Below are positions 1 to 37,701 of a stretch of 37,701 bases of DNA, one piece after another. The stretch spans positions 1 to 37,701 of the forward strand of contig JANQQN010000534.1 in the NCBI GenBank assembly GCA_028289325.1, read 5' to 3'. Numbering within the stretch: the stretch's first letter is position 1; each line of letters starts with the position of its first letter. The position numbers and the translations under genes were made by a program. Below the pieces are notes generated by a model that made no database searches, was not told where the DNA came from, and saw nothing but the letters and a program-made list of their open reading frames with translations. Origin of the DNA: Myxococcota bacterium. Its GTDB lineage: Bacteria; Myxococcota; Kuafuiibacteriia; Kuafuiibacteriales; Kuafuiibacteriaceae.

Positions 1-58
1 CTCCTTAGTTGCTGGGGGCCACCCAACGCCCTCGTCGTCGCACGACCAGGGCCGACAA

Positions 59-73
59 GCCCTCGTCGAGGGC
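59..73 (-). terminator. Possible terminator hairpin after the PBP1b gene
   Basis: A perfect 6-bp stem with a 3-nt loop (GCCCTC-GAC-GAGGGC on the minus strand) lies about 26 nt beyond the stop codon of the penicillin-binding protein gene. No T-run follows, so it may only be a stabilising 3' hairpin. Nothing else was recognised between position 1 and the stop codon. Confidence 0.35.
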
Positions 74-98
74 CTCACGTGGGTTATTGGTCACGTCT

Positions 99-2489
99 CT
101 AGAGCCCGAGCGCATCGAGGAACCGCCGCATCGATGACTGGTGCTCGCTGCACGTTTCGGTCGGCGCTCGCACGGGGTCGAACACCTCGATCCGTTTCTT
201 GGGACAGCCACTGTTGGCCTTGAGGCCGGTGTGGGTGCAGATCTCGACTTCCGTGACGCTTTCAGGCGGCGCGAACCATCGCTTCGAAGTCCGCCACCCG
301 ATGTTCCGCATGAGGTCGGCCCAGATCGGCAAGGCAGCTTTCGATGCCGGCAGCTTGATGGAGGTCTGGTCGTCGAAGCCGACCCAAACCAGGGCCACCA
401 CTTCCGGCGTATAGCCGACGAACCACGCGTCGCGGTAGTCGTTGGTGGTCCCGGTTTTTCCGGCCACCGGAAAGTCGATTCCCCGCGCCTTGAGCGACCG
501 CGCGGTCCCGCGCAACACGACGTCTTGAAGGAGCGCGCTGACCATGTATGCCCGCCCGGGCGTGGTGACCGATCGAATCTTGAGGTGATGCCCCTGCACG
601 ACCTTGCCCTCGTCGGTGACCACCTTGCGAAGAGACAGCGGGTGCGGAAGCACCCCGTCGTGGGCAAACGCCGCGTACGCGACGGCCAGTTCGAGCGGAT
701 AGACCTCGAACGCCCCGAGCACCAGGGCGAGCTCCGGGGCCATGGGGGTGGTGATCCCGAAACGCCGCGCGGTCCCGATGATCGGCGACAGTCCGATCTG
801 CTCGGCGAGATGCACGGTTGGGATGTTCATCGACTTCACCAGCGCGTCTCGCACGGTGACCGTTCCTCCCGAGCCCCCTCCGTAGTTTCGCGGCCGCCAC
901 CGCTTGCCGTTGATCCGGTAGGTCTTGGGCTCGTTGCTGATACGGTCGGTGAGGCTATAGGTCTCCAGGCCCGTAAGGTACGCAAACGGCTTGAACGCGC
1001 TTCCCGGCTGTCGGAGGGCCTGGGTCACCCGGTTGAATTGGCTGACCCCGTAGTCGCGTCCCCCCACCATAGCGATCACGTGGCCAGTGCTGGGCTCGAG
1101 CACCACGATCGCACCTTGGAGCTTCTGGTTCGGATCTTCACGAACGAGCTCCGGATGGGCCTTTTCGAGCTTGCGCAGCCCGTCCGCAAGCGCCCGCTCG
1201 GCCTCTTCCTGCACGCCGACGTCGAGGGTGGTGTACAGCGACAGGCCGAGTCGGGTGAGCTCGTCCTGCGGATACATGGTCGCCAACTGCGACGCGAGAT
1301 AGTCGAAGAAGAACGGCGCCGTCCGCTTGTAGGCGGTGAACGGAACGGTCTCCAGATCGGCATCGACCGCCGCGTTGAACGCAGGTTCATCGAGCTTGTC
1401 CTGCTCGAACATGGCCCGCAGCACGCGATCCCGACGTTCGCGGGCCCGCTTGGGGTGCTTGTGGGGCGAATAGAGGTTCGGGCCTCGGATCATCCCGGCC
1501 AGGGTCGCGCACTGGGCCGGCGTCAACCGCTCCACCGGACGGCCGAAGTAAAAGCGCGCGGCCTCCGCGAAGCCGTGCACCGATACCGACCCGCGTTGCC
1601 CCAGGTAGATCTCGTTCAGATAGATCTCGAGGATCGTCTTCTTGTCGTAGTTCGACTCGATGAGCACGGCGATGACCAGCTCCTTCAGCTTGCGAAGCAC
1701 GGTCCGGCTCGGATCGAGGAAGAAGCTCTTGGCGAGCTGCTGGGTGAGCGTCGAGCCCCCCTGGCGAATGCCGCCGGCCTTGACGTTGACGTAGAACGCG
1801 CGAACGATCGCGGAAAAGTCGACCCCGAAGTGGTCGTAGAAACCGGCGTCTTCGGCGGCGAGGACGGCATCGATCAGGGCCGGCGGAACGTCGTCGATCG
1901 ATACCAGCTGTCGGCTTTGATGTTCTTCCCCGAACACCTGCATCACCTCCTCCGGCTCGAGCTCCACGAACGGGACGGCCTTGCGAGCCTTCAGATCGGA
2001 GATGGCTGACACGCCGCCGGACCGCTGGTTGGCGAACACGAACCGCACCCGCATCGCCGGCCGGTCGATGACCGTCGATCGAACCTTGCGCAGATAGGCG
2101 GTCACCGTTCGACCGGAGCGGTGATACTGCCCCTGAGCCTTAGGGGGCGATGAGGTGCGACGATATCCGAGTCGGTCGAGACGATGGGTGAGCTGCGCCA
2201 AGGGTAGTCCCTGGCCGGGGTAGATAAGCAGGTTGTCGGAGTAGACCCGCGACGGAACCTTCCACCGCCGACCTTCGAAGCGATCGACCACGTCTTCGGC
2301 GACGATCAGGGCGTACAGGCCCGCGATCGCAAACGCACCAATAGCGATGGTGACCACCGCCTTGACGGCGAAGCCGAGCACCGAACCGATCGGTCCCGGC
2401 CCGCGCCGGGGAGCCTTCTTCGACGACTTGCCGCGGCCACCGCGCGCGGGTTTCTTGGACCGACCCACAGCTACTTCGGGAAGTAACAC
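99..2489 (-). CDS. mrcB: Class A penicillin-binding protein, PBP1b type
   Basis: Bifunctional peptidoglycan synthase that polymerises glycan strands from lipid II and cross-links the peptides in the periplasm. A basic N-terminal tail (about 10-35) precedes one membrane anchor (about 36-64). A UB2H-like region typical of PBP1b follows (about 80-165). The GT51 glycosyltransferase domain has the catalytic Glu in EDAGFYDH (E213) and the RQGGSTLTQQ motif (242-251). The transpeptidase domain has SxxK (S497, K500), SMN (553-555) and KTGTT (678-682). All catalytic motifs are intact, and 796 residues is close to the 844 of E. coli PBP1b. The start is GTG at 2489; GTG at 2468 (codon 8) is an equally plausible start. 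It is separated from the upstream minus-strand gene by about 80 bp and looks monocistronic. Confidence 0.95.
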   Translation of the reverse strand: MLLPEVAVGRSKKPARGGRGKSSKKAPRRGPGPIGSVLGFAVKAVVTIAIGAFAIAGLYALIVAEDVVDRFEGRRWKVPSRVYSDNLLIYPGQGLPLAQLTHRLDRLGYRRTSSPPKAQGQYHRSGRTVTAYLRKVRSTVIDRPAMRVRFVFANQRSGGVSAISDLKARKAVPFVELEPEEVMQVFGEEHQSRQLVSIDDVPPALIDAVLAAEDAGFYDHFGVDFSAIVRAFYVNVKAGGIRQGGSTLTQQLAKSFFLDPSRTVLRKLKELVIAVLIESNYDKKTILEIYLNEIYLGQRGSVSVHGFAEAARFYFGRPVERLTPAQCATLAGMIRGPNLYSPHKHPKRARERRDRVLRAMFEQDKLDEPAFNAAVDADLETVPFTAYKRTAPFFFDYLASQLATMYPQDELTRLGLSLYTTLDVGVQEEAERALADGLRKLEKAHPELVREDPNQKLQGAIVVLEPSTGHVIAMVGGRDYGVSQFNRVTQALRQPGSAFKPFAYLTGLETYSLTDRISNEPKTYRINGKRWRPRNYGGGSGGTVTVRDALVKSMNIPTVHLAEQIGLSPIIGTARRFGITTPMAPELALVLGAFEVYPLELAVAYAAFAHDGVLPHPLSLRKVVTDEGKVVQGHHLKIRSVTTPGRAYMVSALLQDVVLRGTARSLKARGIDFPVAGKTGTTNDYRDAWFVGYTPEVVALVWVGFDDQTSIKLPASKAALPIWADLMRNIGWRTSKRWFAPPESVTEVEICTHTGLKANSGCPKKRIEVFDPVRAPTETCSEHQSSMRRFLDALGL

Positions 2490-2567
2490 AACGGGTCAGG
2501 GGCAGAAAGTTTCCTTAGCTGGCCTGAGGCCTTCGGTCGGCACGGGCGCACAGCGCGAATGTCGACG

Positions 2568-3440
2568 TCAGCGCATCCGGAGATAATGCCTCATGAAGTG
2601 GCGAACGCCGTCGAAAACGAAGCCGTTTCCGGCCTGCGCTCCGGACGGAAGGACGAAGTAGATCGAGTGGTCGGTGCCGTCGCGCGCGGAGCCAGGACCG
2701 AAGGGCAGCACGCCCAGCCGACGACAGAACATCTCCAACGTCGGCCGCAGGTTCGGTGGGCCTCGGCGCTCGACGAGGGCCGTGAGCAGGGGGCGGCTTG
2801 CGGTGATCCAGGCCACTTTGTCGCGGCCCTCGGACTCGATGTACTCCAGCCACTCGATGGCCGGCAGCTCGTCGAGCTGGTCCGAGAAGCCCGCCCGTTC
2901 CAGCGACGCTCGGATCGTGGCCCCATCGCGACAGTAAAAGTATCGCTTGAACCGCGAGGCGGAGCCCTCGAACTCCTCACAGACCCCATGTAGCTGGTCA
3001 CGGTCCGACGGAGCGAGGACCAGACGCGCGGGTTCTCCGGCCGGCCGGCCAGGCAGGCGAAGATGGTAGTAGTGCGTGAGCCGGCCGCGATCATCGACCT
3101 TGATCGCGAAGGTAGCCCCTCGGTGAATCGTGTCGTAGTTCTTGGTCGGTCGCCACTTCGCGTAGAAGCCGTCGAACCGACCGCGGTGCGCCACGGGCAG
3201 TACGACATCGAGCTCCGGACCCGACATGCGTCTAAAGAATGAGAAGTAGAACTTGAAGTTCTTGATCTTCGATTCGGTGAAGTTGATGCCGACGTAGGTC
3301 AGGAACGGGAAGTCGCCCTGATCTATCGAATAGATCTTATCGACGTACTCTCGCCATCCCTGGTGGTCGATCAGCCGCTTCTTGGCGTCGTCGAGCAGCG
3401 CCCGACTGTCGTTGGGAGGGGCCACGATTCCGGAACTCAT
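2568..3440 (-). CDS. Unrecognised protein, co-transcribed with a diiron protein
   Basis: A 290-residue soluble protein that I cannot assign to a family. It has no signal peptide or membrane segment. The sequence is rich in aromatic and basic residues with alternating strand-like stretches (KNFKFYFSFF near 42, YDTIHRGATFAIKV near 85, FKRYFYC near 145). The strand pattern loosely recalls ABBA-fold prenyltransferases, but no diagnostic motif was found and I do not claim that function. The ATG at 3440 overlaps the stop codon of the upstream diiron gene (ATGA), which argues for translational coupling and for this start over the in-frame ATG 15 codons upstream. The tight coupling suggests that it works with the diiron protein, as partner, second enzyme of a short pathway, or substrate carrier. 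Confidence 0.8.
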   Translation of the reverse strand: MSSGIVAPPNDSRALLDDAKKRLIDHQGWREYVDKIYSIDQGDFPFLTYVGINFTESKIKNFKFYFSFFRRMSGPELDVVLPVAHRGRFDGFYAKWRPTKNYDTIHRGATFAIKVDDRGRLTHYYHLRLPGRPAGEPARLVLAPSDRDQLHGVCEEFEGSASRFKRYFYCRDGATIRASLERAGFSDQLDELPAIEWLEYIESEGRDKVAWITASRPLLTALVERRGPPNLRPTLEMFCRRLGVLPFGPGSARDGTDHSIYFVLPSGAQAGNGFVFDGVRHFMRHYLRMR

Positions 3441-4438
3441 GAGGACTCCTGCGCTCCTTCCGCGTTCTCGGCGATGGTCAGCCACGGCAGGGCGTCGTCG
3501 CTCCCGCCCGCGTCATCATCGTCCGTCGGTTCTCGGCGCGGCGAAACCGCGGCCGGAAGCCCTACTTTGACCAGCATCCGCTCGAACCACCGTCCGAATT
3601 GGGTGTGCATCCGAGTCACGGACTTTCGGGTCGCCATCGCCAGCTCGCCGCCGAGACTCCACTGCAGTTGAGCAAAACACGCGTCGTAGTCGAGGTCGAC
3701 CTCGTCGAACGCCTGACGATACTCTTCCTTCTGAGTCATGCTCCACAGGTTGGAGTCGAGCCACGCTGCGTATCGACCCACGTCATCGAGCTCGGCCGGG
3801 GTCAGACCCTCGATGCCTCGCCGAAGATACTGCACCCCGAACGCGACATGATGGGCTTCGTCTCGCTCGATCTTGGTGATCACGTCGCGAAAGACGTCGT
3901 CCCGTACGAACAGCAGGTGCTCCCGGAAGGACAGCAGGGCCCGCGCCTCCAGAAACAACTGAAGCCCCAGGACCTGCTTCGGCCAGATCGGCGAGGTCAG
4001 CAACTGGCTCAGATTCTGCCCGAGAACCGGGCCACACGGATAGATGGGACCGATGCGCTGCACGAGGCTACGGATGGCCATTACGTGGCGCGCCTCGTCC
4101 TGCGCCTGATGGGCGGCAAAGACTCGCGCGTCGAGGTCGTCGACGCTGCTGGTCAGCTGACCAGCCAGCATCATCGCCGCCTGCTCCCCGTGAAGGACCT
4201 GCGAAAACTCCATGGCCACCATCTGGCGAGCCAACGCCTCCTGTTTGGCCCTCGGCAGCCTTCGGATGTAGTCGGAGCGCCAGATTCCGTGCCACTCCAG
4301 CACTCGCTCGTAGGGTCCGGGACGGTCGGGCAGAGGCCGCGCCCAGTCGATGGCCTCGACGGTCCACTGGGACCGATTGGACAACCGGACCAGACGTTGG
4401 AGCGGGGGCAGAGCCTCGTCGTATTCGAAGGTCAGCAC
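3437..4438 (-). CDS. Ferritin-like diiron-carboxylate protein (probable oxidase or oxygenase)
   Basis: A 333-residue helical protein with a complete R2/ferritin-type diiron ligand set: E85 (HGEQ), E115 and H118 (DEARH), E164 (FLEARA) and E194 and H197 (DEAHH). Spacings are about 30, 49 and 30 residues, as expected for a four-helix diiron bundle. Proteins of this class include ribonucleotide reductase small subunits, AurF-like N-oxygenases and long-chain aldehyde-related oxidases. The sequence lacks a recognisable R2 tyrosyl-radical context, so an oxygenase or oxidase is more likely, but the substrate is unknown. The C-terminus (about 298-333) is acidic and probably disordered. The start is GTG at 4438, and no strong ribosome-binding site is visible. 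It is the first gene of a two-gene unit with the unrecognised gene at 2568-3440, sharing an ATGA overlap. Confidence 0.85.
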   Translation of the reverse strand: MLTFEYDEALPPLQRLVRLSNRSQWTVEAIDWARPLPDRPGPYERVLEWHGIWRSDYIRRLPRAKQEALARQMVAMEFSQVLHGEQAAMMLAGQLTSSVDDLDARVFAAHQAQDEARHVMAIRSLVQRIGPIYPCGPVLGQNLSQLLTSPIWPKQVLGLQLFLEARALLSFREHLLFVRDDVFRDVITKIERDEAHHVAFGVQYLRRGIEGLTPAELDDVGRYAAWLDSNLWSMTQKEEYRQAFDEVDLDYDACFAQLQWSLGGELAMATRKSVTRMHTQFGRWFERMLVKVGLPAAVSPRREPTDDDDAGGSDDALPWLTIAENAEGAQESS

Positions 4439-4786
4439 GGGCCCCAGAAGTACACCACGACGGCCACCTAGATGGACCGCCTCCGGGTGAGCCCTAACTC
4501 ATGGACCGTCCGTCGGGGCCATCCGGACCCATTCAGAATTCTCCCGGTCGCCGGCATCGAACGGGTCGCCGAGAGCGGTTCGATGACTCCGGCCCCCGCG
4601 CGAGATCTATTGAGTAGCGACCGCCGGCCGAGGATCGGAGGGGCCCCAGGGGACGGGGGTGAGTCTGTCGGTCTCATCTCGCTTTGCGATATTGACCGAA
4701 GTTGGGGGCGACGGCCCCCTTTTGTCTACCCCGCGACTGGCTTAGCTTCGCGCCATGGTTACGTGCGATCGCATCGAGGTGCGGTC
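4439..4786. other. Divergent intergenic region, 348 bp
   Basis: Sits between the diiron gene (leftward) and the M16 peptidase pair (rightward), so it must carry both promoters. No confident -35/-10 pair was found. An open frame continues through it into the peptidase but reads as Arg/Pro/Ser-rich non-coding sequence, and a signal peptide begins only at 4787. Its one clear element is the terminator-like hairpin at 4704-4723. Confidence 0.6.
4704..4723 (+). terminator. Intrinsic terminator-like hairpin in the leader of the M16 operon
   Basis: GGGGGC (4704-4709), a 4-nt GACG loop and GCCCCC (4714-4719) form a 6-bp GC stem followed directly by TTTT. This is the only classical hairpin-plus-T-run seen in the window. 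It is oriented toward the M16 genes and ends 63 nt before their first ATG. There is no upstream plus-strand gene for it to terminate within 4.4 kb, so it may be an attenuator in the peptidase leader or the end of an unannotated short transcript. Confidence 0.55.
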
Positions 4787-6157
4787 ATGAGCGCCTCGCT
4801 GATCCTTGCCGCCACCGCGCTCCTGACCACCGCCCAGGTCGACGTTATCGCGGTCACCGACCGTGTCACCGGGCGAAAGATCAAAAAGGAGGCGCTGGCC
4901 CTCAACGTCGAGCGACTCACCCTCCCTAACGGGCTCGTCGTTCTGCTGAGCCCGGATCCCACCGTCGCGTCGGCGTCGGTCAATATGACGTTTCGGGCCG
5001 GCACCCTGTACGAGCCACCGGAACGGGCGGGAATGGCCCACATGATCGAACACGTCATGTTCCGGGGTCGGACGCCGGACACCGACTACCTCGCCATGCT
5101 CGACAAGCAAGGTGTGGTGTTCATCAACGCGTTCACCAGCCCCGAGATGATGTCCTTCGAATACGAGGTGACCCCGAGCGCCGTCCCTCTCGCCATTTGG
5201 GTCCACACCGACCGCCTCGCGAGCCTCCTCGACCGGCTCGACCCGCGCGACCTCGACCGCCATCGCAGCGTTGTCGACGTGGAGCGGATCCAGACCTCAG
5301 TCGATATTCCCTACGGCCTGGTCGACATGGCGATCTATCGAAAGCTCTTCCCCTCCCCGCATCCGATGCGGGCGTCGGTCATCGGCCGACCCCGAGAGCT
5401 GGACCGGGTCACCATGGCCGACGTCAAGAGATTCGTGCGCCGGTACCTCGTTCCCGCCAACGGGATCCTGACCGTGGTGGGCCGGTTCGAGCCGGAAGCG
5501 GTCAAAGCTCAGCTCGACCGAACCCTCGCTCGACTGCCCGCCGGGCGCCGCGCTCGACCGCCCCGCCGCAGCACCATCCAAGGCAAGCCCCGCACATACT
5601 CCATGAAAGAGTATCGCTCCCGGCAACCACGGGTGTCGGTGTTGTGGCGGCTGGAAGACCTCGGCCAACGCAGCGAAGATGCGCTCACCCTGGGCGGCTG
5701 GCTGCTCTCGAACTACGTGGACGGGATCTTTGGCACCCAGGTTCGAGCCGGCCTGTCGGCCATTGAGGGGGCTTCGTTCTTTCGGCTCGACGTGACTTTG
5801 CCCTATGACAAGCCCATCCGCGCCGCGAACGAGGAGGCGGAAGTATTCCTGCGCTATCTCACCGCCGTCGACATGCCTCGCGACTACCTGAACGCAACTC
5901 GACTTGCCATCGATCGTTTCTTTCTGTTCGCGATGGATACCGTGCGGGGTCGCGCCGCCACCATCACCCAGCTCGAGATGGCCGGTGAAGACCCGACTCG
6001 GCCCGAAGACGTCAGCCAGCGCCTATGGCGGCTCGACCGGCAGACGATTCGTCACGTCGCCTGGCAACACTTGATCCGGGGGCCGCGTCGGCTCGTCGTG
6101 CATGCGCGCCCCACTCGCCCTCGGCAGCCCAAACTCAGCTGGGAAGACCGACAATGA
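4787..6157 (+). CDS. M16 family zinc metallopeptidase (catalytic member of a pair)
   Basis: A 456-residue exported peptidase of the insulinase/processing-peptidase family. The N-terminus is signal-peptide-like (about 1-22). The inverted zinc motif HMIEH gives H85, E88 and H89. A downstream Glu in VVDVERIQ (E166) fits the third ligand, so the N-terminal domain looks catalytically competent. A C-terminal M16 domain follows. The start at ATG 4787 is chosen because it gives the signal peptide and has a GAGG-type ribosome-binding site; longer in-frame starts back to 4472 would add 105 residues of non-coding-like sequence. It overlaps the next gene by ATGA. Bacterial two-gene M16 units commonly form a heterodimer of an active and an inactive subunit, which is the likely arrangement here. 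Confidence 0.9.
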   Translation: MSASLILAATALLTTAQVDVIAVTDRVTGRKIKKEALALNVERLTLPNGLVVLLSPDPTVASASVNMTFRAGTLYEPPERAGMAHMIEHVMFRGRTPDTDYLAMLDKQGVVFINAFTSPEMMSFEYEVTPSAVPLAIWVHTDRLASLLDRLDPRDLDRHRSVVDVERIQTSVDIPYGLVDMAIYRKLFPSPHPMRASVIGRPRELDRVTMADVKRFVRRYLVPANGILTVVGRFEPEAVKAQLDRTLARLPAGRRARPPRRSTIQGKPRTYSMKEYRSRQPRVSVLWRLEDLGQRSEDALTLGGWLLSNYVDGIFGTQVRAGLSAIEGASFFRLDVTLPYDKPIRAANEEAEVFLRYLTAVDMPRDYLNATRLAIDRFFLFAMDTVRGRAATITQLEMAGEDPTRPEDVSQRLWRLDRQTIRHVAWQHLIRGPRRLVVHARPTRPRQPKLSWEDRQ

Positions 6158-7635
6158 TCCGACCGAGCATTCGTTTGATGGCGGCCGCGGTCGCCGCGTC
6201 GGCGGCCGCATGCGGCAGCGCCCCGACCCAGGAGGTCATTCGGCCGGTCCCCGTCGCCCCCCGCTGGACGAGGACGCCCCCCCCGTCGGCGCCGGCGACG
6301 CCGATCTCCCCTCCACCGGCGAAGGTGACCGGGCGCCGACTGGCCAACGGCCTGCGGGTGGTCATCGTCGAGCACCACCGACGCCCGATCGTCAGCATCC
6401 GCACCGTGTTCGGGCAAGGTGCGGCCCAAGACGGGGTCTACGGCCCCGGATCCACCTTCTTCGCGGTATCGCTCCTGGCCGGGTTCTATGAAGTCGACGA
6501 CAACGAAGAGCGGATCATCGAGGCCGATTCCTTCGCACGAAAGTTGTTCTATCTGGGAGGCGGCGTGACCGTCGACGTCGGCGCCGACCATGCGCTGTTC
6601 GGGGTCGACGGTTATGCCAAAGACACCGCCCAATACCTCGACATGCTGAGCGGGGCGATCCGAAGGCCACGGTGCGGGCCCAACTCGTTCTTGCAGACTC
6701 GCAATGCGATGATCAACTCGCTGGAGGAGGTCGAACTGAGCGACAGCGCCGTGTTCCAGCTGTTCATCGAACGCGCAGCGTTCGGCACCGGGCATCCGTA
6801 CGCGCGCCCGGTATTCGGCAGCATCGACACGCTGAAGAAGCTGTCGCTCCTCAAGATCAAGGACCGCCAAAAGGCCTTACTGACGCCGGTCGGAACCACG
6901 CTCCTCATCGTCGGAGACGTATATCCAGGCCCCACGTTGAGCGCGGTTCGTCGCTCCTTCGGTCCGTGGACACGCCGAGCCCCCCCCCGCTCCAGCCGGA
7001 TCCGGCCTCCGTCGACCCGCGGCTCCCCTCGCGTTCAACTCATCCCCCGGTCCCCCGCCGCCTCGATGGCCGTGTGCGCCGCGCGTCCGCTGACCGGCGT
7101 CCGCAGCGATCGGGCGGGCCTGGAAGTGCTGGCCCACGTCCTCGGTGGCGGCCTCGACAGTCGGCTCGGCGACGCGCTTCGGATGGTCAATGGGGTGAGC
7201 TACAGCATGAACGCCGCGATCCTCGAGCGGCGTTACGCCGACGCGCTCGTGGCGTGTACCCTCGTCCGAGCCAAAGACACGACCCGTGCCCTGACGATCT
7301 TCCGGCAAGTTCTCGAGCGCTTGGTCGCCGCCCCCCCGACGGCAAAAGAGCTCGCGCGGGCCAAACGTCAGATCATCGTGCTGGAGGAGAGCCAACACAC
7401 CTCCGTGCAGGGCTCGCTGAGCTCTTGGATGACCGCCCTCTCCCTCGGCAAGCGCCGGCCGGTGCCAACCCGCGGCGTCAATGCCGTCACCGCGGCTCAG
7501 GTCCACGACTTGGCTAAGCGAATTCTAGACCCGAGCCGCGTTCGTTTTCTGCTCGGAGGGCGGGCCAAATACGCGCGCGAGGCCGCAAGGGCGGCCGGCC
7601 TTGGCACCCCGCAGACCGTGCGTCTCGATCTCTGA
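6154..7635 (+). CDS. M16-like lipoprotein lacking the zinc motif (non-catalytic partner)
   Basis: A 493-residue protein with a lipoprotein-type signal peptide ending at C20 (ASAAAC), then a Pro-rich linker (about 30-57) and an M16 fold beginning with the typical GRRLANGLRVVIVEHH strand. Where active members have HxxEH this protein reads STFFAVSLL, so zinc ligands and catalytic Glu are absent. The C-terminal M16 domain is retained. The ATG at 6154 overlaps the upstream stop codon; the longer in-frame extension back to 6025 lies inside the previous gene. I infer that it anchors the active M16 protein to the membrane and completes its substrate chamber. Confidence 0.88.
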   Translation: MIRPSIRLMAAAVAASAAACGSAPTQEVIRPVPVAPRWTRTPPPSAPATPISPPPAKVTGRRLANGLRVVIVEHHRRPIVSIRTVFGQGAAQDGVYGPGSTFFAVSLLAGFYEVDDNEERIIEADSFARKLFYLGGGVTVDVGADHALFGVDGYAKDTAQYLDMLSGAIRRPRCGPNSFLQTRNAMINSLEEVELSDSAVFQLFIERAAFGTGHPYARPVFGSIDTLKKLSLLKIKDRQKALLTPVGTTLLIVGDVYPGPTLSAVRRSFGPWTRRAPPRSSRIRPPSTRGSPRVQLIPRSPAASMAVCAARPLTGVRSDRAGLEVLAHVLGGGLDSRLGDALRMVNGVSYSMNAAILERRYADALVACTLVRAKDTTRALTIFRQVLERLVAAPPTAKELARAKRQIIVLEESQHTSVQGSLSSWMTALSLGKRRPVPTRGVNAVTAAQVHDLAKRILDPSRVRFLLGGRAKYAREAARAAGLGTPQTVRLDL

Positions 7636-7674
7636 AGGGCGACGGCGCGGATACCGACCGTGGCGGCGACGGGC

Positions 7675-9006
7675 TCAGTACAGTGTCGGCCACATCCCGG
7701 GAGGGGTCGTGGGGGGTAGGGTGGCCGACGCCCGCTCGTCCACAACTCGAAACGCGGCTTGACCGCTGCTGACCTCCAGCACCCCTGCGACCCATAGGTC
7801 GCCGGCCTGAGCCTTGATGTACCGCGGGCCGATCGGTCCCGTGGTCAAGGTTTGACCGTCGTACAGCAGACGCAGGTATGCCGTCGAGCCGGACTCCTCG
7901 CTGTCATAGACGGCTTCGACCACCAGACCGTACTCGCCATCGGGCAGGTTGGGCACCGAAATGACCTCCGGCCCGAGGCCGTCGAAGTCGTCGGCGATGG
8001 TTCCCACGAACCCGGCCGGGTTCCGGGTCCGGCGGGAGAGAGTGCTCGCGGGGTCGCCGTAGGCGCCGCCGGGCCCCACAAGGTGAAGGTCGAGATCGGA
8101 GGTCGCTCCGTCCCAGGTCAGGATGGCCCGCAGGCCCGATTCCGCGGACACGCCGGCGTTCACGCTCACCGAGCATCGGGACTCGCCTTGCCCCGAACCG
8201 ACGCCGGTCACGATGACCTCGACCCGATTCCCGCCCGGGAAAAGCGGCAGGTCGGCCGCCTCGAAGCGCGTGCCGTCGGCGTTCATGGGCAGCGTTCCGT
8301 CGAGCACCCCGCCCGGACCGCGGACCCGCCAAATCGCGGCATCGATCCGGGTATCGACCACCCCCTGGAGGGTCGACAGCCGCAACCCGGTCCCCGTCGC
8401 GTTGCTGCTGGGGGCGGTGATGGTGATCGTCGCGCAATCCGGGCACGCAACGGAGATCGGAACCTCGTTCATCTTCTCGTCGCCGGAAAACACGGCTTCA
8501 ACGCGGAGCACCGTGGTTCCCGGATCGACGTCGACCTGGTCGATGACGAACGGAACCGCGCTGTACGCCCCCGAGTCGTTGGTGATGGTGACCTGGCGCG
8601 ATATATCGCTTCCGCAACCTCGGTTGCCAGTGGTGGTGACGATCACCGTCGCCTCTTCCGAGGCCATCTCGACTTCGCCCGCTACCCGCACCTGACGGGT
8701 GCCCTCGGCAAACATGACGTCGGGCTCCGGCTCGAGAACTACCAGCCGGGGCGGAACGGCCTCTACTCGACAACGGCCTTCGTTGGTGCAGACCGCACGC
8801 GAAGCGCTCGACGCCGGCTGCTCACAATCGGCCGACGAAGCGCAGTCCTGTTCACAGGCGCCTTCGGTCGAGCCGCCGCCGAAGCTACGAACGCAGTAGA
8901 AACCGACCGGACAATCGGCCTGAGTGCTGCAGGAGTCGCTGCCACAGCCACCGACGGTGGCGGCCAGCGCGAACAGAGCGAGGGTGGTGACGATGATGAT
9001 CCGCAT
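7675..9006 (-). CDS. Surface or periplasmic lipoprotein with Cys-rich N-terminus and YfaP-like domain
   Basis: A 443-residue lipoprotein. The signal peptide ends in a lipobox near C21 (TVGGC). A short Cys-rich segment follows (about 21-80, ten or so cysteines, including SCSTQADCPVGFYC), resembling the disulfide-rich modules common in myxobacterial lipoproteins. The middle contains beta-rich repeats. Near 290 the motif ILTWDGATSDLDLHLVGPGG is typical of DUF2135/YfaP-like domains seen in predicted extracellular proteins. No catalytic site is apparent. The start codon lies 4 bp after the stop of the large VWA lipoprotein gene, so the two are very likely co-transcribed and may act in the same outer-membrane or surface assembly. 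Confidence 0.8.
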   Translation of the reverse strand: MRIIIVTTLALFALAATVGGCGSDSCSTQADCPVGFYCVRSFGGGSTEGACEQDCASSADCEQPASSASRAVCTNEGRCRVEAVPPRLVVLEPEPDVMFAEGTRQVRVAGEVEMASEEATVIVTTTGNRGCGSDISRQVTITNDSGAYSAVPFVIDQVDVDPGTTVLRVEAVFSGDEKMNEVPISVACPDCATITITAPSSNATGTGLRLSTLQGVVDTRIDAAIWRVRGPGGVLDGTLPMNADGTRFEAADLPLFPGGNRVEVIVTGVGSGQGESRCSVSVNAGVSAESGLRAILTWDGATSDLDLHLVGPGGAYGDPASTLSRRTRNPAGFVGTIADDFDGLGPEVISVPNLPDGEYGLVVEAVYDSEESGSTAYLRLLYDGQTLTTGPIGPRYIKAQAGDLWVAGVLEVSSGQAAFRVVDERASATLPPTTPPGMWPTLY

Positions 9007-9010
9007 GGCT

Positions 9011-11974
9011 TCAGCAGTCCGGGCTGTACTCGATGACGATGACCGTTCCTTCGGGAGGCGCGGTCTGAAAGACGAGGTCGCGACCTTGAATTCCGTACGT
9101 CGCCGGGTCGGCCTCGGTGCCGTTCAGCTCCACGGTGATGTCCTTGGTCCCGTCGGGCTCGATCGCGAGCCGGAACGCTCGCTTGAGTCCAAACGCCTCG
9201 CCGCCCAGGTCGGCCAACGTTGCCCCCCAGTCGTCGCAGATGCTCGCCGAGACGCTATCCCCAAAGAACGACAGGAACGTCTCGTACTTGGGCGCAGGGT
9301 CGGCGGTGCCGGACGCCGCACTGCATCCGCCCTGCTGCCCGGAGACCGCGGCGACCAAGACGCCGTTCGGCGTCCGTTGAATGAGGTCGTTGGCGTAGAT
9401 CGACGGGCCGAGGGTGGACTGGTCGTCCTCATCGGAAACGATGATCACCACCAGCGCCGCCTCCGGACGGATGAGGTCGGCGTTGAAGCCGTTGCCTCGG
9501 TCGGCCTCGTCGAGGGCGGCCTTCAACGCCTCCAGGCCGGTCTCGGTCGCCGATCCCAGGATGCCGACGGCGGCCTGCATTTGGAAGTCGCCCTTGAAGT
9601 CTTGCGTGGCGCGAGAGATTACCGGGCCGACGAGCGCGCCGGGGGCGGTGAAGGTATCGGTCGTCGTGATCCCCAGTTGAAAGTCGACCTGACGCTGGTC
9701 GGCCGCGTCAATGAACTGATCGAAGTTCTGCGCGACCTGACGCTGGTTCTCCGCCATCGAGCAGCTGTCGTCGATCACGAACAAGACATCGACCTCTTTG
9801 TTATCGACCTGTTGAAAGGTCTCCGTGCGCCGGGGATCGCTCGAACCCCGTCCGGTCATCGGCACGACCAAAGCCTGGGGCAAACCTTCGATCTCGATCT
9901 CGAGCTCGACGGCGTCCGATTCGTTCTCCTGGTTCAGGTCTCGGGCCAGATAGCCAAGCTCGTAGGTGAAGACGTCACCGACGGCCAACGTCTGCAGAGG
10001 TTGAGGGCTCGTGCTCAGGCAGAATTCCGCCGCCAACGGCGGCACGCAGTCCTCGGTGGTCAAGACCTCGCCGTCGGGAAGAACCAATCGAGACGCGGCG
10101 TGGCGAACGGACGTGGTTCCTACGTTGAACAGGGTGACGTTGTCCGTGAAGACCGGGCAAACGTTCGGGATCATCGCCCCGAAGTCGACGTCGCCGGGCC
10201 GAACCAAGACCTGCGGGTATTCTTCCGACTGCCCGAGCAACGAGACGGTTCGCTCGGGGAAGAACTCGTCGGCGGTGGATAACACATAGGTCGCTTTGGC
10301 CGTTCGCCGCGAGGTGGGGCCGTACGTGAAGTTCAGGTCGATGGCCGTCAGCCCCACCGTCGCCGTCAACGGATACAGGCCGACGGGCAGGGTCGACCCG
10401 CTGACCAGCTGGATCTCGGGGTCCGCCGGCGACCGAAACGCGCCCGATTCGATCCGGCACACGTCGGGCCCGGCGTTGGTCACTCGGACGGTACGGTCTC
10501 GCCGATGCCCGACAGGCATCACGCCGAATCGGACCTGGCCTCGGTCGAACACCAACTCGCAGACGGAGTCCGACATCGCCGCGGTCACCGGAACCGTCGT
10601 CGACGGTTGCGACGCGAAGTCGCTGGTGATCCGAAGGTCTGCCGTCGCCATGCCGACCTCCGTCGGCGCGAAGATCACCGGTACCACCAGCGATTCTCCG
10701 GGCCCGAGTGAGACCGGCATCCGCGGCAGGACGCCGAGGGTCAGCGATGCCGAACCATTCGCCAGGTCGATCGCCGACACCTGCACTCTCGATGAGCCCG
10801 CGTTGTTCAACAGGACCGTTCGCTGGTAGGTCCCCGCGCCGCGTTCGGTCCCGAAGCTCACCGCGGCCGGCGTCACCACGAACTGAGGGCCGTCTCCTTG
10901 CCCTGTCAACGTAGCCTGCAGCTCGGGAACGCCGGAGAAGTTCGTACGCACGACCACCGCCGCCTGCGCTTCGATAGCCTCCAACGGGCGGAAGGTCAGC
11001 GTGAGTCCAAGGGAGTCGTTGGGGCCGACGGTCGCCGGAAGAGGAGAGCCGGGAACCTCGACCGCAAACGCCGCGTTGCCGGCTACGGTCACCGACTCGA
11101 TGGTGACCGCGGTGTCGGAGACGTTCTCGACGCGCATGGCCTGGCTGGCCGATTCGTTGATACCGACGGCTCCGAAATCGACGCTGGGCGGATCGAGTCG
11201 AACCAAGGCGTCGTCGGCACTGGCGGTCACGCGGACTTCGGGTCCACATCGCGGCCCGCACGTCTCGATGCGCACGATTCCGTGGTCTTCGCCCACCCCG
11301 AGCGGCACGTACGTGAGCACCAGGACTTGCCGGCCCCGCGCATCGAGCGCAAACGCCGCCGGCTGGGAAAAGTCCACCAGTCCGGTGAGACGAAAGTTCT
11401 GAGGGCGAGCGAATCCATCCCCCACCAGCCGCGCGCCCTCCACCGGCGTGGTGCCGAGGTTCTGCACCACCAGCTCGGCCGAACGAGAGCGGCCGACGGT
11501 TGTATTCTGAAGGTCGAGGCTTGCCGGCTGCAGGACGATCTGTCCGACGGTGCCTTCGCCCTGCAGCTCGATGCTCACCTCGGGCGTCTCGGGGTCGTCG
11601 GAGCTGATCCCGAAGTTTGCGGTGAGCCGCCCTTCCCCGCCCTCGTTGCCCGGCGGGGAAAAGGCGACGTCGATCACGCGCTGGCCACCAGGCGCGATCT
11701 CGATCGGCTCGCTTTGGGACAAGAAGAACGGATTGTTGAGGCTCGACCCGGACGCAGTGATCTGCAGCCGGCTCAGCTGCAGGATTCCCGTCCCGATGTT
11801 GCGAATGGTCACCGCTTGCCGCTTGGTGGCCCCCACGGGCACGACGCCAAAGTCGATCGGGCTCAGGTCCACGGAAATGACCGGTTGAGTCCGCCCGAGC
11901 GATGCGTCGTCGCTACAGCCCCCAACGAACCCGATCGCGGCGGTAACCAGGCCCGTCAGGGCCAACGCCCTCAT
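9011..11974 (-). CDS. Large lipoprotein with repeated ASH-type beta domains and a C-terminal VWA domain
   Basis: 987 residues. The signal peptide ends in a lipobox (GFVGGC, Cys near 21). The body consists of repeated immunoglobulin-like domains of about 100 residues, each with the DFGxVxxG strand typical of ASH/choice-of-anchor-D modules (for example PIDFGVVPVG, SVDFGAVGIN, QVRFGVMPVG, DVDFGAMIPN). Near residues 733-740 a von Willebrand A domain starts with FVIDDSCSM, a DxSxS MIDAS metal site. The C-terminal region has EIEGLP-type and hydrophobic strand repeats. The start is ATG 11974, chosen for the lipobox; ATG 11995 would add 7 residues, and the frame open to 12319 is not supported. The protein is likely adhesive or structural, acting on the cell surface with the adjacent lipoprotein gene. 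Confidence 0.87.
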   Translation of the reverse strand: MRALALTGLVTAAIGFVGGCSDDASLGRTQPVISVDLSPIDFGVVPVGATKRQAVTIRNIGTGILQLSRLQITASGSSLNNPFFLSQSEPIEIAPGGQRVIDVAFSPPGNEGGEGRLTANFGISSDDPETPEVSIELQGEGTVGQIVLQPASLDLQNTTVGRSRSAELVVQNLGTTPVEGARLVGDGFARPQNFRLTGLVDFSQPAAFALDARGRQVLVLTYVPLGVGEDHGIVRIETCGPRCGPEVRVTASADDALVRLDPPSVDFGAVGINESASQAMRVENVSDTAVTIESVTVAGNAAFAVEVPGSPLPATVGPNDSLGLTLTFRPLEAIEAQAAVVVRTNFSGVPELQATLTGQGDGPQFVVTPAAVSFGTERGAGTYQRTVLLNNAGSSRVQVSAIDLANGSASLTLGVLPRMPVSLGPGESLVVPVIFAPTEVGMATADLRITSDFASQPSTTVPVTAAMSDSVCELVFDRGQVRFGVMPVGHRRDRTVRVTNAGPDVCRIESGAFRSPADPEIQLVSGSTLPVGLYPLTATVGLTAIDLNFTYGPTSRRTAKATYVLSTADEFFPERTVSLLGQSEEYPQVLVRPGDVDFGAMIPNVCPVFTDNVTLFNVGTTSVRHAASRLVLPDGEVLTTEDCVPPLAAEFCLSTSPQPLQTLAVGDVFTYELGYLARDLNQENESDAVELEIEIEGLPQALVVPMTGRGSSDPRRTETFQQVDNKEVDVLFVIDDSCSMAENQRQVAQNFDQFIDAADQRQVDFQLGITTTDTFTAPGALVGPVISRATQDFKGDFQMQAAVGILGSATETGLEALKAALDEADRGNGFNADLIRPEAALVVIIVSDEDDQSTLGPSIYANDLIQRTPNGVLVAAVSGQQGGCSAASGTADPAPKYETFLSFFGDSVSASICDDWGATLADLGGEAFGLKRAFRLAIEPDGTKDITVELNGTEADPATYGIQGRDLVFQTAPPEGTVIVIEYSPDC

Positions 11975-12117
11975 CCTGTTCACGCCCGGGAACATACAAG
12001 ATCGTTGGGTTGAGTTGCAGAGCGGGCGCGCAGAGCGAAGGTCGAGCGCGTCTACTTCGATCATTGGGTGAACTTGCGGGCCCGAGGGTGGGGCAAGGCG
12101 GACTCGGTCCGCCCGGA

Positions 12118-12630
12118 TCACAGCGTGACCTGTAACGACACCACGCAGTCCTGGACCAGTGACCGGCCCCCCACGGTTCCGCTGCGGTACGTTTGCCGCT
12201 GGGCTGTCGCTTCGATGGTGGCTTTCGCTCGCACCGCCGCCAACACCAGCTCCCAGTGCTCGCGCCACGAAACCTGCGCTAGCGCCGGTCCGCGAGCGCA
12301 CAGGTTGGACTTGATCCACACCGAAGCGGCGCGTCGGCGAGCGTTGACCACGTCGACGCGGATCCCGTCCGGGCCCGCGTGCACGCCGCCGATCTTACCT
12401 CGAAAGCGCCGGATGGCCTTCGGTATCCGCACTGGCGCTGGACCCGATTCCGCCTTGGTCGCGGGACGTTTCTTCTCAGTCTTGACCCGATTGGCCTTCG
12501 GAGTGACGGGGGTGGTCGACCGGTCTTCGGGCGGGCGCGTCGGGGCCGCGGACTGCGCGAACGAAGGGCCGGCCAGGCCGACCGCAGCCAGCCCCGCCAG
12601 CAGCGCGTTGAACTTCGGATGACGAACCAT
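12118..12630 (-). CDS. Small exported protein of unknown function
   Basis: 170 residues. The N-terminus is a clear signal peptide (about 1-23, ending in GPSFAQ). A Pro/Thr/Lys-rich linker follows (about 24-75), then a small basic domain of about 95 residues with two cysteines and a predicted beta pattern. No family was recognised. The start ATG 12630 is chosen because it creates the signal peptide; the open frame extends to 12969 but overlaps the preceding gene in another frame. It is the last gene of the minus-strand cluster that begins at 17226, 37 bp after the DUF2721 gene. It may be a periplasmic accessory protein. Confidence 0.65.
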   Translation of the reverse strand: MVRHPKFNALLAGLAAVGLAGPSFAQSAAPTRPPEDRSTTPVTPKANRVKTEKKRPATKAESGPAPVRIPKAIRRFRGKIGGVHAGPDGIRVDVVNARRRAASVWIKSNLCARGPALAQVSWREHWELVLAAVRAKATIEATAQRQTYRSGTVGGRSLVQDCVVSLQVTL

Positions 12631-12667
12631 GGCCGCGAGGCTAACACGGCCCTCGACGGAGGGGCGC

Positions 12668-13090
12668 TCACCCCTGTTCGTGGTGGTGGCGGGCGTCGTT
12701 CTCCCGCAGCTCCCGCTCGTGATACTCGAGGACCCGCAAAGAGAGCCTCGCTTCTCGGACCAACAGCACCGACGCGGCCACGAGGAGCAGCGCTCCGAAC
12801 ATCGTGAGCGGAAACGCGACCATCTCGGCCATGAGCGCGCTTTGCTCGGCGAGCCCGCCCAGCAGGGCCCCCAACCCGAACACCCCGCACGCCGCGTACA
12901 GGCACACCAACGCATCTCGAAACAGACGGCCGCGGGTGATGAGGTCGCGGACGAGCATGTCGTGGTCATGGTGGTGCTCGATGAGGCGGTGCATCTCTTC
13001 GTGGAGTTGCCCGTAGCGCGCCTGCGTAGACATCACCAGCAACGCAACGCCGGGCAGCAGCAGCAGGGGCGTGACCCAGAACGGCGCCAT
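12668..13090 (-). CDS. DUF2721 family membrane protein
   Basis: 140 residues with three hydrophobic helices: about 5-21, about 60-80 and about 88-110. A His/Asp-rich cytoplasmic loop lies between the first two (EHHHDHD near 40). The layout and the STQARYGQLHEEM segment after helix 1 match the DUF2721 family of small inner-membrane proteins, whose function is not known. The ATG starts 2 bp after the stop of the glycosyltransferase gene, so the two are surely co-transcribed. The C-terminus is charged and His-rich (ARHHHEQG). Confidence 0.8.
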   Translation of the reverse strand: MAPFWVTPLLLLPGVALLVMSTQARYGQLHEEMHRLIEHHHDHDMLVRDLITRGRLFRDALVCLYAACGVFGLGALLGGLAEQSALMAEMVAFPLTMFGALLLVAASVLLVREARLSLRVLEYHERELRENDARHHHEQG

Positions 13091-13092
13091 TC

Positions 13093-14757
13093 TCAGCGTT
13101 CCTTGGGGCGCGACCGGGATTCCGGCGCGGCGTACAGCTGAATCAGGGTCACGCCGTCCCGGTAGACTCCGGCCACCGGGCGCGTCCCGATCGCCGACCA
13201 GATGTGACCTTCTTGCTCGCCGTGTTCCGGCTGTGCGAAGTGCACGCCGACCACCGCATTGCTCGCATCATTGGCGTAATGCATCGTCTTGGGCACCTTC
13301 CCTTCCCGCTGATACATCCGATAAGCGTCGTAGTTCGTCCGATTGAAGAAGACACGACCCCGGCCCCCGGCGAGATCGGGCAACGTATCGATATAGCGGG
13401 GGTGGGCGAGCCCTCCCCAGAAGCCTCGCTGCATGCCCAGCGCGGCGCCCCCTCGAAAGCCGCCTGCCCACTCGTTATAGAAGCCGATCCCGTCCGGGTG
13501 ACTCCGCGCGATGCCCAGCATCCCGGGCGCCAGCGCGAGCAGCGCCAGCGCCCCCCACGCGAGCGGAGTGACGAACGCGCGGGCCCCCCGCGCCGCGAGG
13601 AAGCGCTCGACCTCCACCCCGACCCACACCAGGCTCCGAGCCGCGAGCAAGCACAGGGTGGGCAGCGCGTTGTACCAGTGCTTGACCCCGCCGAAGATCG
13701 GCGTGTGGGGCACAGCGATGAGCGCCACCGGCAGCACGGTGGCGAAGACCAGCACCGCGTCGGGCAAGCTCCGTTGCCCCACCACTCGGCCCAGCGACAC
13801 GGCGAGGCCGACCGCCCCCAGAGCGAGCACGGAAGTGGGCACGGTCAGCGCGGTCATCACCACCGGGAAGTGCCAAGGAAACGGAGGCGCCACGAGGAGT
13901 TCGTGAAAGTACAACGCCGGATAGTGTTCGTGATTGAGGTGGAAAGCGAGATAGCCCCCGATGCGCGCAATGGGGTCGTGCCACAGGTATGGCCAGCAGG
14001 CGACGAACACCACCGGCCCGATCACCGCGCACGACAGAAGGACGACGGGGATCGGAGGGACGACGACGTCGAGCCCCCCCGATGGACCAGGGCGACGGCC
14101 AAACCGCAGCCCCGCCGGCGGCGCGACCAGCCACCACGCCACGAACAGCACGGGTAGGAACAGCGCGTTGAGCTTGGTCGCGAGCGCGAGACCGAACACC
14201 AAGCCCGCGACCATCGCCCGCCGGCCCGCCGCGCTCGGGGGAGCAGTGAGCGCGCGAACGAACGCCCAGATCGACAGGGTCCACATCGCGGTGATCGCCA
14301 CGTCGAAGCACGCGAGGTGGGCGTCGAAGAAGAAACGAGGCATCGCCGCCATCATCAGCGCCCCGAAAAAGCCGACCCGCGCCGAGACCAGACGGCGGCC
14401 GAGGAGGTACGTCGCCCCCACGGTGAGACCCGCGAACAGAAAGCCGGCCACTCGAAACCCCGTCGACGGACGCACGAGTCCCAAGGTCGCGTGAAAGAGG
14501 CTGAACGTGGCGCCCTGGGCGAGTTTCGCCAACGGGGGGTGCTCGCGATTGTATCCGAAGTGCTTGAGGATCTCGGCGTCGGAGAACGCGTCAAAGAATC
14601 GACTCGAAAAGAGCGTCGAGAACCAGCCCGCGTACAGCTGTGCGGCCTTGAAATAGTAGCCCTCGTCGCGGACGAAACCGACCGAGGCCTCGGTCGCCCA
14701 CACCACGACGACGTAGACGCCCACCACAACGGCGGCCGCCCGAGACCATCCGCTCAT
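13093..14757 (-). CDS. GT39/PMT-type membrane glycosyltransferase
   Basis: A 554-residue integral membrane protein with about ten hydrophobic helices, fitting the GT-C fold of dolichyl/undecaprenyl-phosphate-mannose:protein mannosyltransferases and ArnT-like enzymes. The first periplasmic loop carries the acidic pair D31-E32 (FVRDEGYYF), the expected catalytic position, and NREHPPLAK follows near 68-76, another family hallmark. It probably transfers a sugar from a polyprenyl-phosphate donor to a protein or glycolipid in the periplasm. The ATG at 14757 overlaps the upstream stop (ATGA), so it is coupled to the membrane-anchored protein gene. The frame is open to 14937, but this is overlap with the upstream gene and is not used. 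Confidence 0.87.
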   Translation of the reverse strand: MSGWSRAAAVVVGVYVVVVWATEASVGFVRDEGYYFKAAQLYAGWFSTLFSSRFFDAFSDAEILKHFGYNREHPPLAKLAQGATFSLFHATLGLVRPSTGFRVAGFLFAGLTVGATYLLGRRLVSARVGFFGALMMAAMPRFFFDAHLACFDVAITAMWTLSIWAFVRALTAPPSAAGRRAMVAGLVFGLALATKLNALFLPVLFVAWWLVAPPAGLRFGRRPGPSGGLDVVVPPIPVVLLSCAVIGPVVFVACWPYLWHDPIARIGGYLAFHLNHEHYPALYFHELLVAPPFPWHFPVVMTALTVPTSVLALGAVGLAVSLGRVVGQRSLPDAVLVFATVLPVALIAVPHTPIFGGVKHWYNALPTLCLLAARSLVWVGVEVERFLAARGARAFVTPLAWGALALLALAPGMLGIARSHPDGIGFYNEWAGGFRGGAALGMQRGFWGGLAHPRYIDTLPDLAGGRGRVFFNRTNYDAYRMYQREGKVPKTMHYANDASNAVVGVHFAQPEHGEQEGHIWSAIGTRPVAGVYRDGVTLIQLYAAPESRSRPKER

Positions 14758-15704
14758 CGATCCGCCCCCGCCGGTCGCCGGAGGTCTGCCACAAAGCAGA
14801 AGTGGTTGGCCCCCGCGTCGGGGCTCGACACCGCAAAGCTGACCGTCGCCGTGGTCGCGGTGGGCACCGCGACCCGGAAGGGACGAAAGTGGTCCTCGAG
14901 CCCGAACGTGAACCGCTGAGCGGGGACCCCATCCCACGAGACATCGAGAAACACCGGCGCCCGAGCGTAACGAGAGCTATTGAGCGTGTGGCCGGCCCGG
15001 CCGACGATGGCCCCGTCGAGCGCGATCCGGGGATAACGGATGACCAGGTGACCCTCGTGGGGCGGATGCGCCCACAGGCACCACCGCAGATGATCACCCA
15101 TTCGATGCCACTCGGGTGCGACGTACTGCCACGACGGATCGGTCGGGCACGACCATCGACCGAACGCGCCGCCTTGCCCGTTCGTGCGGCGCCATTGGTC
15201 GCACGGCTCACGCGCCGTCCCTCGTTCGAGGCTCACCCGAGCCTGGGCGATAGCATCGACGAAGTCGAACGTGACCTCGGCCCGAGGCGCCCGATCGTAC
15301 CGCAGGACCGAGATGCCTTCGCTTTGATGCCGCAGCTGGGGCACGAAGCCGAGCCGCTGGAGCCCTCGCCCCACCGGCGCACCGGCGCCGAACAGCGCGA
15401 AGACCCAAACCCTCCGCCGGACCTCATAGTCCTCGGCCAACGGGTCGCGCACGGCGAGAGGATGGAGGTCACCGAGGTACTCCCGAGCTCGGGTGGCGTA
15501 CGCAGGCGCGAGCAGGATTAAATCGCCGGGTTGAGAGCCTTGCCGGACGATCCGAGCCGCCGGCTCGAACGCCGACGGATCGGGGCCTCTATCGCTGAGG
15601 AGCCAGAAACCTAGGCCGTAGACCCCGGTTCCGACCAACAGGGCGGCCGCCAACACCACGACCGATCGCCGCGGCGTAGCTTCGGCAGACGGGGTGGACG
15701 ACAC
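14754..15704 (-). CDS. Membrane-anchored protein of unknown function, coupled to the GT39 gene
   Basis: 316 residues with one N-terminal membrane segment (about 13-37) and a periplasmic remainder. Residues about 45-150 resemble the soluble C-terminal part of GT39-type proteins (GDLILLAPAYATRAREYLGDLHPL). A beta-rich C-terminal part follows (about 160-316), possibly carbohydrate-binding, with Cys/Trp residues around 165-185. No catalytic motif was recognised. The start is GTG at 15704, 25 bp after the stop of the barrel gene, and the stop overlaps the ATG of the glycosyltransferase. It is likely an accessory or substrate-recognition subunit of that enzyme, by inference from coupling only. Confidence 0.7.
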   Translation of the reverse strand: MSSTPSAEATPRRSVVVLAAALLVGTGVYGLGFWLLSDRGPDPSAFEPAARIVRQGSQPGDLILLAPAYATRAREYLGDLHPLAVRDPLAEDYEVRRRVWVFALFGAGAPVGRGLQRLGFVPQLRHQSEGISVLRYDRAPRAEVTFDFVDAIAQARVSLERGTAREPCDQWRRTNGQGGAFGRWSCPTDPSWQYVAPEWHRMGDHLRWCLWAHPPHEGHLVIRYPRIALDGAIVGRAGHTLNSSRYARAPVFLDVSWDGVPAQRFTFGLEDHFRPFRVAVPTATTATVSFAVSSPDAGANHFCFVADLRRPAGADR

Positions 15705-15729
15705 CTACGCGGACCTTAGCCGGCGCCGA

Positions 15730-17226
15730 TCAGAACGAGTAGGAAAATCCGACGCCCACCGACCAATCGTCGACCGAGGCGTAGCCGACCTCGGGGTCCG
15801 CTCGCCACACCCGCCACCACCGGGCCTGAAGGGCGATGATGGCGTAGATGGGGATCGTTGCCTGGGCGACCAGCGCGGACTTGTCGTCCAGCCGGAAGAG
15901 GTCCGATGCGCCGTCGACGTTGACCCGGTAATAAAACGCGCTGAACTGCACGAACTCGAGGAGAGGGACCTCGAGCGACAGCCGCAGCTGACCGTCCGGC
16001 GTATCGCCGTCGTAGTCGAGGTACTCCCCGCCGATGTAGATCCAGTTGGGGAGGCCAACCAGCGCCTCGAAGAAGAAGCCGTTCTTGGTCTCGCCAGCGT
16101 TGAGGGGACAGTCGGGCACCACCGACGCGAGGCATCGCAGCCGGGGCTGCGGAAACGCGCCGTTGGCCGACAACACGCCATACCGTTCGATCTCATAGAT
16201 GGTGTTGAAGTACGGCGCGAGATAGTCGCCCGAGACCCGTCGGTACTCGGTGCGAAGGTCGGCGACGAAGGTGTCGACAACCATCGGCACTCTGAAGTTC
16301 CACAGGACCCCGAGATGCCATCCCCAGCCTTGGTCGACGACGTTGAGCATCTTGTTGAAGTCCATGTACGGCGTGATCGAGAGGAGGTCGGTGCGGACCA
16401 GCTCGAAGCCAACGTCGAAGCCCGCGATGGTGAATGCTCTGTCGTCCAGGACCACCGGTTCGTCTTGGTCGTTGACCTGGACCTGGCCCGCTTCGTCGAT
16501 GTCCGGGGTCGTGGGATCGTCTTCGCGCACGGCCAGGGTGAACGGGGCCTTGGTGTCCGCGATGACCGAGGCCCCCACGACGAAGCGCTCCCAGAAGCTT
16601 TCCTCACCGAACACCCATCGCAGCGGTCGAATGGTCACTCGTCCCCCGACCACGTGATAGTCGAGCAGGTCACTGATCATCACTTCGACCCCGACCCCGC
16701 CCACGTTGACCGCTGCGTTGAGCCCCGCCCGCCAGCGGCTGACGTCGAAGTTGTTGAAGTAGCGATGCATGATCGTGCCGTGGCCGATCGACAGGCCGTT
16801 GAGCTCGCCGAGACGGATATAGAACGGCCCCTTCTTATCCCGCTGGCCGATGTAGACGTAGCGCAGCAGCCGAAGGATATCCGACGGCTGATCCCAGTCT
16901 TCCCGGCGGATGATCGATCCGATGTCGTCGTCGTCTTGGGGATCGTTGTCGACGATGCGCAGCCTCAGCGGGGCCTGCAGGCCGATTCCCCAGTTCTCTT
17001 GGTCGAAACTCAGCCGCAGGATGACATTCATGAAGAAGTCTTCGTCGAGGCGGCCGAAGGTGGCGAGGCCACCGAACTGACCACCGGGCTTCTGCGCCTG
17101 GGCGATGTCGAAGGCCGTGTTGACCTGATCCCCGGTGACCTGGGCCGCGGCGGTGGACGCGGACAGCAGTCCGACGAGGATGATCCCCGTCCGGCGGGTG
17201 GTGGGACCCCACGTGATGAAATCCAT
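15730..17226 (-). CDS. Putative outer-membrane beta-barrel protein
   Basis: 498 residues. A signal peptide (about 1-28, ending STAAAQ) is followed by a long series of alternating amphipathic strands with many Gly, Tyr and Trp residues. The protein ends in a terminal Phe (VGFSYSF), the typical BAM-recognised C-terminus of outer-membrane barrels. Strand segments such as RLRIVD, RWRAGLNAAV and GGRVTIRPLRW support a barrel of well over ten strands. Periplasmic and surface loops are acidic (DPQDDDD near 95). No family was identified; a porin-like or structural role is plausible. It is the first gene of the minus-strand cluster running to 12118, and lies divergent from the AgmX-type gene at 17356. 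Confidence 0.78.
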   Translation of the reverse strand: MDFITWGPTTRRTGIILVGLLSASTAAAQVTGDQVNTAFDIAQAQKPGGQFGGLATFGRLDEDFFMNVILRLSFDQENWGIGLQAPLRLRIVDNDPQDDDDIGSIIRREDWDQPSDILRLLRYVYIGQRDKKGPFYIRLGELNGLSIGHGTIMHRYFNNFDVSRWRAGLNAAVNVGGVGVEVMISDLLDYHVVGGRVTIRPLRWVFGEESFWERFVVGASVIADTKAPFTLAVREDDPTTPDIDEAGQVQVNDQDEPVVLDDRAFTIAGFDVGFELVRTDLLSITPYMDFNKMLNVVDQGWGWHLGVLWNFRVPMVVDTFVADLRTEYRRVSGDYLAPYFNTIYEIERYGVLSANGAFPQPRLRCLASVVPDCPLNAGETKNGFFFEALVGLPNWIYIGGEYLDYDGDTPDGQLRLSLEVPLLEFVQFSAFYYRVNVDGASDLFRLDDKSALVAQATIPIYAIIALQARWWRVWRADPEVGYASVDDWSVGVGFSYSF

Positions 17227-17355
17227 CGGGCCGGAGTGTACGCCGAATCCGGATGTCGTGCGGGGTGACGAAAGTCAAACGTCATCCCGTCCCCCGCTCT
17301 GGCGTGAGGGCGCTCGCGCTTTGCCCCACCCGCTCCGGTTGGGTAGGCTGCGAAC

Positions 17356-17988
17356 ATGCATTGGCCGACCCTCGTCGCCCTCGCCGCGTCCCTCGCGTGG
17401 GGTGGGTCGACCCTCTTTGCGGGCGCCGTCGTCGCCCAGCCGGCCGATGGCGCCAAGCCGACCCACGCCGAAGGCGCCGACCCTGTGCCGCCCGCCGAAC
17501 CGACCAAATCCGCCCCCGATGCCTTCGATCGTCGACTGGCCGCGCTGAAGAAGAAGATCGCGCCCATTCAGGTGCGGATGGCGCCCGAAGATGACCCCGA
17601 AACCCTGCCTGACGGTTCACCGCCTACGGGCCCGGTGCTCGTGGCCGGACAGAGACTGGGGATTTTCACCCCGCCGATGCTCAGCCCGGACGACGTCCAG
17701 CTGGTGATCCAGCAAAACATCGCTGACGTCCGCCGATGCTACAAACGCCAGCTCCGGCGCGATCCGGGCTGGTCCGATCGCCTGATTCTGGATCTCGCGA
17801 TCAAGCGCACGGGTCGAGTCAGCGAGGTCGGCGTTGCCCCCCGCCGCGTCCAGCGGGCGGTCATCGGCCGCTGCCTCATGCGCGCCGTCCCGCGCTGGCG
17901 CTTCCCCCAGTTTACCGGGGAGACGGAAGACGGCGTGACCCACGAGGTCCTCAACGCCAGCTTCCCGTTCGACTTCGCCCCCCGATAG
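17356..17988 (+). CDS. AgmX/PglI C-terminal domain protein (TonB-like periplasmic)
   Basis: 210 residues. An N-terminal signal or anchor (about 1-28) is followed by a Pro/Ala-rich linker and a short charged helix (about 53-66). The C-terminal domain (about 112-205) has the pattern of the AgmX/PglI domain widespread in Myxococcota: a helix ending in IADVRRCYKRQL, then a strand LDLAIKRTGRVSEVGV, a central Cys (GRCLMRAV) and RWRFPQF. The fold resembles the TonB C-terminal domain, and members occur in gliding-motility and envelope proteins. Its role here is unknown. A strong hairpin at 18000-18026 follows the stop, so it is probably monocistronic. Confidence 0.8.
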   Translation: MHWPTLVALAASLAWGGSTLFAGAVVAQPADGAKPTHAEGADPVPPAEPTKSAPDAFDRRLAALKKKIAPIQVRMAPEDDPETLPDGSPPTGPVLVAGQRLGIFTPPMLSPDDVQLVIQQNIADVRRCYKRQLRRDPGWSDRLILDLAIKRTGRVSEVGVAPRRVQRAVIGRCLMRAVPRWRFPQFTGETEDGVTHEVLNASFPFDFAPR

Positions 17989-17999
17989 AAACGAAGTTC

Positions 18000-18026
18000 C
18001 CGGCAGGCCCTCGCGAGGGCTGTCGG
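18000..18026 (+). terminator. Terminator hairpin after the AgmX-type gene
   Basis: An extended stem reaching about 12 bp with one bulged G surrounds the perfect palindrome GCCCTCGCGAGGGC (18007-18020). It begins 11 nt after the stop codon at 17988. No T-run follows, as is common in high-GC genomes. The rest of the 232-bp gap to the next gene shows no other element. Confidence 0.5.
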
Positions 18027-18220
18027 CCCTGGCCGTACGATCGTGCCGGCGCCTATGCGCGCCGAGTCCGTCCCGTCCCCGACCTGACGCCCCTTAGGGG
18101 CGAACAATCGACATTCGCCCGCTGCAACCCGTCTGCACCCCGCCGATGGATCGAGCCATGGATATCCGGCCCCGGGCCGGGGCGCTGAGACGCAGCGCAC
18201 ACCACCGGAGGTAGTGACTG

Positions 18221-18751
18221 ATGGGTTTTGCGTTCGTGAACGTCTTCGGGGTCGAGAGCTTCGCCACCCTCTGGCCCCTAATGATCATTTATGGGGGCGT
18301 CGCCCTCGCCATCGCCGCCCATTGGGCCCTGACCGGCACCCGTCCGGTCCTCCTCGGGGTCGCGACCGTCGCCGGCCTGGTCGGCGGCAGCCTGCTCGGT
18401 CATCTCACGAGCCGAGATCCGGCGCGGGCGGTGTCGGTGGTGCAAGTTCAGAGTTGGGAACTCGCCATCGCCAAAGCGGCGGAGCGGGTGGACCGCCACA
18501 AAGAGCGGCTCGCCCGGTACATCGACCTGCACCTGCCGAACATCCCGGAGGTCATGCACGCGAACTGTCGCGAGTTTCAGGATGCGTTGGCCGCTCGCGG
18601 CCTCCTGTGCGTGGACGTCGGTCCCGAGAGCGGCGCCAACTCCGCCGTCAACCCAAGCGCGCGAGACGACGACGCCGTCGCCCTGTGGGTCGCCTACCGT
18701 AGCGCCAAGGCGGACTTGAACGGCCTGATCGCCGAAGGCCCGACGGAGTAG
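18221..18751 (+). CDS. Small membrane protein of unknown function
   Basis: 176 residues. Two hydrophobic segments at the N-terminus (about 15-35 and about 41-62) are followed by a cytoplasmic or periplasmic helical region rich in Arg, Glu and Ala (about 75-110). A less ordered C-terminal tail carries two cysteines (about 119 and 130). I did not recognise a family. A strong ribosome-binding site (GGAGG, about 9 nt upstream) supports ATG 18221. It stands alone between a terminator hairpin and a convergently oriented metallophosphoesterase gene. Confidence 0.7.
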   Translation: MGFAFVNVFGVESFATLWPLMIIYGGVALAIAAHWALTGTRPVLLGVATVAGLVGGSLLGHLTSRDPARAVSVVQVQSWELAIAKAAERVDRHKERLARYIDLHLPNIPEVMHANCREFQDALAARGLLCVDVGPESGANSAVNPSARDDDAVALWVAYRSAKADLNGLIAEGPTE

Positions 18752-18768
18752 ACTCGCCGTGGGCCAGA

Positions 18769-18784
18769 GCCGGCAAGAACCGGC
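18769..18784. terminator. Weak hairpin between convergent genes
   Basis: A 5-bp stem (GCCGG/CCGGC) with a 6-nt loop lies in the 72-bp gap between the membrane protein (stop 18751) and the metallophosphoesterase (stop 18824). It could serve both directions. The stem is short and lacks a T-run. Confidence 0.3.
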
Positions 18785-18823
18785 GAGAGGCCGCGGGGGT
18801 TGTTGGTCACGTCTGTGAGCGGA

Positions 18824-19810
18824 TTATCGGTTCGCGGCCCGTGGCTGCGCCGCACGGCGGGTCCGACGTTTGGCGTACGGCAAGACGACGTGGTTGTCGG
18901 AGGTCGTCCCCTCCAGATACCCCAAAAAGTAAGACGAAAGCCCCAGCTCGGCGAATCGGCGGGCCTTGCGACCGAGAAGGACCGCTTGCCGGCCCTCGTC
19001 GAGCACGCCCGCCAACCGCGGGCGAACGGTCTCGATCTCCAGGCCGCCAGGGGCGAACGTGAGGAGGCGGGCCGCGTGAGGGAACGCGACCGGCGAGCCC
19101 GTCAACACCTGATAGAAACCGAACCCGGCTCGGCCTCGCCGCTCGACCCTGGTGATCCGGTGGGCGTGATGGTGTCCGCACAGGTAGGCCCGCACCCGAG
19201 GCTGTCGCGCGAGCAGGCCGATGACCTCGTTGGCGTTGCGAACGAGATAATCCTGATCCCAGGTATCGAACCGATGCGGCGTCCAGCAGGGGACGAGCAG
19301 ATGATGACCGAGAACCACGATGTGGGTCTCCGTCGCGGCCTCGATCTCCGCGGCCAGGTAGGCGAGCCCATCAGGGGGCACGAATCCCCCCGGCGCGCCG
19401 ACCAGCGTCGTATCGATGCCGATCACGCGAACATCGCCGATCGCGTGGCTGAATCCTGGCGCCTCCGGGCGCACCCCGTGATCGGCGAAGCGACGCTGAA
19501 ACTGCGCTTTGGTAATGCGGCCGGGTTTGGGACCGCTCGCCTCGTGGTTACCGGGAACGCAGCGCCAGTTCGGAAGTCGGCTCACCAGGCCTTCGAACGC
19601 GATCAGGTCTCGTTCGCCGGCGCCTCGATTGTCGATGTTGTCTCCACCGAACAGAATACACTCGGCGTCGCGGGCGATGAGCTGATCGACGACATCGTCG
19701 AGGATCTCGACCGCGCGATGTTTGAGCACGGTGGTCGGCTGCCCATCCATGGTGGTGTGGGCATCGGTGACGTGTGCAATCTTGGTGGCACCGTCCGTAG
19801 CCTTCCTCAT
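18824..19810 (-). CDS. Calcineurin-like metallophosphoesterase
   Basis: 328 residues with the full set of binuclear-metal motifs of the calcineurin-like superfamily: D16-x-H18 (TDAHT), GGDN (D57), GNHE (N88, H89), GHH (169-170) and CGHHH (211-215). The fold matches cyclic-nucleotide or general phosphodiesterases of the Icc/CpdA type, but substrate cannot be read from sequence. No signal peptide, so cytoplasmic. A strong ribosome-binding site (AGGAAGGAG, about 6 nt upstream) supports ATG 19810. The C-terminus (about 290-328) is basic. It is divergent from the HD-domain gene across a 255-bp region in which a TTGACA (19926-19931) occurs without a convincing -10 element. Confidence 0.88.
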   Translation of the reverse strand: MRKATDGATKIAHVTDAHTTMDGQPTTVLKHRAVEILDDVVDQLIARDAECILFGGDNIDNRGAGERDLIAFEGLVSRLPNWRCVPGNHEASGPKPGRITKAQFQRRFADHGVRPEAPGFSHAIGDVRVIGIDTTLVGAPGGFVPPDGLAYLAAEIEAATETHIVVLGHHLLVPCWTPHRFDTWDQDYLVRNANEVIGLLARQPRVRAYLCGHHHAHRITRVERRGRAGFGFYQVLTGSPVAFPHAARLLTFAPGGLEIETVRPRLAGVLDEGRQAVLLGRKARRFAELGLSSYFLGYLEGTTSDNHVVLPYAKRRTRRAAQPRAANR

Positions 19811-20065
19811 CGGCGCTCCTTCCTGGTGACCGGGGCCACCGCGGATGGAAGAACCTAGCGCGTTCTTACCTATATCGGTACCCTGAGATGACGGTTTAGC
19901 CAGTTTTCATCATCGCTGGACCGCGTTGACATGCCGTCGAACGTGGCGTTCCGCACACGTGATTCGGCGGTCGACCGACGTTCATCTCTACATGACACGG
20001 ACGCAATGAAAGTTTTCGCGAATCCGCGCGTTGAGGCGTCCCGCGCATGACGCTATGAGCCATCC

Positions 20066-21490
20066 GTGTCCATCGAGACACCGATCCGAATCCGCGACCC
20101 GATCCACGGGACGATCCGCATCAACCGCGCGGAGCTTCAACTGGTCCATCATCCCGCGTACCAGCGATTGCGCTGGATCAAGCAGCTCGGCCTCGCGGAC
20201 TTCGCCTATCCGGGCGCGACCCATACTCGATACAGCCATGGGCTTGGGACCCTTCACGTGGCCACGAGCATGTTCGACGGCATCGTCAGAGACTATGCGT
20301 TGGCCCCCGACGACCGAGCGCGACTGCGGCAGACGGTGCGGCTCGCCGCGCTCTATCACGACCTCGGCCACGCCCCCCTGTCGCACACGACGGAGCGGTT
20401 CATGCCCCCCGTGGCCCGCCTCGAGCTCGGCGATTGGCAGCGAGGCGCCGCGGATCGACAGGCCAGCCACGAAGACTACACCCTCAAGATCCTCACCGAC
20501 TCCAGCCTCACCCCCGTCATTCAAGCCCAGCTCGGCGACGCGGGCGTCGCGCCCGGTGACGTCGCGGCGCTGATCTCCGGCCGCGCCGCGACCGAAGCCG
20601 GCTGGCCCGCTTTTCTCGTCGACGGGCGAGACTGGGGTCCGGTACTGGCACAATGCATATCGTCCGAGCTCGACGCGGACCGCATGGATTATCTGCTGCG
20701 TGACTCGTACTTCGCCGGGGTTCCGTACGGGCGCTACGACCTCGAGTGGCTGCTCGATCACCTGCGCGCGGTCGATATTGCCGGCCGGCTATACCTCGGG
20801 CTGGAAGCTCGCTCCGCCTTTACTTTCGACGACTATCTGTTGAGCCGGTTCCACATGTTCGTATCCGTCTACCTGCACCATACCCCGGTCGGATACGAGC
20901 TGATGCTCGACCGGTATCACCTCGATCCGGACTGCGAACTGCGGCTCCCGGCGGACCCCGAGTCATATCTTCAGATCGACGACGTGTTCTTGACCCATAC
21001 CCTCCGCACCTCGAAGAGCCCGTGGGCGAAGCGCATCGTCGAGCGGCGAGCGTATCGGCGGGTCGTCGAGAGTCGCCAGCTGCAGGTCGAGTTGCCGGAA
21101 GAAGGCAGCCCCTTGGTCTCCCCTCCCCAGCTCACCGCGGAGGCGATCGCCGCCGGCCTCGAGCAGAGAGGCATCCCGACCCTCGTCCACACCACGACCG
21201 GTCGCCTTTCCAAGTATGGGCTGCCGGCGGGAGGGGGCGACGACCCGACGGTGTACGTGTTGGAGGCCGGGCAAGCGATCCCCGTCGCCGACTATACGCC
21301 GCTGTACCGCCGCTACGCCGGCGAGATTCAGCTGCGGCGGGTATACGTCGACCCCGACTGGCACGACGACGCGCTCGCCTACGCCGAGCAGATGGCCGAG
21401 CGATACGGACCCGCCGCCCGCGCGCTCATCCGGCGTCGGGACGGAACGCAACTCAGCCTGGCCTTCGGCCCGCCTCGTGAGCGATCCTGA
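20066..21490 (+). CDS. HD-domain phosphohydrolase (COG1078, SAMHD1-like)
   Basis: 474 residues. The N-terminal half is an HD domain: RDPIHGTI at 10-17, H58 (RYSHGLG), the HD pair H98-D99 (LYHDLGHAPLSH) and the later Asp in LDADRMDYLLRDS that completes the metal site. This arrangement matches the COG1078 family related to dNTP triphosphohydrolases and SAMHD1, including the YRRYAG region in the C-terminal part. Such enzymes hydrolyse nucleotides, often dNTPs, in the cytoplasm. The start is GTG at 20066; the nearby ATG codons (20047, 20055) are out of frame. It is followed after 77 bp by the SEC-C protein gene and may be co-transcribed with it. Confidence 0.9.
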   Translation: MSIETPIRIRDPIHGTIRINRAELQLVHHPAYQRLRWIKQLGLADFAYPGATHTRYSHGLGTLHVATSMFDGIVRDYALAPDDRARLRQTVRLAALYHDLGHAPLSHTTERFMPPVARLELGDWQRGAADRQASHEDYTLKILTDSSLTPVIQAQLGDAGVAPGDVAALISGRAATEAGWPAFLVDGRDWGPVLAQCISSELDADRMDYLLRDSYFAGVPYGRYDLEWLLDHLRAVDIAGRLYLGLEARSAFTFDDYLLSRFHMFVSVYLHHTPVGYELMLDRYHLDPDCELRLPADPESYLQIDDVFLTHTLRTSKSPWAKRIVERRAYRRVVESRQLQVELPEEGSPLVSPPQLTAEAIAAGLEQRGIPTLVHTTTGRLSKYGLPAGGGDDPTVYVLEAGQAIPVADYTPLYRRYAGEIQLRRVYVDPDWHDDALAYAEQMAERYGPAARALIRRRDGTQLSLAFGPPRERS

Positions 21491-21567
21491 GCTCGCGTCG
21501 GGTCCCGCCCGAATCGGGGTCTTCGACGCGCTGGCGTTTGCTGCCGGAGTCGACTAAGCCCCGCTGT

Positions 21568-24186
21568 ATGACCATCATCATCGGCGCGGGCGCTGAGCCG
21601 TCCACGCCCAACCCGCTCCCGACCGTCGACGCCGATCTGCCTCATCCGGCCTCCGTTCCCGCCGCCCGCCCGACGCTCGACGACGATCGCGTGATCGCAC
21701 TGCTGACCGCCGATCACGCGCTCGTCCGCGACTTTGCGGTGGAGCAGGTCGCGCACCGCGCGAAGCCCGAGCTGCTGCAGGCGCTGATCTCGCGCATCAC
21801 CGACGAAGACGATGCGGTGGCCATCGAAGCGGTCACGCTCCTCGACCGAGAGCGCTATGAGCCGGCGACCGAGCCGCTGTTGGACGCCTTTCAAACCTCG
21901 ACCGGCAACCGGACGGTGGCCCTGGCCGGCGCGTTGGCCACGCTGGCCCCCGAGCGGCTGCTGGAAGCTGTACAGGCCAAAGGTCGGCTCGACGATCGGT
22001 CGTATGGCGCGGTCGCCAGCGCGTTGGCGATCACCGGATCGGAGCCGGTGCGCCTGTTCCTCGGCAAGGCGCTCAACCGCTCCGGGGCGCTGAACCCCGA
22101 GCGGAGAAGCGCGCTGTACACCGCGGTTCTCCTCAGTGGCGACCCCGCCCTCACCACGCGGGTCCTCACCAAAGCCGTCGACGACTCGAAGCAGGAAGAG
22201 CCCAAAGACGCTTCGTTTCCCAGCCGAGCGGCGATGGGGACCCTCGCCGGCTTACCCTTGCCCGCCACCCGAACGGAAGCGGGCCCCGACCTGCTCAAGC
22301 ACGCCCGCACACTCCTCGAACGCGACGTTCGCCCCGCGCTGAGCGGATCGGAAGCCGAGGCCCTCGACGACGCGGCTCGCCGCGAGGACGCGCGAGACCT
22401 GCTCGAGGCCCTCATCCCCGTCGTCGGACTCACCGAACACCTCACGACCGGCGACGCCGACGACGACACCGAAGAGCAGCGTCACCGTTCCGTGTCCCGC
22501 CGTCGCCGGGGCCTCCTCGTCGCCCTTGTCGAGCGGGCGGAGGATATCGGCGCCATCGATCCGAAAGCCGCGGCTCTGTTCGTGGCTATCGCCGCCCGTG
22601 CCGCGGGGGCCGCCCTCGCCGCTCAGCTCGACGAGGCGACCAGCGAGGGCCTGGTCGCCCTCGCGAAGGCGATGGAGATCGATGACCACGCGAAGCTCGC
22701 CGCGTACTCCGAGACGGACTGGGCCGAGGTGTTCGGGGGTCGTTCGAAGCGAGATATCCGGCGGGTGGTGACGGTCGTGGTGCGAGAACCGTTTCGACGC
22801 CGGGAGACCGTGCAGCGAATCGTGCGCGCGCTGATGGCCTCCGGCCACGGGCGGGCTCTTCTCGATGCGGTGGCCGAGATCGACCAGGACACCGGAATCC
22901 ATGAGCTGGCGGTGACCGCGATGGGCGAGCGCAAGGAAGACGCGGAGTCGGTGGTGATCGAAACGCTGACCGACACCCCGCTGCCCGAAGACGCGTTGCC
23001 CATCGCCCTCATGCTCAGCGCCCTCGTGCGGACCGAGCGCGTGGCCGCCGCGCTGGGCCGAAGGTTCTACGACCTGCGACAGCACGCCCGAACCCTCACC
23101 GCGCAGGCTGTATTGCGCAACGCCGACCACCGCCTCCTTCCCCTGCTCGAAAGCCGGGCGTACGAGGACGAGCCGGAGGAGCTGGCCTGGGTGATCCTGT
23201 CGCTGGTCCACGGCGAGGAGCGCGCTGGCAAACTGGCCGACGCGCTCGAACGGATCGAAGGACTTGCCGCGCGCACCGAAGGCGAGGACGATTTCGAAGA
23301 CGGCCCCAAGTTGGACGTCACCCTGAAGTGCGAGGTGTGCGGCGAGGCGCTTCGGTATCGCTTCGAGCGGGCGTACGTCGATCCCGACGCCAAAGACGAG
23401 ATGGGCGACCCCGCGTTCGTCGGCCGGATGGTGTGCAAAGCATGCGGCGCCGAAGACCGGCTCAAGCCCACCCCGGCCACGGCCGCCACCCTCACCGAGC
23501 ACATGCTCGCGTTCCTGCAGGCCGCCCAGCAGGGCGTACCACCGGACCGACCGCCGCTCGTGAGTCCCGCTCGGACCACGGTCGGCGGCAAATCCTTGGG
23601 TCTCGCCGCCGCGCTGCGAAGCCTCGATGAGGAGGTCAAGGAACGACCGGACAGCATTCGCGCGCGCCTACACCGAGCGCGGACCCGCATGATTCTCGAT
23701 CGCCCGGGGGTCGAAGACGATCTGGCCGAGGCCAAGCGCATCGACGCCGACGCGGTGGAGGCCGACGCGCTGCTGGCCACCTTGGCCATGCGCCGTCGAG
23801 ACAATGACCGCGCAGCCGAGCTCGCGATCAAGGCGCTCAAGCGAGTCAAACGAGAGCCCGAACCTCGGCTGTACGACGCGGAAGACCTCGACGAGCTGCG
23901 AACGAGCCTCGAGGGATACCTGCTCGAGCTGAGCGAACTCGGAGCGTCGGTACCCGGCGACGTCGATCTCAGTCGGGCCCGGCGAGCGAGAGAGCGTATG
24001 CTCGCCGACCGACGGGCGGCGGCAGAAGCGACCCAACAACAGGAAGCCTCGCCGCCGCCGGAGCCGCCCGCGGCCCCATCCGGTGACGGATCGCCGGACC
24101 TCGCGGCGGCGAAAAGAAGCGTGGGCCGCAACGAACCTTGTCCCTGCGGCAGCGGCAAGAAGTTCAAACGCTGCCACGGGCGATAA
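21568..24186 (+). CDS. Large helical-repeat protein with zinc ribbon and C-terminal SEC-C motif
   Basis: 872 residues. The N-terminal two thirds are helical repeats rich in Leu, Ala and Arg, similar to HEAT repeats. A zinc ribbon follows with C588, C591 (CEVCGE) and C623, C626 (CKACGAE). A TPR-like helical region follows (about 680-800). A charged, Gln/Glu/Pro-rich linker leads to a SEC-C motif at the extreme C-terminus (GRNEPCPCGSGKKFKRC), the same zinc tail as in SecA. SEC-C tails bind zinc and contact SecB or the ribosome in known cases. The overall function is unknown; a role in protein quality control or scaffolding is inference. ATG 21568 is preferred over the upstream TTG at 21538. It likely forms a unit with its neighbours on both sides. 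Confidence 0.85.
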   Translation: MTIIIGAGAEPSTPNPLPTVDADLPHPASVPAARPTLDDDRVIALLTADHALVRDFAVEQVAHRAKPELLQALISRITDEDDAVAIEAVTLLDRERYEPATEPLLDAFQTSTGNRTVALAGALATLAPERLLEAVQAKGRLDDRSYGAVASALAITGSEPVRLFLGKALNRSGALNPERRSALYTAVLLSGDPALTTRVLTKAVDDSKQEEPKDASFPSRAAMGTLAGLPLPATRTEAGPDLLKHARTLLERDVRPALSGSEAEALDDAARREDARDLLEALIPVVGLTEHLTTGDADDDTEEQRHRSVSRRRRGLLVALVERAEDIGAIDPKAAALFVAIAARAAGAALAAQLDEATSEGLVALAKAMEIDDHAKLAAYSETDWAEVFGGRSKRDIRRVVTVVVREPFRRRETVQRIVRALMASGHGRALLDAVAEIDQDTGIHELAVTAMGERKEDAESVVIETLTDTPLPEDALPIALMLSALVRTERVAAALGRRFYDLRQHARTLTAQAVLRNADHRLLPLLESRAYEDEPEELAWVILSLVHGEERAGKLADALERIEGLAARTEGEDDFEDGPKLDVTLKCEVCGEALRYRFERAYVDPDAKDEMGDPAFVGRMVCKACGAEDRLKPTPATAATLTEHMLAFLQAAQQGVPPDRPPLVSPARTTVGGKSLGLAAALRSLDEEVKERPDSIRARLHRARTRMILDRPGVEDDLAEAKRIDADAVEADALLATLAMRRRDNDRAAELAIKALKRVKREPEPRLYDAEDLDELRTSLEGYLLELSELGASVPGDVDLSRARRARERMLADRRAAAEATQQQEASPPPEPPAAPSGDGSPDLAAAKRSVGRNEPCPCGSGKKFKRCHGR

Positions 24187-24245
24187 TCCGATACTCCACC
24201 GGGTCGCTCGTCCCGCCGAATTGGAATACGTGATAGAGGACCGCC

Positions 24246-25439
24246 ATGGCGCACGGGCTGATTTGGTCCTCTCTGCGGGCGGGCCACCCGGATTTTCTCG
24301 ATCTGCCGTGGGACCGTCCGTTGACCGACTGGGAGGGTCACACGGACCGATTGGAGCGAATGCCGGCCGGCGACTCCCGGCATCCGGTCGTGTTCGTCAA
24401 CTACGACGGGCGGGTCTACGCGGTGAAGTCGTTATCGCAGGAATTAGCGACCCGGGAATACGCGGCGCTGCGGGGCATGGAGGCGAGACGATTGCCGGTG
24501 GTGACCCCCGTGGGGTCGGTCTACGCCCACACGCCCGACGGCGAAAGCGGAATCGTATTGACCCGATATCTCGATCACTCGCTGCCTTATCATCAGCTTT
24601 TTTTGCAATCGAAGTTGTCACGGTATCGAGACTCCCTCCTCGACGCGCTCGCGGGCCTGCTCGTCGAGCTGCACCTCGCTGGCGTCTACTGGGGAGACTG
24701 TTCGTTATTCAACACCCTCTTTTTGCGGGACGCAGGGCGGTTGCGGGCGTACTTGGTCGACGCCGAGACGTCCGAAATCCACGACTCGCTCTCGGACGCC
24801 ATGCGCGAGTACGAGCTGCAGGTGATGTTCGAGAACGTGACCGGCGGCATGAGCGATCTCGTAGCCCTCGGCGCGCTGCCGAACGACGAACCGGTGGAGC
24901 GCGCGGCGGAAGCCGTTGCGACCCGGTATGGCGAGCTATGGGATGAAATCAGCCGGGACGAGCTTTTGGTGCCGTCCGACCGGTACCGCATCCAGGAACG
25001 GGTTCGTCGCTTGAACGCCTTGGGGTTTTCGGTGGGCGACATCGAGTTGACCCCCGCCGGGGCCCAGCTGAAGCTCCGGGTCGCGGTCACCGACCGTAGC
25101 TTTCATCGCGACCTGCTGCACTCGCTGACCGGCTTCGACGTGCAAGAGAACCAGGCGCGAGAGATGATGAACGAGATCCAACAGCAGCGCGCCTACCTCG
25201 GTGAACTGCGCGGCCATTCGACGAGCCTGAGCGCGGCCGCGTTCTATTGGGTGGAGCACTTATTCACCCCCACCGTCGACAGAATTCGGGCCGCGCTCGC
25301 CAACGCCGACGGCGACCGTGCCGAGCTGTACATCCAGCTCCTCGAGCACAAGTGGTATCTGTCCGAGCGGGCCCAACGAGACGTCGGGCACGAAGCCGCC
25401 GTCGACGATTACATCTCGGGTCGATCGGAAGCGGTCTAA
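24246..25439 (+). CDS. DUF4032 protein with kinase-like N-terminal domain
   Basis: 397 residues. The N-terminal region resembles a protein-kinase-like or lipopolysaccharide-kinase fold: a Lys in VYAVK (K61), a Glu in the following helix (E71), YWGDCSLFN (D151, N156) in place of the HRDxxxxN loop, and VDAET (D172) in place of DFG. The C-terminal half (about 180-397) is the DUF4032 domain, known mainly from Actinobacteria, here with TPAGAQLKLRVAV and HKWYLSER. Substrate and activity are unknown. The gene follows the SEC-C protein gene by 59 bp with a GAGG ribosome-binding site. It is convergent with the GNAT gene at 25476. Confidence 0.82.
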   Translation: MAHGLIWSSLRAGHPDFLDLPWDRPLTDWEGHTDRLERMPAGDSRHPVVFVNYDGRVYAVKSLSQELATREYAALRGMEARRLPVVTPVGSVYAHTPDGESGIVLTRYLDHSLPYHQLFLQSKLSRYRDSLLDALAGLLVELHLAGVYWGDCSLFNTLFLRDAGRLRAYLVDAETSEIHDSLSDAMREYELQVMFENVTGGMSDLVALGALPNDEPVERAAEAVATRYGELWDEISRDELLVPSDRYRIQERVRRLNALGFSVGDIELTPAGAQLKLRVAVTDRSFHRDLLHSLTGFDVQENQAREMMNEIQQQRAYLGELRGHSTSLSAAAFYWVEHLFTPTVDRIRAALANADGDRAELYIQLLEHKWYLSERAQRDVGHEAAVDDYISGRSEAV

Positions 25440-25475
25440 AGACCGTCTTCTACGGCCACTGGCGGCAGAGGCGGT

Positions 25476-26135
25476 TCACGATCGGGGCGAGGAGAGAGGT
25501 CGGGACATCGCCGCGGTGAGCCGCTGCGTGGCCGCGATGTTCCGGCGCCAGGCCAGGCCTTGCGCGCGACGAAGGTGAGCGACCGGATGCTGGAGGGTCG
25601 ACGGAACGTCGGCTTCCAAGGTCACCACCGGCCCATCTTGCTCGACGACCCGGTCCGGTCCGAGCACCGCGTGGATCAATCGCCGCATCGGGTCGTTGTC
25701 GAGCATCAGGGTGAACTGGAGCTTTACGATATCTCGCTCGTGAGCCGCCGCGGCGAGCTCGGTCAGAAGCAACCGGCCGACGCCTCGCCCCTGAAACTCG
25801 TCCATGACGACCACCGCGATCTCCGCCGTATCACGGTTCATGCTCGCCGATCGGACCAGCCGCCCGATGGCCATGGGCACCGAAGCGCCATCGCGGTGCG
25901 CGAGGATCCCCAACGCGTAGTGATCGTGACCGTCGACCTCCGTAAAGAAGCGAAGCTCGGCCGCGGACAGTCGGGCTTTGTGGTGAAGGAATCGGCGGAA
26001 ACGAGACTGCTCCGACAGGTGAGCAAACCCGTCAGCGAGCAGCGGCTTGTCGTCCGGACGCACCGCACGAACGATCACCGGCGTTCCGTCGGGGAGCGTC
26101 AGCGCTCGATGGTAGTTTTGCGAGTATCCGCCCAT
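25476..26135 (-). CDS. GNAT family N-acetyltransferase
   Basis: 219 residues. The core (about 20-165) has the GNAT layout: RAVRPDD at the first strand, a central strand-helix with the acetyl-CoA-binding motif A (DEFQGRGVGRLLL, about 112-124) and a following helix. This form with the SRFRRFLH segment resembles the acetyltransferase module found stand-alone or fused to acyl-CoA synthetase-like proteins, which act on proteins in actinobacteria and proteobacteria. The substrate is unknown. About 45 residues at the C-terminus lie outside the usual fold. Cytoplasmic, apparently monocistronic. Confidence 0.85.
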   Translation of the reverse strand: MGGYSQNYHRALTLPDGTPVIVRAVRPDDKPLLADGFAHLSEQSRFRRFLHHKARLSAAELRFFTEVDGHDHYALGILAHRDGASVPMAIGRLVRSASMNRDTAEIAVVVMDEFQGRGVGRLLLTELAAAAHERDIVKLQFTLMLDNDPMRRLIHAVLGPDRVVEQDGPVVTLEADVPSTLQHPVAHLRRAQGLAWRRNIAATQRLTAAMSRPLSSPRS

Positions 26136-26173
26136 CGCCCCGAAGATAAGTACCTAACGCTTCGCGTCAAACG

Positions 26174-26186
26174 CCCGCCAGGCGGG
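26174..26186 (-). terminator. Possible terminator after the BON-LysM gene
   Basis: CCCGCC and GGCGGG flank a single base (26174-26186), effectively a 5-bp stem with a 3-nt loop, about 60 nt beyond the stop of the BON-LysM gene on the minus strand. It is followed shortly by a TTT. Weak but well placed. Confidence 0.35.
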
Positions 26187-26246
26187 GGGCTTGGGCCCTG
26201 GTGACGCGAGCGAGGCTTCAACGGGACCGACGAGGGACCGAGCGAA

Positions 26247-26780
26247 TCAGTCGGATGGGCGCTCTGCGATCCGGAGCACTTGTCCGGGGTAAATGAGGTC
26301 CGGATCCCTGAGCATGGGGCGGTTCGCTTCGAAGATCGCCGGGTACTTGAGGGCGTCGCCGTACTGCGCTTTGGCGATTCGGGACAGCGTATCGCCCTTC
26401 ACCACGGTGTAAAACCGCGCGGTGGGGGCTGCGACGTCTACGACGAGCCGGTCGTCGACCTGGGCCACCCCTTGGTTGTTGCCCAAGAGCAGAATGAGCT
26501 TCTCGCGGTGGTCTTGGGTCGGTACGGCTCCGGACACGGTGACCCGACCGTCGACGACGTCAAAATCGATGAACATCGCGGTGGTCGCGAACCCCATCTC
26601 CGCGACCAGCTCCGTCAGCCGAGCCGCGGTCTTGCGATTGAGGTCGGTGACCAAGGCCCGGTAGCGCTGCTTCGCTTCCGAGCAGCGCTGCGCCTCGAAC
26701 GCCGCGAGGGCGACCTGATCGTCTTCTCCGGGGTTGACGATCGAAGACCCTGCATCTCGTGAGAAGTCGAAGATCCCCAT
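26247..26780 (-). CDS. BON-LysM domain protein (Kbp/YgaU-like)
   Basis: 177 residues. A BON domain lies at about 45-115 (strand pattern VVDGRVTVSGAVPTQDHREK) and a LysM domain at about 122-171 (FYTVVKGDTLSRIAKAQYGD ... LIYPGQVLRI). This is the layout of E. coli Kbp (YgaU), a cytoplasmic potassium-binding protein, extended by about 30 residues at the N-terminus. No signal peptide, in keeping with that family. It follows the DUF493 gene by 19 bp and is likely co-transcribed. Confidence 0.88.
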   Translation of the reverse strand: MGIFDFSRDAGSSIVNPGEDDQVALAAFEAQRCSEAKQRYRALVTDLNRKTAARLTELVAEMGFATTAMFIDFDVVDGRVTVSGAVPTQDHREKLILLLGNNQGVAQVDDRLVVDVAAPTARFYTVVKGDTLSRIAKAQYGDALKYPAIFEANRPMLRDPDLIYPGQVLRIAERPSD

Positions 26781-26799
26781 CTATGTGCAAGATAACACG

Positions 26800-27093
26800 T
26801 CAGAACATGAACCTGATGCCCTCGATCTCGCTCAGCCGCGCATAGATATCGATCACAGCCTGGCTGCTCTCAACCTCGACCTCGAGAGTCACCGAGCGAT
26901 GGCGAGCTTCCTTGGACTCACGATTGGTCACGCGCGGCTCGGCGTTCGGCGCCACCGATTTGACCGCCTCCACCGCCTGATTCTGAAAGTCATCCGTGTT
27001 GTCCCCGATCACCTTAAACATGTAGGGCCCGGGGAACGTGTGCATCGCGTCGAGCTTCTCTTTGAAGCTCGTCTCGTCGCTCAGGGGTCGCAT
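26800..27093 (-). CDS. DUF493 (YbeD-like) protein
   Basis: 97 residues with the DUF493 pattern: FPGPYMFKVIGDN (first strand), a helix FQNQAVEAVKSVAP, and a beta hairpin VTLEVEVES, ending IYARLSEIEGIRFMF. The fold is a small ferredoxin-like ACT-type domain, known from E. coli YbeD, probably regulatory. The start ATG 27093 is preferred; GTG at 27108 would add 5 residues. It is divergent from dnaK across about 300 bp. Confidence 0.85.
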   Translation of the reverse strand: MRPLSDETSFKEKLDAMHTFPGPYMFKVIGDNTDDFQNQAVEAVKSVAPNAEPRVTNRESKEARHRSVTLEVEVESSQAVIDIYARLSEIEGIRFMF

Positions 27094-27298
27094 ACCACCA
27101 CCATACACCGTCGCCGGCCCCGCCCATCGCGCATAACGAGGCGCGGCGGGGCCTTCGCGGGCGTCGAATTTGAGGGTGCCGCTTGTCGCTCCCGAGTCCG
27201 GCGTTACATCTGCTCATGACTGACGGGGCGGCGAGGGCGGCCCCCAGATCATCCAACCTCTTCCCCGCGAGCGAAGAACGCTCCGTAGGGGGGCTTTG

Positions 27299-27316
27299 GC
27301 CCGCGTATTCGCGGGC
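27299..27316 (+). promoter_or_regulatory. Perfect hairpin 1 upstream of dnaK
   Basis: GCCCGCG (27299-27305), TATT, CGCGGGC (27310-27316): a perfect 7-bp stem with a 4-nt loop. It begins 92 nt before the dnaK ATG. It could be an operator for a repressor or, if transcribed, a leader RNA hairpin. No CIRCE element and no convincing sigma-32 promoter were found nearby. Confidence 0.5.
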
Positions 27317-27344
27317 AAGGGGTGATTTGCGCCCGCCCGAACCT

Positions 27345-27362
27345 GGCGTCCAGCCGGACGCC
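27345..27362 (+). promoter_or_regulatory. Perfect hairpin 2 upstream of dnaK
   Basis: GGCGTCC (27345-27351), AGCC, GGACGCC (27356-27362): a second perfect 7-bp stem with a 4-nt loop, of unrelated sequence. It ends 28 nt before the dnaK ATG and 18 nt before the GGAG ribosome-binding site (27381-27384). Its position suits a structured 5' leader that could influence translation. Confidence 0.5.
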
Positions 27363-27390
27363 GAGCCGTCTATTGGAACAGGAGTAGATA

Positions 27391-29289
27391 ATGGGAAAAA
27401 AGATTATTGGTATCGACCTCGGCACGACGAACTCGGTGGTCTCGGTGATGACCTCCGGCACCGCGGAAGTGCTCGTCAATGATGAAGGCGCCCGCACCAC
27501 GCCCTCCGTCGTCGCGTGGACGGATAAGGACGAGGTGCTCGTGGGCACCGTGGCTCGCCGCCAGGCCATCACCAACCCGGAGAACACGGTCTTTTCCGCC
27601 AAGCGGTTCATGGGCATGAAGCATGCCGACGTGGCCAAAGAGGGGCAGCGAGTCCCTTACGACGTCGTTCGAGCCGGCAACGGTGACGCCCACATCAAGG
27701 TTCGTGGGCAGACCGTGGCGCCGCCCGAGGTGAGCGCCAAGGTTCTGCAGAAGCTGAAGCGAGCCGCAGAGCAGTACATCGGGTCGGAGGTCACGGACGC
27801 CGTTATCACCGTTCCTGCGTACTTCAACGACGCGCAGCGACAGGCGACGAAGGACGCCGGCCGCATCGCCGGCCTGAACGTCGCGCGGATCATCAACGAG
27901 CCGACGGCGGCGGCCCTCGCCTACGGCCTCGACAAGAAGGACAACGAGGTCATCGCGGTCTACGACTTCGGTGGCGGAACGTTCGACATCTCGATCCTCG
28001 AGGTCGGCGACGGGGTCATCGAAGTCCTCGCGACCAACGGCGACACTCATCTCGGCGGTGATGACTTCGACCAGAAGCTCATCGACTGGCTGACCGGCGA
28101 GTTCAAGAAGGACACGGGCATCGACGTCAGCCGCGACAAGATGGTCGTCCAGCGCCTGAAGGAGGCGGCGGAGAAGGCCAAGATCGAGCTGTCCAACAGC
28201 TTCGAGACGGAGATCAACCTGCCGTTCCTCACCGCCGACGCGTCGGGTCCGAAGCATCTGCAGATCAAGCTGAGCCGAGCCAAGTTCGAGGCGCTGGTGT
28301 CCGACCTGGTGGAGCGGTCCTTCGCGAGCGTGGAGCGCGCGCTGGCCGACGCCGCCAAGCGCCCGAGCGATATCGACGAGGTGGTCCTGGTCGGCGGCTC
28401 GACTCGGGTCCCGCTCATCCAGGAGAAGGTCAAGACGTTCTTCGGCAAGGACCCGAACCGCTCCGTGAACCCCGACGAAGTCGTCGCGGTGGGCGCGGCC
28501 ATCCAGGGCGCGGTGCTGTCGGGCGACGCGAAAGACGTGGTCCTTCTCGACGTGACCCCCCTGTCGCTGGGGATCGAGACCCTCGGGGGTGTGTTCACCG
28601 CGCTGCTGCCGCGAAACACCACGATTCCCGCCCGACGGTCGGAGGTGTTCTCGACCGCGGCCGACAATCAGCCCCAGGTCGAGGTCCACGTCCTGCAGGG
28701 CGAGCGCAAGATGGCCTCGGACAACAAGACGTTGGGTAAGTTCGTACTCGACGGCATCGCGGCCGCACCGCGAGGGATGCCTCAGATCGAGGTGACGTTC
28801 GATATCGATGCGAACGGCATCGTCCACGTGTCGGCGAAGGACCAGGGCACCGGCAAGGAGCAGTCGGTTCGTATCGAGTCGTCCTCGGGGCTGAGCGACG
28901 ACGAGATCGACAAGATGGTCCGCGACGCCGAGACCAACGCCCAAGCCGACGACGCTCGGCGGGAGAAGGTCGAGACCCGAAATCGACTCGACCAGCTGAC
29001 GTACCAGGTCGAAAAGACCATGAACGACGGCAAGGACAAGCTCCCGGTCGAGGTCGGCCAGACGGTCGCGCAGGCGCTGACCGAGGCCCGAGACGCGCTG
29101 AAGGCGGACGACGTCGAAGCGTGGAAGGCGGCCGAGGCCGGCCTCCAGGCCGCGTCGGGTAAAATGGCCGAAGCGCTGTATGCTCGGTCGTCCGAGGGGA
29201 ACCCGAACGACACCACCGCGTCTTCGAGCAAGACAGATGGCAACAAGGACGACGACGTCATCGACGCGGACTTCACCGAAGCCGCCTGA
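27391..29289 (+). CDS. dnaK: Chaperone DnaK (Hsp70)
   Basis: 632 residues, the usual length. The ATPase domain (1 to about 383) has the phosphate-binding loops [12 protein letters not shown] (near 5-16), [12 protein letters not shown] (near 190) and LVGGSTRVP (near 332-340). The interdomain linker [13 protein letters not shown] follows, then the substrate-binding domain and a helical lid. The C-terminus ends in [13 protein letters not shown], close to the usual EEVxDAxFxE motif. It folds and refolds proteins in the cytoplasm with DnaJ and GrpE, neither of which is in this window, so it is not in the common grpE-dnaK-dnaJ order. A good ribosome-binding site (GGAG) lies 6 nt upstream. Two hairpins precede it. 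Confidence 0.98.
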
Positions 29290-29309
29290 GGCCCTACGAT
29301 GAAGGTCGG

Positions 29310-30371
29310 ATGGAGGTCTCGATAAATCCGACGGAGCGGCGCCGGGCGCCGCGGATTCCGGCGGAGATCCTCGTGATGATCGAGGGCCTTCACGACGACT
29401 ATAGCCTGGCCCGGGGAGATATCAGCAGCTCTGGCCTCCTGGTCGAGCTGCCCGCGGCGCCAGGCAGCCCCGGCGATCTCGAGCTCCTGCATATCGCGAC
29501 CACCGATCGCGAGCAGCGGGTCGCGGTTATGGGCCAGATCGTGCGGTGCGTGACCATCGACACCATCGGGGACGAACTCCCGATGGTGGCGGTGGTGTTT
29601 CACTTCCTCCCGGAGCGGCCCGAGGTCCGAACGGCCTTGGGCCGCCTCCTCTCTCACGTCCTCGAGCAAAACCGCGCCCGCGACGACTTCGCCATCGAGC
29701 ACGCCTTCGACATCCAGATGGAGCCCGCGGTCGAGCTCGAACCCTCCACCCCGCGAGCAGCGACGGTGTTTCGGCTCCAGGTGAAGCAGATGCGGCTCGA
29801 AACCACATGGCCGGTGAGCGTCGGGGACCGGGTGCAGCTGTCGTTTAGAACCAACAATGCAAAGCTGCCTTTCGAAGGACAGATCACCAAGGTGAGTCCC
29901 CGCCAGAGCCCGACCGGACCGCGGTACGACGTCGAGGTCGCCGTCGGCGAGCTCGGCGAGCGCAACAGTGCCCCGCTGGGCTCTTCGTTCAGCGACTCGT
30001 TGGATCTCGTCCTGAACGAGCTCATCGCCAGCGATCCTCCGATCAGCCCGACGAATCAGCGGCACCTCGCCGGCCGGCTCAACCGCATCCCGCTCAGCAG
30101 CCTGCTCACCTTCCTGGAGATGGAGCGGCAGACCGGGCGGCTGACCATCGGCGACGAAGATACGTCGACGATGTTCATCGATCACGGCCAGATCGTCGAC
30201 GTTGCGCCGTTCGACGAAGATCCCCGGGCCCAGATAGAGTCCTTGCTGGCGATGAGCGAGGGACGGTTCGCGTTCACCTGTGAGCCCGTCGACCGCACGG
30301 ATCGAATCCAGCTATCGGTGACCCACATCCTCCTCGACTGGGCCCGTCGAGAAGACGAAGAGGGCCGATGA
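29310..30371 (+). CDS. PilZ-DUF4388 protein
   Basis: 353 residues. The N-terminal PilZ domain (about 7-105) carries the c-di-GMP-binding signature: RxxxR (R11, R15) and DISSSG (37-42), the DxSxxG motif, so binding is likely. A second PilZ-like beta domain may lie at about 140-225 (FRLQVKQMRLETTW ... VGDRVQLSF). The C-terminal DUF4388 domain (about 240-350: AGRLNRIPLSSLLTFLEMER and TGRLTIGDED) is a family common in myxobacteria and other bacteria with complex signalling. It follows dnaK by 20 bp and may be co-transcribed with it. It probably acts as a cytoplasmic c-di-GMP effector; the output is unknown. Confidence 0.87.
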   Translation: MEVSINPTERRRAPRIPAEILVMIEGLHDDYSLARGDISSSGLLVELPAAPGSPGDLELLHIATTDREQRVAVMGQIVRCVTIDTIGDELPMVAVVFHFLPERPEVRTALGRLLSHVLEQNRARDDFAIEHAFDIQMEPAVELEPSTPRAATVFRLQVKQMRLETTWPVSVGDRVQLSFRTNNAKLPFEGQITKVSPRQSPTGPRYDVEVAVGELGERNSAPLGSSFSDSLDLVLNELIASDPPISPTNQRHLAGRLNRIPLSSLLTFLEMERQTGRLTIGDEDTSTMFIDHGQIVDVAPFDEDPRAQIESLLAMSEGRFAFTCEPVDRTDRIQLSVTHILLDWARREDEEGR

Positions 30372-30382
30372 CCCGTGGGTGT

Positions 30383-30409
30383 CCCGTCCGCCTGGAGTGA
30401 GCGGACGGG
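30383..30409. terminator. Strong bidirectional hairpin between convergent genes
   Basis: CCCGTCCGC (30383-30391), a 9-nt loop, and GCGGACGGG (30401-30409) form a perfect 9-bp GC-rich stem in the 66-bp gap between the PilZ-DUF4388 gene (stop 30371) and the PafA/Dop-like gene (stop 30438). There is no T-run on either side, but the position and stem strength suit termination in both directions. Confidence 0.6.
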
Positions 30410-30437
30410 CGGAGAACCATACGCAAACAGGCTCGGA

Positions 30438-32246
30438 TCAGCTCGGCGGTGATGGTTGGTCGGGGTCATCTCGGGTCCCGTATCGCTCGCGCCAGAAATC
30501 TTCGAGCCGGATAACGCGACCACCGATCCAGGAGCCCACGCGAATGCGGTCCCAGGCCACGAACACCTTGTCGTGCGTGTCCGCGAGCTCGGCCAGGACC
30601 TCCGCCCGCAGCTCGGCCGGTGAGTTCGGGGGCGGCCGACGGATAGCCGCCTCGATCTCCGCGGGCTCGACCAACCGCAAGGCGAGCCCGCGATCGTCGA
30701 GCCGATCGAAGTATCCGGTCTCCAGCTCCCCGTACCGCAGATCGATCTTCTTACGCGCGACCGGGTCCTCGTCGAGATCCGCGGCCTCGATGAGATACCG
30801 CTTGGTGATCCAGTCGACCCGGCCCACCAGGGCCCCCGGGTCATCGGCGAGCTGATCGAGCACCGCCGACCACAGATCCACGAGGTCGCGACGCTCGAGA
30901 TCGACGCGGCCTGCTGCCTCCATTTCATCGACGTAACGGCGGGCCTCGGCCAAGTACCACCGCTGCAGCTCGTAGGCGTTCATCGTGCGCCCATCGGTGG
31001 TCGATACGCGGGTCTTCGGATCCCGCGCCAACGCTCTGAACGCCGTCAACGGGCGCGACAAGCGCGGCGCATCGGTGAGCCGGCGGTCATCGATCATATC
31101 CAACAGCAATAGGTTGGTGCCGACCTTCAGAAACTCGGACACCTGGCAGCGGTTGGAATCGCTGTATGCAACCTGCATGCGCTGCCGCCGCCGAAAGAGA
31201 CCGAGCAGGGGACCGAATCGGAGAAACTGTGGAGCCCACAGCGCTTTGATGAGGTTGCCACCGTCGAACACGACGTGGGTCGTGCCCGCTCCGGCCCACC
31301 GATAGACCCCGGTCAGCGTGGTCGCCCGTTCCGAGAGCCACAGCGACTGGTCGTCCATCAGACATCCCGCGCCCGCGTACAGCGTCCGGCTCGCGAGGTG
31401 AGCCATGAGGCGTCGGCGCTGGGGAACGAAGAATGTGGCTCGATAGAGAGTGCCGAAGCACAGATCGACCGGCAGCTGAAGGACCTGGGTAATCCGCAGC
31501 GACACGATACCCGCCACCCACTCGATGGGCGCGTCACGCGACTCGAGGTCGAGCCAGCGCGCGAGCGTGGTCCGCACCGACGGTACGAACAGCGCCACGA
31601 GCCCCGCGATCAGGAGGCCGATGATGAGGACGATGATGAACACCAGGGCCACCATCCATGCCGCGAGATTAGCGGCGACGACCACCGGCAACGTAAGGAC
31701 CAACCCCGCCCTGAGAGCGAGTAGGCGCCCACCGGTCGCCACGTTCACCTCGTAGTTTTCGTGGGTACCGTAGCCGTGGCCCTCGGCGTCGCGCGCGTTC
31801 TTGATCAGCGCCAGGTCACCGAAGAAGCCATGATGGGCGAGGTGGCGCCGAGCGCGAACCACCGCCCGACCGAGCAGGGCCTCCTGCGCCCGCTGGTACA
31901 CCAACAGCTGAGCCGCGCTTCGACACTCCGGCGTGCTGCCCTCGACCAGACCGTCGGCACGGTGGGTCGGCTGAAACTCGTAATAGAAGGCGCCGCCGTT
32001 TTCGACGAACACCTGTTGGTTGGCGGGGAGACGATCGCCTCGGTGCAGGACCACCTCGTGACGGAGCCCCGAGACAATCGCATCGTAGACGTGGTCGTGA
32101 CGAGGCCGAGGCCCGCCGCTCCCGCAGCGAATCGCGTATTCGGTCTCCAGCCCCACGAGCCGGCCCGGCTGACGCGCGGCATCGGGCGACCTTTTGGTCT
32201 GCCCGGCTGGGGTCAGGCTCGGTCTGGCGTCAGTGGTAGGTTTCAC
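30438..32246 (-). CDS. Pup ligase/depupylase (PafA/Dop) family protein with a transmembrane-hairpin insertion
   Basis: 602 residues. Family motifs occur in order: GLETEY (32-37), NGGAFYYE (83-90), STPEC (104-108), KNARD and GYGTHENYEV (149-167), HLASRTLYAGAG (283-294), SDSNRCQVSEFLKVGTNLLL (362-381) and IDLRYGELETGYFDRL (501-516). These match glutamine-synthetase-like enzymes that attach or remove Pup on substrate lysines. I cannot tell ligase from hydrolase. Two oddities: about 110 residues (about 168-280) are inserted between two conserved core blocks, containing about 40 hydrophobic residues (about 176-222) that read as a membrane hairpin; and the position of the catalytic Asp in NGARLYVD is Glu here (E90). 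The start is GTG at 32246; GTG at 32156 would begin right before GLETEY. It lies downstream of a Pup-like ORF in the same operon. Confidence 0.85.
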   Translation of the reverse strand: MKPTTDARPSLTPAGQTKRSPDAARQPGRLVGLETEYAIRCGSGGPRPRHDHVYDAIVSGLRHEVVLHRGDRLPANQQVFVENGGAFYYEFQPTHRADGLVEGSTPECRSAAQLLVYQRAQEALLGRAVVRARRHLAHHGFFGDLALIKNARDAEGHGYGTHENYEVNVATGGRLLALRAGLVLTLPVVVAANLAAWMVALVFIIVLIIGLLIAGLVALFVPSVRTTLARWLDLESRDAPIEWVAGIVSLRITQVLQLPVDLCFGTLYRATFFVPQRRRLMAHLASRTLYAGAGCLMDDQSLWLSERATTLTGVYRWAGAGTTHVVFDGGNLIKALWAPQFLRFGPLLGLFRRRQRMQVAYSDSNRCQVSEFLKVGTNLLLLDMIDDRRLTDAPRLSRPLTAFRALARDPKTRVSTTDGRTMNAYELQRWYLAEARRYVDEMEAAGRVDLERRDLVDLWSAVLDQLADDPGALVGRVDWITKRYLIEAADLDEDPVARKKIDLRYGELETGYFDRLDDRGLALRLVEPAEIEAAIRRPPPNSPAELRAEVLAELADTHDKVFVAWDRIRVGSWIGGRVIRLEDFWRERYGTRDDPDQPSPPS

Positions 32247-32401
32247 GTCGCCGCTGGGAGGGCCGGCGAGACCGGTGTCGGGGGCCGGCTCAGCAGGAAC
32301 GGAACCGGCGGAACCAGCGCGGACGGGACCGGCGTGGACGGGACCGGCGTGGACGGGACCGGCGTGGTCGGGACCGGAGCCGGCGGGCGGCTCCAGATCA
32401 T
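32243..32401 (-). CDS. Possible Pro-rich mini-ORF between the Pup-like and PafA/Dop-like genes
   Basis: 52 codons from ATG 32401. The product is nearly all Pro, Val, Ser and Thr, with PVPSTPVPSTP repeats from the 15-bp tandem repeat. About 90% of codons end in G or C, against about 75% in the frame of the PafA/Dop-like gene across the same stretch. Its stop (TGA) overlaps the GTG start of that gene as GTGA, which would allow coupling. It begins 13 nt after the Pup-like stop with no clear ribosome-binding site. It may be a real linker peptide, the displaced N-terminus of the enzyme after a frameshift, or chance. Confidence 0.3.
   Translation of the reverse strand: MIWSRPPAPVPTTPVPSTPVPSTPVPSALVPPVPFLLSRPPTPVSPALPAAT
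32321..32380. repeat. 15-bp tandem repeat, four units
   Basis: GGACGGGACCGGCGT repeated three times exactly (32321-32365), plus a fourth unit with three changes (32366-32380); partly decayed copies continue to the left (about 32301-32320). The unit length is a multiple of three, so copy-number change would keep reading frames intact. It lies between the Pup-like and PafA/Dop-like genes. Confidence 0.9.
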
Positions 32402-32414
32402 CGGTGGCGATGGC

Positions 32415-32594
32415 TCACTCGCCGTCGGCGGGCACCCGCGTCTCGCGCAGGTATGCCTCGGGCTGCTGCAGCGCATCGCGGCGGATCTCGTTGACGACGT
32501 CAGCGAGCGGCTCGGTCTGCGTCCCGGGGACGATCTCATCGCGGGTCTGTTCGGTCTGCTCGATGCGGTCCTTCGTGATCATGCCGCCCAGCAT
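32415..32594 (-). CDS. Small Pup/UBact-like protein modifier candidate
   Basis: A 59-residue ORF (55 from the second ATG at 32582). It is acidic (13 Asp/Glu against 7 Lys/Arg), Gln-rich and has a single Lys (K8). It ends PEAYLRETRVPADGE. The tail matches the layout of Pup, whose last residues read AEDFVRAYVQKGGQ: Glu, aromatic, aliphatic, Arg, then a short spacer and Gly plus Glu or Gln at the very end. A helix is likely at about 29-52, with a polar, disordered N-terminus. About 91% of codons end in G or C, as in neighbouring genes. GGAG precedes the first ATG by 1 nt and the second by 13 nt, so the start is uncertain. It sits 28 bp after the thioesterase gene and upstream of the PafA/Dop-like gene, the position expected for a modifier. 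Confidence 0.75.
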   Translation of the reverse strand: MLGGMITKDRIEQTEQTRDEIVPGTQTEPLADVVNEIRRDALQQPEAYLRETRVPADGE

Positions 32595-32622
32595 ACTCCA
32601 AAACGCACGACGACCGCACCGA

Positions 32623-33405
32623 TCAAAATGGGTCTTCTTCCAGCGAGTCCGCGAACTCGGTCACGCACTGAGCGAGGGCCCGGGCCTGCCCGGGCAAAAA
32701 GATGTGTGGGCCGTCGACCTCGTCGATCCTGAGGCGCCGGCAGTATGCCCGCCACTCCGTGAGGTGGGTCGTGGCGGCGACCTCGTCCCGGCTCGCGCCC
32801 ACTGCCAGGACCGGGGTTTCGATGGCCGCCTGGGGCTCGGGCGCCGTTTCGTAGGCGCGAAACCCCGCGCGAACGATGTGCTTGAACAGATGAAAGACCA
32901 GCCGGTCGTTACGCAGCGCGTCAGGAAGCCCGCCAAGCGCATCCAGCGCGGTCCATAGATCGTCATCGTTGAGCTCGGAGTGCACTGGATGGAGATGCCG
33001 GCGGCGCGGCGGATTCACCGCCACCATGATCACGCCGCGGGGCCGGGGTCGCCCTTCCGCCTCCCACCGGGCCATCAGGCCGTGGGCGACATAACCGCCA
33101 AGCGAATAGCCGAGCAGGTAACCGTCGGCGTAACACGCCGGATCGACCTGTGCGTCGATCACGTCGCAGAGGTCGGAAACCGACTCCAGCGGCGCCTCGG
33201 GGGCACCGAGGCCGTGTCCGGGCGGATCGACGCTGGCCACCCTCCACGTCGGCCCGAGGGCCTGCGCCAAAGACCGAAACGCGGTGGACGTGCCGCCCGC
33301 GTAGGGCAAGCAAAGCAAATTGCGAGCCTCGGCGGGACACACCGTCCAATCGAAGGTGCGCTGTCCGACCCCGGTCGCGGGATCACGGTGATAGGAGGAT
33401 TTCAT
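32623..33405 (-). CDS. Type II thioesterase (alpha/beta hydrolase)
   Basis: 260 residues with the alpha/beta-hydrolase triad: nucleophile S101 in GYSLGG (99-104), Asp near 207 (GASRDEVA) and His 234 (DGPHIFL). The LPYAGGTSTAFRSLA segment (33-47) and SVDPPGHGLG (58-67) are typical of type II thioesterases that clear misprimed carrier proteins of polyketide or non-ribosomal peptide synthases. No such synthase is in the window. The ATG at 33405 directly follows a 12-bp palindrome. It is the first gene of the leftward cluster that continues with the Pup-like ORF 28 bp later, so co-transcription is likely, but a functional link is unproven. Confidence 0.88.
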   Translation of the reverse strand: MKSSYHRDPATGVGQRTFDWTVCPAEARNLLCLPYAGGTSTAFRSLAQALGPTWRVASVDPPGHGLGAPEAPLESVSDLCDVIDAQVDPACYADGYLLGYSLGGYVAHGLMARWEAEGRPRPRGVIMVAVNPPRRRHLHPVHSELNDDDLWTALDALGGLPDALRNDRLVFHLFKHIVRAGFRAYETAPEPQAAIETPVLAVGASRDEVAATTHLTEWRAYCRRLRIDEVDGPHIFLPGQARALAQCVTEFADSLEEDPF

Positions 33406-33417
33406 GAGAGCGCTCTC
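33406..33417. promoter_or_regulatory. 12-bp palindrome abutting the thioesterase start codon
   Basis: GAGAGCGCTCTC is a perfect palindrome directly beside the thioesterase ATG (33405), in the 62-bp gap to the divergent dehydrogenase gene (ATG 33468). The position suits an operator affecting one or both genes. A weak -10-like TACACT lies at 33449-33454 on the minus strand. A single short palindrome can arise by chance. Confidence 0.35.
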
Positions 33418-33467
33418 GCCGGTCGCGCTTTTCGGGCCGCACCGTTGGAGTGTATGACCGGTAGTCT

Positions 33468-34757
33468 ATGAAGATCGGGATTCGGCGGGAGGACAAAAGC
33501 AAGTGGGAAGCGCGCATCCCACTGGTGCCCGAAGACATGGCCGCCCTTCGGCGCGACCATGGGGTCGAGTTTCGGGTTCAGCCCTCCAATCAGCGGGCGT
33601 TCTCCCAGGAGGCACTGACCAGGGCCGGCGCGGAGATCGATGAAGACCTGTCGCCATGCCCCATCATCCTGGGGGTCAAAGAGATTCCCGTATCCCGGCT
33701 CGAGCCGAGCAAAACCTACGTCTTCTTCAGCCATACGATAAAGGGCCAACCGTACAACATGGCGATGCTGCGCCGGCTGATGAACCTCGGGTGCAATCTC
33801 ATCGACTACGAGCGCATCGCGAGCGACACCGGTCAACGGCTGGTTTTTTTCGGGGTCCACGCGGGACTGGCGGGAATGATCGATACCCTGTGGGCACTGG
33901 GTCAGCGACTCCAGCGGCGCGGCGTCGAGTCGCCGCTCGCCGACCTCAAACAGGCGCTCCACTACCGCACGCTCGCCGAAGCCGAGAATCATCTGCGCGC
34001 GATCGCCGACCGGTGTCGGGACACGGAAGCGCTGGCACCGATCGGGCCGGTGATCATCGGCGTCACCGGCAACGGCCGCGTCTCCCAAGGTGCGCAACAG
34101 ATCTGCGATCTTCTTCGCCCCGAAACCCTCCGCATCGCGGAGCTGAAGCAACCCGACAACCTCGTCAGCGGCGCGTTCTACAAGGTGGTGTTCGAAGAGC
34201 CCGACATGTTCGCGCGCCGGGACGGGGCGGCGTTCGATCTGCAGGAGTACTACGACAAACCCGAGCGATACGAGGCGCGCTTCGCCGGTTTTCTCCCCGC
34301 GCTCACCGCGCTGGTGAACTGCATCTACTGGGACGAACGCTATCCTCGCCTGGTGACCAAGGCCGACCTGGCCGCGTTGTTCGCCGGCGATGCGCCCCGG
34401 CTCGAGGTGATCGGAGACATCTCATGCGACATCGAAGGAAGCATCGAAGCCACGCTGCGCCCCACGGATCCCGGGGCTCCGGTCTACGTCTATGATGTCG
34501 ATAAGAACCTCGCTCGCGACGGCTTCGAGGGTCGCGGGCCGGTGATCATGGCCGTCGACATCCTCCCCACCGAGCTGCCCCGAGAAGCTTCCCACGCGTT
34601 CAGCCGAGCCTTGAGGCCGCTCATCCCCGGTCTCGCCGACAGCGATCCGAGCGGGTCGCTCGACGACTGGGCTTTGCCCGCACCGCTGAAACGGGCAGTT
34701 ATCCTCCACAAGGGCAAGCTCACCCCCGACTACGCCTATATGGCCGAATACCTGTGA
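33468..34757 (+). CDS. Lysine-ketoglutarate reductase-type (saccharopine-forming) dehydrogenase, stand-alone
   Basis: 429 residues matching the N-terminal LKR domain of eukaryotic alpha-aminoadipic semialdehyde synthase over its whole length: IGIRREDKSKWEARIPLVPE at the start, VQPSNQRAF, ILGVKEIP, YVFFSHTIKGQPYNM, LIDYERI, GNGRVSQGAQ (nucleotide-binding region), CIYWDERYPRL and CDIEGSIEATL. That enzyme condenses lysine and 2-oxoglutarate to saccharopine with NADPH. No saccharopine dehydrogenase gene or domain is adjacent, so the second step would be elsewhere or the substrate differs. The family also contains alanine-dehydrogenase-like folds, but the LKR match is closer. ATG 33468 is used, with no strong ribosome-binding site. 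It is divergent from the thioesterase gene. Confidence 0.85.
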   Translation: MKIGIRREDKSKWEARIPLVPEDMAALRRDHGVEFRVQPSNQRAFSQEALTRAGAEIDEDLSPCPIILGVKEIPVSRLEPSKTYVFFSHTIKGQPYNMAMLRRLMNLGCNLIDYERIASDTGQRLVFFGVHAGLAGMIDTLWALGQRLQRRGVESPLADLKQALHYRTLAEAENHLRAIADRCRDTEALAPIGPVIIGVTGNGRVSQGAQQICDLLRPETLRIAELKQPDNLVSGAFYKVVFEEPDMFARRDGAAFDLQEYYDKPERYEARFAGFLPALTALVNCIYWDERYPRLVTKADLAALFAGDAPRLEVIGDISCDIEGSIEATLRPTDPGAPVYVYDVDKNLARDGFEGRGPVIMAVDILPTELPREASHAFSRALRPLIPGLADSDPSGSLDDWALPAPLKRAVILHKGKLTPDYAYMAEYL

Positions 34758-34813
34758 GCGCGATGACGACCGCCGTGCTGCGCCGCGTCGCCCGTCCCTC
34801 GTCCCCGACTGGT

Positions 34814-34837
34814 TGACCCCCATATTGATCGGGGTCA
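34814..34837 (+). terminator. Hairpin after the LKR-type gene
   Basis: TGACCCC (34814-34820), a 10-nt loop and GGGGTCA (34831-34837) form a perfect 7-bp stem, 57 nt after the stop at 34757 and 12 nt before the lipoprotein ATG at 34850. It may terminate the upstream transcript or act in the leader of the lipoprotein gene. No T-run follows. Confidence 0.4.
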
Positions 34838-34849
34838 TAGGCGATACCG

Positions 34850-35341
34850 ATGTTGAGAGCCTCGACGTTGAGATCCCTGCTGGGCTCGATCGTGATCGGC
34901 GCCGGCGTTGCCGCGTGCTCCGTTCCCGCTTCGGCCCCGATGAGCGAGCTCAACAATGCCAAGCTGATCGCCGGAGAACGCGCCCCGTGCGTGTCCATGC
35001 CCCTCGATAAATTCAAGACGTGCGGCTGCCACCCGCGGGTCGCGTCGGCGCTCGACGTGATGGACGGGGCGGGCCTGCAAGAGACGGCGAGGGCGGAGCT
35101 CGAGCGCTGTTTGAGCGGCGAGAGCCAGGCCCGAGCCAAGGTCGGCGGACGCCAGATCGGAGAGATCGAAGGCGCGCTCAAAACCTGTCTGAGCCAGAAG
35201 GTGTCCGTGAACGAATCGGTCGCCAGCGCGCTCGGCGACATCGCGAAGGTCATCTCTTCCCGTCCCCCCACCGCCGCCGAAACCTGCAACTGGTCGAAAT
35301 GCGTGTACGGCCCCGACGCCAGCTGCGAAGACACGAACTGA
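34850..35341 (+). CDS. Cys-rich lipoprotein of unknown function
   Basis: 163 residues. The signal peptide ends in a lipobox with Cys at about 23 (GVAAC). The mature part contains eight or so further cysteines (APCVS, TCGCHP, ERCL, KTCL, TCNWSKC, ASCED), suggesting a compact disulfide-bonded periplasmic or outer-membrane domain. The middle (about 62-135) looks helical. I did not recognise a family. The ATG 34850 lacks an obvious ribosome-binding site. It is probably monocistronic. Confidence 0.65.
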   Translation: MLRASTLRSLLGSIVIGAGVAACSVPASAPMSELNNAKLIAGERAPCVSMPLDKFKTCGCHPRVASALDVMDGAGLQETARAELERCLSGESQARAKVGGRQIGEIEGALKTCLSQKVSVNESVASALGDIAKVISSRPPTAAETCNWSKCVYGPDASCEDTN

Positions 35342-35354
35342 CGCCGGCGATGCG

Positions 35355-35381
35355 GCGGCTGGGCTCACGCCCGAAAGCCGC
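35355..35381. terminator. Hairpin between convergent genes
   Basis: GCGGCT-GGGC, a TCAC loop, GCCC, a 3-nt bulge, and AGCCGC form a two-part stem of 10 bp (35355-35381) in the 54-bp gap between the Cys-rich lipoprotein gene and the convergent GNAT gene. No T-run. Confidence 0.5.
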
Positions 35382-35395
35382 GGCCCGAGCCGCGC

Positions 35396-35863
35396 TCAAG
35401 CCTGGCCATCGAGCTTCAAAACCATGAATGTGCTGGTCGGCAGGTCCGGATAGTCGCCGAACGCACCACACGGGCCAAATCCAAAACGCGCGTACAGCCG
35501 CCGAGCGGGATCGAAAGCGGGATACGCGCCGGTCTCCAAGCTCAGGGTCGCGTAGCCCCGGTGCTTCGCGGCGTCGATGATATACGCGAGCAGCAGAGCG
35601 CCGACCCCTCGGCGCCGGTAGGCCGGGGCGACGTGCATCGATTTGATCTCCCCGGCCGCCTCGCCGAGCGCCTTGAGCGCCCCGCAGCCAGCGGGCGTCT
35701 CCCCGTCCAAGACCGCCCACACCGTGACATCCGCCGCCCGCAAGCCATCGATGGCCATAACGTGGCCGGTCCCGGGCGGCGAGACGCGCCTCATTTCCCG
35801 TAGGTGGCCCGCAAGGAGAGCCTCGATCGCGGGATCCGACAGATCCGCCTCTCGGATGTCCAT
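35396..35863 (-). CDS. GNAT family N-acetyltransferase
   Basis: 155 residues covering one complete GNAT domain: IREADLSDP at the first strand, GCGALKALGEAAGEIKSMHV (beta4), the acetyl-CoA loop YRRRGVGALLL (motif A), then LSLETG and YARFGFGPCGAFGDY (motif B). This form is close to bacterial acetyltransferases of the YsnE/MnaT type, but the substrate cannot be deduced. Cytoplasmic. The start is ATG 35863; a TTG two codons upstream is less likely. It is divergent from the short-chain dehydrogenase gene, with a 50-bp gap. Confidence 0.87.
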   Translation of the reverse strand: MDIREADLSDPAIEALLAGHLREMRRVSPPGTGHVMAIDGLRAADVTVWAVLDGETPAGCGALKALGEAAGEIKSMHVAPAYRRRGVGALLLAYIIDAAKHRGYATLSLETGAYPAFDPARRLYARFGFGPCGAFGDYPDLPTSTFMVLKLDGQA

Positions 35864-35913
35864 AGGCAAGCCTTACCGGAATAACCGCGAAGGATCTGCT
35901 AGCGTGAACGGCC

Positions 35914-36633
35914 ATGAGCCAGTCCCCATCGAATCCTTCCTCGACGTCCACGAAGCCGGTCTGCGCGGTGGTCGGCATCGGGCCCAAAAACGGCGCCGCT
36001 TTCGCGCGTCGATTTGCCCAGGAGGGATATCAGGTCGCGCTGATGTCGCGGAGCACGGCCCTGTCGGAGACCCTGGCGGCGGAGCTCGGCGACGCGCGCG
36101 CCTATGCTTGTGATGTGACCGACGCCGCCGCCGTCGAGTCTGCGTTCGATGCTGTCCGACGGGAGCAAGGGGCGGTCGACGTCCTGATCTACAACGCCGG
36201 GTCCGGCGTTTGGGGTCACATCGAAGAGCTGAAGCCCGGGGACTTCGAGCGGTCGTGGAAGATCAACGCCCTCGGTCTGTTCCTGTGTGCACAGCAGGTC
36301 ATTCCGCCGATGAAGAGCCAGGGCTCGGGGGCGATCGTGGTCATCGGCGCCACCGCGTCGTTGCGGGGCAAGCCGTTCACCACCGCGTTTGCGCCGGCCA
36401 AAGCGGCCCAGCGAAGCCTAGCCCAGGCGATGGCCCGCCATCTTAACCCCGCCGGCATTCACGTCTCACTGATCATTGTCGATGGCTCGATCGGTGATGG
36501 TCCCAGCGAGTCGCCAGAGCCGAAGAGACTCGACCCCCACGACATCGCCCAAGCCGCCTTGTACCTCGCTCAGCAGCCGCGCTCGGCGTGGACGTTCGAG
36601 CTCGACGTCCGGCCGAGCCAAGAGAGCTGGTAA
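35914..36633 (+). CDS. Short-chain dehydrogenase/reductase with Phe in place of the catalytic Tyr
   Basis: 239 residues with an SDR Rossmann fold: a glycine-rich loop in a variant form (VVGIGPKNGAA, about 19-29), CDVTD (66-70), NAG (94-96) and IGATASL with S149. The usual YxxxK reads FAPAK (F159, K163), so the general-acid Tyr is missing while Lys is kept. The same variant recurs in one SDR subgroup I recall from proteobacteria, so it is probably a real feature of the subgroup rather than a mutation. It may be a reductase with altered chemistry or a nucleotide-binding non-enzyme. It is convergent with msrB, with a 6-bp gap. Confidence 0.85.
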   Translation: MSQSPSNPSSTSTKPVCAVVGIGPKNGAAFARRFAQEGYQVALMSRSTALSETLAAELGDARAYACDVTDAAAVESAFDAVRREQGAVDVLIYNAGSGVWGHIEELKPGDFERSWKINALGLFLCAQQVIPPMKSQGSGAIVVIGATASLRGKPFTTAFAPAKAAQRSLAQAMARHLNPAGIHVSLIIVDGSIGDGPSESPEPKRLDPHDIAQAALYLAQQPRSAWTFELDVRPSQESW

Positions 36634-36639
36634 CGGTCG

Positions 36640-37191
36640 TTACTTGCCGTCCGCCTTGGCGGACCCCTCGCCGGCGGGCTGGGCCGGCTCGAACTCGAGC
36701 GATGCCGAGTTGATGCAGTAACGCAGCCCGGTTGGCCGAGGCCCGTCTCGAAACACGTGTCCGAGGTGGCCACCGCACTTACTGCACAGAACCTCGGTGC
36801 GGGTCATGCCAAAGGAGCGGTCCGTCTCCGTGACCACCCGGCTCTTCTCGACGGGCTTATAGTAGCTCGGCCAACCCGTGCCCGACCGAAACTTGTGGCT
36901 CGAATGGAACAGAGGCTGATTACAGCCGGCGCAGCGGTAAGTCCCCTTGCGCTTCTCGTTCCAATACTCGCCGGTGAAAGACCGTTCGGTGCCCTTCTTA
37001 CGAAGGATGCGAAACTGCTCCGCGGTCAGAATCTTCCGCCACTGGGCTTCGGTCTTGCTGACCTCGTACTCGTGCGTGGGCTCGTCTTTCGGCTTGGCGC
37101 TCGTCGACCCGTGGAGGGCGAACATCGCCATCGCGGCCGTCGCGAGGGCGATGCTGAAGACCATCCAGCTGCTGACGTTGTTCTCGTTCAT
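36640..37191 (-). CDS. msrB: Peptide-methionine (R)-S-oxide reductase MsrB, exported or membrane-anchored
   Basis: 183 residues. An N-terminal hydrophobic segment (about 8-32) marks a signal peptide or anchor. The MsrB domain (about 45-170) has the two zinc CxxC pairs (C87/C90 and C136/C139), the SGTGWPSY motif (103-110), [10 protein letters not shown] (142-151) and the catalytic Cys in RYCINSASL (C159). It repairs methionine-R-sulfoxide in proteins, here in the periplasm. The 5' cytoplasmic form usually lacks this segment. Complete; the C-terminal tail (about 170-183) is extra. Confidence 0.95.
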
Positions 37192-37245
37192 CCGATCCTT
37201 GGTACGCGACGGATGAAGGGGCGGTTACAAGACGCCGCTCACGGC

Positions 37246-37277
37246 TAGGGTGCGCCTTGCGCGCAAAGCGCACCCTA
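37246..37277. repeat. 32-bp near-palindrome, REP-like
   Basis: TAGGGTGCGC at both ends, inverted, around a core palindrome TTGCGCGCAA, with a single mismatched pair (37256/37267). Motifs of the TAGGGTGCGC...GCGCACCCTA type are dispersed repeats in several bacterial genomes. In this window only one copy was seen. Confidence 0.65.
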
Positions 37278-37660
37278 CACCCGCCTCATAGGTAGGTCCT
37301 TATGGCGGCGTGATCCCGTGGATCGGGGAAGTCTGGGGTGCGCGTGCGAGGAAGGGTTTGGGGTAAACGTACAGGGTTGAGCGGGCTCCAAACTCCTCCC
37401 TCCTACGCTCACGCTCGACCCGAACACGCACCCGCACGCCAAACGAGTCCCGCCAACGACCACACCGATTCTCCAAACGTCAGAAGCGACAGCGGTTCAC
37501 CGAAGCGCGCTCGCAATCGGAGCGTCCGAGCGCCACGAAGGGCGCCGTTCGAAGCCAAGAAGCGGGGTCGAAGCGTCGGCTTAAGATCTTACCTATGCCA
37601 CCCGCCTAGTCCCGTGGAAATGAAGTTCTCAGCAGATAACGTCATGTCCACGGGACGTGA

Positions 37661-37679
37661 GCGAAGCGAAGCGAAGCGA
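37661..37679. repeat. GCGAA pentamer repeat
   Basis: GCGAA repeated three times plus a partial fourth copy (GCGA). A short simple repeat with no evident function. Confidence 0.7.
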
Positions 37680-37701
37680 TCAGGAGGCCGCGCTGGGCCC
37701 G

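What the first reader, a model, noticed from the sequence alone, without database searches (positions are those of the whole stretch)
30438..32594. Candidate Pup/UBact-like modifier gene next to a PafA/Dop-like enzyme
Seen: a 59-codon ORF (32415-32594, minus) with coding-like third positions, acidic and Gln-rich, one Lys, ending PEAYLRETRVPADGE, lies between a thioesterase gene and a PafA/Dop-family gene on the same strand. Known: Pup and UBact are small disordered modifiers ending in Gly plus Glu or Gln, encoded next to their ligase; they are described from Actinobacteria, Nitrospirae and a few other phyla. Inference: this is a pupylation-like system in a Myxococcota-like genome. Its tail departs from the usual GG by having Asp-Gly-Glu, and no proteasome gene is in this window, so the tag may serve something other than degradation.
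Basis: partly seen in the sequence, partly recalled or inferred. Interest (0 to 1): 0.92.

Follow-up and report, generated by a model that had tools for sequence, protein, structure and literature searches.

The report
Membrane-anchored protein-tagging pair, Pup-like
A small protein tag ending in Gly-Glu sits beside the gene for its probable membrane-anchored ligase in a bacterium with no detected proteasome, suggesting a Pup-like protein-labelling system that works at the membrane and not through the proteasome; systems of this type were predicted in 2008, and I found no laboratory study of one.

Summary
The 602-aa gene is a PafA/Dop-superfamily enzyme (Pup_ligase 6.6e-75) with a long hydrophobic insertion right after its HxN motif. 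The 59-aa ORF is a conserved partner. I found three further ligases with the same insertion, all in one other phylum (Bdellovibrionota); each has a small ORF directly upstream ending Gly-Gly-Glu. These align without gaps to the window's over the last 28 residues and rank first among all small ORFs in 12 of 12 comparisons. The four enzymes form one clade (100/100) apart from 16 PafA-, Dop- and UBact-type rows, with Glu where PafA has its catalytic Asp64. The window's genome shows no 20S proteasome, no Mpa over the family cut-off and no second Pup_ligase gene. None of the four tags matches the Pup or UBact models, which do recognise Pup and UBact from other loci. Iyer et al. 2008 (PMC2588565) already predicted Pup plus a ligase with a transmembrane insertion, unlinked to proteasome genes, in Plesiocystis and Rhodopirellula. 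This is therefore a new member of that uncharacterised kind. Conjugation itself is inferred.

The parts
32415..32594 (-). 59-aa modifier (tag): residues 1-29 without predicted secondary structure (low confidence), helix at 30-43 and 45-48, free tail ending Asp-Gly-Glu
   Evidence: ORF; homologues; model (mean pLDDT 65)
32418..32501 (-). last 28 codons of the tag: gap-free block in 4 of 4 loci; D40, A41, V54, G58, E59 invariant
30438..32246 (-). 602-aa Pup-ligase homologue with hydrophobic insertion (GTG start)
   Evidence: PF03136 6.6e-75; Foldseek: the 11 of 93 PDB matches with E<=0.001 are all PafA or Dop (on a low-confidence model); one clade with L087, L103, L104
32139..32153 (-). GhExE motif GLETE (residues 32-36), Mg/ATP site of the superfamily
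   Evidence: alignment; motif as defined in PMC2588565
31977..31979 (-). Glu90 at the position of the catalytic Asp64 of PafA; Glu in 4 of 4 ligases of this type, Asp in the two PafA, one Dop and one UBact-type row aligned
   Evidence: Asp64 position counted on the 4b0t alignment
31755..31763 (-). HxN motif (His162-Glu-Asn164); QxN in the three relatives
31560..31733 (-). hydrophobic stretch inserted directly after HxN (two overlapping segments spanning residues 172-229, Kyte-Doolittle maximum 3.36), taken as membrane anchor
   Evidence: a segment over the 1.6 threshold in 4 of 4 of this type, 0 of 5 PafA/Dop/UBact-type enzymes (their maxima 1.14-1.54)
31158..31175 (-). Qx4D motif (Gln358-Asp363) of core strand 6
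   Evidence: the search patterns that found L087 required this Gln
32309..32377 (-). 15-bp tandem repeat (4.6 copies) in the tag-ligase spacer; same frame as both genes but not coding-like in composition
32623..33405 (-). thioesterase (PF00975) upstream on the same strand, 28 bp from the tag; probable operon mate, not seen beside the other three pairs
   Evidence: neighbours elsewhere

Best explanation
The two genes encode a protein-tagging pair of the pupylation kind, held at the membrane. The 59-aa tag has a probably disordered N-terminus, a short helix and a flexible tail ending in Gly-Glu. Because it already ends in Glu it needs no deamidase, which fits the finding of only one PafA/Dop-family gene in the genome. 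The ligase has the glutamine-synthetase-type active site. It would phosphorylate the side-chain carboxylate of the tag's terminal Glu with ATP and join it to a lysine amine. A hydrophobic insertion directly after the HxN strand would tether the active site to the inner face of the membrane, so membrane or membrane-near proteins are the likely targets. With no 20S proteasome or Mpa/ARC found, the tag would regulate or sort its targets, or hand them to a membrane protease such as FtsH. Shown here: homology, catalytic motifs, insertion, conserved tag, pairing, and absence of proteasome, Mpa and a second family member from the assembly searched. Inferred: conjugation, lysine as acceptor, topology and outcome.
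For: Pup_ligase 6.6e-75 over residues 29-568; the only PDB matches with E<=0.001 are PafA and Dop (11 of 93). GhExE, [HQ]xN, Qx4D and acidic residues are kept (in L104 the GLETE motif is read from the frame upstream of the listed ORF). A small ORF ending [G/D]GE stands directly upstream in 4 of 4 loci, and adjacency was not used to find them. Each tag is the best match to every other tag in 12 of 12 controlled comparisons, and similarity is highest in the coding frame in 6 of 6 pairs. In two relatives the ligase GTG overlaps the tag's end by 11 bp, which suggests coupled translation. Hydrophobic insertion in 4 of 4 and 0 of 5 controls. One PF03136 gene each in G000 and G195. No PF00227 match in G195, G229 or G204 and one (read as HslV) in G000, while two Poribacteria genomes give five each. 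Iyer et al. 2008 (PMC2588565, whole text read) predicted the same arrangement from Plesiocystis and Rhodopirellula.
Against: The catalytic Asp is Glu in all four, so ligase activity cannot be assumed. Tags match no Pup or UBact model. Profile comparison with Pup is weak (P 0.006, probability 6%) and with UBact nil. A blind two-row tag profile over 58 genomes found the G195 tag only at E 0.009 (best hit outside its own rows), with an unrelated hit at 0.015 close behind, and missed the G229 tag. In gapped local alignment some margins over the next best ORF are small (38 against 34 in one of 12). The ligase model is poor (pLDDT 48). The assembly is 92% complete with 5.9% contamination, so absences are not absolute. 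No target, protease or deconjugase was seen linked to the pair, and no neighbour was seen shared between the two phyla.
Confidence: 0.72

Rival explanations
1. The small protein is a carrier and not a protein tag: the enzyme joins a small amine or amino acid to the side chain of the carrier's C-terminal Glu, as amino-group carrier proteins of the LysW kind do (LysW is recalled and comes from no call: its C-terminal Glu accepts amino acids), to build a metabolite.
For: Same chemistry and a Gly-Glu end; a thioesterase (PF00975, a family I recall as including NRPS/PKS helpers) lies directly upstream in the window; Glu for the catalytic Asp and the lost R-P-I-I-N-T-R-D-E-P segment could mean a different acceptor.
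Against: Among the neighbours looked at, no biosynthetic gene was seen shared beside the pair in the four loci (L104 is only a 4.1-kb contig); a membrane anchor is not expected for a soluble pathway; the tag is predicted as a helix with unstructured ends (low confidence), not a small folded carrier.
Confidence: 0.13
2. The enzyme mainly removes or exchanges tags, or lacks catalysis and acts as a membrane tag receptor, with the changed catalytic acid as the cause.
For: Asp to Glu at the catalytic position in 4 of 4; PafA and Dop share the fold and differ in direction (PMC7947786, passages seen).
Against: A lone deconjugase without a ligase makes little sense, and only one family member was found in the genome; the other motif residues are kept; the four enzymes align over their length.
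Confidence: 0.08
3. The short ORF is a chance or regulatory ORF (leader peptide) and the ligase works without it.
For: No family model matches it; the blind profile search was weak.
Against: Conserved at protein level in two phyla in gap-free register, best of all small ORFs in 12 of 12 comparisons, with similarity highest in the coding frame in 6 of 6 pairs; the C-terminal part is the conserved part, unlike a leader peptide.
Confidence: 0.04

Closest known systems
Predicted membrane-inserted Pup ligase + Pup of Plesiocystis and Rhodopirellula (Iyer, Burroughs and Aravind 2008, PMC2588565)
   Same: Ligase with a hydrophobic insertion directly after core strand 4, adjacent small ORF ending G[EQ], no proteasome genes beside it.
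   Different: The paper reports a linked membrane-protein gene, not seen here, and four transmembrane segments, which I could not confirm in number. Its sequences were not in reach, so direct kinship was not tested. Here the absence of proteasome, Mpa and a second family member was tested genome-wide, and the Asp-to-Glu change is noted (whether it holds there is unknown).
Actinobacterial Pup-PafA-Dop-Mpa-proteasome system, including corynebacteria, which have pupylation genes and the ATPase but no proteasome genes (PMC3511204, passages seen)
   Same: Ligase superfamily, motifs, small tag with terminal Glu/Gln, pup next to its ligase; tagging without a proteasome is already on record for corynebacteria.
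   Different: No Dop, Mpa or 20S proteasome found; ligase has a membrane insertion, Glu for Asp64 and lacks the RPIINTRDEPH segment; tag does not match PF05639.
UBact system (PF20513)
   Same: Small tag ending in Gly-Glu near a PafA-type gene.
   Different: UBact loci in two Poribacteria genomes (L088, L089) have proteasome genes; the L088 ligase has Asp and no insertion; no profile similarity of the tags.
[quoted passage not shown]
   Same: One copy per genome, outside the PafA/Dop split.
   Different: Sequences not in reach; not compared here.

Membership tests
Pup-ligase superfamily (PafA/Dop, PF03136) | Match to the family model over the curated cut-off | tested here: met
   253 bits against a cut-off of 25
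Pup-ligase superfamily (PafA/Dop, PF03136) | GhExE, acidic residues on strands 2-3, [HQ]xN, [QH]x4D | tested here: met
   motifs as listed in PMC2588565
Pup-ligase superfamily (PafA/Dop, PF03136) | Catalytic Asp (Asp64 of PafA) | tested here: not met
   Glu90 in the window and Glu in all four of this type; a conservative change. Because this residue is not met I file the enzyme in the superfamily by model match and fold, not as a proven Pup ligase
PafA or Dop proper (TIGR03686, TIGR03688) | Score over the NCBIfam equivalog cut-off | tested here: not met
   186 of 551 bits and 143 of 492 bits; separate clade in the tree
Pup (PF05639) | Match to the Pup model | tested here: not met
   0 of 4 tags match, while Pups from L004 and L108 score 4e-18 and 7e-15
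Pup (PF05639) | 50-90 aa, C-terminal G[EQ], gene next to a PafA homologue | tested here: met
   Window tag 59 aa, DGE, upstream of the ligase; two of the three relatives are 49 aa from the first listed start
UBact (PF20513) | Match to the UBact model | tested here: not met
   0 of 4 tags match, while the L088 UBact scores 3e-17
Membrane-inserted Pup-ligase systems of Iyer et al. 2008 | Transmembrane insertion directly after core strand 4 | tested here: met
   hydrophobic stretch over residues 172-229; the paper states four TM segments, a number that my hydropathy scan does not establish
Membrane-inserted Pup-ligase systems of Iyer et al. 2008 | No linkage to proteasome genes | tested here: met
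   the only PF00227 match in the assembly is on another contig (C15) and reads as HslV
Membrane-inserted Pup-ligase systems of Iyer et al. 2008 | Linked membrane-protein gene | tested here: not met
   the flanking genes match thioesterase and PilZ-DUF4388; the ligase's other neighbours were not tested for membrane segments
Membrane-inserted Pup-ligase systems of Iyer et al. 2008 | Sequence kinship with the Plesiocystis and Rhodopirellula proteins | not tested
Pupylation as a process | ATP-dependent isopeptide of the tag's terminal Glu with target lysine | not testable with these tools
   needs biochemistry

The most novel reading that the evidence does not exclude
A third lineage of bacterial protein conjugation, beside Pup and UBact. 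A distinct tag family with no model in Pfam or NCBIfam as searched and its own membrane-embedded ligase clade, with Glu in place of the catalytic Asp, labels membrane proteins for a purpose other than proteasomal degradation, in Bdellovibrionota and the window's Myxococcota-like lineage. It may descend from the single-enzyme state that preceded the PafA/Dop split.
Probability: 0.35. Interest if true: 0.85.

Novelty: new member of a known kind. Interest (0 to 1): 0.6.

Why it matters
Pup-type tagging is known mainly from actinobacteria, where it feeds a proteasome or, in corynebacteria without proteasome genes, still goes with the Mpa/ARC ATPase (PMC3511204, passages seen). A tag and ligase pair in a genome with neither detected, and with the ligase apparently in the membrane, would mean that such tagging can have a quite different purpose, as ubiquitin's does. 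The 2008 proposal that some bacteria tag membrane proteins has, as far as the listings of my ten searches of the open-access library showed, no experimental follow-up; the conserved tag family found here gives sequences, controls and a clear test.

Tried and rejected
Rejected: chance ORF (12 of 12 controls); contamination by another phylum (the full-length DnaK match is 74-76% in the three same-family genomes and at most 67% in the other 15); a defence or phage module (PADLOC nothing at E<=0.01, PHROGs nothing below 0.029); translational read-through joining tag and ligase (same frame in the window, but another frame in L087 and L103; spacer composition not coding-like); conserved operon with a thioesterase (the gene upstream is collagen-like in L105 and L106 and ABHD18 in L104). 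Led nowhere: single-protein scans of genome contigs and viral contigs, viral scans with alignments, plasmid and phage searches (two plasmid records and one 'phage' record, all of actinobacterial type), synteny (14 window proteins against five stretches of four same-phylum genomes; only the DnaK or AlaDH-type gene used to pick each stretch matched), AlphaFold of the ligase (too poor for a site-by-site comparison).

Limits of sampling: the second genome-contig scan used patterns that I shaped to avoid the flood of actinobacterial PafA (a polar residue after HEN[YF], Gln in Qx4D). Fifteen stretches matched and 7 were confirmed; of these 1 is of this type, 2 are Poribacteria and 4 are labelled actinobacteria, so they are a biased sample and no frequency, and the Gln of Qx4D in L087 is by selection. 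Glu90 and the tag ORFs were not part of the patterns. L103 and L104 came from a profile search of 58 genomes. Planctomycetota and Plesiocystis could not be reached.
Full report
What is there. On the minus strand three genes run thioesterase (32623-33405), 59-aa ORF (32415-32594), 602-aa ligase homologue (30438-32246). The large protein matches Pup_ligase at 6.6e-75 over residues 29-568 but is far below the NCBIfam cut-offs for PafA (186 of 551 bits) and Dop (143 of 492). Its solved relatives are Dop and PafA (5 distinct sequences). A low-confidence model (pLDDT 48) still gives PafA and Dop as the only 11 of 93 PDB matches with E<=0.001 (Foldseek also uses the sequence). It is the only PF03136 match in the genome. 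Among 195 same-phylum genomes searched with that family, the window's own included, it is the only one with a match (1 of 195); with the protein itself 1 of 97.

Insertion. Directly after the HxN motif (residues 162-164) comes a hydrophobic stretch (two overlapping segments spanning 172-229, Kyte-Doolittle maximum 3.36). A segment over the 1.6 threshold at that place is in all four ligases of this type and in none of five PafA, Dop or UBact-type enzymes tested, whose maxima are 1.14-1.54. I take it as a membrane anchor; topology and number of segments are not shown.

Relatives. A scan of genome contigs (84,980 species genomes) with patterns shaped for this type gave 7 loci, one of them (L087, a Pseudobacteriovorax MAG) a relative over residues 19-594 at 3e-101. 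A profile of the two ligases found 3 of 58 genomes in that phylum positive, L087's own included: G195, G229 (L103) and G204 (L104). Each has a small ORF directly upstream: 49, 49 and 53 aa, ending DLGGE, DLGGE and EGGE. In L087 and L103 the ligase GTG overlaps the tag's end by 11 bp. In L104 no ATG, GTG or TTG stands before the GLETE motif in the open frame, so its start is unclear; the contig is only 4.1 kb.

Is the short ORF real? Over the last 28 residues the four align without gaps, with D40, A41, V54, G58 and E59 invariant. Window against L087: 41% over 37 aa, E 2e-8 for that single comparison. As control every ORF of 30-110 aa, both strands, in the window (206), L106 (152, the stretch around the L087 pair), L105 (149, around the L103 pair) and L104 (31) was scored: the tag ORF ranks first in 12 of 12 directed comparisons, with last-28 scores of 31-80 against a next best of at most 22. 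With gapped local alignment it also ranks first in 12 of 12, but by smaller margins, the smallest 38 against 34. Similarity is highest in the coding frame in 6 of 6 pairs, and the third codon position differs most in 6 of 6 pairs, by small margins in some (17 against 16 in window-L087). Against this: a profile of only the window and L104 tags, run blind over 58 genomes, ranked the L087 tag as best hit outside its own rows but only at E 0.009, with an unrelated hit at 0.015, and missed the L103 tag. The evidence is thus similarity plus position, not similarity alone. In the window's own genome the four-row tag profile finds the tag and one weak hit (E 0.47).

Kinship of tag and enzyme. None of the four tags matches PF05639 or PF20513, while an actinobacterial Pup (L004), a Poribacteria Pup (L108) and a Poribacteria UBact (L088) do. 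Profile against profile, the tags align to Pup in a sensible register at P 0.0063 and probability 6%: suggestive only. To UBact there is nothing. In a 20-row tree the four ligases form one clade (100/100) on a branch of 1.85 changes per column, apart from the other 16 rows; my labels PafA, Dop and UBact-type for those rows rest on gene context, the tree is drawn with a midpoint root, 5 of 17 inner branches are open and several rows have unusual composition. In all four the catalytic Asp (Asp64 of PafA, position counted on the alignment) is Glu, and the RPIINTRDEPH segment of PafA is replaced by FDxGNL(I/L)K. That this Asp is proposed as catalytic base is from PMC3511204 (passages seen).

No proteasome. 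PF00227 finds one gene in the window's genome, about 181 aa, followed by a 463-aa gene that I read as HslU, thus HslV (not tested by model); none in G195, G229, G204; five each in the two Poribacteria genomes. Mpa (TIGR03689) passes its cut-off only in the two Poribacteria (2 of 6); the other four score at most 149 of 505 bits, which I read as generic AAA proteins. The assembly is 92% complete with 5.9% contamination. The contig fits the host lineage: its DnaK is 74-76% identical to the full-length matches in the three same-family genomes against at most 67% in the other 15.

Mechanism. By homology the enzyme should activate the terminal Glu of the tag with ATP and join it to an amine. The tag is encoded with Glu and not Gln in 4 of 4, so no deamidase is needed, and only one PF03136 gene was found in G000 and in G195 (G229 and G204 each gave one match to the ligase profile). 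A lysine acceptor, membrane targets and a regulatory outcome are inference. FtsH as reader is a guess.

Comparison with print. Iyer et al. 2008 (PMC2588565, whole text read) describes Pup and Pup ligase in Plesiocystis and Rhodopirellula, with four transmembrane segments inserted right after core strand 4, no link to proteasome genes, and a linked membrane-protein gene, and proposes tagging of membrane-associated proteins. The window fits on three points (tag with Gly-Glu end, insertion, no proteasome link) and lacks the membrane-protein gene. Tagging without a proteasome has a precedent in corynebacteria, which keep the ATPase (PMC3511204, passages seen). A 2020 study (PMC7947786, passages seen) used single-copy PafA/Dop relatives of Planctomycetes as outgroup. 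Ten library searches (listings only apart from the three papers named) showed no experimental work on this type; most subscription journals are not in that library. The UBact paper (Lehmann and colleagues) is recalled and was not read.

Verdict. A real, conserved tag-ligase pair; new member of a kind predicted in 2008 and, as far as I could see, never tested.

Noticed in passing
L088 (938-1135), L108 (4154-4351), genome G196; likewise L089 (3718-3915) and L109 (397-594), genome G197: Two Candidatus Poribacteria MAGs carry both a Pup gene (ending RGGQ; L108 matches PF05639) and a UBact gene (ending RTGE; L088 matches PF20513), each near its own proteasome and PafA-type genes: two tag systems in one genome, unless the bins are mixed. 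The L089 and L109 tags were not run against the models.
   Followed up: partly
L106 5622-8925 and L105 4693-8175: In both 7-Mb Bdellovibrionota genomes a FUR-like regulator gene (Pfam-checked in L106 only) and a ~900-aa collagen-repeat protein precede the tag-ligase pair; by eye the L087 copy has many GDKGD-type lysines.
   Followed up: partly
L004 (MT835496.1): A record named 'Bacteriophage sp.' holds genes that read as AAA-ATPase, Dop, Pup, PafA and FKBP in the actinobacterial order; it looks like a bacterial chromosome piece filed as phage.
   Followed up: no
L003 (NZ_LT559118.1): An 11.85-Mb Nonomuraea record is filed as a plasmid but carries proteasome-like and PafA genes; probably the chromosome.
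   Followed up: no
window 32309-32377: 4.6 copies of a 15-bp repeat fill part of the spacer between tag and ligase; tag, spacer and ligase are in one reading frame, interrupted only by the tag's stop codon.
   Followed up: partly
window 27391-29289 and G000:C80:113-2038: The genome has two close DnaK genes (77% identical), one on the window's contig.
   Followed up: no
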